The notes under the pieces are model-generated. The model saw only the letters and a program-made list of their open reading frames with translations, did not search any database and was not told where the DNA came from. The translations under genes and the position numbers were made by a program. DNA of 64,000 nucleotides from Acetobacteroides hydrogenigenes (lineage in GTDB: Bacteria > Bacteroidota > Bacteroidia > Bacteroidales > ZOR0009). Shown one piece after another: positions 1-64,000 of this stretch. The stretch lies in assembly GCF_004340205.1 (NCBI RefSeq), contig NZ_SLWB01000001.1, positions 1 through 64,000 of the forward strand. The letters run 5' to 3'. Position 1 is the stretch's first letter. The number at the start of each line of letters is the position of its first letter.

Positions 1-87
<87 letters not shown>

Positions 88-266
88 TAGAAGATGTTTA
101 TTTCGGAAAATTGCTTTTCCTAAGTTGTTTCCTTAGCCCATCAGGATTTACGTTAGTATAATTAAATCATCCTAATCGTCTTTTCTATCTTTCTCACTGC
201 ACTTCCTCAAAGAACCTGTTTCCATCCGCGCTTCTCAGCGCGTCCCGCTCTCTCGTTTGCGGGCTG

Positions 267-296
267 CAAAGGTAGGCATTCTTTTGAAACTTCCAA
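267..296 (-). promoter_or_regulatory. rrn promoter, proximal (P2)
   Basis: On the minus strand there is TTG, exactly 19 bases, then TACCTTTG. This matches the Bacteroidota -33/-7 promoter consensus (TTTG, about 19-21 bases, TAnnTTTG). It lies about 180 bp upstream of the 16S 5' end, so it is the nearer of two tandem rRNA promoters. Confidence 0.75.
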
Positions 297-484
297 GCGG
301 TTGGCCAACTTTTTTTTTGGCGACCCCTTCGCGGCTTTCCGTCCTAAACCCTTCTGGGCGGATGGGGCTCTCGCTACTCCCTCGGTCCGTTCCGGCTTAC
401 CTCCTAAGCCGCTATGTAAAGAGCGCCGCTCCCGTTCCCTTCCGTGCCACTCTTCAGCAGCGCCGCTGTTCCCGATTGCGGATG

Positions 485-514
485 CAAAAGTACGCCCTTT
501 TTCCGAACCTGCAA
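485..514 (-). promoter_or_regulatory. rrn promoter, distal (P1)
   Basis: Minus strand TTG, 19 bases, TACTTTTG: the same spacing as P2 and a full match to the TAnnTTTG -7 element. Tandem promoters are common for rRNA operons. The stretch 297-484 between them is rich in C/T on the plus strand and has no credible gene. Confidence 0.75.
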
Positions 515-654
515 GCCCTACGCACCACTTTACCGCGTTAACGAACGTTGCACGCCTTAGGAAGAGGGCGTTGGAGGGGAAAGTTTTTTGAAAAGGCGAA
601 TTATGAATTGCTGTTTTGATGTCAAAATAGCGAGATAATGCCGTCAGATTATTC

Positions 655-688
655 GAAAAAAGAGGATGCCATACTATGACACCCTCTT
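655..688 (-). terminator. Rho-independent terminator after the porin gene
   Basis: The minus-strand transcript forms a stem of AAGAGGGTG with CATCCTCTT (one G-U pair) and an 11-nt loop, followed by six U (the A-run at 655-660 on the plus strand). It starts 23 bp after the porin stop codon and closes the dcuB-ansB-porin unit. Confidence 0.8.
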
Positions 689-710
689 CAACTACTAAAA
701 ACGATACAAC

Positions 711-1730
711 TTATAGCACTCTAACATCCCAGCGCAAACCTATATTAATAAGATTTGTCCCTGTTTTTGCGGTGTTTAGCATATCATACCTACAGTTTGA
801 ATAGTAGCCATGGAAACGAATACTCCGAGATGTAAATGGGAAATACTCAATACCAAAACCGTAAATCATCTGAGCCTCACGTGCTCCTATTACATTTGGA
901 GTTGGCACTTCGTACCCGTTTTCATCATATCCAAGTTTTACAAATCCTACAACCTTACCAAAATCATACTTAAAGTTCCCTGTCAAAGTATAATCTTTGA
1001 AAAGTTCCATATCATCAGTATAAGCCCGGTTAGTCAAATCGGCCTCTAAGCAAAACTTACCGATATTAAACTGATGTCCAAGTGCTATCATGTTGATGAA
1101 TTTACCTTTACCATACTCGTAAAAGTTAACCGAGTGCCGGTAGTTAATTCCATCTACATATTGGCCATTTAGTGCGAAACTATAAGTTAAGTACGAGTGC
1201 GTTGCATCCTTTTCGCTAGGCGCTAATGAGCCATTTACTACCTGAAAGTGCCAATCGTTTTTTCCAAAAAGATAGCCGAAATCCAACCCTATCTTATATC
1301 CCGGAATATTATCATAAAGAATACTAGGGATATACATATCGATTGGAGCATAGTCGTACTCGAAACCACCCAACGCAACAGTTTGCTTACCCGCTGTAAT
1401 GACAAAATTATCAGAAGCATTAAAAGCAATCCATGCGTGGTCGGTTGCATTGAGGAATTTGTCATCGCCTACAGTTGCCCTATTTAGTCGATGACGGAAC
1501 TTGTAGCTTATCCTTTCCGATAGTTTCCCCTTTAGCACAAAGTTGAAGTTCTTACATTCACCGTAAGTTTTAAAAATATCTCCATCAAACTCCGTTTTTG
1601 CATCTACACGTGTTTCAATTTGCAGAACCGCATTGTTCCGTATGTAATCTGGTTTAAACTCCTGAGCATATGACGTTGATGCTACTCCAAGTAGAAGCAT
1701 CCCTGCCATAATTATTCCTGTCCTTTTCAT
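711..1730 (-). CDS. outer membrane porin, OprO/OprP (phosphate-selective porin) type
   Basis: A 339-aa protein with a clear signal peptide (residues 1-22, ending SYAQ) followed by alternating amphipathic strands typical of an outer-membrane beta-barrel. The C-terminus (INIGLRWDVRVL) looks like a beta-barrel assembly signal. The stretch around VITAGKQTVALGG resembles the OprO/OprP porin family, but the substrate cannot be read from sequence. It is the last gene of a unit with ansB (75 bp upstream) and dcuB, so it may let small anionic solutes such as asparagine, aspartate or succinate cross the outer membrane; that is an inference from position. A terminator follows at 655-688. It is shorter than most OprP-like porins (about 400 aa). 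Confidence 0.75.
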   Translation of the reverse strand: MKRTGIIMAGMLLLGVASTSYAQEFKPDYIRNNAVLQIETRVDAKTEFDGDIFKTYGECKNFNFVLKGKLSERISYKFRHRLNRATVGDDKFLNATDHAWIAFNASDNFVITAGKQTVALGGFEYDYAPIDMYIPSILYDNIPGYKIGLDFGYLFGKNDWHFQVVNGSLAPSEKDATHSYLTYSFALNGQYVDGINYRHSVNFYEYGKGKFINMIALGHQFNIGKFCLEADLTNRAYTDDMELFKDYTLTGNFKYDFGKVVGFVKLGYDENGYEVPTPNVIGAREAQMIYGFGIEYFPFTSRSIRFHGYYSNCRYDMLNTAKTGTNLINIGLRWDVRVL

Positions 1731-1804
1731 AATTTTCGTCCTCCTATTAAAATTTGAACTACTTTAAACATTCAAAAGAACTATGCTTAAAAGTATTGGG
1801 GCTA

Positions 1805-2881
1805 CTAGTATTCAATAAACATTCGCTGAATTTCTTTATAGTTATCGGTCTTCGTTAGCGCAAGCATTAGTAGAACTCTCGCCTTCTGTGGGTTTTTATA
1901 CCATGATGCTGCAAATTCGCATTTCTCATCATCTACTTCATCAAACTGAGATGTTGGCCCACTAAATACTCTAGACGAACGAACAATAGCGATACCAGAC
2001 TTACGAGCAGATACTAATGCATCTTGAAGCGTTGTTGATGGATTTCCATTTCCTACACCTGCGTAAACGATGCCTTTTACTCCTGCCTTTACAGCTGCAT
2101 CTACAAATAATGGAGTAACATTAGAGTAACCATAGATTATCTCCACTCTAGGAAGTTCTGATAAGTTATCTACCGAAAACTCACTTTTTACGGTATGCTT
2201 CTTCATTGAAGTTCTAGTATACATAGGTTTCCCATTGTACATAATTCCTAGAGGACCGTAGTTAGGGCAAGCAAAGGTTTCAACTGCTGTTGTCATGGTT
2301 TTTGTAACATCGTCTGCTCCTAGGATTTTATCATTCATAATGATCATTACCCCACGACCTTTTGATGTAGGATCTATGGCACATGAAACAGCATCATAAA
2401 GATTCTTAGGTCCATCTGCACTTATTGCTGTAGATGCACGCATTGCACCGACTAAAACAACAGGCTTGTCTGTCTTTAACACGAGGTTTAAGAAATACGC
2501 CGTTTCTTCTTGCGTATCGGTACCATGAGTAATTACAAAAGCCTGAACGTCTGTTTTAGCCAGCTCATTAATGCGTTTAGCCAATTTAAGCCAAACCATG
2601 TCGTTCATGTCTTGGCTACCAATTTGAACAACTTGCTCTCCTTGTACTGTTGCTATATTATTAATCTGAGGAACAGCAGCAAGGAGCTTATCAACAGTAA
2701 TTGCTCCAGACTTATAGGCTGAACCTACTTCAGATTGTCCAACACCGGCGATTGTTCCTCCGGTTGCGAGAATGGCAATTTTGGGTTTTACCTGTGCAAA
2801 CGCAAAACTGTTCACCATAAAAAGACCGACCATTAGCATAAATGCTATGCTAATTGTCCTTCTGACCGATACCTTTTTCAT
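1805..2881 (-). CDS. ansB: type II (periplasmic) L-asparaginase
   Basis: Hydrolyses L-asparagine to aspartate and ammonia. The 358-aa protein has an N-terminal signal peptide (about 1-29, ending FAFAQ). It has both asparaginase threonine motifs: ILATGGTIAG near residue 38, holding the nucleophilic Thr, and VITHGTDTQEETAYF near 115, holding the Thr-Asp pair. Length and export signal fit the high-affinity periplasmic type II enzyme. The dcuB gene ends 22 bp upstream on the same strand. In enteric bacteria AnsB and Dcu carriers work together in anaerobiosis: periplasmic aspartate enters through Dcu in exchange for succinate and feeds fumarate respiration. The same logic is likely here. Confidence 0.93.
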   Translation of the reverse strand: MKKVSVRRTISIAFMLMVGLFMVNSFAFAQVKPKIAILATGGTIAGVGQSEVGSAYKSGAITVDKLLAAVPQINNIATVQGEQVVQIGSQDMNDMVWLKLAKRINELAKTDVQAFVITHGTDTQEETAYFLNLVLKTDKPVVLVGAMRASTAISADGPKNLYDAVSCAIDPTSKGRGVMIIMNDKILGADDVTKTMTTAVETFACPNYGPLGIMYNGKPMYTRTSMKKHTVKSEFSVDNLSELPRVEIIYGYSNVTPLFVDAAVKAGVKGIVYAGVGNGNPSTTLQDALVSARKSGIAIVRSSRVFSGPTSQFDEVDDEKCEFAASWYKNPQKARVLLMLALTKTDNYKEIQRMFIEY

Positions 2882-2903
2882 TTTCTCACGTTTTTATATT
2901 TGA

Positions 2904-4223
2904 CTATAAAATAATGGTAGCCAACAAAAAGCCTACGGCAATAGCAACCGCAGTAGCCACTAATCCTGGAATCATAAAGCTATGATTCAGCACATACCTC
3001 CCTATCCGTGTTGTCCCTGTCCTATCAAAGTTAATTGCAGCAACAATGGTAGGGTAGTTAGGAATAAAGAAGTACCCGTTTACAGCGGGGAACATTGCAA
3101 TTATAGAAGCCGCAGGCAACCCAAGCCCAATGCCGAATGGCACTAATGCTCTAACGGTGGCAGCTTGGCTATAGAGTAGAATCGATAGGATAAATAGCGC
3201 AAAAGCAAAAAGCCAAGGATAGCTTGTTACCATTGCCATCAGCGAACTTTCGAGAAATGGCATGTTCCCCTTAAAGAAAGTATCTCCCATCCATGCTATA
3301 CCAAAAATGGCGATAACAGCTTGCATCCCTGCCGAGAAAACAGATCCTTTAGCCACCTTTGCCACATTCACCTTGCCGAAAATAAGTATGAGAGCTGCAA
3401 TTGAGAGCATAACTATTTCTATTGTTTCAGGCATCCCTAAGCGTTTTTCGGCGCCATCAACAATCCATGCAGGCCTCAAAACATCAAACGATCCAAAAAA
3501 AACAATCAGCACTGCTCCTAAAAGGAATAGCCCTACAGAAATTTTTGCAGAAGTAGGCACCGTTCTTCCGCCTTCCTCTGTATGCGCCAGAGGCTCCACA
3601 AGACCATCCTCTAAACGCTTAAGGTATTCGGGATCTTTATCTAGATCTTTGCCCATACGTAATGCAAATAATGCTCCTACTAAAACACCGGTTAGCGTTG
3701 CCGGAATGCATATCGAGAGAATATCCGTAAGCCCTATTCCAAAAGGGGTAAGCATGCCGAGCAATGCCACTGTTGCGGCCGATATCGGACTGGCCGTAAT
3801 AGCCTGCTGCGATGCAATTACCGATATAGATAAAGGCCTCTCGGGACGTATTTTAGAATCGGTAGCAACTTCAGCAATTACAGGAAGCACCGAATAGGAA
3901 ACGTGCCCCGTACCTGCAACAAGCGTAAATACGTAGGTTACAAAAGGGCCTAAGAAAGTAATGTGCTTTGGATTTTTCCTTAATGCCTTTTCGGCCAAGT
4001 GCACCAGGTAATCTAATCCTCCGGCAGCTTGCAACGCTCCAGCAGCGGTAACCACTGCTACAATCATCAGCATTACATCTATTGGTGGCGCAGTTGGCTG
4101 AAGATGAAAACCAAATGTAAGTATGGCCAAGCCTATTGCCCCCATAACTCCAAGACCAATACCTCCCAACCTTGCACCTACAAATATTGCGAGTAGAACA
4201 ACTAAAAGTTCAAACCAAAACAT
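2904..4223 (-). CDS. dcuB: anaerobic C4-dicarboxylate antiporter, Dcu family (DcuA/DcuB)
   Basis: A 439-aa inner-membrane protein with some ten hydrophobic segments, full length for the DcuA/DcuB family. The N-terminal region (FVGARLGGIGLGVMGAIGLA) and the TLVAGTGHVSYSVLPVIAEV block are characteristic. Dcu carriers exchange external fumarate, malate or aspartate for internal succinate. It is first in a three-gene unit with ansB and a porin. A well-formed promoter lies just upstream (4248-4279), placing the likely transcription start about 15-20 nt before the ATG. I cannot separate DcuA from DcuB by eye, so the gene letter is tentative. Confidence 0.9.
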   Translation of the reverse strand: MFWFELLVVLLAIFVGARLGGIGLGVMGAIGLAILTFGFHLQPTAPPIDVMLMIVAVVTAAGALQAAGGLDYLVHLAEKALRKNPKHITFLGPFVTYVFTLVAGTGHVSYSVLPVIAEVATDSKIRPERPLSISVIASQQAITASPISAATVALLGMLTPFGIGLTDILSICIPATLTGVLVGALFALRMGKDLDKDPEYLKRLEDGLVEPLAHTEEGGRTVPTSAKISVGLFLLGAVLIVFFGSFDVLRPAWIVDGAEKRLGMPETIEIVMLSIAALILIFGKVNVAKVAKGSVFSAGMQAVIAIFGIAWMGDTFFKGNMPFLESSLMAMVTSYPWLFAFALFILSILLYSQAATVRALVPFGIGLGLPAASIIAMFPAVNGYFFIPNYPTIVAAINFDRTGTTRIGRYVLNHSFMIPGLVATAVAIAVGFLLATIIL

Positions 4224-4247
4224 AATTACTCATTTTAATATCAAGTA

Positions 4248-4279
4248 CAAATGTATTGTTGCAGAGAGCCGAGAAACAA
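4248..4279 (-). promoter_or_regulatory. promoter of dcuB-ansB-porin
   Basis: Minus strand TTG, 21 bases, TACATTTG, a full match to TAnnTTTG, ending 25 bp before the dcuB start codon. The rest of the 4224-4577 gap holds the terminator at 4526-4560 and otherwise nothing I recognise. Confidence 0.7.
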
Positions 4280-4525
4280 CCCATATATCTTCTCTTTTTA
4301 ATAGATTAACACATCTAGGTAACTTGATGCAGCACCCAAAACCTGCAAAAGATTAGGGTACAATTACGATTAGAAACAGTTTTAGAATGCTAACAACCTC
4401 AAACAATAGCTTAGCATGAAGCAATGTTTAACACAAATTCATCAAGCAAAAATGCTTGATAAGGCTATAGCAGCTCACTCTCCACCATGCAGCACTCCAT
4501 TAAGCATATCTAGAACCAACAAAAC

Positions 4526-4560
4526 AAAGGGGCTGTCAACAGATTGTTGGCAGCCCCTTT
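4526..4560 (-). terminator. terminator after lolA
   Basis: Nearly perfect 15-bp stem (AAAGGGGCTGCCAAC with GTTGACAGCCCCTTT) and a 5-nt loop, 18 bp past the lolA stop. The terminal A/T pairs and the following GTTTTGTT supply the U-rich tail on the minus strand. Confidence 0.8.
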
Positions 4561-4577
4561 GACATTTTTAAAGGATC

Positions 4578-5222
4578 TTATCGCATGTCGATAACCTCGA
4601 CGTTGGGATGTGTCTTTGTATTAAAAACAAACTCTGAGTTAGCAATGGGAAGGTTTGGTGTAATTCTTGAGAACCTAACGGTATAGGTTACTCCATCCTT
4701 ACCTTTGTATATAACGGTTTTCGGCATTCCGGTACTTTCCTCTATCATCAGCTTCACCTGCGAGTAGGTGGCCTTAAGGTCTTTTGGGAAAAGATGAATT
4801 TCCTGAACCCTTACACCTGACTCCTTTTTGATACCCTTATAGGCATACCTAAAATCGGTGAGGTAGGCGTTGAACAGCTTAACAGGATTATTTAGGATAC
4901 TAGGATCGTTAGAGTTAATATTTTGTAGGTTAACCTCATCAGCCTCCTTAACATGAGTCCAACGAACCCTGCCGTTACTATAAATATCGTTTGCTTTCAT
5001 CGATATCTTAAACATGCTTCCCTTTAGCTGCATCTTTCCCTGCTGGGTATCCTTTACCTTATCCTTTTTATTATCAATCGAGATGGTAAAATCGGCAGTT
5101 ATCGTGCTGTAAGATTTCGTTTTATCCGATAGTTTGTCTAGTATTTCCTTTGCTTCGCGATCTTGCGCAGCGGCTGCACCACCGATAGCGATGGACAACA
5201 GCAGAAAAAGTATCCTTTTCAT
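4578..5222 (-). CDS. lolA: LolA-like outer-membrane lipoprotein carrier protein
   Basis: A 214-aa protein with a signal peptide (1-19, ending AAAAQ) and a LolA-type fold signature: an early KTKSYSTITADFTIS strand, then QQGKMQLKG, FKISMKANDIYSNGRVRW and a long C-terminal beta region. LolA shuttles lipoproteins through the periplasm from LolCDE to the outer membrane. The start lies 9 bp after the ftsK stop, so the two are co-transcribed; an ftsK-lolA pairing is a familiar arrangement in bacteria. A terminator follows at 4526-4560. Bacteroidota LolA proteins diverge strongly from the enterobacterial one, so the assignment rests on pattern and neighbourhood. Confidence 0.85.
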   Translation of the reverse strand: MKRILFLLLSIAIGGAAAAQDREAKEILDKLSDKTKSYSTITADFTISIDNKKDKVKDTQQGKMQLKGSMFKISMKANDIYSNGRVRWTHVKEADEVNLQNINSNDPSILNNPVKLFNAYLTDFRYAYKGIKKESGVRVQEIHLFPKDLKATYSQVKLMIEESTGMPKTVIYKGKDGVTYTVRFSRITPNLPIANSEFVFNTKTHPNVEVIDMR

Positions 5223-5231
5223 TCTATTATG

Positions 5232-7742
5232 CTATCTATTGTTTAAGTCGTTAAGTAGATGTTCGAGGCTGAGCTCATCCTGAATAAGCACCTGTCGCGC
5301 TTTACTTCCCTCGAACGGTCCAATAATACCTGCGGCCTCCAGCTGATCGACAATACGACCAGCACGGTTGTACCCGATGCTAAACTTACGCTGAATAAGC
5401 GATGTTGAGCCCTGCTGGTTCTGCACGATAAGGCGTGCCGCCTCATCGAATAGCGAATCGCGCTTGTCGAGGTCGACGTTGGCGGCAGCATCGCCCTGCC
5501 CTTCGGGGACGTACTCAGGAAGTAGGTAAGCAGTAGAGTAGCCCCTTTGGTTGCCGATAAAGTCGGTGATGCGCTCCACTTCGGGCGTATCAACAAAGGC
5601 ACACTGTACGCGAGTAAGGTCGCTACCTGTGGAGATAAGCATATCTCCCCTACCGATAAGCTGGTTGGCCCCCGGCTGATCCAGAATGGTACGCGAGTCA
5701 ATCATAGACGTTACCCTAAAGGCGATACGAGCAGGGAAGTTGGCCTTGATAACCCCGGTAATGATATTGGTTGTTGGACGCTGGGTTGCAATTACCAGGT
5801 GAATGCCGATGGCTCGCGCCAGCTGTGCCAAACGGGCAATAGGCGTTTCAATCTCGCGACCAGCCGTCATAATAAGGTCGGCAAACTCGTCGATAACTAC
5901 CACGATATATGGAAGGAATCGGTGACCATTATTCGGATTCAACCTGCGCGATACGAACTTCTCATTATACTCCTTGATGTTGCGCACCTGCGCCTTCTTA
6001 AGTAGATCATAGCGCGAGTCCATCTCGATACAGAGCGAGTTGAGCGTATAGATCACCTTTTGCGTATCGGTAATAATGGCGTCGTCGGTGTCCGGGATCA
6101 TGGCCAGGAAGTGGCGTTCGATCTTGGAGTAGAGCGTAAGCTCCACCTTTTTAGGGTCGACCATTACCAGCTTCAGCTCCGATGGATGCTTCTTGTAGAG
6201 CAACGAGGTAAGGATGGCATTTAAACCAACCGACTTACCCTGTCCGGTTGCCCCTGCCACCAAAAGGTGAGGCATTTTTGCCAAATCGACAACAAAATTC
6301 TCGTTGGAGATAGTCTTACCCAAGCCGATAGGAAGGTCGAACTTTGCCTCCTGAAACTTGGCCGACTTGAGAATGGAGAGCATCGACACCATATCGGGCT
6401 TCTGGTTGGGAACCTCAATACCAATGGTTCCCTTTCCTGGAATGGGCGCAATGATACGTATACCCAGCGCAGCAAGGCTCAGGGCAATATCATCCTCAAG
6501 GTTCTTTATCTTCGATATCTTTACACCAGGAGCAGGAACAATCTCGTATAGCGTAACGGTAGGGCCTGTTGTGGCCTTAATGCTATCGATCTGTATTTTG
6601 TAGTTAGCCAGCGTATTTACAATCTTCTCCTTATTGGCGATGAGCTCCTCCTCGGTGACGCGGAAGTTCGACTTGTAGTCCTCCAGTAGCTCGATAGGTG
6701 GGCGCTGATACGATGAAAGCTCCAATGTCGGGTCGTACAGCTCGCTGTTGATAAGATCTTCGGTAGCCTCCTTCTCCTCTGATGTCTGCTCGAGCATAAA
6801 CTTCACCTTGCTATCGTCGAGCAGGATTGGGGTTAGCGGTTCCGAAGGCTCATCTATATCGAAAGGTGGCTCAACTTCTGATTGGTAGGAAAAGTCTACC
6901 GACTCGTTTACATCCTCCTTCTCTTCGGGGTGCCCCTCCTCCTCATCTCGAACAATGGTAAAGGTTGCCCCCCTAGCCTGTTCGGTTTCGGTAGCACGAA
7001 CTATTGGCGTATCCTTAACCTCGGGCTTATGCGCAGGCTCTTCGTTACGAACAACAGCCTCCTCTTCGGCAGCCTCCTCCTCGTCGAACGACTCGGTTAC
7101 AGGAGCCTTTGGCTTCGATCTGAAAAGATCGGCAACCATCCCCATTGTCCTATTTATGTAGAATATGGTATTACGGTTGATGGATATGGCGTAGATTATA
7201 CTTGCAAAAAGCAGAACAAAGAAGGTTCCTAGCTTTCCGATAAAGGCAGACATCCACTTGCTAACGAAGTAACCATGCTCGCCCCCTAGTCCGCTTCCAA
7301 AGATTCCCTTAGCCTCGCCAAAGGCAAAGCCCAATACTATTGACGATAGAATAATGCCGAGAACCAAGGTTCGTAACGTTTTACGAAGCGGATATGGACG
7401 AAACTTTAGCACACGAAGCCCGATAAGCCCTAGTATAAAAGGTATCCCAATGGCAGACAAACCAAATCCCTTATTCACGAGTGCGTTCGAGAAAAAGGCT
7501 CCAACCTTCCCTGTCCAGTTATCAACCGAAATCAGGCTACTCGAGAACACCTTCTGCCAGATAAAGCTTTGGTCGCTTTCCCAAGTAAAAAAGTAGGAGA
7601 TGATTGCCAGCAGCAGGTAGGCTGCAAAGAAAAGAATAAAGATACCTACAATAAAGGTATAGCGCCCGTCCATATGGTTTTCGGCGGCTTTAGTATCCTT
7701 TTTGACGGTCTCTTTTTTAGTGGTTTTCTCTTTCGTACTCAT
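5232..7742 (-). CDS. ftsK: DNA translocase FtsK/SpoIIIE family
   Basis: An ATP-driven DNA pump that clears chromosome ends from the division septum and activates XerCD at dif. The 836-aa protein starts with a charged tail, then about four membrane segments within residues 30-195. An acidic, low-complexity linker (about 210-320) follows. The motor has Walker A (GATGQGKS, near residue 496), the MVDPKK motif and Walker B (VVVIDEFADL, near 619). The C-terminal winged-helix gamma domain (about 770-836, with STSLIQRKFSIGYNRAGRI) binds KOPS-like orienting sequences. All expected parts are intact. lolA follows 9 bp downstream. It is transcribed divergently from the gene at 7943. Confidence 0.97.
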   Translation of the reverse strand: MSTKEKTTKKETVKKDTKAAENHMDGRYTFIVGIFILFFAAYLLLAIISYFFTWESDQSFIWQKVFSSSLISVDNWTGKVGAFFSNALVNKGFGLSAIGIPFILGLIGLRVLKFRPYPLRKTLRTLVLGIILSSIVLGFAFGEAKGIFGSGLGGEHGYFVSKWMSAFIGKLGTFFVLLFASIIYAISINRNTIFYINRTMGMVADLFRSKPKAPVTESFDEEEAAEEEAVVRNEEPAHKPEVKDTPIVRATETEQARGATFTIVRDEEEGHPEEKEDVNESVDFSYQSEVEPPFDIDEPSEPLTPILLDDSKVKFMLEQTSEEKEATEDLINSELYDPTLELSSYQRPPIELLEDYKSNFRVTEEELIANKEKIVNTLANYKIQIDSIKATTGPTVTLYEIVPAPGVKISKIKNLEDDIALSLAALGIRIIAPIPGKGTIGIEVPNQKPDMVSMLSILKSAKFQEAKFDLPIGLGKTISNENFVVDLAKMPHLLVAGATGQGKSVGLNAILTSLLYKKHPSELKLVMVDPKKVELTLYSKIERHFLAMIPDTDDAIITDTQKVIYTLNSLCIEMDSRYDLLKKAQVRNIKEYNEKFVSRRLNPNNGHRFLPYIVVVIDEFADLIMTAGREIETPIARLAQLARAIGIHLVIATQRPTTNIITGVIKANFPARIAFRVTSMIDSRTILDQPGANQLIGRGDMLISTGSDLTRVQCAFVDTPEVERITDFIGNQRGYSTAYLLPEYVPEGQGDAAANVDLDKRDSLFDEAARLIVQNQQGSTSLIQRKFSIGYNRAGRIVDQLEAAGIIGPFEGSKARQVLIQDELSLEHLLNDLNNR

Positions 7743-7942
7743 TTAGGCTAATACTCCGTTTTATATGAACTACAAAGTAAGGTATAAATTCGTTTCGACA
7801 CGGCAAAACATCTCTAAAAAAAGGGAGTATGTTAATATCTTCCTGAAAAAGAAGCAAGAAAAATAGCCAAAGCATCCATCATTTTGCAAGCGCTAAACAT
7901 TCGCTATCGCCCATTGTTACCTATGAGAAATCCCAGCATACG

Positions 7943-9355
7943 ATGGAACGCGAAATTCTTAGCACAAAGCAAAAGGCCCTTATCATAAACCTCGACGATA
8001 CCAAGTACGGCACCTTTGCCGAAATTGGCGGAGGACAAGAGGTGGCCCGAGCCTTTTTTCAGGCGGGAGGTGCCTCGGGAACCATTGCCAAGACCATTTC
8101 GGCCTACGACAAAACCTACTCCGACTACTACTACGACAGCAAGGATAAAGAGCGATACGTATCGGAGGCAAGGCTAAAAAAGATGCTCAGCCACGAGTAT
8201 AACGAGATGCTGAGCATCCTTGCCGAAAAGGCAAGACCCGATCAACGCTTCTTTGTATTTGCCAATACGGTAGAGACCATCAGCTTCAAGAAGGATAACC
8301 AGGGCAACGGATGGCTGGGCGTTAAGTTCGAGCTAAGCCAACGCGGCGCCCCAAACGAGGTTGTGGTACACGTGCGCCTAAAGGAAAACGACTCGTTGCT
8401 GCAGCAGCAAACCTTGGGCACCTTAGGCGTAAACCTAATTTGGGCTTGCTACAACCATACCTCGACGCCTAACACCTTCCTACAGTCGCTGCTCGATAAC
8501 CTAGATACCGATCGTGTGGAGATTACCATGGCACGAATGACAGGCCCCGATCTGCAATGGCTCGACAACCGCCTGCTGGGCGTGCAGCTGGTAAAGAATG
8601 GAATGACCCCTGCCGTGATGTTCGACCGATATGGGAACGTACAGCAGCCCTCCGACATGCTCTACCGCAAAAACGTGCTGGCTTTCCGTGGCAGCTTCCG
8701 CCCCATTACCTACGTAAACCTGGATATGCTCAAAACCAGCTACGCCATCTTTAAAACCGACGAAGACTACTCGCGCGACAGCACCATATCGCTCTGCGAG
8801 ATCACCCTAAACAACCTGATGAGCGAAGGTGAATTCCACGAGCGCGACTTCCTCGACCGGGTAGACCTGCTAAACCATATGGGGCAGCACGTGATGATCT
8901 CCAAATTCCGCGAGTACTACAAGCTGGTGGACTACTTCGGGCGGTTTAAGCTCAAGAAGCTGCGCATCGTTATCGGGTACCCAACCTTCGAAAAGGTGTT
9001 CGATCCGGTTTACTATACCGACCTTAGAGGGGAGATCCTCGAAGCCTTTGGCTCGCTTTTCCCCAATAACATGAAGTTCTACATCTACCCAATGCTCGAT
9101 AAGAGTACGGGAAACCTGCTTCACTCCCAAGACCTAAACCTAAGCCCAGAGCTTAGGTGCCTTTACGACTACCTCCTCAGCACCCGAAAGATTATCGACA
9201 TAAAAAACGCCAAGAAGGAGTGGCTGAGCATCACCTCCAACGAGGTGCTAAGGCTCATGCAGGAGGGTGATCGTAGATGGGAAGCGATGGTGCCAAAGCA
9301 CGTTCGCGAAATTGTAAAGCAGCGCTGCCTGTTCGACTATAAATGCGACGATTAA
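7943..9355 (+). CDS. conserved protein of unknown function, 470 aa
   Basis: A soluble-looking 470-aa protein without signal peptide or membrane segments. The N-terminal block (KALIINLDDTKYGTFAEIGGGQEVARAFF, then GASGTIAKTISAYDKTYSD) is a strongly conserved signature that I associate from memory with a widespread bacterial family. Database entries of that family often carry doubtful labels such as TonB-dependent receptor or nicotinate-nucleotide adenylyltransferase. I see no TonB-receptor barrel, no plug, and no HxGH nucleotidyltransferase motif, so neither label is supported. A glycine-rich GGGQEVARAFFQAGG stretch could bind a phosphate, but this is a guess. The gene stands alone, divergent from ftsK and convergent with the glycosylase gene. 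An imperfect hairpin at 9388-9410 lies between the convergent genes. Confidence 0.8.
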   Translation: MEREILSTKQKALIINLDDTKYGTFAEIGGGQEVARAFFQAGGASGTIAKTISAYDKTYSDYYYDSKDKERYVSEARLKKMLSHEYNEMLSILAEKARPDQRFFVFANTVETISFKKDNQGNGWLGVKFELSQRGAPNEVVVHVRLKENDSLLQQQTLGTLGVNLIWACYNHTSTPNTFLQSLLDNLDTDRVEITMARMTGPDLQWLDNRLLGVQLVKNGMTPAVMFDRYGNVQQPSDMLYRKNVLAFRGSFRPITYVNLDMLKTSYAIFKTDEDYSRDSTISLCEITLNNLMSEGEFHERDFLDRVDLLNHMGQHVMISKFREYYKLVDYFGRFKLKKLRIVIGYPTFEKVFDPVYYTDLRGEILEAFGSLFPNNMKFYIYPMLDKSTGNLLHSQDLNLSPELRCLYDYLLSTRKIIDIKNAKKEWLSITSNEVLRLMQEGDRRWEAMVPKHVREIVKQRCLFDYKCDD

Positions 9356-9479
9356 CCTAAAGCGGATACCGCCCAAAGCAACTTGCCGGGCTTATACCAC
9401 ATATAAGCCCGAATCCAACAGATTCTAATACTCGGTTCCGTGTCAATCGAAAGACAACAGCTCTAGGATTGATTGCAGC

Positions 9480-10310
9480 CTACCTAGCCAACGGCTGGCA
9501 AACGGGACAGTAGTACACAGCACCTCCAAGGTACGCCTCCTTAGCAATAGCACCTCCGCAGCGAGGGCAAGGATTGGCAACGGTATTCTTCGATAGCAGC
9601 GTTGCATATCCTCCGGCTTGCCCAAAAAGATCCCGCTCGGTGTCGCGCCCTCCCCTATCGGTCATGCTCCGCAGCGTTACCTTCAGGCAATGGAACAGCT
9701 CGCCCTTCTGAAAATCGGAAAGCGTAGATTTTTTGCGCTTGGGATGAATGCCGGCATTAAAGAGGATGTCCTGCAGTACGCCGTTGCCCAGTCCGGGGAT
9801 GCGCTGCTCGGTTGCCAAAAGCGCCTTCATCGACAGATCCTTTGTGGTGCTCCTGAAGAGATTCTCGAAGTGCTGCTCGTCAAAGGCATCGTCGAGCGGC
9901 GATAGGCTACCCAGGCTGCCACGGTGGTACTTGTTGTCGAGCGCTCCGCGATAGGCGCAGATGCTGCCGTACATGGCAACGGTAAAGGCCAGGCAGCTGC
10001 CATCGTCGAGGCCAACCAGCAGCTGGTGCTTTGCAGGATGCGGATCGTGGGGCGCGTAGTAGCGCATGTTGGTACCATCGCCAATGGTGATAGCCGCATC
10101 GCCATCGAGGCAAACATCTACAAACATGCCATGACCGCGGGCCGACATAACCGTTCGACCAACCAGCAGCGCCCCATACGCGGTTGGATCGCCGCTAAAG
10201 AAGGCAAACTTATGCGGACTGGTTGCATTTACCACCTCGGTAATCGTTCTTCCTACCAAGGTTTCGTTGGCCTGTAGGCCTATGGTTTTCGATTCGGGAA
10301 TCTCTAGCAT
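9480..10310 (-). CDS. Fpg/Nei-family DNA glycosylase with atypical N-terminus
   Basis: Base-excision repair glycosylase/AP lyase of the Fpg/Nei superfamily, 276 aa. The C-terminal half is classical: a helix-two-turns-helix motif (IPGLGNGVLQDILFNAGIHP, about 168-187) and a zinc finger (CPRC, 16 residues, CPVC, about 245-270). The N-terminus reads MLEIPESKT. Classical enzymes begin Met-Pro-Glu and use Pro2, after Met removal, as the Schiff-base nucleophile. Here Pro-Glu sits at positions 5-6, so a normal N-terminal proline cannot form unless processing is unusual. The ATG fits the local sequence and I saw no better start. From memory, a Bacteroidota/Firmicutes branch shares this type of start; whether it is an active lyase is open. 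Confidence 0.85.
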   Translation of the reverse strand: MLEIPESKTIGLQANETLVGRTITEVVNATSPHKFAFFSGDPTAYGALLVGRTVMSARGHGMFVDVCLDGDAAITIGDGTNMRYYAPHDPHPAKHQLLVGLDDGSCLAFTVAMYGSICAYRGALDNKYHRGSLGSLSPLDDAFDEQHFENLFRSTTKDLSMKALLATEQRIPGLGNGVLQDILFNAGIHPKRKKSTLSDFQKGELFHCLKVTLRSMTDRGGRDTERDLFGQAGGYATLLSKNTVANPCPRCGGAIAKEAYLGGAVYYCPVCQPLAR

Positions 10311-10400
10311 GGTAAATTCGTTTTAGGGTTGCTTTGCGATAGGTAAATATAGGCATTAAACCATTGTTAAGCATCGCTCCAAGGGGGCGCTTTTACCATC

Positions 10401-10426
10401 GTTTGGCGAAGGCTCCTGCCTTCGTC
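10401..10426 (-). repeat. REP-like hairpin element, copy 1
   Basis: Contains GAAGGC/GCCTTC arms around AGGA, with flanking GACG and GCCAAAC. Near-identical elements occur at 46344-46370 and 48911-48938. A second palindrome (TGCAGGCTATAGCCTGCA, 10438-10455) follows, as an AGGCT..AGCCT palindrome also does beside the 48911 copy, so the two form a composite unit. Nothing gene-like was seen in 10311-10532. Confidence 0.6.
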
Positions 10427-10532
10427 ATTTCTATCATTGCAGGCTATAGCCTGCAGAATAGATTCAGCTGAAGCGACAGCCTCAAACGAACGAGGAGCTG
10501 CCGTAGCACTAGTATAACAAATGGCTGGCTAA

Positions 10533-10952
10533 CTGCACGCTGTTACTTTCTAACCTCTCATAGTTGCCTCCCAACCTTATGCCTACGGCTTCTAACCAAA
10601 CACTGTTGCCTTCCAACCTTACGCTTGCGCCTTCTAACTAGGCACCGTTGCTTTCTAAGTTTACGATTGCTCCTTCTAACTAGGCATCGTTGCTTTCTAA
10701 GCTTACGGTTGCGGCGTCTAACTAGGCGCTGTTGCCTTCCAACCTTACGGTTGCGGCTTCTAACTAGGCGTTGTCGCTTTCTAAGCTTACGATTGCTCCT
10801 TCTAACTAGGCGTTGTCGCTTTCTAAGCTTACGATTGCTCCTTCTAACTAGTCACCGTTGCCTTCTAACCTTATGCTTGCAGTTTCTAAGTAGGCGTTGT
10901 TGCTTTCTAACCTTACGGTTGTGGCTTCTAACCAAGCATCGGAAGTTTCTAG
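10533..10952 (-). repeat. tandem array 1: 20 units of 21 bp (42-bp superunit), heptapeptide-coding
   Basis: Twenty consecutive 21-bp units stay in register without an indel. On the minus strand each unit starts TTAGAA (or a close variant) and reads as a heptapeptide L-E-x-x-x-[A/V/I]-x. Odd and even units alternate, for example LESNNAY / LETASIR and LESDNA* / LEGAIVS. An in-frame ATG at 10979 opens the run (MQQAPSAAP, then repeats). The sixth codon set hits TAG at 10848-10850; five more units carry TAG at the same seventh position where intact units have TGG (Trp) or TAC (Tyr). As it stands only 43 residues could be made from that ATG. It is either a decayed repeat gene or a non-coding array that keeps codon periodicity. 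Confidence 0.85.
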
Positions 10953-11195
10953 TGGAGCGGCTGATGGTGCTTGCTGCATGCACGTGGCTAGTGGGCGATA
11001 CGCTTCCCCCGATCAGCGCTTAAAGGCAAAAATCCTTACGGATGTACTCTTCAGCAACAGCTCCGCTGCTTCTGCTATCCATCAAAAATATGCTAGAAGC
11101 ATAAAAAGAAAGCGCAGCCCTAAGGCCACGCTTGTATTTTGATGGATGATTGGTGCTTTGCGAAACACGCTACACCCTATTCCCTACTCCCTAAC

Positions 11196-11687
11196 TCACT
11201 CCTTTTGCGCCTCAACGATGGCCTGGTAGAGCTTTTCGAGCACCAGCTCCTTTTCGTCGCTGCTGTAGCACTTGCCAAGGTAGAGCACAAACTGCGAGGC
11301 ATTCGACTTAAAGTGCCTGTCCTTATAGTACTTTACCAAGGGCTGCGCGCCAATGGTGTTGAGCGTAATGGAGCTAACGTTGTAGTCTACCCTAAACAGC
11401 ATAAAGCCCGATTTGTCGATCTCCTTCAGCGGGATCTCCCACTTGTAGTCGTACTGGTTAAGCGATTTGCCAAGAAACACAACCAGCGAGGTGGTGGTGG
11501 TATCGAATGCGGCCTTGTAGGCCATGGTGTTGAGGCTGGTATCGCTGCTACAGCGGTTTATCAGGCTGATTGCGGGTTGGATAATTGCAGCAGGAGTTGG
11601 CTTTGGCTGGTTGGTAAGCGTCGGACGGCATCCTCCGGCAAGAAAAAGGGCTGCAACTAGTGCGATAGCGTATAGCGTCTTCATCAT
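11196..11687 (-). CDS. small lipoprotein of unknown function
   Basis: A 163-aa protein with a lipoprotein signal peptide: a hydrophobic segment followed by LAGGC, with Cys20 the likely lipid-attachment site. A short Pro/Thr-rich linker (NQPKPTPAA) follows, then a mixed alpha/beta domain with no motif I recognise. It is expected in the inner leaflet of the outer membrane or periplasmic face. It has its own candidate -7 element at 11715-11722. The neighbours (array 1 downstream, the candidate small RNA upstream) do not suggest a job. Confidence 0.75.
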   Translation of the reverse strand: MMKTLYAIALVAALFLAGGCRPTLTNQPKPTPAAIIQPAISLINRCSSDTSLNTMAYKAAFDTTTTSLVVFLGKSLNQYDYKWEIPLKEIDKSGFMLFRVDYNVSSITLNTIGAQPLVKYYKDRHFKSNASQFVLYLGKCYSSDEKELVLEKLYQAIVEAQKE

Positions 11688-11714
11688 TCGATCTTATTAC
11701 GGATTTATCTCCAT

Positions 11715-11722
11715 CAAAAGTA
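11715..11722 (-). promoter_or_regulatory. -7 element of the lipoprotein gene
   Basis: Minus strand TACTTTTG, a full match to TAnnTTTG, 27 bp before the ATG. The -33 region is only a T-run about 20 bp upstream, so strength is uncertain. Confidence 0.5.
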
Positions 11723-11744
11723 GCACAATATGCTTAAATGGAAA

Positions 11745-11870
11745 ACCCTAAAAAGTAAAACCTGCCATTACCTTTTTGGGGTAGTAGCAGGTTTTGCAAG
11801 CTACGTTGAAGGTTTATTAAAGTTGTTTTGCCCCTACCGCACAGGTGAATCCCTGCAGCTTCGAGGCCCC
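11745..11870 (-). ncRNA. candidate structured small RNA with own promoter and terminator
   Basis: A -7 element TATATTTG (11873-11880, minus) is followed by about 125 nt with no ORF and strong base pairing. GGGG near the 5' end can pair with CCCC near the 3' end, and GCAGG with CCTGC inside it. It ends in a hairpin AAAACCTGC ... GCAGGTTTT followed by ACTTTTT, which looks like a Rho-independent terminator. The lipoprotein gene has a separate -7 element beyond this end, so this is more likely an independent RNA than a leader. A long hairpin with an open centre would suit a 6S-type RNA, but I cannot confirm that. It lacks the SRP RNA and tmRNA signatures I checked for. Confidence 0.4.
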
Positions 11871-11889
11871 ACAAATATAGGCATTCGCC

Positions 11890-12400
11890 CTAAAGTTGAT
11901 GCGCCATCAGCGTTATTTTTCACAACATTGCGAATCGGTGGAGGAGGGATACCCTTAAGATAAGGGAAAACGTTTCCTCGGAGTGTCCCCGTGCTTGTCA
12001 CGAGATCCAATAACTGCCCGAAGGTGGTAGCGAAGCGGAAATCCCGAGAAGCGGGAGCTTCTTTAGAATCTACTGAATTCCAATTTGGATTCCGGGACTG
12101 AGTTCGTCCCAGCATTTAGGTTAACGTCGGTTGGGGAGCAGCTGTAAACCTTCCAAAGGGCAGCCATCGGCCAATGTCAGGTTTATCCTCTACGAGGAAA
12201 ACAGGCGGCTTATGGTTGTTTTGCTACAAATCGTAATGTCCTACGGACAAAATTCGATTGGTAAGAATACCGAGTGGAGGTTGTAGACATGCAGCCTATC
12301 GCACCTGCCCCCCGCCTTTTCTCCGTAGGAGATATACAGGAGCACTATCGGCTTATGTCGAACGGACGGTGATTAACGGTGGCCTGTTCGGTAGCGCCAA
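11890..12400. other. gene-free stretch with short palindromic elements
   Basis: No credible gene on either strand over about 500 bp. It holds three 13-bp palindromes of one type (TCCTCTACGAGGA at 12186, TGTCCTACGGACA at 12237, TCTCCGTAGGAGA at 12320), each a five-base arm around TAC or GTA. It also holds GGGACTGAGTTCGTCCC-type and CCCGAGAAGCGGG-type hairpins between about 12030 and 12115. These look like a cluster of dispersed intergenic repeat modules rather than an RNA gene. Confidence 0.5.
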
Positions 12401-12411
12401 TACACAAAAGC

Positions 12412-12436
12412 GGCAGCCCGATGCTTTCGGACTGCC
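12412..12436 (-). terminator. hairpin terminator at the end of the pectin locus
   Basis: A stem of about 10 bp (GGCAGTCCGA with TCGGGCTGCC) followed on the minus strand by GCTTTTG. It lies 54 bp after the SDR gene stop and is the first strong hairpin after the long minus-strand gene run. The U-tract is weak. Confidence 0.55.
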
Positions 12437-12489
12437 TGCTAAAGTCGAATAACTGGAAAATAAAAAAACGAACTGCTTGCTATAAAAAT

Positions 12490-13281
12490 CTACTCATTCA
12501 TAGCCTTACCCAACGTTGCGAGGATACCTCCATCGACGTAGAGCACATGGCCGTTTACAAAGTTCGAGGCATCGGATGCCAGGAATACGGCCGGTCCGGC
12601 CAAATCTTCGGGTACGCCCCAGCGAGCGGCTGGCGTACGCTTAAGGATAAACTCGTTGAACGGATGTCCGTTTTCGCGAATAGGTGCGGTTTGCTCGGTA
12701 GCAAAGTAGCCCGGTCCAATGCCGTTTGCCTGGATGTTGTACTTGGCCCACTCGGTAGCCATGCTGCGGGTAAGCATCTTCAGGCCGCCCTTTGCCGAGG
12801 CGTAGGCGCTAACGGTTTCGCGTCCTAGCTCGCTCATCATCGAGCAAATGTTGATAATCTTACCGCCATTGCCGCGGGCAATCATGCGCTTGGCAACGTT
12901 CTTCCCCATAACAAAAGGCCCGGTTAAATCGACCTTAAGCACCAGCTCGTACTCCTCCACTGCCATGTCGACAATAGGAATACGACGAATGATTCCGGCG
13001 TTGTTTACCAGAATGTGGATAGGGCCAACTTCCTTCTCCATTAAATCCAGAGCAGGAACAACCTCGCTCTCCTTGGTTACATCGAAGCGGTAGGCATGGG
13101 CCTTGACACCCTGCTCGGCATACTTTACCACAGCGGCATCGAGCTTTTCTTGTAGGGTATCGTTTACAACAACGGTTGCGCCTGCGCGGGCTAGCGCTAC
13201 GGTCATTGCCATTCCTAACCCGTGAGTAGCACCTGTTACAAGGGCTACCTTCCCTGTCAAATCAAATAGCTGTTGCGACAT
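12490..13281 (-). CDS. SDR dehydrogenase, gluconate 5-dehydrogenase type; probable KduD role
   Basis: A 263-aa short-chain dehydrogenase/reductase with a Rossmann NAD(P) site (TGATHGLG, about 16-23), the NNAG motif (about 93), catalytic Ser (ICSMMSE) and YASAK (Tyr/Lys, about 159-163). The C-terminal FLASDASNFVNGHVLYVDGG is typical of the family. By sequence it resembles proteins labelled gluconate 5-dehydrogenase in Bacteroides. In this locus the step lacking an enzyme is KduD (reduction of 2,5-diketo-3-deoxygluconate to KDG), because KduI is encoded at 26141-26983 and no other SDR is present. I infer that it performs the KduD reaction. It is the last gene of the pectin locus, 33 bp after GH43. 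Confidence 0.85.
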   Translation of the reverse strand: MSQQLFDLTGKVALVTGATHGLGMAMTVALARAGATVVVNDTLQEKLDAAVVKYAEQGVKAHAYRFDVTKESEVVPALDLMEKEVGPIHILVNNAGIIRRIPIVDMAVEEYELVLKVDLTGPFVMGKNVAKRMIARGNGGKIINICSMMSELGRETVSAYASAKGGLKMLTRSMATEWAKYNIQANGIGPGYFATEQTAPIRENGHPFNEFILKRTPAARWGVPEDLAGPAVFLASDASNFVNGHVLYVDGGILATLGKAMNE

Positions 13282-13314
13282 ATTGCTTGTTTTTTAAGAT
13301 TTTAAGTCTGCTTG

Positions 13315-14934
13315 TTACTTGGCGATCTTGTCTACCCTAAACCAGTCGAAATCGGCGTAGCCAACATCGTTCTTTTTCACCTTTCCTGTGGCGAATAGGC
13401 CTACTCGTGCGCCAATCCAGCGCCCTTGGGTAAACCTAACGGGCTTACCGATACTGGTAAAGGTTGCTCCGTCGGTGCTGTACGAAAACTGGCAGAGCTT
13501 GCCTTGGGTGATATCGACCCTTAAATAGGCGATGTTGGATAGTGGAACCGCATCCGAAAGAACCTCAGCGTTGCCCTTGTCGGCGCCCTCGCACGAGGCT
13601 TGAACGAGCACAATACTACCGTTACGGTTTTCCAAAGCCACATATCCGTACGACATCCCCATCACGATAAGTCCAACCTTTTCGCCCTCTAGGAGAGCCT
13701 TAAAGGAGAGCTTGGTGGTGGCGCTCATTTCGGGTGCCGATATTCGCTGCATGAAGAGGTTCGGGGTATCCCACATGTTTCTAGCTTCAGTAGGAGCGGT
13801 AATGCAGTATAGGCGTTGTACCCCAAGCTTGTTGTAGGCAAATGCCCATGTTGGTTCGGGGTTGGCATGCCACTGCCACTGTAGTCCAGCCGATGGGGCG
13901 TTAAACTCGTCGGTAGTTTGGGGCGTTGCCAAAGCAGCGGGCTTTAGGGTGCTCGGCTTCTTGTACCTTGCAACTGGTTCGCCAATGCCATCGCCATCGG
14001 CATCAACGCCAATAACGGGCCAGTCTTGCTCCCACTTCATAGGCTGAAGATGGGTAATGCGGCCCAGCTCTTCTACATCCTGAAAGTGAACAAACCAGTG
14101 GTTACCCTTAACATCGTCCACCCAGCCGCCCTGGTGGGGCCCGTTAACCTTAGAGTTACCCTGCTCCAGCACCACCTTCTCGTCGTATGGCCCAAAGGGC
14201 GATTTTGCACGAAGGGCCAGCTGCCAGCCTGTGGCCACCCCGCCTGCTGGGGCAAATATGTAGTAGTAGCCGTTGCGCTTGTAGAATTTTGGACCCTCAA
14301 CGGTTGGATGCGCATCGTGCCCATCGAACACAATGCGTTCCTCGCCAATAAGCGATTTGCCATCAGTGGCCATCTCGCTAACGGTAAGGATGCTCTTTAT
14401 GCCTGCACGGCTTCCGGCCCATCCGTGTACTAGGTAGGCTCTGCCGTCGTTATCCCAAAGTGGGCATGGGTCTATAAGCCCCTTTCCGGCCTTTACCAGA
14501 TGTGGCTTGCTCCATCCGCTGGTCATGCTTTTCGATTTAACCATGTAGATGCCGTAATCGGGATCGCCGTAGTAGATGTAGAACTCCCCGTTATGCTGGC
14601 GCAGGCTTGGTGCCCACACCCCGTTGCCATGCTGTGGCTTGGCAAATACGTCGAGAGGCTCCTGTCGGGCAATGGCGCTACCAACAATTTGCCAGTTGAC
14701 AAGATCAGCCGACTGCATTATGGTTAATCCGGGTACAGTATTAAAGGTCGACGATACCATGTAGAACGTTTCTCCAACCCTAATCACATCCGGATCGGGA
14801 TAGTCGGCATAAAGGATAGGATTCGTGTAGGTGCCATCGCCGTTATCGGCTACCCAAACCTTTGAGATGGGATTCTGAGCCGATGCACCAACGACACCTA
14901 ATACTACTGCAGCTAAAATGTATACCGTTTTCAT
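13315..14934 (-). CDS. GH43 glycoside hydrolase (beta-xylosidase/alpha-L-arabinofuranosidase type)
   Basis: A secreted 539-aa enzyme with a signal peptide (1-19, GASAQ). The five-bladed propeller of clan GH-F runs from about 35 to 340. The three acidic residues lie in YPDPDVIRVGETFYMVSS (base Asp near 46), LIDPCPLWDNDGRAYLVHG (pKa-modulating Asp near 157) and VEGPKFYKRNGYYY (general acid Glu near 213). A C-terminal concanavalin-like domain (about 345-535) follows, as in GH43 beta-xylosidases. In a pectin locus it most likely trims arabinose or xylose side chains. The linkage cannot be told from sequence. It is 7 bp downstream of the GH28 gene in one operon. Confidence 0.93.
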   Translation of the reverse strand: MKTVYILAAVVLGVVGASAQNPISKVWVADNGDGTYTNPILYADYPDPDVIRVGETFYMVSSTFNTVPGLTIMQSADLVNWQIVGSAIARQEPLDVFAKPQHGNGVWAPSLRQHNGEFYIYYGDPDYGIYMVKSKSMTSGWSKPHLVKAGKGLIDPCPLWDNDGRAYLVHGWAGSRAGIKSILTVSEMATDGKSLIGEERIVFDGHDAHPTVEGPKFYKRNGYYYIFAPAGGVATGWQLALRAKSPFGPYDEKVVLEQGNSKVNGPHQGGWVDDVKGNHWFVHFQDVEELGRITHLQPMKWEQDWPVIGVDADGDGIGEPVARYKKPSTLKPAALATPQTTDEFNAPSAGLQWQWHANPEPTWAFAYNKLGVQRLYCITAPTEARNMWDTPNLFMQRISAPEMSATTKLSFKALLEGEKVGLIVMGMSYGYVALENRNGSIVLVQASCEGADKGNAEVLSDAVPLSNIAYLRVDITQGKLCQFSYSTDGATFTSIGKPVRFTQGRWIGARVGLFATGKVKKNDVGYADFDWFRVDKIAK

Positions 14935-14941
14935 ATCTCAC

Positions 14942-16609
14942 TTATTTAATGATTTCGGAGGACGACAGCCCTGCGCCTATCTTTACGGTTGCCGCACTGG
15001 CACCTGCAACTCCTTTTAGGTTGATGCCCTTAGCCATCTTTCCACCAACGCTCACCTTTACCTGCGATGCTCCCATAAGATCAACCCTCGAGGTTTCGAC
15101 TCCCGTGGAGTTAATCACCTCCATTGGAATACCTTTGGTCGTCTTAATGGTAACGTTACTAAACGTAACACCCTCGGCCTCGATGCATCGAATACCCTTC
15201 TCTGCTTCGATGGAGATATCCTCGAAAAGAATGTTTTTGATGCTCATCTCAGGTAGTCCTTCGAGATGGATGGCTTGCAAAGCGCCCTTACATGCAACGT
15301 TGCGAATTGTAAAGTTCTTAAACTGTGGGGTCGATTCGTCGGCTATAGGATTTGCGCCTACCTCTTTTACGGTTGTCTGCGTTTTTCCCTCATCCTCGGG
15401 CTCAGCAATGGGCGACTTGCCCATGTAGTACATGCTAAAGTTGATGGCCTCGGCAGGGATATTCGTCATATTAATGCCATCAACAAGAATATTCTCGACA
15501 ACACCTCCACGTCCGCGTGTGGTTTTAAAGCGAAGACCTATGTCTGTTCCTAGGAAGGTGCAGTTCCTTACAATAATATTGCGAACGCCACCCGACATTT
15601 CGCTGCCAATAACGAAGCCTCCATGTCCATGGAAAACTACGCAATTCTCGACAAGGAAGTTCTCGGTTGGCATTCCGCGCTTACGCCCCTCTTCGTCTTT
15701 GCCCGACTTTATGCAGATACCATCGTCGCCTACATCGAACGTAGAGTTGGTTACCACACCATTTTTACACGATTCGATATCGACACCGTCGCCGTTTTGG
15801 GCATACCACGGATTGCGAACGTTTACCTTGTTGATGGTAAGGTTTTCGCACATTAGCGGATGGAGGTTCCATGCTGGCGAGTTTTGGAAGGTAACGCCTT
15901 CGAGCAGCACATTTTTACACTCAACCAAGCTAACCATATTGGGACGCAAGTAATCCTTTATCTTTTCGTACTCATGCATCGAGCCACCCTTTATGTATCC
16001 TTGAATGGTTGTGTTCTGGCCGAGAAGCGATTTCTCCGAGGGGTACCAGGTGCTCTTATCGGCAGAAAGAACACCTCCCGACGATACTAGCGCTTTCCAT
16101 TGAGCAGATGTAAGCTTCGACTTCTTAACCGGGCGCCATACCTGGCCGGCACCATCAATAATTCCGCTGCCTGTAATGGCAATGTTAACCTGGCCTTTAG
16201 CGCTAATTGGTGACTGGCAACGAACGGTTTCCCATCCTTCGAAGTAGCTCATCACAAGCGGAAAGTCGTCGAAGTTGCTGCTAAACTGAAGCACTGCTCC
16301 ATCCTGTAAATGCAGGTTTACGTTGCTTTTAAGCGTTATAGGACCAGTTAGCCACACACCCTTTGGAACAAGCACAACACCACCTCCGGAGTTGCTACAA
16401 GCGTCAATGGCCTTACCTATTGCTACGGTATTTAGAACCATGCCGCCCTTAATAGCGCCGTATTTATCAATCGAAATGGTGTCAGCTTTAAAGGTTGGGC
16501 ACTCTACCTTAGGTAGCGTAAACGGCAACGAACCATTCGACTGCCCGATTGCTTGGGATGATATAGAGAGCACCATCCCTAAAAGTAGTAGACTTGAGAG
16601 ATTCTTCAT
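14942..16609 (-). CDS. GH28 polygalacturonase-family enzyme (first)
   Basis: A 555-aa secreted right-handed beta-helix protein with a signal peptide (about 1-22). All GH28 signatures are present: NGDGVD (near 273), GDDGICIKSG (near 294), GHGG (near 327) and RFKTTRG (near 360). These supply the three catalytic Asp, the His and the substrate-binding Arg-Lys. GH28 enzymes hydrolyse alpha-1,4 galacturonic bonds in homogalacturonan or rhamnogalacturonan. The protein is longer than a minimal GH28 (about 450 aa) because of a C-terminal extension of further beta-helix coils (about 440-555). It lies 13 bp downstream of the CE12 gene. Confidence 0.95.
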   Translation of the reverse strand: MKNLSSLLLLGMVLSISSQAIGQSNGSLPFTLPKVECPTFKADTISIDKYGAIKGGMVLNTVAIGKAIDACSNSGGGVVLVPKGVWLTGPITLKSNVNLHLQDGAVLQFSSNFDDFPLVMSYFEGWETVRCQSPISAKGQVNIAITGSGIIDGAGQVWRPVKKSKLTSAQWKALVSSGGVLSADKSTWYPSEKSLLGQNTTIQGYIKGGSMHEYEKIKDYLRPNMVSLVECKNVLLEGVTFQNSPAWNLHPLMCENLTINKVNVRNPWYAQNGDGVDIESCKNGVVTNSTFDVGDDGICIKSGKDEEGRKRGMPTENFLVENCVVFHGHGGFVIGSEMSGGVRNIIVRNCTFLGTDIGLRFKTTRGRGGVVENILVDGINMTNIPAEAINFSMYYMGKSPIAEPEDEGKTQTTVKEVGANPIADESTPQFKNFTIRNVACKGALQAIHLEGLPEMSIKNILFEDISIEAEKGIRCIEAEGVTFSNVTIKTTKGIPMEVINSTGVETSRVDLMGASQVKVSVGGKMAKGINLKGVAGASAATVKIGAGLSSSEIIK

Positions 16610-16622
16610 TGGGGATGTTTTT

Positions 16623-17357
16623 CTACTTGAGAAATTTTGAGATGGAGAGCTTTTGCTCTATCGAATTTTTCACGAATTGGTTGGCGATAAGATTTGCACC
16701 ATACTCGTTAAAATGGGTATCGTCGATTTTTCCTTCTGGTGCACAAGCCAGCTCTCCGGGCTTTAGGTGAACAAACATCTTGACGGAACCCTCGGCGCCA
16801 TGTTCACGAACAATGGCTTCACTAAGCTTGTGCATATCCACCAATTCGGTGGAGGTTTCTTTTGCAACCGAACGGGTAAGATCGGGATATTCGCCATGTA
16901 CATCGTAGAACTCACCCTTGTCGTTAAATCGACGGCGAACAACAGGAGTACATAAAATAGGTGTTGCCCCCTTTGCCCGGGCCTCTAGCACAAAACGGCG
17001 CATGTTTGCCTTAAAGTCGTCGGGAGCAGTGTAGCGGTCTACCTTCTCCTTGCTTTGGTCGTTATGACCAAACTGGATTACAACAAAATCTCCAGGTTGC
17101 AGCTTGTCTAAAACTGCCTGCCAGCGTCCTTCGGAGATAAAGGTTCGCGTACTGCGTCCATTCATGGCGTAGTTCTGCACAATTACGTTCTTTTTGCAGT
17201 GCTGCTGAAGGAACATTCCCCAACCGCGTTCGGGGAATACCTTATCCTGCTTATCGGCCATAGTAGAATCGCCTATCATGTAAATGGTAATTGGCTTGCT
17301 AGAAATAAATCCAAATAGCAGCATGCTAGCTGCAATCAGGCCTAATATCTTTTTCAT
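16623..17357 (-). CDS. rhamnogalacturonan acetylesterase-like SGNH hydrolase (CE12)
   Basis: A 244-aa secreted esterase with an N-terminal signal sequence (1-20). SGNH blocks: GDSTMAD (nucleophile Ser near 30), the NGRSTRTF block (Gly/Asn near 67), GHND (near 96) and DDTHFNEYGA (catalytic Asp and His near 214). These match CE12 rhamnogalacturonan/pectin acetylesterases. It removes acetyl groups that block the GH28 and lyase enzymes. Its ATG overlaps the stop of the upstream pectinesterase gene (ATGA), which suggests translational coupling of the two deesterifying enzymes. Confidence 0.93.
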   Translation of the reverse strand: MKKILGLIAASMLLFGFISSKPITIYMIGDSTMADKQDKVFPERGWGMFLQQHCKKNVIVQNYAMNGRSTRTFISEGRWQAVLDKLQPGDFVVIQFGHNDQSKEKVDRYTAPDDFKANMRRFVLEARAKGATPILCTPVVRRRFNDKGEFYDVHGEYPDLTRSVAKETSTELVDMHKLSEAIVREHGAEGSVKMFVHLKPGELACAPEGKIDDTHFNEYGANLIANQFVKNSIEQKLSISKFLK

Positions 17358-18343
17358 TTTATTCGTTTTAGTAGTGATGATGGATTCCAGTTGTCATCGT
17401 AACCTTTACGGTAGCCATCTTTTCCAAATATGTTGGCTAGCGTCAGCTCGTCAGCCTCGTTTTTAGATAGCTGTTTAGTCCAAGGTGCACGAGTGCTAGG
17501 ACTAGCGCCTGCTCCTGTCGATTGGTATTCAGCGTAAAAGGCTGTTTTTTCGGCATCCTTCTTATTCCAGTTGTGCCATCCCTCGGGTAGAATATGACCG
17601 CCCAGCTCGCAGCTTACAAATATTGTTTTGGCAAAGCTGCGCCATGGACGACCAAGGTACACCTTGGTTGCCTCGTCGTTGCCCGTAAGCTTGCATCGGA
17701 AGAAAATATAGCCGTAGCGGTTCCCCTCGGGAGTTGATGCTGCGGTTACGTACGAATTTTTCTTCGAATGAATGGTACAACGCTCGAAAACCGCAATTGA
17801 GGTTCCGAATATAAAATCGGTTGTTCCTTCTATGTAGCAATCTTCAAGATAAATTCGCCCGGGACCACGCGTAAAAAACGTATCCTGATTTCCCAAGAAA
17901 CGGCATCCTTTAAAGACAACCTTGTCGCCTAGCACCTCGCATGCAACAGCCTGACCAACCGGCCCAGCAGAGTTCTCGAAGGTGATGTTGGAGAACACCA
18001 CCTCGTTTGCTCGAATGGATGCCGACCAAGAGGAATAGGTATTTATCGTATCGCCGTTAACCACCTTCCCGGTATGGTCTGCCCATGTGATTGTGGTTTT
18101 TGTTGCATCTTCGCCTTCCACAATTATGCGCTGCTTATCCTGTCCAAGCACCACTTTTTCGGAATAGATCCCCGGTTTTACCTTAATTCTTGTATACGAG
18201 CTAGAGCCACTAGCTACAGCATCGAATGCCTGCTGGATTGTTGTGAAATTACCATCTCCCTTTTGCGAAACGACGATAATACGCTCCTTTCCAAAAGATA
18301 GTAGGGAGGTGAAAAAGAGTAGTAGGAACGTTATGCTTTTCAT
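17354..18343 (-). CDS. pectin methylesterase (CE8)
   Basis: Removes methyl esters from homogalacturonan. I place the start at 18343, where a signal peptide begins (MKSITFLLLFFTSLLSFG); an upstream in-frame ATG at 18421 would add 26 residues with no signal character. The resulting 329-aa beta-helix has the CE8 motifs GQAVAC (near 133), NQDTFF (first catalytic Asp near 152), YIEGTTDFIFG (nucleophile Asp near 175) and YLGRPW (Arg near 231). It overlaps the CE12 gene by 4 bp. There is a 117-bp gap to uxaA upstream, so a separate promoter is possible. Confidence 0.95.
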   Translation of the reverse strand: MKSITFLLLFFTSLLSFGKERIIVVSQKGDGNFTTIQQAFDAVASGSSSYTRIKVKPGIYSEKVVLGQDKQRIIVEGEDATKTTITWADHTGKVVNGDTINTYSSWSASIRANEVVFSNITFENSAGPVGQAVACEVLGDKVVFKGCRFLGNQDTFFTRGPGRIYLEDCYIEGTTDFIFGTSIAVFERCTIHSKKNSYVTAASTPEGNRYGYIFFRCKLTGNDEATKVYLGRPWRSFAKTIFVSCELGGHILPEGWHNWNKKDAEKTAFYAEYQSTGAGASPSTRAPWTKQLSKNEADELTLANIFGKDGYRKGYDDNWNPSSLLKRIK

Positions 18344-18460
18344 CCGAAAATAATTTGTTTTAAGCTGTCGTATGGAACTCGCATGGTTGCACTCATTCGC
18401 GTATGTGTTGCAGTGCATCATGCTCCTTTCATACGATAGGTGATTTGTAAATAATCACGA

Positions 18461-19948
18461 TTAAAGAGTAACCCCTGTTTTGAATATGGCAATCTCTTTA
18501 AATCCAGTTATTTCGTGCTTTAGCTTTTCTCCACTAGCTACGCTAATTACATAGTCAATGAAGCTATTGGTAACCTCTTCGGCTGGAGCATCCTCTAGAA
18601 GGATACCGGCGTTAAAGTCTATCCAGTTTGCCTTATGCTTAGCGAGATTAGAGTTGGTTGCAACTTTCATGGTTGGTATAAACGAACCGAATGGAGTACC
18701 ACGACCAGTAGTAAATAGCACCATTTGACATCCTGAAAAACCGAGAGCCGATGAGGCTACCAAATCGTTTCCTGGCGAGTATAGAAGGTTTAATCCAGCT
18801 TCCTTAAGAGGTTCGGCGTAGCTTAGCACATCTACAACTGTAGCGCCACCTCCTTTTTGTACGCAACCAAGCGACTTCTCTTCGAGAGTGGTTATTCCTC
18901 CCTTTTTATTTCCAGGCGATGGGTTTTCGTAAATTGGTTGGTTGTGCTCGCGGAAGTAATCCTTAAAGCCATTAATAAGCTTTACTGTTTTTTGGAAGGT
19001 AGGTTTATCCTTCGACCTGTCCATCAGTATGGTTTCGGCACCAAACATTTCGGGCACTTCTGTAAGCACAGTTGTTCCTCCAAGTCCAACAAGCCAGTCG
19101 GAAAAGCGACCAAGTAGCGGATTCGCTGTAATGCCCGAGAAGCCATCGCTTCCACCGCACTTTAGCCCAATTTTTAGGTGAGATACAGGTAATGTTGTGC
19201 GCACATCCGCTTTCATTACTTCGGCAAGTTCTGCTACAATGCCAAAGCCCACTTCTACTTCGTCGTCTACCTCTTGCGAAGTGAGGTAAACAACTCGTTT
19301 TTCGTCAATATCGCCTGCAACTTTTTTAAGGTTGGCTATTTGGTTGTTCTCGCACCCGAGTCCGAGTACCAGAACACCACCAGCATTGGGATGATTGATG
19401 AGTGCAGCCAACGCTTTTTGGGTGTTCTCCAAATCGTCACCCAGCTGCGAGCATCCGTAGTTATGCTTATATACAACGACATCGTCAATATGCGCCACGT
19501 CGAGTTCGCGCTTTACCCTATCAACAATAAGCTGAGCCTGACCGTTAACGCAACCAACGGTAGGAACAATCCACAGCTCGTTACGAATACCAACCGATCC
19601 ATTTTTACGTAGGTAACCTTCGAAGGTGCGCTCTTTTTCAGGTTTCGCAACGTTGGTAAGGTTAGGGTTGTATTCGTACTCGAGGTTGTCGCTAAGCGTA
19701 GTTTTAATATTATGGCTATGGACAAGTTGACCAGGCAGAATTTGCTGAGTAGCATAGCCTATAGGGAAGCCATACTTTAGAACAACTTCACCTTTGTCTA
19801 TTGTAGCTATTGCAAACTTGTGCCCATTATCAATAGGTTCCAAAAGGGTAACATCAGCACCGTCTACACTAAGCACTTCGCCCGCGGCTAGCGAATCGAG
19901 CGCTACACAAACATTGTCGAGATTGTTTATTTTAAGCCATCTTTTCAT
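18461..19948 (-). CDS. uxaA: altronate dehydratase UxaA
   Basis: Dehydrates D-altronate to 2-keto-3-deoxygluconate, the third step of galacturonate catabolism. I choose the ATG at 19948 (MKRWLKINNLDNVCVAL), giving 495 aa; the in-frame ATG at 19972 adds eight unlikely residues. The N-terminal SAF domain (about 1-95, with FAIATIDKGEVVLKYGFPIG) joins the large UxaA/GarD iron-dependent dehydratase domain, which includes CVNGQAQ, HNYGCSQLGDD and GLKCGGSDGFSGI. Length matches the E. coli enzyme (495 aa). It lies 57 bp downstream of uxaB. Confidence 0.95.
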   Translation of the reverse strand: MKRWLKINNLDNVCVALDSLAAGEVLSVDGADVTLLEPIDNGHKFAIATIDKGEVVLKYGFPIGYATQQILPGQLVHSHNIKTTLSDNLEYEYNPNLTNVAKPEKERTFEGYLRKNGSVGIRNELWIVPTVGCVNGQAQLIVDRVKRELDVAHIDDVVVYKHNYGCSQLGDDLENTQKALAALINHPNAGGVLVLGLGCENNQIANLKKVAGDIDEKRVVYLTSQEVDDEVEVGFGIVAELAEVMKADVRTTLPVSHLKIGLKCGGSDGFSGITANPLLGRFSDWLVGLGGTTVLTEVPEMFGAETILMDRSKDKPTFQKTVKLINGFKDYFREHNQPIYENPSPGNKKGGITTLEEKSLGCVQKGGGATVVDVLSYAEPLKEAGLNLLYSPGNDLVASSALGFSGCQMVLFTTGRGTPFGSFIPTMKVATNSNLAKHKANWIDFNAGILLEDAPAEEVTNSFIDYVISVASGEKLKHEITGFKEIAIFKTGVTL

Positions 19949-20004
19949 AATCAGCAATATTGTAGCAGCCATACCTCCAGAGTCGGCATGGTCGCCATTT
20001 TGAA

Positions 20005-21447
20005 CTATGCGCCATACGTAAGAGCTTGCTCTAATGACTTACGCATTCCGTTGGCAAGGATGTCCTGAATATATCCTGCAACCGTATCGGCCAAAGGCTT
20101 AACAGCCATTAGGTCTTCCTTCCAAATAGATCTATTCGAAAGAATTTGGATTACAGTACTGCTGATGTTCCCGCTATCCCAAACTTTTTGGATAAACTCT
20201 ACATGTTCGGGGGTGTCGTTTGGTGTAAACTCGATCTCCGACTTACCGCTATAGAGTGTAAGAAGGGCGGCCAACGAAAAGGCTGTAAGCTTTGTAACCT
20301 TGCCATTTTTTTCGTAGCCATCCTTCATGGTTGGGAAGTTGCGTGTTTCCCACTTCGACAAGGAGTTTAGGGATATTGTTTCGAGGTAGTGCTTAATGAA
20401 TGGGTTGTAAAACCTTTCGATGATAGACTCTGCAAAGCGGCGAAGTTCTGCAGCATCGCCATCAATAACAGGAAGGACCTCTTCTGCGACCATAGTGTTT
20501 ACAAAAGATTCTACCAGCTTATCGTCGAATGCTTCTTTAACGGTTTTGTACCCCATTTGAAGTGCAACAGGAACAAGTGCGGTGTGAGAACCATTTAGGA
20601 TGCGAACCTTTTTATCTCTAAAAGCTTTGATGTCGTCGAGAAAGAGCACGTGCAGTCCGGCCTCATTGATTGGGAATCGGCGTTGAATGTCGCGTCCTCC
20701 GGCAATCGCCCAAACGTGGTAGAACTCGCCCTTAACCACAAGGTTGTCGTTATAGCCAATTTCGGCCTTGATGTCGTCGATGTTCTCACGAGGGAAACCG
20801 GGTACAATTCTATCTACTAGCGTATCGCAAAAGCGGCACGAACTCTTAACCCAGCTGATAAAGTCATCGCTTAGCCCACATCTTTCGGCATGACGAAGTA
20901 CGTATTCTCTAAGCGTGGTAGCATTATTCTCGATAAGCTCGCAGCAGATAAAGGTTAGTCCTTTTTTGGTATCACCCTTAAAGTGCTCGAAACGGCTGTG
21001 AAGAAGTGCTGAAATTTTCCCTGGAAACGATTTTGCAGGTTGGGCAAAGATGTCCTCATCATCGAAATAGGTAATGCCTGCTTCGGTGGTATTCGAGATA
21101 ACAAACTCCAGCTCATTGCTGAGTACATACTGCTGGTACTTCTCGAATTCGGTGTAGGGATTCAGAGAATCCTGAATAGACTCTACCAAAGAAATCTCCT
21201 TCACCATTTGCTTATCCTTAATACCTTCTAAGTATACATGGTAAAGATTATCTTGAGCCTTAAGCATGTCAACCATACCAGCAGCCAAGGGTTGTACCAC
21301 CACAATACCTGTATTGAGGACACCCTGCTTATTGGCCTTATCAATCATCCAATCTACAAAAGCACGAAGGAAGTTCCCTTCGCCAAATTGCATTATTTTG
21401 ATAGGGCGATCGGCAGTGGTTACCGTTTTTCTATTTAGCTCATCCAT
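20005..21447 (-). CDS. uxaB: tagaturonate reductase UxaB
   Basis: NADH-dependent reduction of D-tagaturonate to D-altronate; a member of the mannitol dehydrogenase family. The 480-aa protein has the N-terminal MQFGEGNFLRAFVDWMID nucleotide-binding segment and the NGSHTALVPVAL block near residue 288, typical of the family. Length agrees with E. coli UxaB (483 aa). It sits between the hexuronate transporter (18 bp upstream) and uxaA in a continuous operon. Confidence 0.95.
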   Translation of the reverse strand: MDELNRKTVTTADRPIKIMQFGEGNFLRAFVDWMIDKANKQGVLNTGIVVVQPLAAGMVDMLKAQDNLYHVYLEGIKDKQMVKEISLVESIQDSLNPYTEFEKYQQYVLSNELEFVISNTTEAGITYFDDEDIFAQPAKSFPGKISALLHSRFEHFKGDTKKGLTFICCELIENNATTLREYVLRHAERCGLSDDFISWVKSSCRFCDTLVDRIVPGFPRENIDDIKAEIGYNDNLVVKGEFYHVWAIAGGRDIQRRFPINEAGLHVLFLDDIKAFRDKKVRILNGSHTALVPVALQMGYKTVKEAFDDKLVESFVNTMVAEEVLPVIDGDAAELRRFAESIIERFYNPFIKHYLETISLNSLSKWETRNFPTMKDGYEKNGKVTKLTAFSLAALLTLYSGKSEIEFTPNDTPEHVEFIQKVWDSGNISSTVIQILSNRSIWKEDLMAVKPLADTVAGYIQDILANGMRKSLEQALTYGA

Positions 21448-21465
21448 CTTTTTCTAGTTTACAGT

Positions 21466-22932
21466 TTACAAATTATTGATAGGTTGATACTTTGGAACAA
21501 GGGTCTTCATTACAACCCAACCAATTAGGTACGCAACCGCACATATAGAAAAAATGATAAAGTAGCCGGCCTCTTCACCTTTAAATCCCAGCAGCTGCAT
21601 CTCGCTTACCTTAGCATAATCGAAAAGCACACCAGAACCTTTATTAATAAGGAAGGAGCCGATACCTCCTGCCATACCACCAATGCCAGTAATGGTAGCA
21701 ATAGCTTTTTTGGGGAACATATCGCCGATTGTAGAGAAAATATTGGCAGACCAAGCCTGATGGGCAGCCCCTGCTATACCAATAATTACCACTGGAAACC
21801 AGTAAGTAATATGGCCAAGAGGCTGAGCAAACAATACCAATAGCGGGAAAAATGCAAAAATTAGCATCGCCTTCATACGCCCGGCATAAGGGTTCATGCC
21901 TTTTTTCTCCACGAAGTAGCTTGGCAACCATCCTCCAATAATGGAAAGAAGCGTAATCGCGTAAAGAACAAAAATGGCTAGTTGCCCTTCGGTATCCGAC
22001 GATTTAATGTCATATACAGAGCTCAGGTATGCTGGTGTCCAGAACAAGTAAAACCACCAAACGCCATCGGTCATAAACTTTCCAAATGCAAAAGCCCAAG
22101 TTTGTTTGAAGCTAAAAGCTTCTTTAAATGAGATCTTCGTTTTCTCCTGTACAATCTCAACGCATTTTTCTACAGAATCGGCCGACTCTAAATCAGAATG
22201 AATATAGGCCAACTCAGCGCTGTTTACTTTGGGATGGCTCTCCGGTTTATTATACACAAAAACCCAGAATCCCATCCACACAAATCCTAAAGCACCAATA
22301 ATGATAAATGACATCTCCCATCCCCATGCAGCAGCAATTATAGGAATGGTGACTGGAGCTGCAAGAGCACCAACCGTAGCCCCAGCATTAAAGATACTAG
22401 TTGCATAAGCCCTGTCTTTCTTAGGAAAAAACTCAGCCGTAGTTTTAATAGCAGCAGGGAAGTTACCTGCTTCTCCTACGGCGAGTACCAATCGAGAAAA
22501 TATAAAAAGCACAACGCTTACGCTGGTTACAAGGCTAACACTCTTTGCTAAAGAAATGGCCTCTTTAGCACCTTCGAAGCCTACAAGCCACTCCCCGGCA
22601 ACTATGCCCGAAGTAGCAATTCCACAAAAAGCATGAAGGACAGCACCTACAGACCATACACCTATTGCCCATAGAAATCCCTTTTTTGTGTCCATCCAGT
22701 CTACAAAACGTCCGGCAAACAACATGCTTACGGCATAAAATATAGAGAAAAGCGCAGTTATTGTTCCGTAATTATCATTAGTCCAGTGAAATTCAGGCGA
22801 AATAAAGTCTTTCCAAGTCAATGAAAGAACCTGCCTGTCTAGATAGTTAATAGTCGTGGCAAAAAATAGCATTGCACAGATTGTCCACCTGTAATTGGTC
22901 ATTTTTTGTTCCGACGGGTTAAATGTGTTCAT
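21466..22932 (-). CDS. exuT: hexuronate transporter, MFS anion:cation symporter family (ExuT-like)
   Basis: A 488-aa inner-membrane protein with about twelve hydrophobic segments. The first, ICAMLFFATTINYLDRQVLS, carries the NYLDR motif typical of the ACS family that includes ExuT. A long hydrophilic loop (about 245-285) lies between the two halves. Placed amid uxaB, eda, kdgK and uxaC, its likely substrate is galacturonate, glucuronate or short unsaturated uronates reaching the periplasm through SusCD. An inner ATG at 22902 is an alternative start. Confidence 0.88.
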   Translation of the reverse strand: MNTFNPSEQKMTNYRWTICAMLFFATTINYLDRQVLSLTWKDFISPEFHWTNDNYGTITALFSIFYAVSMLFAGRFVDWMDTKKGFLWAIGVWSVGAVLHAFCGIATSGIVAGEWLVGFEGAKEAISLAKSVSLVTSVSVVLFIFSRLVLAVGEAGNFPAAIKTTAEFFPKKDRAYATSIFNAGATVGALAAPVTIPIIAAAWGWEMSFIIIGALGFVWMGFWVFVYNKPESHPKVNSAELAYIHSDLESADSVEKCVEIVQEKTKISFKEAFSFKQTWAFAFGKFMTDGVWWFYLFWTPAYLSSVYDIKSSDTEGQLAIFVLYAITLLSIIGGWLPSYFVEKKGMNPYAGRMKAMLIFAFFPLLVLFAQPLGHITYWFPVVIIGIAGAAHQAWSANIFSTIGDMFPKKAIATITGIGGMAGGIGSFLINKGSGVLFDYAKVSEMQLLGFKGEEAGYFIIFSICAVAYLIGWVVMKTLVPKYQPINNL

Positions 22933-22958
22933 CTTAAGTTCGGTTTAGTTAAAATGAA

Positions 22959-23627
22959 TTACTTCAGGTTTGCAACGATTGCCAAGGCCTCGCTACATAG
23001 CTTAGTTATTTTACTCCAATCCTTAGCTGCAATAACTTCTTTTGGGAAAAGGTTCGACCCCATACCCACGCAGGTTACGCCTGCCTTAAACCACTTAGTA
23101 AGATTCTCCTCGGTAGGTTCAACACCTCCAGTAGGCATGATGCTGGTCCATGGACATGGACCTTTTACTGCCGAAACAAAGCCCGGACCGCCAACCGATG
23201 ACCCAGGGAAAACCTTCACAATTTCGGCACCCAACTCTTCTGCCTTTGAAATCTCTGTCAAAGAACCGCATCCGGGAGCCCAAAGCACCTTGCGACGGTT
23301 GCATGTACTAGCAACCTCTTCGTTAATAAGAGGGGCAACTATAAAGTTTGCTCCCAACTGGATGTACAGCGAAGCTGTTCCTGCATCTATGATTGAACCA
23401 ACACCAAGCATCAGTTCTGGGCACTCTTGGGCTGCCCACTTGTTGAGTTCTCCAAATAATTCATGGGCAAAATCGCCACGGTTGGTAAATTCGAACACAC
23501 GAACACCACCATCGTAGCAAGCCTTAACCACTAGCTTGGCTACTTCAATATCTTTGTGGTAGAAAACGGGTACTATACCCGTTTCTGCCATTTTTAACGC
23601 TACTTGTATTCTTGTAAATCGTGCCAT
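22959..23627 (-). CDS. eda: KDPG/KHG aldolase
   Basis: Cleaves 2-keto-3-deoxy-6-phosphogluconate into pyruvate and glyceraldehyde-3-phosphate, the last step of the locus. The 222-aa class I aldolase has the catalytic Glu region near residue 50 (RVFEFTNRG) and the Schiff-base Lys in VKGPCPWTSIMPTGGV (near 133). Length is close to E. coli Eda (213 aa). It lies 33 bp after kdgK and 27 bp before the transporter gene, so it is part of the same transcript. Confidence 0.94.
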   Translation of the reverse strand: MARFTRIQVALKMAETGIVPVFYHKDIEVAKLVVKACYDGGVRVFEFTNRGDFAHELFGELNKWAAQECPELMLGVGSIIDAGTASLYIQLGANFIVAPLINEEVASTCNRRKVLWAPGCGSLTEISKAEELGAEIVKVFPGSSVGGPGFVSAVKGPCPWTSIMPTGGVEPTEENLTKWFKAGVTCVGMGSNLFPKEVIAAKDWSKITKLCSEALAIVANLK

Positions 23628-23659
23628 ATTCTACTAATTATAATAAGTCGGTGATGCCC

Positions 23660-24694
23660 TTACCTTGTAACGCGACCTGAGGTATCGCCACTCATCAGCT
23701 TCTTAACCTCATCAACCGAAGCCAGATTAAAGTCTCCATAAATGGTATGCTTTAAGCACGATGCAGCTACTGCAAAATTTAGGGCGCTTTGCAGGTCATC
23801 ACCGTAAGTAAGTAAACCGTAGATAACGCCTCCCATAAAGGAGTCTCCACCTCCCACTCTATCTACAATATGAGTTATTTGATAGGTTGGTGCGGAGTAA
23901 AGTTTTTCACCATCGTATAGTAAACCCGACCAAGTATTATGGTTTGCATTAATTGATCCACGAAGTGTTATAATAATTCGCTTTGCACGAGGGAAACGAT
24001 CCATTAGCTGCTGTGCTACGGATTCGTACATCTGAGCAGTAACATGTCCTTTGGTTACATCCATTCCTTCAGGTTTAATTCCAAAGAAGGTTTCAGCATC
24101 TTCTTCATTACCAAGAATCACATCACAGCCAGCCACCAGTTGCTCCATAATAGCTGCTGGTTGGTTGGTGTAACCCCACAAGTTCTTTCGGTAATTCAAG
24201 TCTGTAGATACAGTAACTCCTAACTCATTCGCCACCTTAATGGCTTCGAGACAAGCCATCGCAGCACTTTCCGAAATGGCTGGCGTAATACCTGTCCAGT
24301 GGAACCATTGTGCATCTTTTAGCACTTCATACCAGTTTACCATCCCTGGCTGAATCTCGGATATTGCAGAGTGAGCACGATCGTACACCACTTTGCTTGG
24401 GCGGTTTACAGCACCTGTTTCGAGGAAATAGATGCCAACACGTTCGCCACCGCGAACAATATTGCAGGTTTGGACTCCATACTTGCGAAGGTCCATAATG
24501 CAAGATTCGGCTATGTCATTTTTTGGGAGTCTAGTTACAAATTCGACTGGAATTCCATAGTTAGCAAGCGAAACGGCAACATTCGCTTCGCCACCTCCAA
24601 AGGTGGCATTAAAGCTTTTTGACTGCGAGAATCTTTCGTATCCTGGAGTGGCTAATCGAAGCATGATTTCGCCAAATGTTACAACCTTTTTCAT
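23660..24694 (-). CDS. kdgK: 2-keto-3-deoxygluconate kinase
   Basis: Phosphorylates KDG to KDPG. The 344-aa PfkB-family sugar kinase has the N-terminal GGGEANVAVSLANYG substrate-binding segment (near 33) and the C-terminal signature DRVGGGDSFMGGVIYGL with the catalytic Asp (near 280). The uronate neighbours point to KDG as substrate. Both branches of the locus, the galacturonate route (UxaCBA) and the unsaturated uronate route (KduI and the SDR), meet at KDG. Confidence 0.93.
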   Translation of the reverse strand: MKKVVTFGEIMLRLATPGYERFSQSKSFNATFGGGEANVAVSLANYGIPVEFVTRLPKNDIAESCIMDLRKYGVQTCNIVRGGERVGIYFLETGAVNRPSKVVYDRAHSAISEIQPGMVNWYEVLKDAQWFHWTGITPAISESAAMACLEAIKVANELGVTVSTDLNYRKNLWGYTNQPAAIMEQLVAGCDVILGNEEDAETFFGIKPEGMDVTKGHVTAQMYESVAQQLMDRFPRAKRIIITLRGSINANHNTWSGLLYDGEKLYSAPTYQITHIVDRVGGGDSFMGGVIYGLLTYGDDLQSALNFAVAASCLKHTIYGDFNLASVDEVKKLMSGDTSGRVTR

Positions 24695-24712
24695 TTTTAA
24701 CGAGTTCTAGGT

Positions 24713-26116
24713 TTACTGAAATTTGAAATAACTTTTGGGATTGTTGTAGCAAATATCCTGTATCATTGCGCCTAACAAAGGAATATCGTTAGTAACAAGC
24801 CCCTTATTAATGTCGTTCCCCAGCATGTTGCAAAGAATACGACGGAAGTACTCGTGGCGTGAGTACGACATAAAGCTACGAGAGTCGGTAACCATACCTA
24901 CAAATAAGCGTAGCAGTCCTAGTGCCGAAAGCGCATCTAGCTGTTTGGTCATTCCATCTTTTTGGTCAAGGAACCACCATGCTGAACCCCACTGCATTCT
25001 CCCCTTAACTCCCTCGCCTTGAAAGTTGCCAAGCATGGTAGCCAGAACCTCGTTATCCTTAGGATTTAGATTGTATAGAATGGTACGGGTAAGTTTCCCT
25101 TTGCTAAGAAGGTTATCTAGATACCTTGCCAAAGGCTCTGCATAAGCAGCATCGCCAATAGAATCGAATCCAGTATCTGGACCAAGGGCATTAAACATCG
25201 TCGTATTGTTGTTGCGTATTGCACCAATGTGGTATTGCTGCACCCAATCGCTTTCGTAGTCAAGTTCTGCAAAGAAGGTAAGCATGTAAGTAATAAATTG
25301 CTCCTCTTCGGTTGCATTTACCGCTTTACCCGAACGTATTTTAGCAAATATTCCTTCTACTTCCGATTCGGTATAAGCAGCCGCATAGGCTGTTTTTAAA
25401 CCATAGTCGGAGAGTCTACACCCCATTTGGTTAAAGAAGTCGTGACGATTTTTGTAGGCATCTTTCAACGAGGCGAGGTTAGCTATATCGGTGTTAGCGG
25501 ATGCACCTAAACGGTCAATGTAGGCGTTTAGCGACTCTAAGTTTGAGATATTAAGGATTCTATCTGGGCGCCAACCTGGAAGGACTTTCACCTTCCATCC
25601 ATCGTTTACTATTTTTTGATGATGCTCTAGATTATCGGAAGGATCGTCGGTAGTACAAAGTGTTTCAACATTCCAGCGCTCAAGCAATCGGCGACACGAA
25701 TAATCGGAAGTTTGAAGCAGCCCAGAACACTTGTTATAAATGGCTTCGGCTGATTCCGGATTAAGAATATCATCTACCCCAAAAACGCGCTTTAACTCGA
25801 GGTGAGTCCAGTGGTATAAGGGATTACGAAGAGTATAGGGAACTGTTTCTGCCCACTTTTCAAACTTCTCAAAATCGGTTGGGTTGCCCGTACAGTACTT
25901 CTCCTCAATGCCCAAAGTACGCATAGCACGCCACTTATAGTGGTCGCCCTTAAGCCAAATCTCGGTTAACGATTTGTACTGATAGTTGTTAGCAATTTCT
26001 GCGGGTGGAAGGTGGTTGTGAAAATCTATAATTGGTAGCTTTTCAGCATACTCGTGGTATAGGAACTGCGCTTCCTTGGTTTCTAACAAGAAATCTTCAG
26101 TGATAAATGTCTTCAT
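24713..26116 (-). CDS. uxaC: uronate isomerase (glucuronate/galacturonate isomerase)
   Basis: Isomerises D-galacturonate to D-tagaturonate (and D-glucuronate to D-fructuronate). The 467-aa amidohydrolase-superfamily protein has the metal-binding DFHNHLPP motif near residues 31-38, and length matches E. coli UxaC (470 aa). It begins 24 bp after kduI. No uxuA/uxuB genes for the glucuronate branch are visible here, so its role in this locus is galacturonate use. Confidence 0.96.
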   Translation of the reverse strand: MKTFITEDFLLETKEAQFLYHEYAEKLPIIDFHNHLPPAEIANNYQYKSLTEIWLKGDHYKWRAMRTLGIEEKYCTGNPTDFEKFEKWAETVPYTLRNPLYHWTHLELKRVFGVDDILNPESAEAIYNKCSGLLQTSDYSCRRLLERWNVETLCTTDDPSDNLEHHQKIVNDGWKVKVLPGWRPDRILNISNLESLNAYIDRLGASANTDIANLASLKDAYKNRHDFFNQMGCRLSDYGLKTAYAAAYTESEVEGIFAKIRSGKAVNATEEEQFITYMLTFFAELDYESDWVQQYHIGAIRNNNTTMFNALGPDTGFDSIGDAAYAEPLARYLDNLLSKGKLTRTILYNLNPKDNEVLATMLGNFQGEGVKGRMQWGSAWWFLDQKDGMTKQLDALSALGLLRLFVGMVTDSRSFMSYSRHEYFRRILCNMLGNDINKGLVTNDIPLLGAMIQDICYNNPKSYFKFQ

Positions 26117-26140
26117 AATCTTGTGATTTTAGGAATCATT

Positions 26141-26983
26141 TTAGAGGAGCTGATTAGGGAGAATGGTGTCCATATCTCCGTAATCCATATTTTCACCACA
26201 CATTCCCCAGATAAAGGAGTAGTTACTAGTTCCAGCACCAGCGTGTATCGACCATGACGGAGAGATAACTGCCTCCTCGTTCTTTATCCAGATATGTCGT
26301 GTTTCATCGGGTTTCCCCATAAAATGGCAAACAGATTGATTTTCTGGCACCTCAAAGTAGAAGTAGACCTCCATTCGGCGAGCGTGAGTATGTGGTGGCA
26401 TCGAATTCCAAACGCTACCAGTTTTTAACTCGGTAAGTCCCATTTGTAGCTGACAGGTTTGCACGTTTTTACTTATAATAAGCTGATTTACGATTCGCTT
26501 ATTCGATGTCTCTACTGAACCAAGATCGAGCACATTTGCATCTGCTCTCGAAATCTGTACCGTAGGATAGCTACAATGTGCAGGTGCTGAGTTAAAGTAG
26601 AACTTTGCAGGAACTGTAGCATCCTTGCTCATGAACTCAACTTGCTTAACACCTTGTCCAACATACAACGCCTCCTTGTACTGAAGTTCATACGCTTGCC
26701 CATCCACAACTACCGAACCGCTACCCCCAACGTTGATAATCCCAAGCTCACGACGCTGGCAGAAATATTCAGCTTTTAGGGCATCAATAGCCTCAAGTTT
26801 GAGAGGTGAGGCAAGAGGAATTGCTCCTCCAACTAGCATTCTGTCGTTGTGTGTATAAAGCATTTTGACCATTCCCTTAACCAAGATTTCCTCAATAAGA
26901 AACTCTGATCTCAACTTTTCGGTATCGTAGTGCTTTACATCCTCAGGACTAGTCCCGTAGCGTTCTTCAAAAAGTGCTTTCAT
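26141..26983 (-). CDS. kduI: 5-keto-4-deoxyuronate isomerase
   Basis: Converts 5-keto-4-deoxyuronate, formed spontaneously from the unsaturated uronate released by GH105 and the lyase, into 2,5-diketo-3-deoxygluconate. The 280-aa cupin has the zinc motif HTHARRMEVYFYFEV (two His and a Glu, near 198-207). Length matches E. coli KduI (278 aa). It lies 2 bp after the second GH28 gene. Its partner KduD is most likely the SDR at 12490-13281, at the other end of the operon run. Confidence 0.96.
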   Translation of the reverse strand: MKALFEERYGTSPEDVKHYDTEKLRSEFLIEEILVKGMVKMLYTHNDRMLVGGAIPLASPLKLEAIDALKAEYFCQRRELGIINVGGSGSVVVDGQAYELQYKEALYVGQGVKQVEFMSKDATVPAKFYFNSAPAHCSYPTVQISRADANVLDLGSVETSNKRIVNQLIISKNVQTCQLQMGLTELKTGSVWNSMPPHTHARRMEVYFYFEVPENQSVCHFMGKPDETRHIWIKNEEAVISPSWSIHAGAGTSNYSFIWGMCGENMDYGDMDTILPNQLL

Positions 26984-26985
26984 TG

Positions 26986-28428
26986 CTAATTCTTATTTTG
27001 AGCCGATGGCATTTCCACCAGCACTTTACCGTTAATAATTACATCTTTGAGGTTAATATCCGAAACACCTGAAACTTTGTTACCATCAGAAATCTGCTTA
27101 AAGTTGCAGCGCGTAAGGTTTATGCCCGACACCTGATTTTCAACTGTTGCTCCATCGACAAACACGCCGTAGCGGCTTTTTAAGCATGTTACATTCTCTA
27201 GATTAATGTTTCGAACCAAGGGAGTGTGGCCGCCTTGAGTTCCTGACTTCACCTCGTAGCTCAGTTCGATACGTAGAACCGCCTCTGAGCATTGCCCAAC
27301 ATTTATGTTTCGGACGTATATGTTCTCTACAACTCCCCCTCGAAACGAATTCGACTTAATTCGAATTACCCTTTCGAGCAGTGGGCTATCCATTACACAA
27401 TCTTCGGCAAATACGTTGCGGCAGTTACCCGAAACCTCACTACCTATAACCACTCCTCCATGTCCATTTTTCATGGTACAGCGGCGGATTAGAATGTTCT
27501 CACTAGGAATATTCCATTGGCGTCCATCATTATTACGTCCCGACTTTATAGCAATACAATCATCGCCTGTATTAAAGAAGCAATCCTCTATCAGCACATT
27601 TTTACAGGATTCGGGATCGCAACCGTCATTGTTAGGGCCATTACTCTCTGCGGTAATTCCACGAACGACAAGATTGTTGCACATAAGCGGATGAACGAGC
27701 CAAAAAGGGGAGTTGATAATCTTAATACCCTCTATCAAAACTCTCTCGCACTTGTAAATGTTGATAAACTGAGGTCGGAGCAGATCGCTTTCCTTCATAA
27801 TTCGCTGAGCAATAGGCGTGCTATTGCTTTCCATCATCACCAGCTTATTTTTCCCTTCGGGGTTATGCTCTTGGCTTGGCATTCCTTCCTTCCAACCATA
27901 CTCTGAGCGTCCCTTCCAAGGCCACCAGTTTGTTTCATTGGCCATTCCGTCTAAGACACCCTTTCCAGAAATGGCTATGTTCTTTTGATTGTAAGCATAA
28001 ATCAGCGGCTTATAGTTGTAGCAGTCGATACCTTCCCAACGAGTCAGCACGAATGGCGTATAATCTTTTGGGTTTGTTGAAAATCGAAGAGTAGCACCTT
28101 GAGATATGTGTAAGTTTACGTTACTCTTAAGTTCTATTGGCCCCGTATAAAATATACCTTCGGGTACAACAACCTTTCCTCCTCCATTTTTTGAGCAAAC
28201 CTCTATTGCCTTTTTTATTGCAGGACCCGAGTTAAACCCCATACCCTCCTTTGCTCCAAATTCGAGAATGTTGTACTGCATTTTTCTAAACGAAGGTTCT
28301 TTAATCTGCTTAAGTATCTTATCCTTATAACTCCATGGATCAACCGCTTCCGAATTCTTCGAAAAGGAAAGCAGCATAACTACTGCAATAAGCCCACCCA
28401 ATGCCTTAAAAGCAAAACCCGTCTTCAT
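26986..28428 (-). CDS. GH28 polygalacturonase-family enzyme (second)
   Basis: A 480-aa secreted beta-helix enzyme with an N-terminal signal segment (about 1-27). GH28 motifs: NNDGCD (near 266), GDDCIAIKSG (near 286), GHGGVVIGSE (near 322) and RIKSNSFRGG (near 357). The catalytic Asp, His and Arg-Lys are all present. It differs clearly from the first GH28 (14942-16609), so the two probably split the work, for example exo versus endo or homogalacturonan versus rhamnogalacturonan. The sequence does not decide which. It overlaps nothing and is followed 2 bp later by kduI. Confidence 0.94.
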   Translation of the reverse strand: MKTGFAFKALGGLIAVVMLLSFSKNSEAVDPWSYKDKILKQIKEPSFRKMQYNILEFGAKEGMGFNSGPAIKKAIEVCSKNGGGKVVVPEGIFYTGPIELKSNVNLHISQGATLRFSTNPKDYTPFVLTRWEGIDCYNYKPLIYAYNQKNIAISGKGVLDGMANETNWWPWKGRSEYGWKEGMPSQEHNPEGKNKLVMMESNSTPIAQRIMKESDLLRPQFINIYKCERVLIEGIKIINSPFWLVHPLMCNNLVVRGITAESNGPNNDGCDPESCKNVLIEDCFFNTGDDCIAIKSGRNNDGRQWNIPSENILIRRCTMKNGHGGVVIGSEVSGNCRNVFAEDCVMDSPLLERVIRIKSNSFRGGVVENIYVRNINVGQCSEAVLRIELSYEVKSGTQGGHTPLVRNINLENVTCLKSRYGVFVDGATVENQVSGINLTRCNFKQISDGNKVSGVSDINLKDVIINGKVLVEMPSAQNKN

Positions 28429-28449
28429 TTTTACTAGGTAGTTTTCAAT

Positions 28450-29664
28450 TTAAAATATTGTAGCCGTAACGGGCTCGCTTAACTGCTTTTGTAAGATTGA
28501 CAAGTAGTTCAAGAAATCAGATTTTGTTTTTATCCCATCCTTTTCCAACTCCCATGCACCTAAAAAGTAGTACTGCACCTGGCCTTTGGTTGGTTTTAGA
28601 ACGACCACATGGTTATCCTTATCTTCAACCTCTTTTATCAAATCTGACTTACGGTAGAGAACGGCAAGGCCAAGGTTATCCTTGTTTAGGCTTTGTGGCC
28701 CCCAGGTTGCAACAAAACCCCAATCGGCATTGTTGTTACCGCTAAGAAGTAGCTCTGCCTTGGGATCCTTAATAATTCCTGTACAGAGATTTTGTAGTTC
28801 ACCTTCAATAAAAAGTTCCTGCTTTGAAGTTCGGCTACCTGCATCTATAGTAATTACAGACTTTAGCAGATGCTTTGTTCCTCCAATCTCCCAACCGTAA
28901 TAGATTGTTTCTATTTTAGACTGGATGATCCCATCTGCGACAATTCTGCTAACGACACTGTCGGTTTTAGCAACACGGTTTGCCTTTTCTCCATCCCAAT
29001 AAGCGATAGATCCAACGCCCAATGATGGACCAACTTTTAGGACATCCATACCCCAGCTGCTAAGCTCATGATACGAATCGAATCCATCTACACCAACCTT
29101 ATCGAGAACCATAGCACTGGTTACCTTTCCGAACAAATCGGTGGCATTACGCCAATCGAGGTAGAAACGATAGCCAACCTTATCGCTCTCCCAGCCTGGG
29201 CCTTCATACTTAATATCAAAGGAGTGGTCGGTATGTTCGTCGGGAACGCGAATGAAGTTGGTTTTTACCCATTCGCCACCCTGATATTTGCGGTTTACGA
29301 ATACGCCCCCTTCCTTTTTAACGATCTCGGCATAGGTGCGCTTAGGATAGGAGAATGATTCACTTGGCCTCCTTATTAGGACAGTTTTTTTTCCATTCTT
29401 CCCTATGTTTGCAGGAAATATGACATGCTTATTCCGTCCATTTGAAATAACCTGCAGGGCTATTTCGCGTTTATCGTCAACAGCTACAAATTTGCTTTCC
29501 TCGAAAGATGGTATCTTTGACTTAACCTGTTCTAGCGGAAGCTTTACCATATAATCTGTAAATGCAACCGCTTCTCTATTTGTTAACTTAACCCTCATGC
29601 CAGATTGTGAAAAGCCTAGCACAGGCAACAGTAGAAAGCAGAGACTTACAATTCCAGTTCTCAT
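28450..29664 (-). CDS. secreted DUF4861-family protein of the pectin locus
   Basis: A 404-aa protein with a signal peptide (1-20, LGFSQ). The body is beta-rich with conserved-looking aromatic/glycine stretches (YEGPGWESDKVGYRFYLDWRNATDLFGK, about 155-182; GMDVLKVGPSLGVGSIAYWDG, about 205-225), and the pattern matches what I know as DUF4861. Genes of this family recur in pectin loci of Bacteroidota, which suggests an uronide-active enzyme or binding protein, but I know of no settled function. It is first in the gene run ending at 12490, 22 bp before GH28. The 280-bp gap upstream makes an independent promoter likely. Confidence 0.8.
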   Translation of the reverse strand: MRTGIVSLCFLLLPVLGFSQSGMRVKLTNREAVAFTDYMVKLPLEQVKSKIPSFEESKFVAVDDKREIALQVISNGRNKHVIFPANIGKNGKKTVLIRRPSESFSYPKRTYAEIVKKEGGVFVNRKYQGGEWVKTNFIRVPDEHTDHSFDIKYEGPGWESDKVGYRFYLDWRNATDLFGKVTSAMVLDKVGVDGFDSYHELSSWGMDVLKVGPSLGVGSIAYWDGEKANRVAKTDSVVSRIVADGIIQSKIETIYYGWEIGGTKHLLKSVITIDAGSRTSKQELFIEGELQNLCTGIIKDPKAELLLSGNNNADWGFVATWGPQSLNKDNLGLAVLYRKSDLIKEVEDKDNHVVVLKPTKGQVQYYFLGAWELEKDGIKTKSDFLNYLSILQKQLSEPVTATIF

Positions 29665-29768
29665 TACTTTAGTTCTTTGAATCCTACAATTAGATACACG
29701 TTACCGCCACCCTTAGCTGCGCACTTGTTTGTGTAGCCTATTTTTTTTTGAAGATTATTTGGAAGTTC

Positions 29769-29806
29769 CCATCGCCAAGATGCTTTATTGCTGGTCTTGG
29801 CGATGG
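29769..29806 (-). terminator. strong hairpin between susD and the DUF4861 gene
   Basis: A perfect 12-bp stem (CCATCGCCAAGA with TCTTGGCGATGG) around a 14-nt loop, after the susD stop. A second, near-perfect 28-bp palindrome lies at 29862-29889 (TCTGTTCCTC ... GAGGAACAGA). Neither has a good U-tract on the minus strand, so they may be attenuating or RNA-stabilising hairpins that lower expression between the abundant SusCD and the downstream enzymes. The rest of 29665-29944 shows nothing else. Confidence 0.5.
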
Positions 29807-29944
29807 CCCTTCCTGCTACGGACACAAATCTTTAGGGTGTTTTTTATCAATTTTGTCTGATTCTGTTCCTCTTTAAAAAGAGGAACAGACTTGACAAAAC
29901 ATGTTAGATAAAAGCAAATTAGAGGTTATGCTAGTACCTAATGG

Positions 29945-31747
29945 TTAATACCCATAATCGTTCTTCAGGAGTCCATTGCTAGAATCAATGAAGTTTTGCC
30001 AAATTGGCCAGAACTGACGCGTATTTGGGTCGGTTAAGTATAGCGAGTTAATCTTAAGTGCAGTGAGTTTGGTAGTAGAAATCCAAGATGTTACAGTAGA
30101 GTATTCACTTGTCTTATCTTCTATTTCGCCTCTATTTAAGCCGTAAATCTCGAGAGTTTCTCCATCGGCTGCATAACGAGAGTACAGCTTGCCATTAACA
30201 TCCGAATAACGTCCGCTTAGGTTTGATAGCTCTGTCATCTTTACTTTTGCTACGTCCATCTTATCTTTAAGAAGGTTCCAACGAATTAGCGCCTCCTTGC
30301 GTAGCATCTCACCTGTAAATTCGAATGCATGCTCATCAACTATAGCCTTAAACATCGACTCCTTGTCTTGTAGTGCATTCACATAGGCATCAACCTTTGT
30401 TGGCCATTCGGCACGATTAAATGCTCTTTGACGAATTTCTTTTAGGTAAGGAGCGGCAACAGCAGGCCCCTCTAGCTCGTTCAAAATCTCGGCAGCCATA
30501 AGTAGCACCTCTGCATAGCGCATATACTGCTTGTTGACTCCGTCATCGTTAGTAGAAGTAACACGGCGCTTCATCCACTCGTAACGGAATTTCCCGAAGT
30601 ACCATTTAGCAGCTCCACTTGAGTTTAGTATCTGCTTTGAGCGTGTTCCTGTTTTATCGTAATCCTTTACAGAACTCCATTCGTAGGGTACACAGGTAAC
30701 ATCGCGTCTTGTATCCTTAGTATCGAAATCGTAGAATAGGTAAGGAACAACACCAGCATCACCACCCTTAGCTTGCGCAGTATATTGGTCAATGCTATTG
30801 TGCTTTACCCCAAAGGTAAATACCATACGACCACGACCATCAGCAAAAGGAATTTCAAAGAGGCCTTCGCCTCCTGCGCTCACATCATCGCGTAGGTTTT
30901 TCTTGAACACATCAGCAAAGGTTGGCTCTAGTTTAGCAGTTTTAGATCCTATTACATCAAGGACCTCCTTTTTAGCGATTTCGTACATTTTAGAAACCGA
31001 TAGTTCAGGATCGTTGCTTCTTCGTATTTGACCATCTGGACGTAAGCTATAACCTGCAGCAACAAGGCATAAGCGCGCACGGAAACTCTTAACAAAAGCC
31101 TTGTTTACGTGCTCAATTGTTTTAGTCATGGTTGTTGCATTGGGCCATGCTACAAGTTCCGCTGCTTCTCCTAAATCGGCAATAAGCTGCTTATAAATAA
31201 CATCGCGATCAGACTTGGCCATGTAAATAGTGCTTGTAGTGATTGGCTCAAAACGCGCAGGAACATCGCCCCATGCACGAACTAGGTCGGCATAAATAAG
31301 CGCACGAAGGGTAAGTGCTTCGCCTAAAATCTGCCCCATTTCCGATCCTGGCGTTGGATTTCCATACTTGCGTATACCGTGAATACATAGATTGGCCCTT
31401 TCGATACCCTCGTACATTTTAGCCCACGCGTTGTTGGCTGTATTCATCTGGTCGTTTGTTGGGGTTACAGTATAGTTGGCAAGTTGAGCTTGTCCTGTAG
31501 TCTTCTCCGAACTATTATACCATTCAACATCGGAGTTTAGCCCGTACCATGCCAAATAGCGTCCACGGTACGAGTTGGTTTCGCCAAATGATTGATGAAT
31601 ACCCATTACTGCCTTCATTGCAAGATCTGGCGAAGCGAATATAATAGATTGATCCAAGGTAGATTGGGCTGGTGTATCCAGATAATCTTCGCATGAAACC
31701 AAAAAGGAAGCTGCAATGAATCCAAGAATATATTTAAACCTTTTCAT
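29945..31747 (-). CDS. susD: SusD/RagB-type glycan-binding lipoprotein
   Basis: A 600-aa surface lipoprotein. The signal peptide ends in FLVSC, so Cys19 is the lipid anchor. The SusD helical TPR-like region begins with DYLDTPAQSTLDQSIIFASPDLAMKAVMGIH and continues with WAKMYEGIERANLCIHGI and ALTLRALIYADLVRAWGDVP, the classic SusD block near residue 150. The C-terminal half has QKRYAEVLLMAAEILNE-like and RWNLLKDK features (RYAEVLLMAAEILNE, near 407). SusD captures the glycan and caps the SusC barrel. It follows susC by 19 bp. In this locus its ligand should be pectic oligosaccharide. Confidence 0.97.
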   Translation of the reverse strand: MKRFKYILGFIAASFLVSCEDYLDTPAQSTLDQSIIFASPDLAMKAVMGIHQSFGETNSYRGRYLAWYGLNSDVEWYNSSEKTTGQAQLANYTVTPTNDQMNTANNAWAKMYEGIERANLCIHGIRKYGNPTPGSEMGQILGEALTLRALIYADLVRAWGDVPARFEPITTSTIYMAKSDRDVIYKQLIADLGEAAELVAWPNATTMTKTIEHVNKAFVKSFRARLCLVAAGYSLRPDGQIRRSNDPELSVSKMYEIAKKEVLDVIGSKTAKLEPTFADVFKKNLRDDVSAGGEGLFEIPFADGRGRMVFTFGVKHNSIDQYTAQAKGGDAGVVPYLFYDFDTKDTRRDVTCVPYEWSSVKDYDKTGTRSKQILNSSGAAKWYFGKFRYEWMKRRVTSTNDDGVNKQYMRYAEVLLMAAEILNELEGPAVAAPYLKEIRQRAFNRAEWPTKVDAYVNALQDKESMFKAIVDEHAFEFTGEMLRKEALIRWNLLKDKMDVAKVKMTELSNLSGRYSDVNGKLYSRYAADGETLEIYGLNRGEIEDKTSEYSTVTSWISTTKLTALKINSLYLTDPNTRQFWPIWQNFIDSSNGLLKNDYGY

Positions 31748-31766
31748 TTTAGTCGTTATTAATTAA

Positions 31767-34700
31767 TTAGAAAGCCAAGTTTACGCCGAAAACAAACTGA
31801 CGGCTCTTGGGGTATGCAGAATAGTCTACTCCTGGAGTAAGTGCTGTTTTACGGCGAGTTGACACTTCAGGATCGAAACCGCTGTAGTTAGTTAGGCAGA
31901 ATAGATTGTACGCGGTTACATAGAATCTTAGGTTGCTCATCTTAACCTTTTTAAGAAGCTGACCAGAAAGATTGTAACCTAGCGTTAAGGTGCTTAAGCG
32001 AAGGAATGAGCCATCCTCAACTGCCCAATCACTAAAAATAAAGCGACCTGTATATGGAGACCACATCGTTGTATTGGCATTCATCTCTGCAAGCTTCGTA
32101 GGATCGTTCACAAGGTTTCCTTCAGAATCCATGTTCGTCCAACGCTTTCCATCGGCCATGATATCAATCATATTACGGTATTGGAACTTGCTCGACGAGG
32201 TAAATTCGATCTTGTTAGCATTGTAAATGTCGTTACCATAGCTCCAGTTAAATACTGCTGATAGATCGAAACCTTTGTAACGGGTATTAACGGTAAATCC
32301 ACCAGTGTGCTTCGGATTGGCATCGCCAATAATAGTACGATCCTTAACGTTGATCACGTTGCTGTTATCGCTGTTATCCAAATCCTGCAGCTTCATTGAA
32401 CCAGGACGAATAGTGCCAACAACAGCACTGGCATCAGGAACTCCTGGCTTTAGAATCCACTTCTTAGTTGCTTCATCATAGCCCACAAAATCGCTCACCT
32501 CGTAACGGCCGGCCGATTTGTAGCCGTACATCATGCCTACAGAACCGCCTGTTGCAATCCAAAAATCGTTACCAATGTCAGTAGAGGCCCAAGTCGATTC
32601 GGCGCCAAAATCTTTCATAACACCCAGGCTCTTTATTTCGTTGCGGTTAAAGCCTATGTTAAAGTTGAAGTTTAGACCAAAATCCTTTTTATCAACGGCA
32701 ATCCAGTTTAGCGAGATTTCAACTCCCTTATTCTGAGTTTCTCCCATGTTACGGTATTGGATATCGTATCCGGTTCCTGCAACAGGAAATGCAATAAGCA
32801 AATCCTTTGTAGTGTTTAAGTAGAATTCGAACGATCCTGTTAAGCGTGATTTTAGCAACGAATAGTCGATACCAATGTTGCGGGTATAGGTAGTTTCCCA
32901 TTTCAAATCGGGATTTGCCATTGTTTTGGATGGCGCCCAGAAGTTTCCTGTTCCGTTAATCCACTCTGTATTGGTTGATACAAATACTTGGCTTAGTAAG
33001 CCCGATGGAATGTTGTTATTACCAGCAGTACCATAACTAAAGCGAATTTTCATGTCGTTCAACCAACTTTCGGACCATTGCATAAAGTTCTCGTCGGATA
33101 TACGCCAAGCTGCAGCGGCTGATGGGAAGTACCCCCAACGGTTACCCTTTGCAAATTTCGATGATCCATCGGCACGGAAGGTTCCCGATAGGATATATCG
33201 TCCCTTGTAGTTATAGTTGACTCTACCAAAGAAGGATGTTAGGTTGTCATCTGGGTAGTAGAAATTGTCGATAGACGATGCGACACCTTGCGAGGTTAGC
33301 TTAAATGCTTGAGTAGCGTTGAAAAGCTTAGGAAGACCATGAACCGTATTGCTAAGCTGCTTTGCGCTGGTATGAAGTAGCTCTTGTCCTAAAAGCATGC
33401 TTACGCTATGATCGCTTCCTAGCCACTCCTTGAAGTCGTAGTTGATGGTATTGGTATTTCTAAAGCGTTCGCGACCGTTATCGGTAAGGATGGCAGCAGG
33501 AAGCCCTTGGTTTTCGCTTGCTGGTGCATTCTTAACATAGTAGGTAGAGCGGCCGTAAAAGCGCTCCTCGTTGGTTTTGTACACGTCGAGTCCGACTTCC
33601 GATTTTGCTGTAAAGTTTTTGAAAACCTCCCATGCAGCGCTAGCCGAAGCGTTGTAGTTTATGCGGCGTTGCTTTTTGTCGTTATCAGCAATAGCAACAT
33701 TAGGCTTGGTTAAATCGCCAAATGTTTCCTCGTCGGTGTCATCTGAATTTCCAGAAGTTCCAAGTGGAATTGGGGTATAAATTACGGTATGCTTCAGGCG
33801 GGAGTCGGCCGAAGACGCCTCGTTTTGCTCGTTAAGCCCACCTCCGTTTACTCGGGTATCCGAATAGCGGAACGAATAGTCAAGAGTAATTTTTTTGTTT
33901 GGCTTATGGTTCAACTTTAGGTTAAAGTTGCTTCTATTAAAGTCAGAACCAACCATAATGGCCTTATCCTTTAGATAAGAGTAGCTAAAAGCATAGTTAA
34001 ACTTGTCGCTACCACCGGTAAGGCTAAGGTTGTGGTTCATCGAGTAGCCAGTACGCCCGTATATCTCATTCTGCCAGTCTGTGCCAGTAGTATTCTGGTA
34101 GGATGATAGGTTGCTATAGTCGCCGAAATAGTTGGTATAGCTTGTCAGATCATCCTTCAGAAGAGCCAACTCGTATTGCCACTTGGCAAAATCGTAGGGC
34201 TGGAGCACGTCTAGCGTTTTTGCAATGCTCTTAACCCCATAGTAGGCGTTGTACTTAACCGACATCCTACCTTCCTTACCCTTCTTAGTGGTAACAATGA
34301 TAACGCCATTAGCGCCTCGAGCTCCGTAAATGGCGGTCGAAGATGCATCCTTTAGAACATCAATACTCTCGATGTCGGAAGGGGCAATATCGTTGATTCG
34401 ATCTACCGGAAATCCGTCTACAATATAGAGCGGGCTATTGTCTCCGGTTATCGAACCTCCTCCACGTACGCGAATCTTCATTTCGGCATCCGGAGAACCT
34501 TCTGTTGAGGTTATCTGAACACCGGCTAAGCGTCCGCTCATAGCTTCAAGGGCAGATGCAACAGGTATTGCCGCAATAGCCTCCGCCTTAACAGAGGCTA
34601 CCGATCCGGTAATGTCACGCTTTCGCTGAATGCCGTAGCCAATAGCAACAACCTCCTCCAGCTGTACAGAAGAATTCTTCATCACTACGGTAATCTGCTT

Positions 34701-34970
34701 TTGCCCTTTTAAAGGAACATCTTGGTTCTGCATTCCAATAAATGAGAATCGGAGGATTGCAGTGCTTAAATTTTTCACCTTAATCTTAAAGGTCCCATCT
34801 ATCGTTGTAGAGGCACCAACAGTTGAACCCACCACCTGAACGGTTACGCCAGGAAGAAGTTCTCCTTTTTCATCCTTTACCACACCACTCACCTCTTGAA
34901 CTTGAGCCATAGCGCTCGAAATCCCAAAGAAGGCAAGAAGTAGTAAAAGCTTAATCGAGATGTGTTTCAT
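31767..34970 (-). CDS. susC: SusC/RagA-type TonB-dependent outer-membrane transporter
   Basis: A 1067-aa outer-membrane transporter. Signal peptide 1-22 (AMAQ), then a carboxypeptidase-like regulatory domain (about 27-108). The TonB-box/plug region follows with EEVVAIGYGIQRKRDITGSV, IRVRGGGSI and DGFPVDRINDIAPSDIESI, and then GARGANGVIIVTTKKG (about 105-235). A large beta-barrel ends in FVFGVNLAF, with a terminal aromatic residue as expected. It imports glycan fragments captured by SusD using TonB energy. There is a 555-bp gap upstream to the GH105 stop, so susC likely has its own promoter, presumably controlled by the hybrid sensor at 38155-42180. Confidence 0.97.
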   Translation of the reverse strand: MKHISIKLLLLLAFFGISSAMAQVQEVSGVVKDEKGELLPGVTVQVVGSTVGASTTIDGTFKIKVKNLSTAILRFSFIGMQNQDVPLKGQKQITVVMKNSSVQLEEVVAIGYGIQRKRDITGSVASVKAEAIAAIPVASALEAMSGRLAGVQITSTEGSPDAEMKIRVRGGGSITGDNSPLYIVDGFPVDRINDIAPSDIESIDVLKDASSTAIYGARGANGVIIVTTKKGKEGRMSVKYNAYYGVKSIAKTLDVLQPYDFAKWQYELALLKDDLTSYTNYFGDYSNLSSYQNTTGTDWQNEIYGRTGYSMNHNLSLTGGSDKFNYAFSYSYLKDKAIMVGSDFNRSNFNLKLNHKPNKKITLDYSFRYSDTRVNGGGLNEQNEASSADSRLKHTVIYTPIPLGTSGNSDDTDEETFGDLTKPNVAIADNDKKQRRINYNASASAAWEVFKNFTAKSEVGLDVYKTNEERFYGRSTYYVKNAPASENQGLPAAILTDNGRERFRNTNTINYDFKEWLGSDHSVSMLLGQELLHTSAKQLSNTVHGLPKLFNATQAFKLTSQGVASSIDNFYYPDDNLTSFFGRVNYNYKGRYILSGTFRADGSSKFAKGNRWGYFPSAAAAWRISDENFMQWSESWLNDMKIRFSYGTAGNNNIPSGLLSQVFVSTNTEWINGTGNFWAPSKTMANPDLKWETTYTRNIGIDYSLLKSRLTGSFEFYLNTTKDLLIAFPVAGTGYDIQYRNMGETQNKGVEISLNWIAVDKKDFGLNFNFNIGFNRNEIKSLGVMKDFGAESTWASTDIGNDFWIATGGSVGMMYGYKSAGRYEVSDFVGYDEATKKWILKPGVPDASAVVGTIRPGSMKLQDLDNSDNSNVINVKDRTIIGDANPKHTGGFTVNTRYKGFDLSAVFNWSYGNDIYNANKIEFTSSSKFQYRNMIDIMADGKRWTNMDSEGNLVNDPTKLAEMNANTTMWSPYTGRFIFSDWAVEDGSFLRLSTLTLGYNLSGQLLKKVKMSNLRFYVTAYNLFCLTNYSGFDPEVSTRRKTALTPGVDYSAYPKSRQFVFGVNLAF

Positions 34971-35464
34971 TGTTGAAATTTAGTTTTGTTAGGTTTCACT
35001 TTTTTGCCGACAACTAGCAAGTAAGCTTCATGTAATAGTCCTCCATTTTCATGGATTTTATGGATGCAATATAGGACGACATTCACAAAAGGATGGGTGT
35101 GTTTTATCCCATTCAAGGGGGTAAAACGTCACATTCGTAACATTTCTTAACGTCATAAAAACACCATAAAACCATGTATAAGTAACACTTACACACATAC
35201 CCCATCCTTTTAGCTAACAAAACCAGCAAAAAAAAGCATCGAATTTTCATCTCCTAATAATCGATCATAATATACGATTATCGATACGAATGCCCCTCCC
35301 TTTATCTTGATTATACACTATGCCTGAACAGCAAAAATTCGATTTAGTATTATAGTTGAGGAAAAGTTCTTGTTTGCTAGTTTACTACATCATATTTTAG
35401 GTAGACTAATAGTGTGGATTGGGCTGCCGCTATAAGTTTCTGCCGGCTCTCCAATGCACAAGCA
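34971..35464 (-). promoter_or_regulatory. susC upstream regulatory region
   Basis: About 500 bp, AT-rich, with no credible gene. It must hold the susC promoter, since the GH105 terminator (35465-35498) lies at its upstream end. I see an imperfect -7 candidate (CTATATTG, near 35067-35075) and AT-rich dyads around 35255-35285 (ATCGATCATAATATACGATTATCG-like, in two halves), a plausible site for the AraC-type regulator. Neither is proven. Confidence 0.35.
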
Positions 35465-35498
35465 AAGGGGTAACCCAGCATTCGCCGAGCTACCCCTT
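35465..35498 (-). terminator. terminator after GH105
   Basis: An 8-bp stem (AAGGGGTA with TACCCCTT) around an 18-nt loop that contains a smaller CGGCGAATGCTGG-type fold, 27 bp after the GH105 stop. It separates the PL10-GH105 pair from susCD. The U-tract after it on the minus strand is weak (TTGCTTGTG). Confidence 0.6.
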
Positions 35499-35525
35499 AA
35501 GACTAGAACTAACGTACCTAAAAAC

Positions 35526-36743
35526 CTATCTTTTCCTATCGCAAATCGACTCTACCTCTAGGCTTGCCATTATGAATGGACCAACTCCCTTGGGGTCATT
35601 ATCGCGCTTTTGTTCGTTTATGTAGTACTCGTACGAGCCATCCCTATACGGATTTTTCCCTCCGAGGCCAGCCACAGCGCAGCAGCTGGTAAGGCTAATT
35701 GTTCCATCGCTATTCTTAACGATAAACTGGTTAAGGATTCCTTTATACCCCTTTTTAGCAACCTCTAGGTACGATTTATCCAGATAGCCCAAGCGTACCC
35801 CCTTATACAAGGCGTAAACAAACATCGAAGATGCGGTTGCCTCTAGGTAATTTCCTTGTCGATCACCCTGATCGAGCACCTGGTACCAGACTCCAGTTTC
35901 CGTATCTTGATACTTTTTTACTCCAGCCGCAACCTGATTTAAAATGGAGAGAAGTTTTTCTCGTCCGGGATAGTCCGAAGGAATGCTGCTGAGCGCATCC
36001 ACCAGCCCCATGGCGTACCAGCCCATGGCTCTTCCCCAAAAGTTGGGCGAGCAGCCCGTTTCTTTGTTGGCCCAGCCTTGCTGCTTTTGCTCGTCCCATC
36101 CGTGGTAGTTTAGCCCCGTTAGACGATCGTAGGTGTACTTGTTTACCAGTTCAAACTGCCTTATAGCATCGGCAAAGTCATCTGGCCTGTTGTACTCATT
36201 GGCGTAGAGCGCATAAAATGGCGCCCCCATGTAAAGGCCATCGAGCCACATTTGGCTGGTGTATATCTTCTTGTGCCAAAAACCACCTTCGGATGTTCGT
36301 GGGTGCGTATCAAACTGATGGCGCAGCAGGTCTACCGCCTTTTTATACTTTTCAACTTTTGTCTGACGGTATAGGTAAACAAGAAACTTCCCAGGATTCA
36401 CCCTGTCTATATTGTACTCCTCCAGCTTATAAGTGGCAATGTCTCCCGATTCGTTGATAAACTTATCCGCAAAACCTTTTGCATAGTCGAAAAAATGCTT
36501 GTCGCCAGTGCTATCAGCGAGCTGTAGCATGGCTAATGCCATTAATCCCTGGGTATAATCCCACTTAGGCTCCGAAACAAAGTCCGCCATCCAAAGTTCC
36601 TTATGGCGCTTCATTTCCGATTGTCCCATTAAAACAGAGTACCGGGTGCACTTCTTTTTAGGTTTTGCTGCTGTAGATGGTAAAACAATGCCAACTACGA
36701 TGGCCAGCACAACTCCATAAGCCATAAATCGTGTCCTTTTCAT
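35526..36743 (-). CDS. unsaturated rhamnogalacturonyl hydrolase, GH105 (YteR/YesR family)
   Basis: Removes the 4,5-unsaturated uronic acid left at the non-reducing end after pectin lyase action. The 405-aa protein has an N-terminal hydrophobic export segment (1-26) and an (alpha/alpha)6-barrel. The catalytic Asp lies in MWLDGLYMGAPF (near residue 168). Other family features are GFWHKKIYTSQMWLDG, FWGRAMGWYAMGLVDAL and YLEATASSMFVYAL. Its product feeds the KduI route. It lies 37 bp downstream of the PL10 gene, so the lyase and the enzyme that processes its product share a transcript. Confidence 0.94.
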   Translation of the reverse strand: MKRTRFMAYGVVLAIVVGIVLPSTAAKPKKKCTRYSVLMGQSEMKRHKELWMADFVSEPKWDYTQGLMALAMLQLADSTGDKHFFDYAKGFADKFINESGDIATYKLEEYNIDRVNPGKFLVYLYRQTKVEKYKKAVDLLRHQFDTHPRTSEGGFWHKKIYTSQMWLDGLYMGAPFYALYANEYNRPDDFADAIRQFELVNKYTYDRLTGLNYHGWDEQKQQGWANKETGCSPNFWGRAMGWYAMGLVDALSSIPSDYPGREKLLSILNQVAAGVKKYQDTETGVWYQVLDQGDRQGNYLEATASSMFVYALYKGVRLGYLDKSYLEVAKKGYKGILNQFIVKNSDGTISLTSCCAVAGLGGKNPYRDGSYEYYINEQKRDNDPKGVGPFIMASLEVESICDRKR

Positions 36744-36780
36744 ATGTTCCTAGAAGATTGAGGTATTAAGCTGCGGCCCG

Positions 36781-37908
36781 CTACTTTTTTGCCTTCGAAA
36801 GCTTGCGCAGCCATTTTTCGTACTTTGGGTATAGCTCCTGTGGCCAATCGCCATACCATCCATATCCAGTTCTACGCTCGTAGCCTATTTCGGAGATGTC
36901 GTACTTTTTCACTCCATCTCTGTCGCAGACAAACGGACGCATATCATCAAGATTATAGAAGCGAGCCCATATAGGAGCAGCAAGTGAGTCGTCAACCAAG
37001 CGGCGGTCGCGCTTGCCCTCCGAGTTTGTAAAGGTTTCGAGCTTCTTACCGGTAATTTTAGCCCTATCAAACCATGCCATTGCACTCTTTACAGCCCTAA
37101 TAATTTCGGGAGAAGGATTGGAAATGTTCATAAGCAACTTGGTAATCTCGGCCGATTCCAGCCCCGAAAATGAAGGAAGCTCGTAGGCACGTGCCTTTGC
37201 AGGTTTCAACGTTTTTTCGTCGTGCTGGGCGCACCATACGGTAGGAGTGCCATCCACAACTATTTGAGTTTTAAGAATGCAGTCAACACCTTTATCAAAC
37301 ATCTTTCGTGCGATGCTCGCATCGGATTCCGTTGTTATCTGTTCGAATAGAGCATCCCTGTCTGCCAACTTCTTTAAAAGGATCATAACGTTAACCATTG
37401 CATTATCGTTGTAGGTGATATGAGTATAATACCCCTTCCGGTCATAAAACTGAGGCCATCCACCATTCGACAGCTGCATCTTTTGAAGGAATTTAAAACC
37501 CTTTGCAAAGGCTTCGCGGTATGCAGGATGCTTGGTTACGTTGTATATTCTTGCTAGGAAAGCCAGTTCGGTAGTGGTTGCACCATTATCGATGGTGGCA
37601 TCTTGGGTTAGCTCCTTTTCATCTTCTATGGCAGCTTCTTGAGGGATGCTAAGAGAATCGGACATTCGGACATTCTTGGGCCATCCACCACAACTACGCT
37701 GGTAAAGCAGTATGTTGTGGGCAATACACTCGGCCTCCTTGCTGCCGAACCATTCTACCGGTTTTTCCTTCACAAAGCTACGCCATTCACGCGCCATTTT
37801 AGGGGTGTTATGAGTGTCTTTTTGTGCAACAGCCGGAGCAATTGCTACTAAGCAAGCGCTAATTATAATTGCAGTCCTGGTTAAATAGATATTTTTAAAT
37901 CTCAGCAT
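36781..37908 (-). CDS. pectate lyase, family PL10
   Basis: Cleaves homogalacturonan by beta-elimination. I place the start at 37908, where a signal peptide begins (MLRFKNIYLTRTAIIISACL, ending AVAQ); an in-frame ATG at 38031 would add 41 residues without signal character. The 375-aa protein has the PL10 features NILLYQRSCGGWPKN (near 75), TIDNGATTTELAFLARIY (near 105), GGWPQFYDRKGYYTHITYND and GYGWYGDWPQELYP near the C-terminus. It starts a two-gene transcript with GH105. A -7 element lies at 38112-38119. Confidence 0.92.
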   Translation of the reverse strand: MLRFKNIYLTRTAIIISACLVAIAPAVAQKDTHNTPKMAREWRSFVKEKPVEWFGSKEAECIAHNILLYQRSCGGWPKNVRMSDSLSIPQEAAIEDEKELTQDATIDNGATTTELAFLARIYNVTKHPAYREAFAKGFKFLQKMQLSNGGWPQFYDRKGYYTHITYNDNAMVNVMILLKKLADRDALFEQITTESDASIARKMFDKGVDCILKTQIVVDGTPTVWCAQHDEKTLKPAKARAYELPSFSGLESAEITKLLMNISNPSPEIIRAVKSAMAWFDRAKITGKKLETFTNSEGKRDRRLVDDSLAAPIWARFYNLDDMRPFVCDRDGVKKYDISEIGYERRTGYGWYGDWPQELYPKYEKWLRKLSKAKK

Positions 37909-38111
37909 CGCTATTCTCTTTATAAGATTTCTGCGGATAGTCATTTCAAAGGAATTCCCTTCGAAGCAGGCTCCTGCATATGATGCGAATATCTTACATT
38001 TCGGTCTTCCTAAAGCATCATTTTTTCCCAATCTGCGAGGGTAAACGTAACACCATCATCTCCTTTTGCCCGTTTGAGGGAGCCATTACCGTGTTGTATA
38101 CACCTGTTTGT

Positions 38112-38119
38112 CAAAAGTA
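38112..38119 (-). promoter_or_regulatory. -7 element upstream of the PL10 gene
   Basis: Minus strand TACTTTTG, about 200 bp before the PL10 start. A TTG lies only 15 bp further upstream, shorter than the usual 19-21, so an activator may be required. That would fit control by the neighbouring hybrid two-component regulator. Confidence 0.4.
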
Positions 38120-38154
38120 AGGCTGCAGATCACTCAATCTACAGACCTAATCTT

Positions 38155-41100
38155 CTACTCCTTTTTGTCGTTTTTAATTTTTTCGAGATAGCTCGATGGA
38201 CTCATGCCGTACACATCCTTAAAGCATTTTCTGAAGTGAGCTATATCCCTAAAGCCAACAGCATAAACCACCTCCGATATGGTGATCTTATTCTGCTCTA
38301 ACAGTTGAGCGGCTCTACGTAGGCGGATGTCTCTTATAAACTCTTTTACGGTCATGTTGGTAAGAGCCTCAAGCTTGCGGTATAGCTGCATTCTGCTAAC
38401 ACCAACTTCCGAAGAAAACAGTTCAATGTCGAGATCAGGCTCAGCCATATACTTTTCCACCACCTCTACTGCTTTTCTCAGGAATCGTTCGTCGGGCGAA
38501 GTAATTGAGATATTGGTAGGCTGTAGCAGAATTTCTGTTTTTAGTTTATCGCGTAGCTTATTACGAAGCAGCAGCAGGTTGTCTATTTTGACGTTAAGTA
38601 TTTTAACATCGAATGGTTTTGTGATATAGTCGTCGGCACCTGCAATAAGGCCGTTCATCTCCGATTCCTTAGAGTTAGCAGCGGTTAGCAGCACCACCGG
38701 AATATGGGAGGTTCGCTCGTCTTTCTTTAGCTTTCTACAAAGCTCCTGTCCATCCATTACAGGCATAATCACATCCGAAAGCACCACCTCTGGAATGTAC
38801 TTAGCAGCTATATCAAAGCCTACCTTTCCATTCTCAGCTTCCAAAACGGTAAATTCGTGCTTAAAATGCTCGCGGATAAAGGCTCTAATATCAGAGTTGT
38901 CGTCTACTACCAAAAGGTACTTTGCCGATGCAGCAACCATCTCCTGATCCTCTCCGAGTCGGACTGATGCTTCCTCGCCTTCGACACCCTTACGAACTTC
39001 ATAATCCTCAAGTATCGGGAATCGTACGGTAAAGGTGGTCCCTTCGCCCATCTCGCTCTGCACATCTATATCGCCATGCAGAAGCTTAACAAACTCCTTT
39101 ACTATAGACAATCCAATGCCTGTTCCGGTAACTCCTTTTGAGTTTGCGGCCTGAAAGAAGCGATTGAAAATATTGTCTATGCTATTATTGGGTATTCCCA
39201 TTCCTGTATCGGATACCGATATTTCGTAGCAGCTTTTTGTGCCAACATCTTCAAACGTGTAGGAATCCTTAAGCAGCAGGCTTAGCCGAACCTCGCCACC
39301 CTGCTTCGTAAACTTGAAAGCGTTAGACAAAAGATTATTCACAATTTTTGCCATTTTGTCGGCATCCATCCAAATGTTAATCTCCTTTTCGGGGAAATCA
39401 ACCACAAAGCGAATACCCTTTTCTGCCGACATAAAGTTGAATGGCTGTACTACACCCTCAAGGAATCGTACCAAATCCCCCTTGTCATAATCGACATTAA
39501 GCTTACCCGTCTCCAACTTCTTAAAATCTAGAATCTGATTTACAAGTTTCATCAGGAGCTGGGCATTATTTCGTACCATGTTAAGTAGCGCCCTATCGCC
39601 ATCGCTCAACGATGGATTCTCCATAACCTTCTCTACTGGACCAACAATAAGGGTTAGAGGGGTTCGTATCTCGTGCGAAACATTCGTAAAAAACTGCTGC
39701 TTCATGGTATCTATTTCGTGCAGTTTTTTGGCTTTTGCCTTCTCGAATATGAGCTTATTGCGAAGATTGGCCCTATTGGTTAGGAACTGAATAACGAGGA
39801 TGACAACGGCAATGAATACGAGTAGCATTAATCCACGAAACCAAATTGTCCCCCAAAACGGTGGTCGTATTTTAACGGTCAAAACAGCGCCCTCTTCGTT
39901 CCAAAGCCCATCGGAGTTAGAGCCTTTAACTCTAAACTTGTAGGTACCAGGGGCAAGATTCGAGTAGGTTACCGAGGTGGCATTTCGGGCATCAACCCAA
40001 CGATCTTCGAGCCCTTCGAGCTTGTAAGAGTACCGATTCTTATTGGCCTTAGCATAGTTTAGGGCCGCGTAGTCGAAGGTAATCATGTTTTGGCTATGCC
40101 TAAGCGTTACCTCTTTGGTGGTGCAAATACGCTTATAGTTTGCTCCATCGTCGGTTTCAATCTTTAGAGGCTCGTTGAATATGCTGACGTTAGTAATTAC
40201 AATGGGAGGTCGATAGCTGTTGGGCTTTACCTGCTTTGGATTAAAGATGTTGAATCCGTTTATGCCTCCAAAAAGGAGCTCGCCGCTTCGTGTTTTGGCA
40301 AACGCTCCATAGTTAAACTGGTTGTTCTGCAAACCGTCAACCCGATAGTAGTTCATAAACTTGTGGCTGGCCTGATCGTAGCGCGAAAGTCCATTGGAGG
40401 TGCTCACCCAAAGTCCGCCTACACCATCATCGACTATGGAATAGGTGAAGTCGTTTGCAAGACCTTCGGCTTCGGTTAAAAATCCTTTTACGCCTTTCTT
40501 CTTGTCGAAAATGGCAAGTCCATGCCCTTGAGTAGCCAGCATAAAGGTATTGTCCGAAAGCTTAAAAAAATCTCGAACAACCTCGTTGACAATGCGCTTT
40601 GTACCAGTTGTAGGGTTGTATATTGCCAAATAGTCGTTCGATCCGAACCAAATATCTCCGGTCGAATCTTCGCCAATCCAGTTAACCTGCTTATTCCCGA
40701 TAATATCGCCTCTAGAGATAAAGCTATCCGATACCGGATCGTAGAGGTCTATGCCTTTATACGACCCAACCCAAATACGCTTTCTACTATCCATAAAGGT
40801 TATCCACACCCTATTATCGCTTAATCCACCTGCTTTACCGGGAGTTGCAACGTAGGATTTTAGCACCCTTTTAGAGCTGACATTTACAACGCTAATGCCA
40901 CCCATGTAGGTCGATACCCAAACATTTCCGCGCTCATCGGGCATAAACCATTTTATACAATCCGACTTTAAGCCGCTGTTCTTTTTGGCAATAGACGAAA
41001 ATCTTCCGGTTTTTCTGTTTAGGATATTGATGCCCCCACTCTCTGTTCCTAACCAAACTTCGTCGTTGCCCGATGGCCAAATGGCGTATATTTCGTTATC

Positions 41101-42180
41101 GTTCAGCCCATCGGCCTTAGAGTTAGACATAGAGTAGTGCTTAAAGTACTTCTTCTCGTCGATTAGGTAGCTAACCCCTCCCCGTGTGCCTACCCACAGG
41201 TCGCCTTTGGCATCAACAAAAAGGCTAAGAATGGAGCTCTGCCCCAGACTTGTTTGCTCTTCGTCCTCGTGGCCATAGTAGGTAAACTGTTTGGTTAATG
41301 TGCTGTAGGAATATAGCCCAGCTCGGGTTCCAAACCAGTAATCGCCATTCTTATCCTGAGTTATTGCCTTAACGGTTTGCGATCGATCCTGACTTGGATA
41401 GGGGGCAAATTTGCTGACACTTTTATAGTCGGCATTAACGTAGTACACGCCGCTATTGTAGGTTCCAACCCATATTTTTCGGTACGAATCGGCATATAAC
41501 GACCAAACTTCGTCGGTAAGGTACGACTTTGCACCAGCGCTTACCCTTGTAAGACGCCTATTGAGGGGATTGTAGGTAAGCAATCCTCTATCTGTTCCTA
41601 CCCATATAATCCCACGATGGTCGATTAGGATTTTTTTTATGTGTCCTACTGCAAACTGCGAATTCTTGAACTTTATAAAGGTTGCCTTAAGCCCATCCTC
41701 CGATTGTACTAGCTTATACAAACCACTATCGCATCCTAACCAGATATTTCCATCCTTATCCGACCTTATTGAGTTTACAGATATTCCATCAAGCCCCTTT
41801 ATGGTAACCGGCTCAAACTCTTCAACCCCATTTCGTAGCCTGTAAAGTCCACCCTTCTCTACGCCTACCCAAATAGCACCATCTTTATCCTGAAAGATAT
41901 CGCGGATTAGCCCATCTGTAGGGTTAGTTCTACCCTTTGCCTTCATTTTAATTTGCTTAAAACGCTGCCCATCGAAGCGGTTTAAGCCATGGCTTGTTCC
42001 TATCCAAATCCAGCCATCGCGATCCTGAAAGATGGATTGAACCTGGTTGTTAGAAAGCCCCTGCTCTTGAGAGAAGTTGTCGAACCGATACTGCGAATTT
42101 CCTCCTGCCTGTGTACCGGTGCTGGCCAACACCAAGGCAAGGAGGATGCTTATACTAAAAAGTCTTGCAAGCAATTTCAT
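38155..42180 (-). CDS. hybrid two-component sensor/AraC-type regulator (HTCS) of the pectin locus
   Basis: A single polypeptide of about 1341 aa that senses a glycan fragment in the periplasm and activates the locus. Signal peptide (start MKLLARLFSI at 42180; an ATG at 42189 adds three residues). Two seven-bladed two-component-regulator propellers follow, seen as repeated [IV]W[IV]GT.xGL units (about 30-690), then the Y_Y_Y domain (about 700-780) and one membrane helix (near 790-810). Next come HisKA with phospho-His in FFTNVSHEIRTPLT (near 835) and HATPase_c (NNLLSNAFKF, DTGMGIP, GTGIGLSIV). The receiver has its phospho-Asp in VVLSDVIMPVMDG (near 1135), and an AraC-type HTH lies at about 1240-1335. 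All signalling residues are present. It is the most upstream gene of the locus. Confidence 0.97.
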   Translation of the reverse strand: MKLLARLFSISILLALVLASTGTQAGGNSQYRFDNFSQEQGLSNNQVQSIFQDRDGWIWIGTSHGLNRFDGQRFKQIKMKAKGRTNPTDGLIRDIFQDKDGAIWVGVEKGGLYRLRNGVEEFEPVTIKGLDGISVNSIRSDKDGNIWLGCDSGLYKLVQSEDGLKATFIKFKNSQFAVGHIKKILIDHRGIIWVGTDRGLLTYNPLNRRLTRVSAGAKSYLTDEVWSLYADSYRKIWVGTYNSGVYYVNADYKSVSKFAPYPSQDRSQTVKAITQDKNGDYWFGTRAGLYSYSTLTKQFTYYGHEDEEQTSLGQSSILSLFVDAKGDLWVGTRGGVSYLIDEKKYFKHYSMSNSKADGLNDNEIYAIWPSGNDEVWLGTESGGINILNRKTGRFSSIAKKNSGLKSDCIKWFMPDERGNVWVSTYMGGISVVNVSSKRVLKSYVATPGKAGGLSDNRVWITFMDSRKRIWVGSYKGIDLYDPVSDSFISRGDIIGNKQVNWIGEDSTGDIWFGSNDYLAIYNPTTGTKRIVNEVVRDFFKLSDNTFMLATQGHGLAIFDKKKGVKGFLTEAEGLANDFTYSIVDDGVGGLWVSTSNGLSRYDQASHKFMNYYRVDGLQNNQFNYGAFAKTRSGELLFGGINGFNIFNPKQVKPNSYRPPIVITNVSIFNEPLKIETDDGANYKRICTTKEVTLRHSQNMITFDYAALNYAKANKNRYSYKLEGLEDRWVDARNATSVTYSNLAPGTYKFRVKGSNSDGLWNEEGAVLTVKIRPPFWGTIWFRGLMLLVFIAVVILVIQFLTNRANLRNKLIFEKAKAKKLHEIDTMKQQFFTNVSHEIRTPLTLIVGPVEKVMENPSLSDGDRALLNMVRNNAQLLMKLVNQILDFKKLETGKLNVDYDKGDLVRFLEGVVQPFNFMSAEKGIRFVVDFPEKEINIWMDADKMAKIVNNLLSNAFKFTKQGGEVRLSLLLKDSYTFEDVGTKSCYEISVSDTGMGIPNNSIDNIFNRFFQAANSKGVTGTGIGLSIVKEFVKLLHGDIDVQSEMGEGTTFTVRFPILEDYEVRKGVEGEEASVRLGEDQEMVAASAKYLLVVDDNSDIRAFIREHFKHEFTVLEAENGKVGFDIAAKYIPEVVLSDVIMPVMDGQELCRKLKKDERTSHIPVVLLTAANSKESEMNGLIAGADDYITKPFDVKILNVKIDNLLLLRNKLRDKLKTEILLQPTNISITSPDERFLRKAVEVVEKYMAEPDLDIELFSSEVGVSRMQLYRKLEALTNMTVKEFIRDIRLRRAAQLLEQNKITISEVVYAVGFRDIAHFRKCFKDVYGMSPSSYLEKIKNDKKE

Positions 42181-42448
42181 ACATTCCAAATATGAGTTGT
42201 AAAGCTAGCGAATATTACCTGCAAAAGAATAATTTAAAATCACAATCCACAGTGGTATTCTTCCCTTTTTTAGATAAAATCACCTTGAAAGAGTCGGCTG
42301 CATTAGTTGTTTTGCAGCTCATTACATAAGGAGGCGTATATACTACATGCCCAGAATGGGTAGAGGCTACTTTGATGTTGAAGAAAAAGGATTGTTGGAC
42401 CTTCCGAATTTGAGCAATAGCGAGAGCAACTTGGATATTTCCTGCATA

Positions 42449-42478
42449 AAAAAAGCGCCCCTTTATGGAGCGCTTTTC
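42449..42478 (-). terminator. terminator after argF
   Basis: Stem AAAAGCGC with GCGCTTTT, extended by CC/GG pairs, around a short loop, followed on the minus strand by seven U. It lies 22 bp past the argF stop. A canonical Rho-independent terminator. Between it and the HTCS start (42181-42448) I see no gene. Confidence 0.85.
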
Positions 42479-42500
42479 TATACTATCTAATAAGGTTTTC

Positions 42501-43502
42501 TTAGTTACCCAATGTAGCAACCATTACGGCCTTGATGGTGTGAACGCGGTTCTCTGCCTCGTCGAATACGATTGAAAGTGGAGACTCGAATACCTCTTCG
42601 GTTACTTCCATTTCGGCAAGACCGAACTTTTGGTACATTTCTTCACCTACAACAGTTTCGCGGTTGTGGAATGCTGGTAGGCAGTGCATGAACTTCACGT
42701 TAGGGTTACCGGTAGCACGGATAACGTCCATGTTGATTTGGTAAGGTTTAAGAAGCTTAACGCGCTCTTCCCATACCTCTGCAGGCTCACCCATCGATAC
42801 CCAAACATCGGTGTAAACGAAGTCGCAGCCTTTAGCACCTTCTTTTACATCTTCGGTAAGGGTAATCTTAGCGCCAGTTTCCTTAGCAATCTCGCGGCAT
42901 TTAGCAACGAGCTCCTCCTCTGGCCAGCATTGCTTTGGAGCAACGGCACGGAAATCCATACCCATCTTAGCAGCACCTACCATTAGTGAGTTGCCCATGT
43001 TGTTGCGGGCATCGCCAAAGTAGGCAAAGGTTACCTTGCTAAGAGGCTTATCGGTATGCTCGCGCATGGTTAGGAAGTCGGCCAAGATTTGAGTTGGGTG
43101 GAACTCGTTGGTAAGACCATTCCATACTGGCACACCCGAATATTCTGCAAGTGTTTCAACAATTTCTTGAGAGTAGCCACGGTACTCGATGCCGTCGTAC
43201 ATACGGCCAAGAACGCGTGCAGTATCTTTCATAGACTCCTTCTTGCCCATTTGCGAGCCAGCAGGGCCTAGGTAGGTTACATGAGCACCTTGATCCATAG
43301 CGCCAACCTCGAATGCGCAGCGGGTACGGGTAGAATCCTTTTCGAAAAGAAGAACTATGTTCTTACCCTTCATGGTTTGCTGTTCGGTTCCTGCGTACTT
43401 TGCCTTCTTAAGGTCTGCAGCTAAATTCAATAGGTAGTCGATTTCCTTTGGGGTGAAATCTAGAAGCTTAAGAAAGCTCCTATTTCGCAAGTTAAAAGCC
43501 AT
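42501..43502 (-). CDS. argF: ornithine carbamoyltransferase
   Basis: Interconverts ornithine plus carbamoyl phosphate with citrulline plus phosphate. The 333-aa protein has the carbamoyl-phosphate motif STRTR (near 57), [10 protein letters not shown] (near 132) and the ornithine-side HCLPAFHN (near 271). Its length and the KKAKYAG-type N-terminus fit the 333-aa ArgF/ArcB group. Carbamate kinase lies directly upstream on the same strand (127-bp gap), so it probably runs in the catabolic direction (ArcB role), splitting citrulline to make carbamoyl phosphate for ATP. An anabolic use cannot be excluded. Confidence 0.96.
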
Positions 43503-43629
43503 GTTATTAAATTTTATGGTAGATCGATTTGCCTATGCAAGTAAGCAAATTGTTACGACCTACGCCATTCTACTTGTCATTATTTTTCGTTCCTATAGGC
43601 GTTTGCCTACGAGCCTTTGGCAATGCCGC

Positions 43630-44622
43630 TTAGCAGCTGCAGCCAATTGTTTTATCCTTGGCGTCGTACTCCATGGTAATCTTAGAGCCGTACTTCTTAT
43701 CCTCGAGCTTGGTTGCTTCGGTGATAATGCTCTTTTCGCCGCCCAGCTCAATAAACTTAAGCGCAGCACGAATCTTTGGAGCCATGCTACCTTCGCCAAA
43801 CATGCCCATGTCCAGATACTTCTTGGTATCGTCGTAGTTGAGGAACTCAGCAATTTGCTGGTTAGGCTGCTTGTAGTTGAGGTAGATGTAGGGAACATCG
43901 GTTAGGATGTAGAACTCGTTGGCCTTGATGTTGGAGGCCAGAAGCGCCGATGCCGAGTCCTTGTCGATAACCGCTTCGGCAGCACGAAGGGTGCCCTCCT
44001 CGTCGTAGTACACAGGAATTCCACCACCGCCCGATGCGATTACGATGAAGCCTTGATCGGCCATGCTCTCGATAACCTTTTCGTTAAGGATACCCTTAGG
44101 TGCTGGCGATGGAACCACACGGCGCCATCCGCTGCCGGTGTCCTTTACCTCTTCCTTAAACACCCAGCCCTTGCTTGCAGCCAGCTTGTCGGCATCCTCC
44201 TTAGAGTAGATGCGGCCAACACGCTTGGTAGGATTCGAGAAGGCGGTGTCGTTGATGTCCACCAAAACGGGGGTTACCAGGGTTACCACCTCGCGCTTGA
44301 TGTTGTGCTTGTGCAGCACGTTGCGTAGGGCGCGCTCGATGATGTAGCCAATTGAGCCTTGGGTATCGGCCACGCAAACATCCAGTGGCATTTGGGGTAG
44401 GTTGTACACTTGCTCGCCTGCATCGTTCTGAAGCAGCGCATTGCCTACCTGTGGACCGTTACCATGGCTGATCACCAGGTTGTAGCCCTGGCGAAGTAGG
44501 AATACAATGTTTTCTAGGGTGTCGGTTGCATTTTGTTCTTGCTCTTCGATGGTTCCCTTTTGGTTGCCCCGAAGCAGCGCATTTCCGCCAAGTGCAATCA
44601 CTGCTAGCTTTTTTGTACTCAT
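43630..44622 (-). CDS. arcC: carbamate kinase
   Basis: Transfers phosphate from carbamoyl phosphate to ADP, giving ATP, CO2 and ammonia. The 330-aa amino-acid-kinase-family protein has ALGGNALL (near 9), ISHGNGPQVGNAL (near 50) and the GGGGIPV nucleotide/substrate loop (near 200). It is slightly longer than the typical 310 aa. It is followed by ornithine carbamoyltransferase. No arginine deiminase (arcA) is visible here, so the substrate may be citrulline, or arcA may lie elsewhere. A promoter with near-ideal spacing lies at 44721-44749. Confidence 0.95.
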   Translation of the reverse strand: MSTKKLAVIALGGNALLRGNQKGTIEEQEQNATDTLENIVFLLRQGYNLVISHGNGPQVGNALLQNDAGEQVYNLPQMPLDVCVADTQGSIGYIIERALRNVLHKHNIKREVVTLVTPVLVDINDTAFSNPTKRVGRIYSKEDADKLAASKGWVFKEEVKDTGSGWRRVVPSPAPKGILNEKVIESMADQGFIVIASGGGGIPVYYDEEGTLRAAEAVIDKDSASALLASNIKANEFYILTDVPYIYLNYKQPNQQIAEFLNYDDTKKYLDMGMFGEGSMAPKIRAALKFIELGGEKSIITEATKLEDKKYGSKITMEYDAKDKTIGCSC

Positions 44623-44720
44623 ATATTTTTTCAGTAATAGTTATATAGGTCGTTATTAAGCCGAACAAGCGCCCTACGGAGCGCCAGTTCGAGTGGAGAC
44701 CTACATCATCCACCGAGCGC

Positions 44721-44749
44721 CAAAATTATATTTTTTTAACTTCAAACAA
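44721..44749 (-). promoter_or_regulatory. promoter of arcC-argF
   Basis: Minus strand TTG, 18 bases, TAATTTTG, about 100 bp before the arcC ATG. The remaining 44623-45022 region holds a run of nine G (44939-44947) and the terminator of the ketosynthase gene, and nothing else recognisable. Confidence 0.65.
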
Positions 44750-44963
44750 CAGGCTTTGGAAAATATTTGACGAAAAAAACGTCGATTTTATAGCTAAATA
44801 TCGAAGCAACGGCTATAATTCGATACCAGATGCGGTTTAACGCTCGAAAATTGAAAGGACTAAGGGCGATTTTTCTTCAAATATGCCTATTCGAGATGTT
44901 TTTACATCTTTTTGCAATAAAGGGTTAAAGGGATGGCAGGGGGGGGGTACGAAGGTAGGGGCT

Positions 44964-44996
44964 AAAAAGGTAGAGGATGCACGGGGCATCCTCTAC
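44964..44996 (-). terminator. terminator after the FabH-like gene
   Basis: A perfect 11-bp stem (GTAGAGGATGC with GCATCCTCTAC) and a 5-nt loop, followed on the minus strand by C and five U. It lies 26 bp past the ketosynthase stop. Confidence 0.85.
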
Positions 44997-45022
44997 GTAT
45001 AGGTTTGGCACAGCCTGCTTGG

Positions 45023-46108
45023 CTAGGCCATCTTATAGGCTATGGCGTTGATGTTCATTCCGGCACCAACCGAGGCAATCACGATGGTGTCGCCCTTTTT
45101 GATCTCGTGAGGGGCCAGCTGGCCTCGCAGGATAAGGTCGAGCAGCGTGGGGACGGTTGCCACCGACGAGTTGCCCAACCACGAGATGGTCATTGGCATC
45201 ACCCCTTCGGGGACCTCCATGCCGTAGAGGCTGTAGAGGCGCTCCAGAATGGCATCGTCCATCTTGCCGTTGGCCTGATGGATGAGCACCTTGCTGATGT
45301 CGGAAAGGTGCAGGTTGGCCGTATCGAGGCACGCCTTGATGGCCGTTGGCACGTTCTCGAGGGCGTACATGTAGAGCCTGCGGCCGTTCATGCGAATGTA
45401 GAGGTTGCCCGTCTCGGCGTACTCGGCGGGGTTAAGCGAAGGGCCTGCCTGAAGCATCTTGGAGTAAAGGAAGGTATCGGAGCGGGTTTTGTGGGCCAGC
45501 ATACCTACGGGCTCATCGCTTTCCTGGGCCTCGAGGATTACCGCTGCGGCGCCATCGGCAAAGATCATGCAGTCGCGGTCGTGCGGATCGGACACGCGCG
45601 AGAGGATATCGCCCCCGGCCACCAGAATTCGCTTGGCATCGCCCGAGCGCAGGAAGTAGTTGGCCTGAATCATGGCCTGCACCCATCCGGGGCACCCGAA
45701 GGGAACATCGTGGGCCACCGTAAAGGGGTTCTTGATGCCCAGCTTATGCTTAACGCGGGCCGCAAGACAGGGCACCATGTCTACGCGGTTGCTGCCGTGG
45801 AGCACATCGCCGTAGTTATGGGCCACGATCACGTAGTCGAGCGTTTCGCGGTCGATGCCCGCCGACTCGATGGCCTTCTCGGCCGCCAGGTGCACGATAT
45901 CGGAGGTTACCTGATCGTCGGCGGCGTAGCGGCGCTCGGAAATGGTGGTAATCTCCAAAAACTTTTGGATGACCTCCTGGTTGTCCTTATCGAGCGGCTT
46001 GCCGTTGGTGTCAAAAAAGGTATTCGAAAGGAACTCCTCGTTTTTTACAACTCGTTCGGGGATGTAGCTCCCCGTTCCGGTAATTACGCTGTAGATCGTT
46101 CGGTTCAT
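45023..46108 (-). CDS. 3-oxoacyl-ACP synthase III family protein (FabH-like)
   Basis: A thiolase-fold ketosynthase, 361 aa. The catalytic triad is visible: Cys in VPFGCPGWVQAM (near 121), His in LIHQANGKMDDAI (near 277) and Asn in WLGNSSVATVPT (near 308). The family condenses an acyl-CoA starter with malonyl-ACP. The protein is longer than housekeeping FabH (about 317-335 aa), with an inserted segment near 25-45 (FFDTNGKPLDKDNQEVIQKF). It stands alone rather than beside fabD/fabG/acpP. It could be a second, specialised KAS III for branched or unusual starters rather than the main FabH. Confidence 0.88.
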   Translation of the reverse strand: MNRTIYSVITGTGSYIPERVVKNEEFLSNTFFDTNGKPLDKDNQEVIQKFLEITTISERRYAADDQVTSDIVHLAAEKAIESAGIDRETLDYVIVAHNYGDVLHGSNRVDMVPCLAARVKHKLGIKNPFTVAHDVPFGCPGWVQAMIQANYFLRSGDAKRILVAGGDILSRVSDPHDRDCMIFADGAAAVILEAQESDEPVGMLAHKTRSDTFLYSKMLQAGPSLNPAEYAETGNLYIRMNGRRLYMYALENVPTAIKACLDTANLHLSDISKVLIHQANGKMDDAILERLYSLYGMEVPEGVMPMTISWLGNSSVATVPTLLDLILRGQLAPHEIKKGDTIVIASVGAGMNINAIAYKMA

Positions 46109-46343
46109 ATGGTGATATAAATCTAGTTATATACGGATTGCCGTATCAAAAAAAAGAACCGTTCCCAACTAAAAAGAAGCCCGAAGGCCAGCATTCCAAA
46201 AAAGAGGCCCAAAGGCCGACGGGCGAAGGTAGCGATTTTTCTCTGACAAGCGGTTATGCGATGGCCGATTTGTAGGGAATTTTGCCGTTGGACGCCGATC
46301 GGGAGATGCTACTCTGCGGGCAATAGGCTGCAGTAACAGAGCC

Positions 46344-46370
46344 GACGAAGGCAGGGGCCTTGCCGAACGA
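46344..46370 (+). repeat. REP-like hairpin element, copy 2
   Basis: GACGAAGGCAGGGGCCTTGC, then CGAACGA, near-identical to 10401-10426 and 48911-48938. It lies within the 46109-46578 gap, which otherwise holds a short duplicated segment (46378-46440, about 41-42 bp apart, VQNGFET / GKMGFKR when read on the minus strand) and no gene I can support. Confidence 0.6.
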
Positions 46371-46578
46371 GGTGAACGTTTGAACCCCATTTTGCCTTCC
46401 ACCAACTTGGGGGTGGGCGTTTCAAACCCGTTTTGCACTCGCCAAACGAAGAAATCGTCCGAATTATTAGCAACATTTGATGTTTCACTCAAAAATTCGA
46501 ACAAATCTTATGAATTATTACAAAATCTGCTATTTTAGCATTCGATAAGTTATTTTTAGTTACCTAAAACAACAGCCA

Positions 46579-47043
46579 ATGAAAAATGACTATTCAAAAG
46601 TTATTCCACAGGAGGTGCTCGACTTGGTGAACACCAAGCTGCAGGAGTGCCACACGGCGCTAAAGCCCTACTGCGTGGAGTTTACCCCCGACCAGCGGGA
46701 GGAGCTGCCCAAATTGGGTATCAGGAACACCGGTAAGGTAAGCAGCATCGCCAACGAAATGAGCGTTGCACCGGAGTACACGCCACCCATGTTTAGCATG
46801 GACGAGGTTAACAAGGATTCTAAGGTGATCAGCGATTTGTCGCCGGTTGCCACCAAAATTTTGAACCTCGAAATGATGGTAAACGATACGCTGATGCTTG
46901 CCGGAAGCGAAGTTTTTATGGCCTACATGGACTACTACAGCTCCGTAAAGCACTTTGCATCGCGGAACGACCCTAAGGCTAAGGCCATATACGAAAGGCT
47001 TAAGCCTATGTTTACGCCAACCACGAAAGCGGTACAGAAGTAA
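46579..47043 (+). CDS. conserved small protein of unknown function, 154 aa
   Basis: A soluble, mostly helical 154-aa protein without signal peptide. Conserved-looking segments are VIPQEVLDLVNTKLQECHTAL (about 8-28), FTPDQREELPKLGIRNTGKV (about 35-54) and TLMLAGSEVFMAYMDYYSSVK (about 102-122). From memory, similar proteins of 150-170 aa with the LAGSE segment are scattered in Bacteroidota, with no known role. Composition matches the host chromosome. Tandem array 2 starts about 115 bp after its stop on the same strand. The context gives no function. Confidence 0.75.
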   Translation: MKNDYSKVIPQEVLDLVNTKLQECHTALKPYCVEFTPDQREELPKLGIRNTGKVSSIANEMSVAPEYTPPMFSMDEVNKDSKVISDLSPVATKILNLEMMVNDTLMLAGSEVFMAYMDYYSSVKHFASRNDPKAKAIYERLKPMFTPTTKAVQK

Positions 47044-47157
47044 AGGAGCCCCGAGAAGCCCGCCTCGCAGGCGTATCGGCCAAACGCATCGAAGTTCCGA
47101 GATCCAATGGTTCCCGGAACTTTTTGCTGGTATACCCCCGAACAACGGTCCTACACC

Positions 47158-47346
47158 CCTCCTCGAAGCAGGGTGCACCCTGCAAAAAGCAAGGTATACC
47201 CTGCAAAAAGCAGGGTGTAGGCTGCAATTTGCAGGGTCGACCTTCAAAAAAGCAGGGTACAGGCTGCAATTTGCAGGGTGTACCTTGCAAAAAGGAGGGT
47301 GAAGGCTGCAAAAAGCAGGGTCGACCTTCCAAAAAGGAGGGTGCAG
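47158..47346 (+). repeat. tandem array 2: nine units of 21 bp, each with a small hairpin
   Basis: Nine units in strict 21-bp register with consensus near CCTGCAAAAAGCAGGGTGYAC. Most contain a self-pairing CTGCAAAAAGCAG or CTGCAATTTGCAG. Alternation of AAAAA and AATTT cores hints at a 42-bp superunit. In one plus-strand frame the units read as heptapeptides (LQKAGCR, LQFAGST, FKKAGYR); other frames on both strands are also open for long stretches because 21 is a multiple of three. Degenerate units seem to reach back to about 47115. No start codon, upstream signal or stable frame marks it as a gene. It fills most of the 47044-47547 gap. Confidence 0.85.
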
Positions 47347-47547
47347 GCTGCTTTTTCGGGAGTGTTTGTTCCGAATAAGCACAACCACACCGAAAAGCTG
47401 CTACTTTAGCAAGCCTATCGTATAGCAGTAACCTTTAAGCTATAGGTAAAGCGGAAATATACGTAGGTAGCTGCGTAGATATAGGTTTTGTAGCCAATTA
47501 TAAAAAAGGACAGTATTATTCCCTTAATAATAAAAGGAGTCTGAATT

Positions 47548-47988
47548 ATGCGATTTAGTAAAGAACAGAAATTTCTTAATCAAGTTGAAAGCCATGATGA
47601 CAAAACAAATGAAAGGGAAATTTTAGATGAGGCGGCATTAATCAAGTTACAATCAGATTATCCTAATATCCCTGATGACTATTTAGATTATTTGGCTGAA
47701 ATAGGTGGTGGTAACTTTAGGGAATGTCAATTTAATGTCCAACCTTATTTATTCGATTTTGAAGACATTGGACTAGAAAACGCTTATAAAATTCCAAACA
47801 ACATTATGTTCTTTGGAGATAACTTTTGTGGAGATTTATCTGGATTTGATTTTAATAAAAACGATGGAAAGGTCGTTGAATTTTGGCATGCTTCAGCTGA
47901 ATTATACTATACAAACAAATCATTCCACGAATATATTAGAGAACAAATGCTGATGGATGATAACGAAAATGATTTAAGACAAAAATAA
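47548..47988 (+). CDS. SMI1/KNR4 (SUKH) family protein
   Basis: A 146-aa protein with SUKH-superfamily features: LIKLQSDYPNIPDDYLDYLAEIGGGNF (about 30-56) and GDNFCGDLSGFDFNKNDGKVVEFWHAS (about 88-114). SUKH proteins often act as immunity proteins against polymorphic toxins. No toxin gene lies beside it, so it may be an orphan immunity gene or have another role. Its DNA is much richer in A/T than its neighbours and its codon choice differs, a sign of recent acquisition. A purine-rich AAAAGGAGT lies 6 bp before the ATG, a Shine-Dalgarno-like sequence unusual in this genome. Confidence 0.85.
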   Translation: MRFSKEQKFLNQVESHDDKTNEREILDEAALIKLQSDYPNIPDDYLDYLAEIGGGNFRECQFNVQPYLFDFEDIGLENAYKIPNNIMFFGDNFCGDLSGFDFNKNDGKVVEFWHASAELYYTNKSFHEYIREQMLMDDNENDLRQK

Positions 47989-48050
47989 CTGGCTACAATA
48001 AATAGGGCTTTAAGCGGCACGTAGTGCCCCCCGCTGAGCGGAGCGTCCTC

Positions 48051-48154
48051 GCTCCGCTCGAGTAACCAAGGCTTCTAGCCTCTAGCCTATAAAGTACGGA
48101 CGGAGGCCGTAAGTAACAAAAAAGCGTAGGCTCTGCCTACGCTTAGCTAGGGTT
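48051..48154 (+). repeat. ~100-bp direct repeat, left copy
   Basis: Matches 48768-48863 over nearly its full length. Shared blocks are GCTCCGCTCGAGTA, CAAGGCTTCTAGCC, TATAAAGTACGG, GGAGGCCGTAAG and AGCGTAGGC..GCCTACGCTTAGCTA. Differences are a duplicated TCTAGCC and point changes. It contains two hairpins (ACGG..CCGT and GCGTAGGC..GCCTACGC). With its partner it brackets the gene at 48277-48762. The gap 47989-48276 holds little else. Confidence 0.8.
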
Positions 48155-48276
48155 GAATTTGCATCGGCGTCGATACAATTTGCAGTATTATCAACCTTTT
48201 TGAACTTGTTTTCTTTACTCCCCGAATCGTTAAGACATTTTATTCTACTTTTAGAACCAAAATTATTAGGCAACCT

Positions 48277-48762
48277 ATGGCTTTAGAACAGTTGAGAAAA
48301 AAAGAAAAGAAGGTGCTATTCGAAATACGACCTACGCGGTACGTGGTGAACTTCTTCCAAGTGCTACTTGTAGCACTGGTTGCAGTGTTTGCATCCTTTA
48401 TTTCGGTTAATCCCATTTTATTCTCGCTTCTGATGGGGGTGGATCTTCTTCTTTTATTGCTGACTTTTTTGACCTCCTGTACATTGATATATGAAGACCG
48501 GATGGAAATGCAGGAGTCAATCCTAATGTACAGATATAGCGTTAAGGCATATCGCTTCGAGGAGATAGAATCCGTTGAGGCGAATGTTTGGGTAAGTATC
48601 CCAACAAGGACCTCTTCGTTGCCGCATACTGTACGAGATATCCTTATTAAGCATAAGGGTAAGGCAGATGTCGAATGTATAACGCTTACTTGTACCGCCA
48701 AGCAATTCTCGGAAGCCGTGCGTATAATGCAAGAACAGGTAGAAATACATAAGCAAAAGTAA
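48277..48762 (+). CDS. small membrane protein with a PH-like domain, unknown function
   Basis: A 161-aa protein with a positively charged N-terminus (RKKEKKVLFEIRP), two adjacent membrane helices (about 24-45 and 48-70) and a C-terminal cytoplasmic domain of alternating beta strands and a final helix (about 72-158). This layout resembles bacterial PH-domain proteins of the YdbS type. I cannot give a role. It is flanked at both sides by copies of a ~100-bp repeat (48051-48154 and 48768-48863), the right copy starting 5 bp after the stop codon. This suggests that the gene came in with, or was trapped between, the repeats. Confidence 0.7.
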   Translation: MALEQLRKKEKKVLFEIRPTRYVVNFFQVLLVALVAVFASFISVNPILFSLLMGVDLLLLLLTFLTSCTLIYEDRMEMQESILMYRYSVKAYRFEEIESVEANVWVSIPTRTSSLPHTVRDILIKHKGKADVECITLTCTAKQFSEAVRIMQEQVEIHKQK

Positions 48763-48767
48763 CGATT

Positions 48768-48863
48768 GCTCCGCTCGAGTAGCCAAGGCTTCTAGCCTAT
48801 AAAGTACGGCTGGAGGCCGTAAGAAACAGAAGCGTAGGCAGAGCCTACGCTTAGCTAAGGGTT
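48768..48863 (+). repeat. ~100-bp direct repeat, right copy
   Basis: Second copy of the 48051-48154 element, same orientation, 96 bp. The loop of the GCGTAGGC..GCCTACGC hairpin is AGA here and TCT in the left copy, as expected if the hairpin had flipped. It begins 5 bp after the stop of the PH-like gene. Confidence 0.8.
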
Positions 48864-48880
48864 AGTATTCGAATCTATTT

Positions 48881-48938
48881 TAACAGGCTAAAGCCTGTTA
48901 AAATAGAGTTGACGAAGGCAGGAGCCTTCGCCGAACGA
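48881..48938 (+). repeat. REP-like composite element, copy 3
   Basis: A perfect 20-bp palindrome TAACAGGCTAAAGCCTGTTA (48881-48900) followed 10 bp later by GACGAAGGCAGGAGCCTTCG and CCGAACGA. The same pair of modules occurs near 10401-10455. From 48939 to 49211 nothing else is recognisable. Confidence 0.6.
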
Positions 48939-49211
48939 AGCAGAGCCTACTCTTAGCAGAGTACTCCCAAAGCAGTTCTCTCCTTCCCTCTTCCCCCCGC
49001 GCCCCCCACCTGCGCACAATCCATAAACGCCTCTCAAAATTCTAGGCTTATACATATCAAACATTTGTTCCTTATAACAAATAAACGTAGTGGTATATCG
49101 GCTGCTTTACGAAAACATCCTTACCCGAAAGGTGCTTAAATAGCCAAATCTGTAAGATTGCCAATCTGTAAATACCTGATCCTTTACTATTAAATAGAAC
49201 GAAAAGAAGCA

Positions 49212-49240
49212 TTGCACCGAGCTATCGGTAGATATTTTTT
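49212..49240 (+). promoter_or_regulatory. candidate promoter of the thr operon
   Basis: TTG (49212-49214), 18 bases, TATTTTTT: one mismatch from TAnnTTTG, with TTG following. The predicted start would lie about 70 nt before the leader peptide. Chosen for position and spacing; not strong on its own. Confidence 0.35.
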
Positions 49241-49315
49241 TTGATATTGCCCAAAGTCAAAATAAAGAGCAAGCGCTTGAAGCAGATTTTCTCACATATC
49301 GCCTCAACTCCTACC

Positions 49316-49417
49316 ATGCCACTATCGGTGGCTGCGCTTGCTATTGCTGGTATTGGTACCGGGCTTTGCCCTACTATTACTATAACTATTACCACAGCTA
49401 CAACTACAACCCTGTAA
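49316..49417 (+). CDS. thrL: thr operon leader peptide (Thr/Ile-rich)
   Basis: A 33-codon ORF (ATG 49316, TAA 49415-49417) whose last part reads TITITITTATTTT followed by Leu and stop: nine Thr and three Ile codons in a run of 13. It lies about 100 nt before thrA, the first enzyme gene of threonine synthesis. Such a run of the regulatory amino-acid codons is the hallmark of attenuation: ribosomes stall when charged tRNA-Thr or tRNA-Ile is scarce. E. coli ThrL has the same Thr/Ile design but no sequence relation. The stop codon lies inside a hairpin (49407-49424), linking ribosome position to RNA folding. Confidence 0.85.
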   Translation: MPLSVAALAIAGIGTGLCPTITITITTATTTTL

Positions 49418-49480
49418 GGGGTTGCGTTGTTCCATATTAACCACAGACCATTTTATGGTAGCCTCTACAGGGAGATGTAG
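49407..49480 (+). promoter_or_regulatory. thr attenuator: mutually exclusive RNA hairpins
   Basis: Two local hairpins, CAACCC..GGGTTG (49407-49424) and CTACA..TGTAG (49465-49480), compete with one long-range pairing, CCCTGTAAGGGG (49410-49421) with CCTCTACAGGG (49462-49472). The first overlaps the leader stop codon. None is followed by a good U-tract, so the switch may act through Rho or by exposing the thrA start region rather than by a classical terminator. Confidence 0.55.
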
Positions 49481-49515
49481 AAGCTGAATTCTTGTCCAAT
49501 ATCAATTTCCAACAT

Positions 49516-51960
49516 ATGAGAGTCCTAAAATTTGGAGGTAGCTCGGTAGCAACACCTCAAAGCGTAGAAGCGGTGCTAAGCATCGTCAAGCAGTCGGCCG
49601 AAAAGCGGCCCATCGCCTTTGTTGTTTCGGCCATGGGCGGCATAACCGACATGCTGCTGATGGCCGGCCGATTGGCAACCGTGCAGAGCGAGGAGTACAA
49701 GCAGATTATTGCCGAGATCGAGAATCGCTTTCTCGAATACGTGCGCCACATGCTGCCCATCACCACCCAAAGCGCCACGCTAAGCATGGTGAAGCAGCAG
49801 ATAAACACCATCGAGGAGATCTGCAACGGGGTGTTTGTGCTGCAGGAGATGTCGCCGCGCACCTCCGATCGGCTGGTGTCGTTTGGCGAGCTGATCACCT
49901 CGCGCATCATCTCGGCAAAGATGGAGGCCGATGGCATTCCTCACGCGTGGATCGACAGCCGCGAGCTGATAAAGACCAACAGCAAGTTTGGCCACGCGGC
50001 GGTAAGCTTCTCGGCAACGAATAGGCTTATTCGGAAGTGCTTCGAGGCTTCGACCGAGCGAATCGCCATACTCCCCGGCTTTGTTGCCTCCGACGACTTT
50101 GGCAACACCACCACCCTAGGCCGTGGCGGATCGGACTACACCGCTGCCATACTTGCCGCAGCGCTAAGCGCCAGCCGCCTGGAGATCTGGACTGATGTTA
50201 GCGGCATGATGACCGCCGACCCCCGCCAGGTACGCAACGCCAAGCCCATAGAGAGCATCTCGTACCAAGAGGCGATGGAGCTGTCGCACTTTGGCGCCAA
50301 GGTGCTCTATCCGCCCACCGTGCAGCCGGTGATGCGCAAGAAGATTCCGCTATGGATAAAGAACACCTTTGCCCCTGCCGATCACGGCACGCTGATTACC
50401 GACTCTGCTCACGACGGAAGCGAAAAGATTAGCGGGCTATCGAGCATCAGCAGCATTGCCCTGCTTAGCCTCGAAGGGGCTGGCATGGTTGGCATACCTG
50501 GCTTCTCGAAGCGCCTCTTTGCCGCGCTAGCCGGCGAGGGTGTGAATGTTATTCTGATTACCCAGGGCTCTTCGGAGCACTCGATATGCGTTGCCATCAG
50601 CGAAAGCGACGAATACCGCGCCGTGAATGCCGTTAACCAGGCGTTCCATAGCGAGATTGCCGAAGGCGTGGTGTACCCCATAAAGAGCGAGCGCGACTTC
50701 TCAGTGGTTGCCCTGGTGGGTAACAGCATGGTTAACCAGCCCGGCATCAGCGGAAGGATGTTTGGCGCATTGGGGCGCAACGGCATTAACGTTAGGGCCA
50801 TTGCCCAAGGATCATCCGAAAGAAATATATCCACCGTAATATCGACCTCCGATTTACGGAAAGCACTGAACGTGCTTCACGAAAGCTTCTTCGAAACCTC
50901 GTACAAGCAGATCAACCTGTTTGTGGTGGGCGTTGGGAATGTGGGAAGCCGCCTTATAGAGCAGCTAAGGCATCAGCAGGAGTACCTGCAGGAGCAGCTA
51001 AAGCTACAGGTTAGGGTGATTGGCGTTGCCAACAGCCGCCAGATGCACTTCGACGAAGATGGCATATGCCTCGACAGCTGGAAGGAGAAGCTAAGCGTAG
51101 GATCGGCAATGAACCTCGAAAAGTTTATCGAGGTGGCGGTTGGCATGAATAAGCGCAACTCCATCTTCGTAGATAATACGGGAAGCCACGTTATTGCCAA
51201 AACCTACAAGTCGTTCCTAAAACGAAGCATATCGGTGGTAACCTGCAACAAGATTGCCTGCTCGTCGGCCTACAGCGAATACTCGGAGCTGAAGAGCCTT
51301 GCTAGAAAGTTCAACGCCCAGTTCCTGTTCGAGACCAACGTTGGCGCCGGGCTACCCGTAATCAACACCCTCAACGACCTGCTCCGCAGCGGCGACAGGG
51401 TTAGCTCCATACAGGCGGTGCTGTCGGGAACCCTCAACTTCGTATTCAACAAGTACGATGGCACCCGCACCTTTGCCGAGGTGGTGCAGCAGGCGCAGGA
51501 CGAGGGCTACACCGAGCCCGACCCACGCCTCGACCTCAGCGGAACGGATGTTATGCGTAAGATACTAATACTTGCTCGCGAATCGGGCCGTGTGCTGGAG
51601 ATGGAGCAGATAAAGAACGCCGAATTCCTGCCCGAGTCGTGCATGGAGGGTGATATCGCCAGCTTCTACGGCGAGGTTGCCAAGCACGAAGCCCACTTTA
51701 AAGAGCTGCTCGAAAAGGCACAAGTCGAGGGCAAGCGCCTGAAGTATATCGCAACGCTTAAGGGTGATAAGGCATCGGTAGGCCTGCAGGCCGTTAGCCC
51801 AACAAGCGACTTCTACAACCTCGATGGTAAGGATAACGCCGTGCTCTTCTTCACCGACCGCTACAAGGAGCAGCCGCTGGTGGTAAAAGGAGCAGGGGCA
51901 GGTGCTGAGGTAACAGCCTCTGGAATCTTCTCCGACATTATTAGGGCGGCAAGGGTTTAG
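49516..51960 (+). CDS. thrA: bifunctional aspartate kinase / homoserine dehydrogenase I
   Basis: Catalyses the first and third steps of threonine synthesis. I set the start at ATG 49516 (MRVLKFGGSSV), which matches the start of E. coli ThrA; a TTG at 49492 would add eight residues. The 814-aa protein has an aspartokinase domain (KFGGSSV near 4, GRGGSDYTA near 204), and a regulatory region with two ACT units (LLSLEGAGMVGIPG near 322, and VALVGNSMVNQPGISGRMF near 404). The homoserine dehydrogenase follows, with a Rossmann motif VGVGNVGSRL (near 475), ETNVGAGLPVI and SGTLNFVFNKYDG. It is complete, and heads the thrABC operon behind the leader peptide. Feedback by threonine is expected from the ACT units. 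Confidence 0.97.
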   Translation: MRVLKFGGSSVATPQSVEAVLSIVKQSAEKRPIAFVVSAMGGITDMLLMAGRLATVQSEEYKQIIAEIENRFLEYVRHMLPITTQSATLSMVKQQINTIEEICNGVFVLQEMSPRTSDRLVSFGELITSRIISAKMEADGIPHAWIDSRELIKTNSKFGHAAVSFSATNRLIRKCFEASTERIAILPGFVASDDFGNTTTLGRGGSDYTAAILAAALSASRLEIWTDVSGMMTADPRQVRNAKPIESISYQEAMELSHFGAKVLYPPTVQPVMRKKIPLWIKNTFAPADHGTLITDSAHDGSEKISGLSSISSIALLSLEGAGMVGIPGFSKRLFAALAGEGVNVILITQGSSEHSICVAISESDEYRAVNAVNQAFHSEIAEGVVYPIKSERDFSVVALVGNSMVNQPGISGRMFGALGRNGINVRAIAQGSSERNISTVISTSDLRKALNVLHESFFETSYKQINLFVVGVGNVGSRLIEQLRHQQEYLQEQLKLQVRVIGVANSRQMHFDEDGICLDSWKEKLSVGSAMNLEKFIEVAVGMNKRNSIFVDNTGSHVIAKTYKSFLKRSISVVTCNKIACSSAYSEYSELKSLARKFNAQFLFETNVGAGLPVINTLNDLLRSGDRVSSIQAVLSGTLNFVFNKYDGTRTFAEVVQQAQDEGYTEPDPRLDLSGTDVMRKILILARESGRVLEMEQIKNAEFLPESCMEGDIASFYGEVAKHEAHFKELLEKAQVEGKRLKYIATLKGDKASVGLQAVSPTSDFYNLDGKDNAVLFFTDRYKEQPLVVKGAGAGAEVTASGIFSDIIRAARV

Positions 51961-52045
51961 CTGGTAACGAATTAATGTCAATTAGTTAACGTCAGTTCAA
52001 CGTAAGAAGATAATGTTAAAAAGCAAAGGTTGCTAAGCGGGTATT

Positions 52046-52170
52046 CCCCTCCTTTTTAAGGAGGGGTGCCCGAAGGGCGGGGTGGTTTTAGTCGATACAG
52101 CAAGAAATTATCTGATTTTTCAACTACAACCACCCCCGGCTGCGCCGACCCCTCCTTGAAAAGGAGGGGA
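52046..52170. repeat. MITE-like inverted-repeat element between thrA and thrB
   Basis: Inverted arms of about 42 bp: CCCCTCCTTTTTAAGGAGGG, then TGCCCGAAGGGC and GGGGTGGTT on the left; AACCACCCC, then GGCTGCGCC and CCCCTCCTTGAAAAGGAGGG on the right, around a 40-bp centre. Each arm is itself palindromic (CCTCC..GGAGG). It has no ORF. Similar CCCCTCC elements are, from memory, common in Bacteroidota intergenic regions. It sits inside the operon, so the transcript should carry a long hairpin between thrA and thrB. Confidence 0.8.
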
Positions 52171-52271
52171 GTCGTACTGATTCTATCTTATGCTAACCTG
52201 TTTGGGTTACATTTCAATTATTCAATACTTAGATCGAACTCACGTTAAATACAAACTTTACAAACAAAGAA

Positions 52272-53198
52272 ATGGTAAAACAGGTAAAAGTCCACGCGCC
52301 AGCAACGGTAGCCAACATGGTGTGCGGATTCGACATACTGGGCTTTGCCCTAGAGGCACCCTACGACGAGATGGTGCTCCGCCTCATCGACGAGCCCATC
52401 ATCCGCATCATCAACAAGGACGACTACAACCTACCCACCAACCCGCCCGACAACGTGGCGGGAGCAGCCCTCCTTGCGCTGATGGATGAGCTGGATGGGA
52501 AAGTAGGCTTCGAGGTGGAGATTAAGAAGAAAATCAAGCCGGGCAGCGGCATTGGCTCCAGCGCGGCTAGCGCAGCCGGAGCGGTGGTGGGCGCAAACTA
52601 TTTGCTTGGGAATAGATTCTCCTCCGACGACCTGGTGCGCTTTGCCATGTGCGGCGAGAAGGTGGCCAGCGGCGTGAAGCATGCCGACAACATCACCCCC
52701 TGCATACTTGGCGGGGTTACGCTTATCCGCTCCATCTTTCCACTCGACGTAGTGCAGCTGTCGTCGCCAGCGCTACACGTCACCGTGGTGCATCCGCAGA
52801 TAGAGGTAAAGACCGAGAACGCCCGCAAAATCCTCAAGCACCAGGTGGAACTGAAGGATGCCATAAAGCAATGGGGCAACGTAGCCGGGCTAGTGGCTGG
52901 CCTACTCAAAAAGGACTACGACCTGCTGGGGCGCTCGCTGGAGGATGTCATCATCGAGCCCATCCGCAGCATCCTAATCCCCGGCTTCGACGAGGTGAAG
53001 ACGCGGTGCAAGGAGGTGGGGGCGCTAGGCGGCGGCATATCGGGCTCGGGTCCATCTATCTTTATGCTGAGCAAGGACGAGGCTACCGCCCTCAAGGTGG
53101 AGACGGTGATGGCAGAGGTGTTCACCCGTCTGGGCATCGACTACCACACCTACGTTACCGCCATTAACAACAGTGGGGTAAAGGTTTTTGAGGAGTAA
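52272..53198 (+). CDS. thrB: homoserine kinase
   Basis: Phosphorylates L-homoserine. The 308-aa GHMP-family kinase begins VKVHAPATVANMVCGFDILGFAL (substrate region), has the ATP loop KPGSGIGSSAASAAGAVVGA (about 93-112) and the C-terminal motif LGGGISGSGPSIFML (about 257-271). Length matches the family. It is the second gene of thrABC. The 311-bp gap after thrA is filled mostly by the inverted-repeat element at 52046-52170. Confidence 0.96.
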   Translation: MVKQVKVHAPATVANMVCGFDILGFALEAPYDEMVLRLIDEPIIRIINKDDYNLPTNPPDNVAGAALLALMDELDGKVGFEVEIKKKIKPGSGIGSSAASAAGAVVGANYLLGNRFSSDDLVRFAMCGEKVASGVKHADNITPCILGGVTLIRSIFPLDVVQLSSPALHVTVVHPQIEVKTENARKILKHQVELKDAIKQWGNVAGLVAGLLKKDYDLLGRSLEDVIIEPIRSILIPGFDEVKTRCKEVGALGGGISGSGPSIFMLSKDEATALKVETVMAEVFTRLGIDYHTYVTAINNSGVKVFEE

Positions 53199-53299
53199 GG
53201 TAACGAAGTTCGGACTAAGCGTAGGCAGTGGCCACACAGAATAAGGCCAGAGAGAATAGCCTTCCGAATTCAAACGTATAAGGTCCAATAGACGCAGTT

Positions 53300-53406
53300 T
53301 ATCCCCTCCTTGGGAGGGGTAGGGGTGGGTCAAGAAGGCAAAGTGGAGCGGGAGTCTTTGATTTAAACGAACAAACCCACCCCCTGCCCCCTCCAAGGAG
53401 GGGATA
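53300..53406. repeat. MITE-like inverted-repeat element between thrB and thrC
   Basis: Arms TTATCCCCTCCTTGGGAGGG and (GG)TAGGGGTGGGT on the left, and ACCCACCCCCTGCCCCCTCC then AAGGAGGGGATAA on the right, with about 45 bp between. It is related to the 52046-52170 element through the CCCCTCC..GGAGGGG arm and GGGGTGG/CCACCCC block, but is clearly diverged. It has no ORF. The rest of the 53199-53541 gap shows nothing. Confidence 0.8.
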
Positions 53407-53541
53407 AGCAGCCTTGATTATGCATTAGGCTTTGAGAAAAACCTTAGCTTGACGGCTACAGGATGCTATGCTTAGCCCGGAGCCATAACCGTGGAACCGT
53501 TAAGGCGTAATTCCATCATCATCAAAAAAAAAGAAAAACCA

Positions 53542-54843
53542 ATGAAATACTATAGCACCAACAGGCAGTCTGCGCTGGTAGACTTTAGGGAGGCAACCAT
53601 CGAAGGGCTGGCGCCCGACAAGGGGCTGTACTTCCCGGAGGCCATTCCGCAGATCGACCCTCACATGATCGAGAACATCAGGTCCTACTCGAACGTCGAT
53701 ATCGCCTTCAACGTGATGAAGCCCTACGTGGAGGGGGCGCTCCCCGATGGCGAGCTGCTGCGGATTGTAGCCGAATCGATCAGCTACGAATTCCCGCTTG
53801 TAGCCATCAACGACAGGATAGCATCGCTCGAACTCTTCCACGGGCCAACCTTTGCCTTTAAGGATCTCGGGGCCCGCTTCATGAGCCGCTGCCTGGGCTA
53901 CTTTGCGCAGGATGCCAGCCAAAAGATGACGGTGCTGGTGGCCACCTCGGGCGACACCGGCGGCGCAGTGGCCAGCGGCTTCTACGACGTTCCGGGCGTG
54001 GAGGTGGTTATCCTCTACCCTTCGGGCAAGGTGAGCAACGTGCAGGAGAAGCAGCTAACCACGCTGGGCAAAAACGTGTACGCGCTGGAGGTGCAGGGCA
54101 ACTTCGACGACTGCCAGCGGCTGGTAAAGGAGGCCTTTGCCGATACCGCGCTTCGTAGCCAGCGGTTCCTCACCTCGGCCAACTCCATCAACGTGGCGCG
54201 CTGGCTGCCCCAGCAGCTGTTCTACTTCTTCGCCTACAAGCAGTGGAAGAATAAGGGAGAAGCCCCCGTGGTAGCGGTGCCCAGCGGCAACTTCGGGAAT
54301 ATCTGTTCGGGGATGCTGGCCAACCTCTCGGGCCTCCCCATCAAGAAGTTTGTGGTGGCCTGCAACGCCAACGATGCGGTGCCCGCGTACCTGCTTAGCG
54401 GCAGGTATAGCCCCAAGGATACCATCAGCACCATCTCCAACGCCATGGACGTGGGCAACCCCAGCAACTTTGTGCGCTTGCTCGAACTGTACAGGAGTAG
54501 CTATGAGCAAATCAAGCAGAGCATGGTAGGCTACAGCATCAGCGACGAGGTTACCCGCGACACCATCCGCAGCGTGGCCGACCGCTACGGCTACTGGCTC
54601 GACCCCCACGGGGCCGTTGCCTATAAGGCGCTGGAGCAATACCTCAGCGAGCACCCTGCCGACAGCGGCTTCATCCTCGAAACCGCCCACCCCGTTAAGT
54701 TCGACAGCGGAGTGGAGGTTGAGCAAGCGCTACCCGCCGTCCTAACCGAAAAGGTGGCCCTGCTGCTAAAGAGCGAGAAGCACTCTACCGTTATCAGGCC
54801 TGCTTACGATGAGCTAAAGGCGTTCCTGCTCGAAAGCCGATAG
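53542..54843 (+). CDS. thrC: threonine synthase
   Basis: Converts O-phospho-homoserine to threonine, PLP-dependent. I set the start at ATG 53542 (MKYYSTNRQSALVDFREA), giving 433 aa; an upstream GTG at 53491 would add a lysine-rich tail that looks untranslated. The PLP-binding Lys is in GPTFAFKDLGARFM (near 106), the phosphate loop in SGDTGGAVASGFY (near 137), and SGNFGNICSGMLANL near 247. It completes the threonine operon; a terminator follows at 54867-54902. Confidence 0.97.
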   Translation: MKYYSTNRQSALVDFREATIEGLAPDKGLYFPEAIPQIDPHMIENIRSYSNVDIAFNVMKPYVEGALPDGELLRIVAESISYEFPLVAINDRIASLELFHGPTFAFKDLGARFMSRCLGYFAQDASQKMTVLVATSGDTGGAVASGFYDVPGVEVVILYPSGKVSNVQEKQLTTLGKNVYALEVQGNFDDCQRLVKEAFADTALRSQRFLTSANSINVARWLPQQLFYFFAYKQWKNKGEAPVVAVPSGNFGNICSGMLANLSGLPIKKFVVACNANDAVPAYLLSGRYSPKDTISTISNAMDVGNPSNFVRLLELYRSSYEQIKQSMVGYSISDEVTRDTIRSVADRYGYWLDPHGAVAYKALEQYLSEHPADSGFILETAHPVKFDSGVEVEQALPAVLTEKVALLLKSEKHSTVIRPAYDELKAFLLESR

Positions 54844-54866
54844 CAAGTACTGTAATCCATTCAGGC

Positions 54867-54902
54867 AAAATGGGCTGTCAACAACCGCTGACAGCCCATT
54901 TT
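54867..54902. terminator. bidirectional terminator between thrC and pgpH
   Basis: A perfect 14-bp stem (AAAATGGGCTGTCA with TGACAGCCCATTTT) and an 8-nt loop between convergent genes. The stem's own A- and T-runs give a U-rich 3' end in both directions. Confidence 0.85.
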
Positions 54903-54943
54903 ATGTGAATAGCAAAAGTTTTGATCTTCATACTCAGGGAGTG

Positions 54944-57019
54944 CTACTTCGGGTACTCCACCCTTGAGTGGTATATGTTCAGCAGCTTGCGCTTAAAAAT
55001 TTCCTTCGTCAGGGTAACCTCGCTAAGGCTGATATCTGCCCTATCGAGTTGGCCATCGTCCATCTTCATCTTCACAATATCGTCCACCAGCTGGCTGATG
55101 GTTTCTGGAGTGTACTCCTTCAAGCTTCGAGAGGCCGCCTCTACTCCATCAGCAAGCATCAGAATGGTTTCCTCCTTCGATAGCGGCTTTGGCCCTGTGT
55201 AGGTAAACCGCCCGTCGATATTCTGCTCGTTCGAGCTCTCGATGTACTTTTTGTAGAAGTACTTCACCTTGGTAGTACCATGGTGAGTACGAATAAAGCG
55301 GATGATACTGCTGTGAAGCCTGTACTTACGCGCAATTTGAACCCCATCGGTTACGTGCCGAATGATGATGGCTGCACTTTCGTCGGGGTCGAGGTTTCGG
55401 TGCGGATTAAAATTCGACGACTGGTTTTCGGTAAAGTAGCTAGGATTATTCATTTTACCAACATCGTGATAAAGGGCTCCTGCCCTTATTAGCAGAGGAT
55501 TGCCCCCCACCTCGCGCGCAACGGCCTCGCCTAGGTTAGCAACCTGCAAGGAGTGCTGGAATGTTCCGGGAGCCAGCTCCGATAGCTCACGTAGCAAAGG
55601 CTGATTGGTATCGGTAAGCTCGTGAAGCGTAGCATCCGAAAGAAACCCGAAAAGACGCTCTATTGGGTAGGCAAACTGGTAGGCAATTAGCACACAAAGA
55701 GCATTTACGAATAGCCACAGCACATTCCATGCGGCTTGCGAATCGAACACTGCATCCTTTAGCAGGCTTAATGCCAGATAAGAAGTTAAGTAAGTAATAA
55801 AAACGACCAACACCGCTACAAAAATCCGCCCCCCCGAACGGTATATGTGCTTCATCGTAAATATGGCCACCACACCAGGGAAGTAGTTCATCATAACAAA
55901 CTCGAAGCTGTTGGGGGCAACCATTGCACAAATCAGTACAATTATGTTATAGGTGAAGAACGCAACTCGCGAATCGTAAAACGTTCGGATAAACATTGCC
56001 GATATGGCAATTGGCACAATAAAAATGCTCACGCTCTCGATCTTAACCACCCATGCCACCAACGCCACCATGCCTACAATGGATAGGAGAAGAAAGATCG
56101 TTGTTCGATACCCCTCCAGCACCTCGTGCCGGTACCCAAACAGAAATAGGTAGAGCAACGCCAGCGCACCACCAACCAGCAGCAGCTGTCCTGCTACCAG
56201 ATAGTAGATATTCTTCGTGTAGGAAAATCGGCTGGCATTTTCGCGCTTTAGGGACTCCAGCATCTTAAAGGTAGCCTCGTTCACCAGCTCTCCCTTCGAC
56301 ACAATTTTCTGTCCGGCACTAATCATCCCATTAGAAATCGAAACATCGTTAAGCTTATCGCTCAAGAATTGCGCCGTAGCCTTTTTATCGTAATCGAGAT
56401 TAGGCTTAATGTAACCATTCAGCTCTATTGCCTGAATAAATGCCTTAGCCCTCTTCAGGTTCGAATCGAAATACATCGGAGTGATCTGCGATAGGATGTA
56501 GGCTGTAGCCGAATTCACGGTAAAAATGTCCGAAACTGAAAGCTGAGTTACATTCTCATCGATAATAACAAGAATGTTATCCTTCTTTTGGGATGCAACC
56601 TGCGCTAAATCGACTTCAGAGACCACGCCCTTATCGTACACCCCCTTTAAAAGATCTGCAATCGACCCCATCACTCGGCGATATTCGGTCAACGGCATAG
56701 ACCAACCGCTAGGAAGTTTCTGCTCCATCAGGCTATTTAGAGATAAGGCTCCAGAGCGTGCCGAAAGCCTAAAAAGAGGCAACGATTTAGCTCGTAGCTG
56801 GCGTTTTTCGGCAGAAAGCTCCGCCTCCGTTTTGTATAGAGGGATATCGAATGGCGCATATAGATCGGCATGAAGCCACATTGCACCCATCCGGTATTCC
56901 TGCTTAAACGTAGGCGTTTTCGGCAGAATCCACACAATGGCAACAGCGGCTAACAAGAACAAAAGCACAAGAATAGGCCTCTTCGTCTTATAAATTTTCA
57001 GGTTGGAAAACTTCATCAT
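54944..57019 (-). CDS. pgpH: 7TM HD-domain phosphodiesterase, PgpH-like (cyclic di-AMP)
   Basis: A 691-aa membrane enzyme of the 7TM-7TMR-HD family, whose characterised members (PgpH) hydrolyse c-di-AMP. Layout: one N-terminal helix (about 16-33), an extracytoplasmic domain (about 35-270), seven membrane helices (about 275-475), then a cytoplasmic HD domain. The HD domain has PGTFQHSLQVANL (His), ALYHDVGKMNNP (His-Asp near 517), IIIRHVTDGVQIA and FIRTHHGTTKVKYFY. All metal ligands are present. It implies c-di-AMP signalling in this organism, usually linked to potassium and cell-wall homeostasis. It is transcribed divergently from the C40 peptidase gene; the 127-bp spacer between them shows no clear promoter. 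Confidence 0.92.
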   Translation of the reverse strand: MMKFSNLKIYKTKRPILVLLFLLAAVAIVWILPKTPTFKQEYRMGAMWLHADLYAPFDIPLYKTEAELSAEKRQLRAKSLPLFRLSARSGALSLNSLMEQKLPSGWSMPLTEYRRVMGSIADLLKGVYDKGVVSEVDLAQVASQKKDNILVIIDENVTQLSVSDIFTVNSATAYILSQITPMYFDSNLKRAKAFIQAIELNGYIKPNLDYDKKATAQFLSDKLNDVSISNGMISAGQKIVSKGELVNEATFKMLESLKRENASRFSYTKNIYYLVAGQLLLVGGALALLYLFLFGYRHEVLEGYRTTIFLLLSIVGMVALVAWVVKIESVSIFIVPIAISAMFIRTFYDSRVAFFTYNIIVLICAMVAPNSFEFVMMNYFPGVVAIFTMKHIYRSGGRIFVAVLVVFITYLTSYLALSLLKDAVFDSQAAWNVLWLFVNALCVLIAYQFAYPIERLFGFLSDATLHELTDTNQPLLRELSELAPGTFQHSLQVANLGEAVAREVGGNPLLIRAGALYHDVGKMNNPSYFTENQSSNFNPHRNLDPDESAAIIIRHVTDGVQIARKYRLHSSIIRFIRTHHGTTKVKYFYKKYIESSNEQNIDGRFTYTGPKPLSKEETILMLADGVEAASRSLKEYTPETISQLVDDIVKMKMDDGQLDRADISLSEVTLTKEIFKRKLLNIYHSRVEYPK

Positions 57020-57146
57020 CTGGTATATTCGCGCGAGATTATTGAGGCGTTAAAGTTTGTAAAAAATAAAAATTAATCCAACGTGCTATCGTTTAATTGT
57101 TTTTCCTAAATTTATAATCAGTTAACAATCAAAAAAAGCTCGGCCC

Positions 57147-57932
57147 ATGAAATATGCAGTTTCTTCTATATCAGTGATTCCGATGCGCAGAGAACCTTCG
57201 GAACGCAGTGAAATGGTCTCTCAGCTCCTGTTAGGAGAGTGCCTAACTATCATCGAAGAGAAGGATAGCTGGCTATTCGTAGAGAATGCTTTTGACGGAT
57301 ATTGCGGTTGGGTTGATGCCAAAACTATCACCCCTGTATCCGAATCGTACTTCAACGAATACATCGAGCATTCCGGCTACGAGGCATCACACGAAATTTG
57401 CCATGCCTACGATATGAACAGGGGCGACCATATCTTGATACCCATCGGAGCAAGCTTAAACTACTACAACAAAGAAACCAACGAGTTCGAGATTGCCGAT
57501 AAAAGGTACAAGATAACCAGTTCCATAGATGTTACCAACCACAAAAGGAGCAACCAAATTGTAGATATGGCTACTGCGCTACTAAACACCCCCTACCTTT
57601 GGGGTGGTAGAACCGTATTTGGAATAGATTGCTCTGGGTTAACGCAGCTCCTGTACAAAATCATCGGCATTAAGCTCCCTCGCGATGCTAGCCAGCAGGT
57701 GAACGAAGGTATAACCATCAACTTTGTATCCGAAGCCCAACCTGGCGACTTAGCCTTCTTCGACAACGATGAGGGGGCGATTGTTCACGTAGGCGTACTT
57801 GACGGTAAAGGCAACATCATCCACTCTAGCGGTAAAGTTCGCAAGGACATCTTCGATCAGCAGGGTATTTTCAACAACCGTCTAGGCAAGTACACCCACA
57901 AGCTTCGAGTTATCAAAAGAATTATCGAGTAG
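57147..57932 (+). CDS. C40-family (NlpC/P60) peptidase with SH3-like domain
   Basis: A 261-aa protein predicted to cut gamma-D-glutamyl-diamino acid bonds in peptidoglycan fragments. N-terminal SH3-like region (about 3-65, with MRREPSERSEMVSQLLLGE and WLFVENAFDGYCGWV), then a linker and the catalytic NlpC/P60 domain. Cys is in FGIDCSGLTQ (near 160), His in AIVHVGVLDG (near 216), and a third polar residue in IIHSSGKVR. There is no signal peptide, so it probably works in the cytoplasm on recycled muropeptides, like YkfC-type enzymes. The NUDIX gene starts 2 bp after its stop, so the two are co-translated. Confidence 0.92.
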   Translation: MKYAVSSISVIPMRREPSERSEMVSQLLLGECLTIIEEKDSWLFVENAFDGYCGWVDAKTITPVSESYFNEYIEHSGYEASHEICHAYDMNRGDHILIPIGASLNYYNKETNEFEIADKRYKITSSIDVTNHKRSNQIVDMATALLNTPYLWGGRTVFGIDCSGLTQLLYKIIGIKLPRDASQQVNEGITINFVSEAQPGDLAFFDNDEGAIVHVGVLDGKGNIIHSSGKVRKDIFDQQGIFNNRLGKYTHKLRVIKRIIE

Positions 57933-57934
57933 CA

Positions 57935-58378
57935 ATGCACTACACATACCCCTATCCTAGAATGCAGGTAACCGTTGATGCGGTTATTGTTAGAACGCTC
58001 GACGAAGGCGACGAGGTGCTCCTTATAGAGCGCAAGCATGCCCCATTCGAAGGCTGTTGGGCAATACCCGGTGGCTTTGTGGATATGGACGAAACCTTGG
58101 CCGACGCAGCCAAACGGGAGCTCTACGAAGAAACCGGCGTTGTTGTCGACAAGCTATACCAGGTTCACACGTTCGATGCCGTAAATCGCGATCCTCGCGA
58201 TAGAACGATAAGCACCGTTTTTTTAGGATTTGCCAACGGGGACTCGCTACTTAAAGCAGGCGACGACGCAAGCTCGGCAGACTGGTTTAGCTTCGATGCC
58301 CTTCCGCCACTCGCATTCGACCACGAGCAAATTCTCGACTATGTAAAAAAGTACCTTGAGAAAAAGAAAATAGACTAA
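57935..58378 (+). CDS. NUDIX hydrolase
   Basis: A 147-aa NUDIX protein with a complete box at about 47-69: GFVDMDETLADAAKRELYEE followed by TGV, matching Gx5Ex7REUXEEXGU. The N-terminus (VTVDAVIVRTLDEGDEVLLIERKHAPFEGCWAIPGG) resembles ADP-ribose pyrophosphatase/8-oxo-dGTP-type members, but the nucleotide substrate is not readable. It starts 2 bp after the C40 peptidase stop; a strong terminator follows. Confidence 0.93.
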   Translation: MHYTYPYPRMQVTVDAVIVRTLDEGDEVLLIERKHAPFEGCWAIPGGFVDMDETLADAAKRELYEETGVVVDKLYQVHTFDAVNRDPRDRTISTVFLGFANGDSLLKAGDDASSADWFSFDALPPLAFDHEQILDYVKKYLEKKKID

Positions 58379-58379
58379 A

Positions 58380-58410
58380 AGGGCGGTAGTTCTCCTACCG
58401 CTCTTTTTTT
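58380..58410 (+). terminator. terminator after the NUDIX gene
   Basis: A 10-bp stem (AGGGCGGTAG with CTACCGCTCT, one G-U) and a short loop, followed by seven T. A canonical Rho-independent terminator just past the stop codon. Confidence 0.9.
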
Positions 58411-58544
58411 AGCTCACATTTTCTCCAAAAAGTAAGCTGTTAAAACCCTAAACATCTCCTTTAATCAACAGCATACCATAGCAAAAGCATACGGTACATC
58501 TCAAAGCAAGCATCTTTCGGCAACACAGACACAGCATCCAATTA

Positions 58545-58573
58545 TTGTTGCTAAATAAAAACTTATACTTTTG
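58545..58573 (+). promoter_or_regulatory. promoter upstream of the acyl-activating fusion gene
   Basis: TTG (58545-58547), 18 bases, TACTTTTG (58566-58573), a full -7 match. The start would lie near 58580, leaving a leader of about 155 nt before the fusion gene. That leader contains the small ORF at 58607-58699. Confidence 0.65.
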
Positions 58574-58606
58574 CAGGTTGTTTTTAAAAACGAAGAAGGC
58601 AGCCTA

Positions 58607-58699
58607 ATGGCTGCTCAACGCTATGCCAAAAGCGTTAATGTTAGATTAGCACGGCTGGCTTTTAGAATTGGTAAAGAATCAGGCTTGCTTGGCGGATAA
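58607..58699 (+). CDS. possible 30-aa upstream ORF
   Basis: ATG to TAA, 30 codons, starting MAAQRYAKSVNVRL and ending KESGLLGG; basic and amphipathic. It begins about 25 nt after the predicted transcription start. Its ATG lies in the loop/stem edge of a perfect hairpin GCAGCC..GGCTGC (58599-58614). It ends 34 bp before the fusion gene. I recognise no family. It could be a regulatory uORF, a small protein, or chance. Confidence 0.3.
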   Translation: MAAQRYAKSVNVRLARLAFRIGKESGLLGG

Positions 58700-58733
58700 A
58701 TGAGCAAGCACATTTCTCATAAAAAACAGGACT

Positions 58734-61193
58734 ATGTTTTTACAAACTGGAGATATAACGGCTATAATTGAAAAAGGTAGACATATCTCCTACAATGAGG
58801 TACACCAAAGAGTCAACGCAATTGCCTCGTTATACCCCAAGAACAGCAATGGCAAGGCAGCCATTTATTCCGAAAATAGATCAGGATGGGTTTACTCTTT
58901 TTACTCGGCCTGGTATAACGAGTACACCGTCGTACCTATCGACTTTATGGCTACCCCACACGAGGTTGCCTACCTTCTGAACGACTGCACCCCCGAGGTA
59001 GTTTTCTGCTCTAAGCAAATGTTGGAGGCCCTTAACGAGGCTCTTAAGGAGGTGCACTACACCCCTAAGCTAATCATTATCGATGATGTCGAAAACCTGC
59101 CAGTGCCAAACGAAAAGGTAGCGCTAAGCATAAACCCAAGCATGGATAAGACCGCGCTGATCATATACACATCGGGTACAACGGGGAGTCCTAAAGGGGT
59201 AATGCTATCGTTCCAGAACCTAATGGTAAACATCTCGGCGGTAACCCACGAGATCGAAATCTTAGTACCATCAGATACCGCGCTGGTATTGCTTCCGCTC
59301 CATCATATATTCCCTCTTATGGGTTCGATGATTGCATCGTGCTACCTTGGTGCGCGGATGGCATTTTCGCCTTCAATGGCATCGGAAGATATTATCCGAA
59401 CCATGCAGGACTACAAGGTTTCCACCATCATTGGAGTACCCCGCCTCTACTCGGCCATCCGAAGGGGCATTATGGATAAGATCAACAAAAGCCTTATTGC
59501 CCGCGGGCTTTATCGACTTGCGGCAAAGGTTAACTCGTACTCCTTCTCGCGCATTGTATTCGCCACTGTCCACAAAAAGTTTGGAGGATCGATACGCTAT
59601 CTGGTATCGGGAGGCGCAGCGCTAGATCCTGTTGTTGCACGAGACTTTCAGGTTCTCGGATTTAAAATCCTAGAAGGATTCGGCATGACCGAGGCTGCCC
59701 CGATGATTACCTTTACCCGTCCTCATAAAATCGTCGTAGGATCGGCCGGAGCACCGGTTGATTGCTGCAAGGTAGACTTTGTGGATGGGGAGATAATCGT
59801 AAAAGGTCCCAACGTTATGCAGGGCTACTACAACCGTCCCGAAGAAACAGCCGAAGTGCTTAAAGATGGATGGCTGTACACCGGAGACCTCGGCTATCTG
59901 GACAAGAACAACTACATCCACATCACCGGCCGAAAGAAGGAAATCATCGTTCTGTCGAACGGAAAGAATATTAACCCTGCCATTCTAGAGGCCGAGATCG
60001 AGGAGATGTCGCCATTAGTTAAGGAAATTGGCATATTCCAGAAAGGCGACCAGCTTAGCGCCATTGTTGTTCCCAACACATCAGTCCTCAAGGAGCTGGC
60101 AACAACCAATGTCGAAGAAACAATCCGCTGGGAGGTTATCGACAGGTACAACAAGGAAACGGCATCCTACAAAAAAATCATATCCTTTACCGTATACAAC
60201 GGAGAGCTTCCACGTACTAGGCTCGGGAAAATCCAGCGCTTTAAGCTCGCCGAACTGGCATCCGAGCGAAAGGATACCGAAGAAGAGATCCCAGAGGTAA
60301 AGATTAAGGAGTACCTATGGATAAAAGACTTCCTTGAGAAGGAGAAGATGGTTAAGGTACGCCCCACCGACCACCTTGAGATGGACTTAGGGCTAGACTC
60401 GCTCGACAAGGTTAGCCTTCAGATGTTCTTAGCTACCACGTTTGGCCTAAAGATGGAAACAAACGAGATTCTAGGTTTTGGCACCGTCATTAAGCTGAGC
60501 GAGCACATCCGGGAGAAGAAAAAGACCATGAAGATAACGCAAATCAACTGGTCCGAAATTCTCCGCGAAAAGACGAAGTTCAAAATGCCCAGCACCTGGA
60601 TTACCGGAAGCATCTTCATAAAAACGCTAAAGCTCTTTTTCTCGGTATACTTCCGCCTAAGAAGTTCGGGACAGGAGAACATCCCCGAAGGGCCCTGCAT
60701 CATTGCGCCGAACCACCAGAGCTACCTCGACGGTGTTTTTGTATCGGCATTCCTTAAGCACAGCCAAATTCGCAAGACGTTCTTCTACGCAAAGGCAAAG
60801 CACGTAAACAACAAGTTCCTGAAGTTTATTGCCAACAAGAACAACATCATTGTTGTGGATATCGACCAAGACCTTAAAGAGTCCATCCAAAAAATGGGCG
60901 AGGCGCTTAAGACCAACAACAACATCATGATCTTCCCAGAGGGAACCCGCACAAAAACAGGAGAGCTAGGCGATTTTAAGAAAACCTTCGCCATCCTGAG
61001 CTGCGAGCTAAACATCCCAATCGTACCCGTTTCCCTAAAAGGAGCCTTCGAGGCGCTACCTCGTGGCAGCCGTTTCCCAAAACCGTTTACGAAGGTAGAG
61101 GTAGACTTTCTACCTCCGATATACCCCGAGGGGCACACCTACGACACCCTTGCCCAACAGGTTCAAACCCAGATTGAGCTATTCCAACGATAG
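58734..61193 (+). CDS. fused acyl-AMP ligase / acyl carrier / 1-acylglycerophosphate acyltransferase
   Basis: An 819-aa three-domain protein. Residues about 1-520 are an AMP-forming acyl ligase: IIYTSGTTGSPKGVMLSF (near 144-161), GFGMTEAAP (near 316) and YTGDLGYLD (near 382). About 530-595 is an acyl-carrier domain with the phosphopantetheine Ser in LGLDSLDKVSL (near 553). About 625-815 is a PlsC-type acyltransferase with NHQSYLDG (near 659) and FPEGTRTKTGELGDF (near 735). The layout recalls Aas (acyl-ACP synthetase/2-acyl-GPE acyltransferase), with domain order reversed and a built-in carrier. A likely role is to activate a fatty acid, hold it on the carrier, and pass it to a lysophospholipid. 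A promoter lies 160 bp upstream. Confidence 0.92.
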   Translation: MFLQTGDITAIIEKGRHISYNEVHQRVNAIASLYPKNSNGKAAIYSENRSGWVYSFYSAWYNEYTVVPIDFMATPHEVAYLLNDCTPEVVFCSKQMLEALNEALKEVHYTPKLIIIDDVENLPVPNEKVALSINPSMDKTALIIYTSGTTGSPKGVMLSFQNLMVNISAVTHEIEILVPSDTALVLLPLHHIFPLMGSMIASCYLGARMAFSPSMASEDIIRTMQDYKVSTIIGVPRLYSAIRRGIMDKINKSLIARGLYRLAAKVNSYSFSRIVFATVHKKFGGSIRYLVSGGAALDPVVARDFQVLGFKILEGFGMTEAAPMITFTRPHKIVVGSAGAPVDCCKVDFVDGEIIVKGPNVMQGYYNRPEETAEVLKDGWLYTGDLGYLDKNNYIHITGRKKEIIVLSNGKNINPAILEAEIEEMSPLVKEIGIFQKGDQLSAIVVPNTSVLKELATTNVEETIRWEVIDRYNKETASYKKIISFTVYNGELPRTRLGKIQRFKLAELASERKDTEEEIPEVKIKEYLWIKDFLEKEKMVKVRPTDHLEMDLGLDSLDKVSLQMFLATTFGLKMETNEILGFGTVIKLSEHIREKKKTMKITQINWSEILREKTKFKMPSTWITGSIFIKTLKLFFSVYFRLRSSGQENIPEGPCIIAPNHQSYLDGVFVSAFLKHSQIRKTFFYAKAKHVNNKFLKFIANKNNIIVVDIDQDLKESIQKMGEALKTNNNIMIFPEGTRTKTGELGDFKKTFAILSCELNIPIVPVSLKGAFEALPRGSRFPKPFTKVEVDFLPPIYPEGHTYDTLAQQVQTQIELFQR

Positions 61194-61206
61194 CCACAAG
61201 GCACAA

Positions 61207-61252
61207 TAACGGCAAGAGCGACAACCCATGAAAGTTGTCGCTCTTGCCGTTA
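61207..61252. terminator. bidirectional terminator
   Basis: A 19-bp perfect stem (TAACGGCAAGAGCGACAAC with its complement) and an 8-nt loop between the convergent fusion gene and the YhiN-family gene. It has no long T-run, but stem strength and position support termination for both. Confidence 0.75.
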
Positions 61253-61269
61253 CTACAATAAGCTTCTGC

Positions 61270-62505
61270 CTAAACCTGCCCTACTGCTGCCGATATCGCC
61301 TTGGCGGCCAAATACCCGGTAGAGAAGGCCGCCTGAATGTTGTAGCCGCCCGTATCGCCATCGATATCGAGAACCTCGCCTGCAAAGAACAGCCCCTTGC
61401 ACACCTTCGACTCCATGCTCTTTGGCGAAACCTCTTTTAGGCTAATGCCGCCGGCTGTTGCCATGGCTACCTTGAATCCGCCCAAATGATCTACCACAAA
61501 CGGATATTCGCAAAACAGATTAACCAGCAGCGATCGCTCCTTTGCCGCTATGTTGGACAGGCAGCACGATGGCTCTATTTTCAGCTCGTCGAGCACGTAC
61601 TTTACCAGGCTTTTTGGGATGCTATAATCACGAAGAAAGGTTTGTACGGTGGTGCTCCCGCGCTTCGAAACGACATCCAGAAAGCTGGCCCGAAAAGCAT
61701 CGGCGCTAACGCCTGCATAGCCTACCTTCAGCAAGTCGCCCGCCACCATAGAGCGAGAGAAGTCTATAATGCCGGGACCGCTAATCCCCTTATGCGTAAA
61801 CCCAATATCGCCCCGATGCTCGCCAACCTTTTTGCCATCGCGATACAGGTAAATGGGCACGTTATCGAGAGAAACACCCGCAAGCTCTTCCATTGCGTAG
61901 CTCGCCACAAACACGGGGGTTAGCGCAGGCTTAGGCTCTACAACAGTGTGCCCCAGCTGCTGTGCTAGCCTATAGCCATCGCCAGTAGAGCCGGTGGTCG
62001 GATACGAGCATCCGCCAGTAGACACCACCAAATACTCGCACGTGTAAGTATCCGTAGGGGTAGTAACAACAAAGCGATCGCCGTTTTTAGCCACGCCAAC
62101 AACCGTACTGTTGCTGGCAACATCCACCTTTCGTGCTGCGCACTCGTTGAGCAGCACGTTAAGCACATCGCGCGACTTTTCGGTAGATGGAAAAACCTTT
62201 CCATTCTTATCGGTAATGGTTGGCAATCCTCTTTGCGAAAAGAAGGAAACGACATCCGAGTTCGAAAATTCGTACAGAGCCTTCTTCAGGAAGCGCCCAT
62301 TTCCACCGTACTTGGCGATAAAATCGCCGACATCGCCCTCGTGCGTAATGTTACACCGACCGGTGCCCGCAATTAGCAGCTTCTTGCCCAAGCTTTCCTT
62401 CTTTTCGAGAATAAGGGTAGAGCCCACAGGCAGGTTAGCGGCAGCAAATAGCCCCGCAGGACCGCCCCCAACTACAATCGTACAGTATGATTTATGCTTT
62501 GCCAT
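61270..62505 (-). CDS. NAD(P)/FAD-dependent oxidoreductase, HI0933/YhiN family
   Basis: A 411-aa flavoprotein. I set the start at 62505 (MAKHKSYCTIVVGGGPAGLF); the in-frame ATG at 62583 would add 26 unlikely residues. The FAD-binding VVGGGPAGLFAAANL (near 11-25), then EKKESLGKKLLIAGTGRCNITH (near 35-56), the KVFPSTEKSRDVLNVL block and the C-terminal GLFFAGEVLDIDGDTGGYNIQAAFSTGYLAA are typical of the family. Substrates of these enzymes are unknown. It appears monocistronic. A -7 match TAACTTTG at 62515-62522 lies so close to the ATG that the mRNA would be nearly leaderless if it is used. Confidence 0.92.
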   Translation of the reverse strand: MAKHKSYCTIVVGGGPAGLFAAANLPVGSTLILEKKESLGKKLLIAGTGRCNITHEGDVGDFIAKYGGNGRFLKKALYEFSNSDVVSFFSQRGLPTITDKNGKVFPSTEKSRDVLNVLLNECAARKVDVASNSTVVGVAKNGDRFVVTTPTDTYTCEYLVVSTGGCSYPTTGSTGDGYRLAQQLGHTVVEPKPALTPVFVASYAMEELAGVSLDNVPIYLYRDGKKVGEHRGDIGFTHKGISGPGIIDFSRSMVAGDLLKVGYAGVSADAFRASFLDVVSKRGSTTVQTFLRDYSIPKSLVKYVLDELKIEPSCCLSNIAAKERSLLVNLFCEYPFVVDHLGGFKVAMATAGGISLKEVSPKSMESKVCKGLFFAGEVLDIDGDTGGYNIQAAFSTGYLAAKAISAAVGQV

Positions 62506-62830
62506 AGTTGGATGCAAAGTTAATCCGAATAGCCGAATCGGCACCACGCTGCTCCGCGAACCTGCATCAGCGCCTCGATGCACCTCTCGGCTCGAAAAAG
62601 GACATCAGCCCTGCCGCCGATAGAATGTAGCAGCACGAAGCAAGTCGCCACGCCCTCCCCCACCTTTTTCGGCCCGAGGTTAGCCCCAGCGGGCTTACGG
62701 CATGGCTAATTGGCAATGCCGTTGGGCGTATCCGAATCCCCGCCAAGGCTTTTCCTTCCTGCAATTCCGGTAAACGAGCCTTCCAATCTAAATATCGGGC
62801 CGAAGCTTTTGGTAGATGCACGGCCGAATG

Positions 62831-63092
62831 CAAAACCTCCATGCTCGGAAAAGGCATTCCTACCTAAAAGCCATTTCCGAGCATGCTCAGAAATCACAAT
62901 CAAGCGTCAAAATCATTTCCGAGCATAATCAGAAACTACCTTCGGACATAAATCGTATTTCCGAGGTTGCTCAGAAGCAAAATCAACCCTTTAAAACAAT
63001 TTCCGAGTTAGATCGGAAACAACTTTCTTACAAGAAGCTGATTTCCGAGCATGCTCGGAAATCATTTTAAACCCTCAGCACCATTTCCGAGC
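62831..63092. repeat. tandem array 3: six 42-bp units with a palindromic core
   Basis: Unit starts fall at 62873, 62915, 62957, 62999, 63041 and 63083, exactly 42 bp apart, with a partial unit from 62831. Each has a conserved core of ATTTCCGAGC and GCTCGGAAAT (back to back in the best units, a perfect 22-bp palindrome) and about 20 bp of unrelated sequence. Because the core is self-complementary and the period is 14 codons, both strands encode the same heptapeptide (ISEHARK or variants), alternating with variable heptads. The plus-strand frame is open from ATG 62816 to TAA 63068-63070. Core divergence and fixed spacer length argue against CRISPR. No other gene is seen in 62506-63222. Confidence 0.85.
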
Positions 63093-63222
63093 ACGCCAAA
63101 TACACCCCCCAGCATCCGCCAACCCACTTCTAAGCCAGCAGCCGATGCCGCGGGCGTGGGTCTACGGCAAATGCTGAGATCCATCAGCCCCACAGCCGCA
63201 CCGGAACTTCAAACAAACAAAA

Positions 63223-63245
63223 AGGGCCGCCAATCCGGCAGCCCT
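63223..63245 (-). terminator. terminator after the oxoamine synthase gene
   Basis: Stem AGGGCTGCC with GGCGGCCCT (one mismatch) and a 5-nt loop, followed on the minus strand by TTTTTGTTTGTTTG. It lies 23 bp past the stop codon. Confidence 0.8.
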
Positions 63246-63268
63246 CTACTGTATTCTTATGAAGATTT

Positions 63269-64000
63269 TTACATTGGCTGAACAACGGCCTCGCCAACGT
63301 ACTTGCCGGCAGCAAGCTTTTCGCGGCAGGCGGCAAAAGCCTTAATGGTACGCTCAACATCCTCGTGCGTATGAACGGCAGTTGGAATAAGGCGTAGGAG
63401 GATTTGCCCCTTAGGAATAACCGGATACACCACGATTGAGCAGAAAATACCGTAGTTCTCGCGAAGGTCGAGCACCAGGTTGGTTGCCTCGGGCACCTCG
63501 CCGTGCATGTAAACAGGCGTTACCGGCGACTGGGTAACCCCGATGTCGAAACCTTCCTTCTTAAGGCCCGATTGAAGGTCTTCCACGATCTCCCAAAGCT
63601 TAGCCTTAAGCTCGGGACGCGTTTGAAGAAGATCAAGACGCTTTAGCGCACCGAATACCATAGGCATTGGGAGCGACTTGGCGAATATTTGCGAGCGAAG
63701 GTTGTAGCGAAGGAAGTTGATGATATCGGCATCGCCGGCAACAAAACCGCCGATTCCGGCCATCGATTTGGCAAACGTTGAGAAGTAAAGGTCTATTTGA
63801 TCCTGAACCCCGTAGTGCTCGCCAATACCAGCACCCATCTTACCCATGGTTCCAAATCCGTGAGCATCGTCAACGAGCAGGCGGAAGCTAAAGCGATTTC
63901 TTTTCTCAACGATTCCGGGAAGGTAGCCAAGGTCGCCAGCCATACCAAATACGCCCTCGGTGATTACCAGGATACCACCCTTTGTCTTTTCGGCATAGCT
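63269..64000 (-). CDS. alpha-oxoamine synthase family aminotransferase (partial, continues beyond the window)
   Basis: The visible 243-244 residues are the C-terminal two thirds of a PLP enzyme of the AONS/KBL/SPT family, which condense an amino acid with an acyl-CoA. Seen are ILVITEGVFGMAGDLGYLP, the Asp-His pair in LLVDDAHGFGTMG, and the Schiff-base Lys in YFSTFAKSMAGIGGFVAGD. The reading frame is open through the right edge, so the ATG at 63943 is internal and the true start lies outside. The segment differs from the Bacteroides serine palmitoyltransferase I recall and may be a paralogue, so the substrate (serine/glycine, acyl chain) is undecided. A terminator follows at 63223-63245. Confidence 0.9.
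   Translation of the reverse strand, partial: SYAEKTKGGILVITEGVFGMAGDLGYLPGIVEKRNRFSFRLLVDDAHGFGTMGKMGAGIGEHYGVQDQIDLYFSTFAKSMAGIGGFVAGDADIINFLRYNLRSQIFAKSLPMPMVFGALKRLDLLQTRPELKAKLWEIVEDLQSGLKKEGFDIGVTQSPVTPVYMHGEVPEATNLVLDLRENYGIFCSIVVYPVIPKGQILLRLIPTAVHTHEDVERTIKAFAACREKLAAGKYVGEAVVQPM

What the first reader, a model, noticed from the sequence alone, without database searches (positions are those of the whole stretch)
49316..49417. Unannotated threonine leader peptide upstream of thrA
A 33-codon ORF contains nine Thr and three Ile codons within 13 codons and ends about 100 nt before thrA. This is the classical design of an attenuation leader, here in a Bacteroidota-type genome, where such leaders are rarely annotated. 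Sequence is unrelated to the enterobacterial ThrL, so it would be independent or strongly diverged.
Basis: partly seen in the sequence, partly recalled or inferred. Interest (0 to 1): 0.65.

Follow-up and report, generated by a model that had tools for sequence, protein, structure and literature searches.

The report
Threonine leader peptide with unusual RNA
A short threonine-rich coding stretch in front of a bacterium's threonine-making genes is real and shared with distant relatives, so it probably acts as a threonine gauge for those genes, although the usual RNA stop signal of such gauges is not visible here.

Summary
The ORF at 49316-49417 contains TITITITTATTTT, the only 13-codon window with at least 9 Thr in six frames of the 64 kb, and ends 98 nt before thrA of a thrA-thrB-thrC cluster. 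The proposed start is probably wrong: a sister species has CTG at that ATG but keeps the frame from an in-frame TTG at 49277, and a third relative has ATG there. The leader is then 46 codons.

Of 80 named thrA relatives, 67 carry such a Thr-rich ORF, against 2 of 80 on the reverse strand. 65 of 80 share an RNA core absent from Rfam: a hairpin over the leader's stop codon (H1), CAUAU roughly a dozen nt later, then a short second hairpin. A model built without the window finds the window's copy as its only significant hit in this genome.

Best reading: ribosome-mediated attenuation sensing Thr and Ile. The mechanism is inferred: no U-tracted terminator follows the leader, no general antiterminator was found, and the sister shows no switch. 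This genome's his leader does have a strong terminator. ThrA groups with Chitinophagaceae and Hymenobacter, suggesting acquisition with its leader.

The parts
49277..49417 (+). Threonine leader ORF (revised start TTG at 49277; 46 codons and stop): (M/L)KQIFSHIASTPTMPLSVAALAIAGIGTGLCPTITITITTATTTTL
   Evidence: Frame and TTG conserved in sister G002, where the ATG at 49316 is CTG; ATG at the corresponding place in G013
49373..49411 (+). Regulatory codon run, nine Thr and three Ile codons in 13
   Evidence: Only window with 9 or more Thr of 13 in six frames of the 64 kb
49348..49382 (+). Early hairpin inside the leader ORF, closing GGGCUUUGCCC
   Evidence: Single-sequence fold
49407..49424 (+). 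Hairpin H1 (CAACCCU GUAA GGGGUUG), with the leader stop codon in its loop region
   Evidence: Fold; mean z -4.6 over 63 loci, which were picked by a pattern that itself favours such a hairpin; C-G to U-A change in 5 of 70 distinct rows at one pair
49432..49439 (+). Sequence-conserved CCATATTA segment (core CATAT)
   Evidence: Near-invariant in alignments A1 to A3
49447..49459 (+). Hairpin H2 (ACCAU UUU AUGGU)
   Evidence: ACCAU/UUA/AUGGU in the sister, ACCUAU/AUAGGU in G013, GGGCU..AGCU-like at the same place in the other relatives; statistical support over all rows is weak
49460..49485 (+). Hairpin H3 (AGCCUCUACA GGGAGA UGUAGAAGCU); terminator position but weak tail GAATTCTTGTCC
   Evidence: Fold; the sister's 3' arm differs but still pairs, and similarity stops just after it
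49395..49486 (+). Alternative long-range pairing of the leader tail (49395-49425) with 49458-49486, excluding H1 and H3
   Evidence: MFE of 49345-49490; duplex z -4.6 here, -2.0 in the sister, against shuffled downstream sequence
49516..51960 (+). thrA, fused aspartokinase and homoserine dehydrogenase
   Evidence: NF006959.0, 1026 bits
52272..53198 (+). thrB, homoserine kinase
   Evidence: NF002288.1 and TIGR00191.1
53491..54843 (+). thrC, threonine synthase (start codon uncertain; scanned from 53539)
   Evidence: TIGR00260.1, 272.6 bits

Best explanation
The ORF (revised to 49277-49417) is a translated threonine, and probably isoleucine, sensing leader peptide that controls thrABC in cis. Proposed steps: a ribosome translating the leader slows at the Thr/Ile codons when charged tRNA is scarce. 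Its position decides whether the leader tail and H1 are covered or free, and so which downstream RNA structure forms before RNA polymerase reaches thrA. In the window, a ribosome held early in the run leaves the tail free to pair with 49458-49486 and blocks H3; a ribosome that reaches the stop covers the tail, and H3 forms. Shown: codon run, conservation, RNA core, operon context. Inferred: translation, direction of the switch, and that the output is transcription read-through.
For: Codon run unique in the window. 67 of 80 thrA loci have a Thr-rich ORF (4 or more Thr of 13) ending 50-200 nt before thrA, against 2 of 80 on the reverse strand and 2.4 of 80 in Markov copies. All four Thr codons are used in the runs (ACA 163, ACC 124, ACT 101, ACG 43). 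The indel between sister species in the run is in frame, 6 nt. RNA model R1, built from 38 sequences without the window, its sister or G013, finds the window copy as the only significant match in its genome (E 5.9e-5, next 1.39), and also the sister and G013 copies. Operon confirmed as thrA-thrB-thrC. Folding only what lies beyond a ribosome's edge gives P(H3) 0.01 for early codons and 0.88-0.89 near the stop. Hymenobacter L081 and L096, whose ThrAs fall in the same 29-row group, show such a switch onto a predicted terminator with a T5 tract.
Against: No U-tracted terminator after the leader. Of 63 loci that fitted the element pattern (L081 and the window among them), 7 have a terminator-like hairpin after H1 by a lenient rule, 2.5 expected: a small excess only. 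No complementarity of the H1 3' region with downstream sequence (mean z +0.33) and little of the leader tail (mean z -0.57; about 11 of 63 below -1.5). The sister's H3 forms at all positions tested but one (0.72 there, 1.0 elsewhere), and G013's always (0.99-1.0). The switch in the window is not monotone codon by codon. Controls with clear terminators (his leader of this genome, L013, L050) show no equilibrium switch either, so the test discriminates poorly. G013's leader has more Ser than Thr in its run (TSTSSTSSSTL). Most sister-species substitutions in the leader change the amino acid (6 of 8). No expression data.
Confidence: 0.74

Rival explanations
1. Leader peptide sensing as above, but the output is not intrinsic termination: H1 is a hairpin that stabilises an RNA polymerase pause at CAUAU, and the outcome is decided by ribosome-polymerase coupling or Rho.
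For: The last U of CAUAU lies 11-14 nt past the last H1 pair in 47 of 62 rows; one-nucleotide length differences around CAUAU put it into different frames, so it is not coding (read by eye); only a small excess of terminators downstream (7 of 63 against 2.5).
Against: The pause reading rests on recalled E. coli pause geometry; no pausing or Rho data for this group were searched for or seen; CAUAU could be a protein site or a tertiary contact.
Confidence: 0.3
2. H1 itself is a weak terminator: a ribosome slowed over its 5' arm (the last Thr codons) keeps it from forming; a ribosome that finishes and leaves lets it form and stop transcription.
For: By a loosened rule H1 is flagged as terminator-like in the window (tail CGTTGTTC) and in G013 (tail TCTATTTC); H1 is the best kept structure.
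Against: The tail is poor in U; a ribosome at the stop codon, which is in the loop, would also block H1; does not explain CAUAU, H2 or H3.
Confidence: 0.1
3. Translational control: the leader and its RNA change access to the thrA start or provide translational coupling, with no effect on transcription.
For: H3 ends 30 nt before the thrA ATG, and the last 14 nt before the ATG are unpaired in the fold of the 165 nt upstream, so the start region could be opened or closed by neighbours.
Against: 98 nt between leader stop and thrA makes coupling unlikely; Hymenobacter members of the same ThrA group have predicted transcription terminators. None of my folds included the thrA start codon itself, so this was not tested directly.
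Confidence: 0.12
4. Chance low-complexity repeat of ACN/ATN codons, not translated.
For: The run is repetitive, and the same stretch reads as Tyr/Asn-rich in another frame (codon list).
Against: Such an ORF at the same place in 67 of 80 loci against about 2 expected; stop codon inside a conserved hairpin; in-frame indel between sister species.
Confidence: 0.04
5. A functional small (membrane) protein rather than a sensor.
For: Hydrophobic stretch SVAALAIAGIGTGLCP in the window's peptide, unchanged in the sister.
Against: That stretch is not seen in the other relatives, while the Thr/Ile tail and the RNA are; no Pfam or NCBIfam match.
Confidence: 0.03

Closest known systems
Enterobacterial thr operon leader (thrL; Rfam RF00506 Thr_leader, NCBIfam TIGR02077)
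   Same: Thr and Ile codon run in a short ORF just before thrABC with a fused thrA (the enterobacterial side is recalled)
   Different: No match of the window to RF00506, TIGR02077 or Pfam; longer leader with TTG start; no U-tracted terminator found
   Same: Thr/Ile-rich leader ending shortly before thrA; the Hymenobacter ones share a stop-codon hairpin and the 29-row ThrA group
   Different: They have predicted terminators with T tracts; the window does not; the Hymenobacter genomes have no R1 match
Leader-peptide attenuation reported for Flavobacterium psychrophilum amino acid operons (PMC9723704, passages seen)
   Same: Same phylum, same proposed principle
   Different: Its main text names neither thrA nor threonine, and the passages describe no such RNA core
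his leader of this same genome (L171: MKLFNLHHHHHAACHRVWV before hisG-hisD)
   Same: Codon-run leader before the cognate operon
   Different: Followed by a perfect stem and a T7 tract

Membership tests
Ribosome-mediated amino acid attenuator (functional class) | Short ORF with a run of codons for the operon's end product | tested here: met
   Nine Thr and three Ile in 13 codons; thrA-thrB-thrC follows
Ribosome-mediated amino acid attenuator (functional class) | Codon run conserved in relatives with the gene | tested here: met
   67 of 80 named loci; but only 5 of 17 examined same-order loci and 11 of 24 loci of a class sample
Ribosome-mediated amino acid attenuator (functional class) | Two mutually exclusive RNA structures set by ribosome position | tested here: inconclusive
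   Switch computed for the window, L081 and L096; not for the sister L006, L007, L013, L050 or the his control
Ribosome-mediated amino acid attenuator (functional class) | Intrinsic terminator with U tract between leader and first gene | tested here: not met
   None found after the leader in 49000-49600; H3 tail is GAATTCTTGTCC; only a loosened rule flags H1
Ribosome-mediated amino acid attenuator (functional class) | Leader translated; response to Thr starvation | not testable with these tools
   No transcript or footprint data
Rfam RF00506 Thr_leader | Score over the family's gathering cut-off | tested here: not met
   No match in the window; four weak matches elsewhere in the genome, none over the cut-off; not among the six matches at E up to 10 for 49150-49560
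NCBIfam TIGR02077 thr operon leader peptide | Score over the curated cut-off | tested here: not met
   No match for the 46-aa or 33-aa form; of the five peptides scanned only the L163 leader touches it, E 0.051, below cut-off
R1 element (H1, CAUAU, H2; defined here) | Match to a model built without the window | tested here: met
   39 bits, E 5.9e-5 in the whole genome

The most novel reading that the evidence does not exclude
A Bacteroidota thr leader RNA, not listed in Rfam, in which the ribosome's progress is read not by an intrinsic terminator but through a hairpin over the leader's stop codon and a sequence-conserved CAUAU segment roughly a dozen nt downstream, possibly a hairpin-stabilised polymerase pause or a factor site; the element moved between orders together with its operon.
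Probability: 0.27. Interest if true: 0.72.

Novelty: new variant of a known kind. Interest (0 to 1): 0.5.

Why it matters
A 2010 survey knew of no leader-peptide system shown outside Proteobacteria and Actinobacteria before its own Firmicutes case (PMC2965389, passage seen). Here a thr leader is traced through a large part of one Bacteroidota ThrA lineage, with a conserved RNA core that has no Rfam entry. Within one ThrA group some members have clear terminators (Hymenobacter) and most others none visible, which makes the question of how attenuation could work without a terminator directly testable. It also shows that leader start codons need comparative correction.

Tried and rejected
Conserved coding in another frame for the CAUAU region: rejected, because one-nucleotide length differences between H1, CAUAU and GGGC put the same nucleotides into different frames (read by eye). 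Pairing of the GGGC of H2 with the CCC of H1: not supported, since rows with UCCGC in H1 keep GGGC (read by eye). General antiterminator pairing over 63 loci: not found. Column-pair mutual information on A1: the strongest pairs are mostly neighbours, near neighbours or gap effects; pair 15-28 of H1 is the clear structural one. RNAalifold on A1 predicts only three inner pairs of H1. A second copy of the element in the genome: none significant (150 of 1771 first-look candidates scored). Sigma-70 promoter scan: none found, and not suited to this phylum. H2 tested against shuffles: median rank 0.15 over 62 rows, 40% under 0.1, weak; helix 2 on A3 is 51% paired.

Rows dropped: 39 of 102 loci did not fit the pattern used to cut the element, and that pattern favours an H1-like hairpin, so the H1 z-score is partly built in. 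Two of the 63 that fitted (L077, L081) were left out of A1; 58 were kept and 38 of these went into A2. L005 to L007, L017 and L024 were left out of the same-order count (17 of 22 loci). Three of the 24 class loci are also of the same order (L164, L166, L168). The tree used 63 ThrA proteins chosen by me from three searches.

Full report
WHAT IS THERE. The ORF at 49316-49417 reads MPLSVAALAIAGIGTGLCPTITITITTATTTTL and a stop. The 13 codons at 49373-49411 hold nine Thr and three Ile. No other 13-codon window in six frames of the 64 kb has nine Thr; the runner-up outside this ORF has eight, at 8100-8106. Thirty second-order Markov copies of the window held none with eight or more. The leader stop lies 98 nt before the thrA ATG. 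The genes after it are thrA (fused aspartokinase and homoserine dehydrogenase), thrB and thrC.

START CODON. In the sister species G002 (ThrA 96% identical) the ATG at 49316 is CTG, while the frame stays open from a TTG that corresponds to 49277 in the window. In G013 (ThrA 66% identical, a genome 61% complete) the leader starts with ATG at that place: MKHYFEHISSIFATPCSMVQSAGYGQCPTSTSSTSSSTL. Own and sister leaders are 141 and 135 nt, differing by an in-frame 6-nt indel in the Thr run and eight substitutions, six of which change the amino acid. The peptide as such is thus not strongly kept, as expected of a leader. I take 49277-49417 as the leader.

RELATIVES. One scan with the window's ThrA gave 80 named loci (the best 80 of a longer list), mostly Chitinophagaceae and unclassified Bacteroidetes. 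Of these 80, 67 have an ORF with at least 4 Thr in 13 codons whose stop lies 50-200 nt before thrA, 56 have at least 5 and 40 at least 6. The reverse strand gives 2, 0 and 0 of 80; Markov copies 2.4, 0.2 and 0.0. The 13 without one by this rule are L051, L054, L055, L059, L060, L062, L085, L086, L090, L092, L097, L109 and L113; L054, L062 and L097 nevertheless match the RNA model below. Within the same order 5 of 17 examined loci have such an ORF, and in a sample of the class 11 of 24. So the leader is common in the ThrA lineage to which the window belongs, and patchy in the order.

RNA CORE. The relatives share more than the codons: a hairpin (H1) whose loop region holds the leader stop codon, then CAUAU, then in most GGGC and AGCU forming a short hairpin (H2). 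H1 folds far better than shuffled sequence (mean z -4.6 over 63 loci), but these loci had been picked with a pattern that favours such a hairpin. One H1 pair changes from C-G to U-A in 5 of 70 distinct rows, and 8 cells over the whole structure change on both sides (none of 500 shuffles as high). The share of cells paired (75.7%) barely exceeds shuffles (75.1%), because most pairs hardly vary, and A3 was fitted to the structure. In some loci (L056, L084, L093, L097, L107) the loop has no stop codon and the ORF runs a few codons further, while H1 stays; that speaks for selection on the RNA. A covariance model R1 made from 38 of these sequences, without the window, its sister or G013, finds the window copy at E 5.9e-5; the next match in the genome has E 1.39. 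At E up to 0.05 it matches 65 of the 80 named loci, and L005, L006, L007, L146 and, weakly, L149; one further weak match lies on the reverse strand of L038. In 23 whole genomes behind named loci, 20 have a match at E up to 0.1; 19 have exactly one, G050 has a second at E 0.03, and the three without are the Hymenobacter genomes. It is rare elsewhere: 5 of 295 sampled genomes of the class, the own genome included, and 3 of 198 sampled from the order, which are the window's genome, its sister and G013; both searches used stricter filters. Rfam at gathering scores has nothing at the leader (whose one match is a 16S end at 1-88) and nothing in 17 loci searched whole.

HOW THE WINDOW DIFFERS. In the window H2 is ACCAU/UUU/AUGGU, in the sister ACCAU/UUA/AUGGU, in G013 ACCUAU/AUAGGU. 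A third hairpin, H3 (49460-49485), follows. The sister's H3 has changes in its 3' arm that keep or improve pairing, and sequence similarity falls away just after it. The leader tail is also nearly complementary to the H3 region: the MFE of 49345-49490 joins them in a long helix that excludes H1 and H3 (-45.3 kcal/mol, z -3.2; duplex z -4.6 in the window and -2.0 in the sister against 40 mononucleotide shuffles of the downstream part). When only the RNA beyond a ribosome's leading edge is folded, P(H3) is 0.01 for a ribosome early in the run and 0.88-0.89 near the stop, with uneven steps between. This is the behaviour expected of an attenuator. Against it: the sister's H3 forms at all tested positions but one, and equilibrium folding shows no switch for L007, L013, L050 or the his leader of this genome, so the test has little power in either direction.

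TERMINATOR. No terminator-like site was found between the leader and thrA; the only one in 49000-49600 is at 49216-49229, before the leader. H3 is followed by GAATTCTTGTCC. A loosened rule flags H1 itself, with the tail CGTTGTTC. Of 63 loci that fitted the element pattern, 7 have a hairpin with a T-rich tail after H1 by a lenient rule, where shuffles give 2.5, and 4 against 1.3 by a stricter one: a small excess. In contrast Hymenobacter L050, L081 and L096 and the unnamed L013, L159, L163 and L165 have clear terminators. The same genome carries a his leader, MKLFNLHHHHHAACHRVWV, before hisG and hisD, followed by AAACCAACCTGATGTTCAGGTTGGTTTTTTTG. So the organism's his operon has the look of a textbook attenuator, and the thr operon does not.

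ORIGIN. In a tree of 63 ThrA proteins the window, its sister and G013 fall in a group of 29 rows with Chitinophagaceae, Hymenobacter and others (SH-aLRT 99). Of the 20 other same-order rows, 18 lie in a separate group of 27 (SH-aLRT 99); L008 and L021 lie apart from both. The tree is a quick one, midpoint-rooted, with 19 open forks, two long rows (L013, L021) and five rows of deviant composition, the three Hymenobacter among them. Transfer of the operon with its leader is the simplest reading; ancient duplication and loss is not excluded. The third genome of the genus, G001, has only a 31% aspartokinase match.

MECHANISM AND NAME. I judge it very likely that this is a Thr (and Ile) leader peptide, and likely that it works by ribosome-mediated attenuation. 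Because a defining feature of the canonical class (U-tracted terminator) was tested and not met, I do not file it as a canonical attenuator but as something that works like one. The conserved CAUAU, whose last U lies 11-14 nt past H1 in 47 of 62 rows, is unexplained; a hairpin-stabilised pause is a guess from recalled E. coli geometry.

LITERATURE. Seen as passages found by term: PMC9723704 reports strong clues for leader-peptide attenuation upstream of amino acid operons in Flavobacterium psychrophilum; PMC7366714 mentions short ORFs reminiscent of leader peptides in Bacteroides thetaiotaomicron; [quoted passage not shown] PMC1262725, PMC4833913 and PMC3766115 gave background. Among the titles and abstract beginnings listed by the searches I saw no description of a Bacteroidota thr leader; the library holds only open-licence papers, and supplements could not be read. 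Vitreschak and others 2004 was seen only as a citation; I recall, unchecked, that its abstract mentions Bacteroidetes/Chlorobi, so priority for the general idea may lie there.

Noticed in passing
L171 (own genome C13, around 86833), reverse strand: Histidine leader MKLFNLHHHHHAACHRVWV before hisG-hisD, followed by a perfect stem and T7: the look of a textbook attenuator in the same genome.
   Followed up: partly
L008, L014, L021, L023, L155, L168 upstream of thrA: A second leader type ending in TTTPWGV-like residues over a CCCC..GGGG hairpin, in several families.
   Followed up: no
L159, L163, L165 upstream of thrA: Thr/Ile leaders (ITTITTTG-like) with strong predicted terminators, all in one family (f81) of the class.
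   Followed up: partly
L007, leader before thrA (genome G013): The codon run has turned partly to serine (TSTSSTSSSTL), which may change or widen the signal.
   Followed up: no
window 49216-49229: Short hairpin followed closely by a run of eight T just before the leader; the only terminator-like hit of the region; also present in the sister.
   Followed up: no
window 52045-52170 and 53287-53419: Inverted repeats with CCCCTCC ends between thrA and thrB and between thrB and thrC, perhaps small mobile or terminator-like repeats.
   Followed up: no
window 47166-47351 and 10586-10941: Tandem arrays in units of 21, 42 and 84 nt and of 21, 42 and 126 nt.
   Followed up: no
window 1-88, minus strand: End of a 16S rRNA gene at the window edge.
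   Followed up: no
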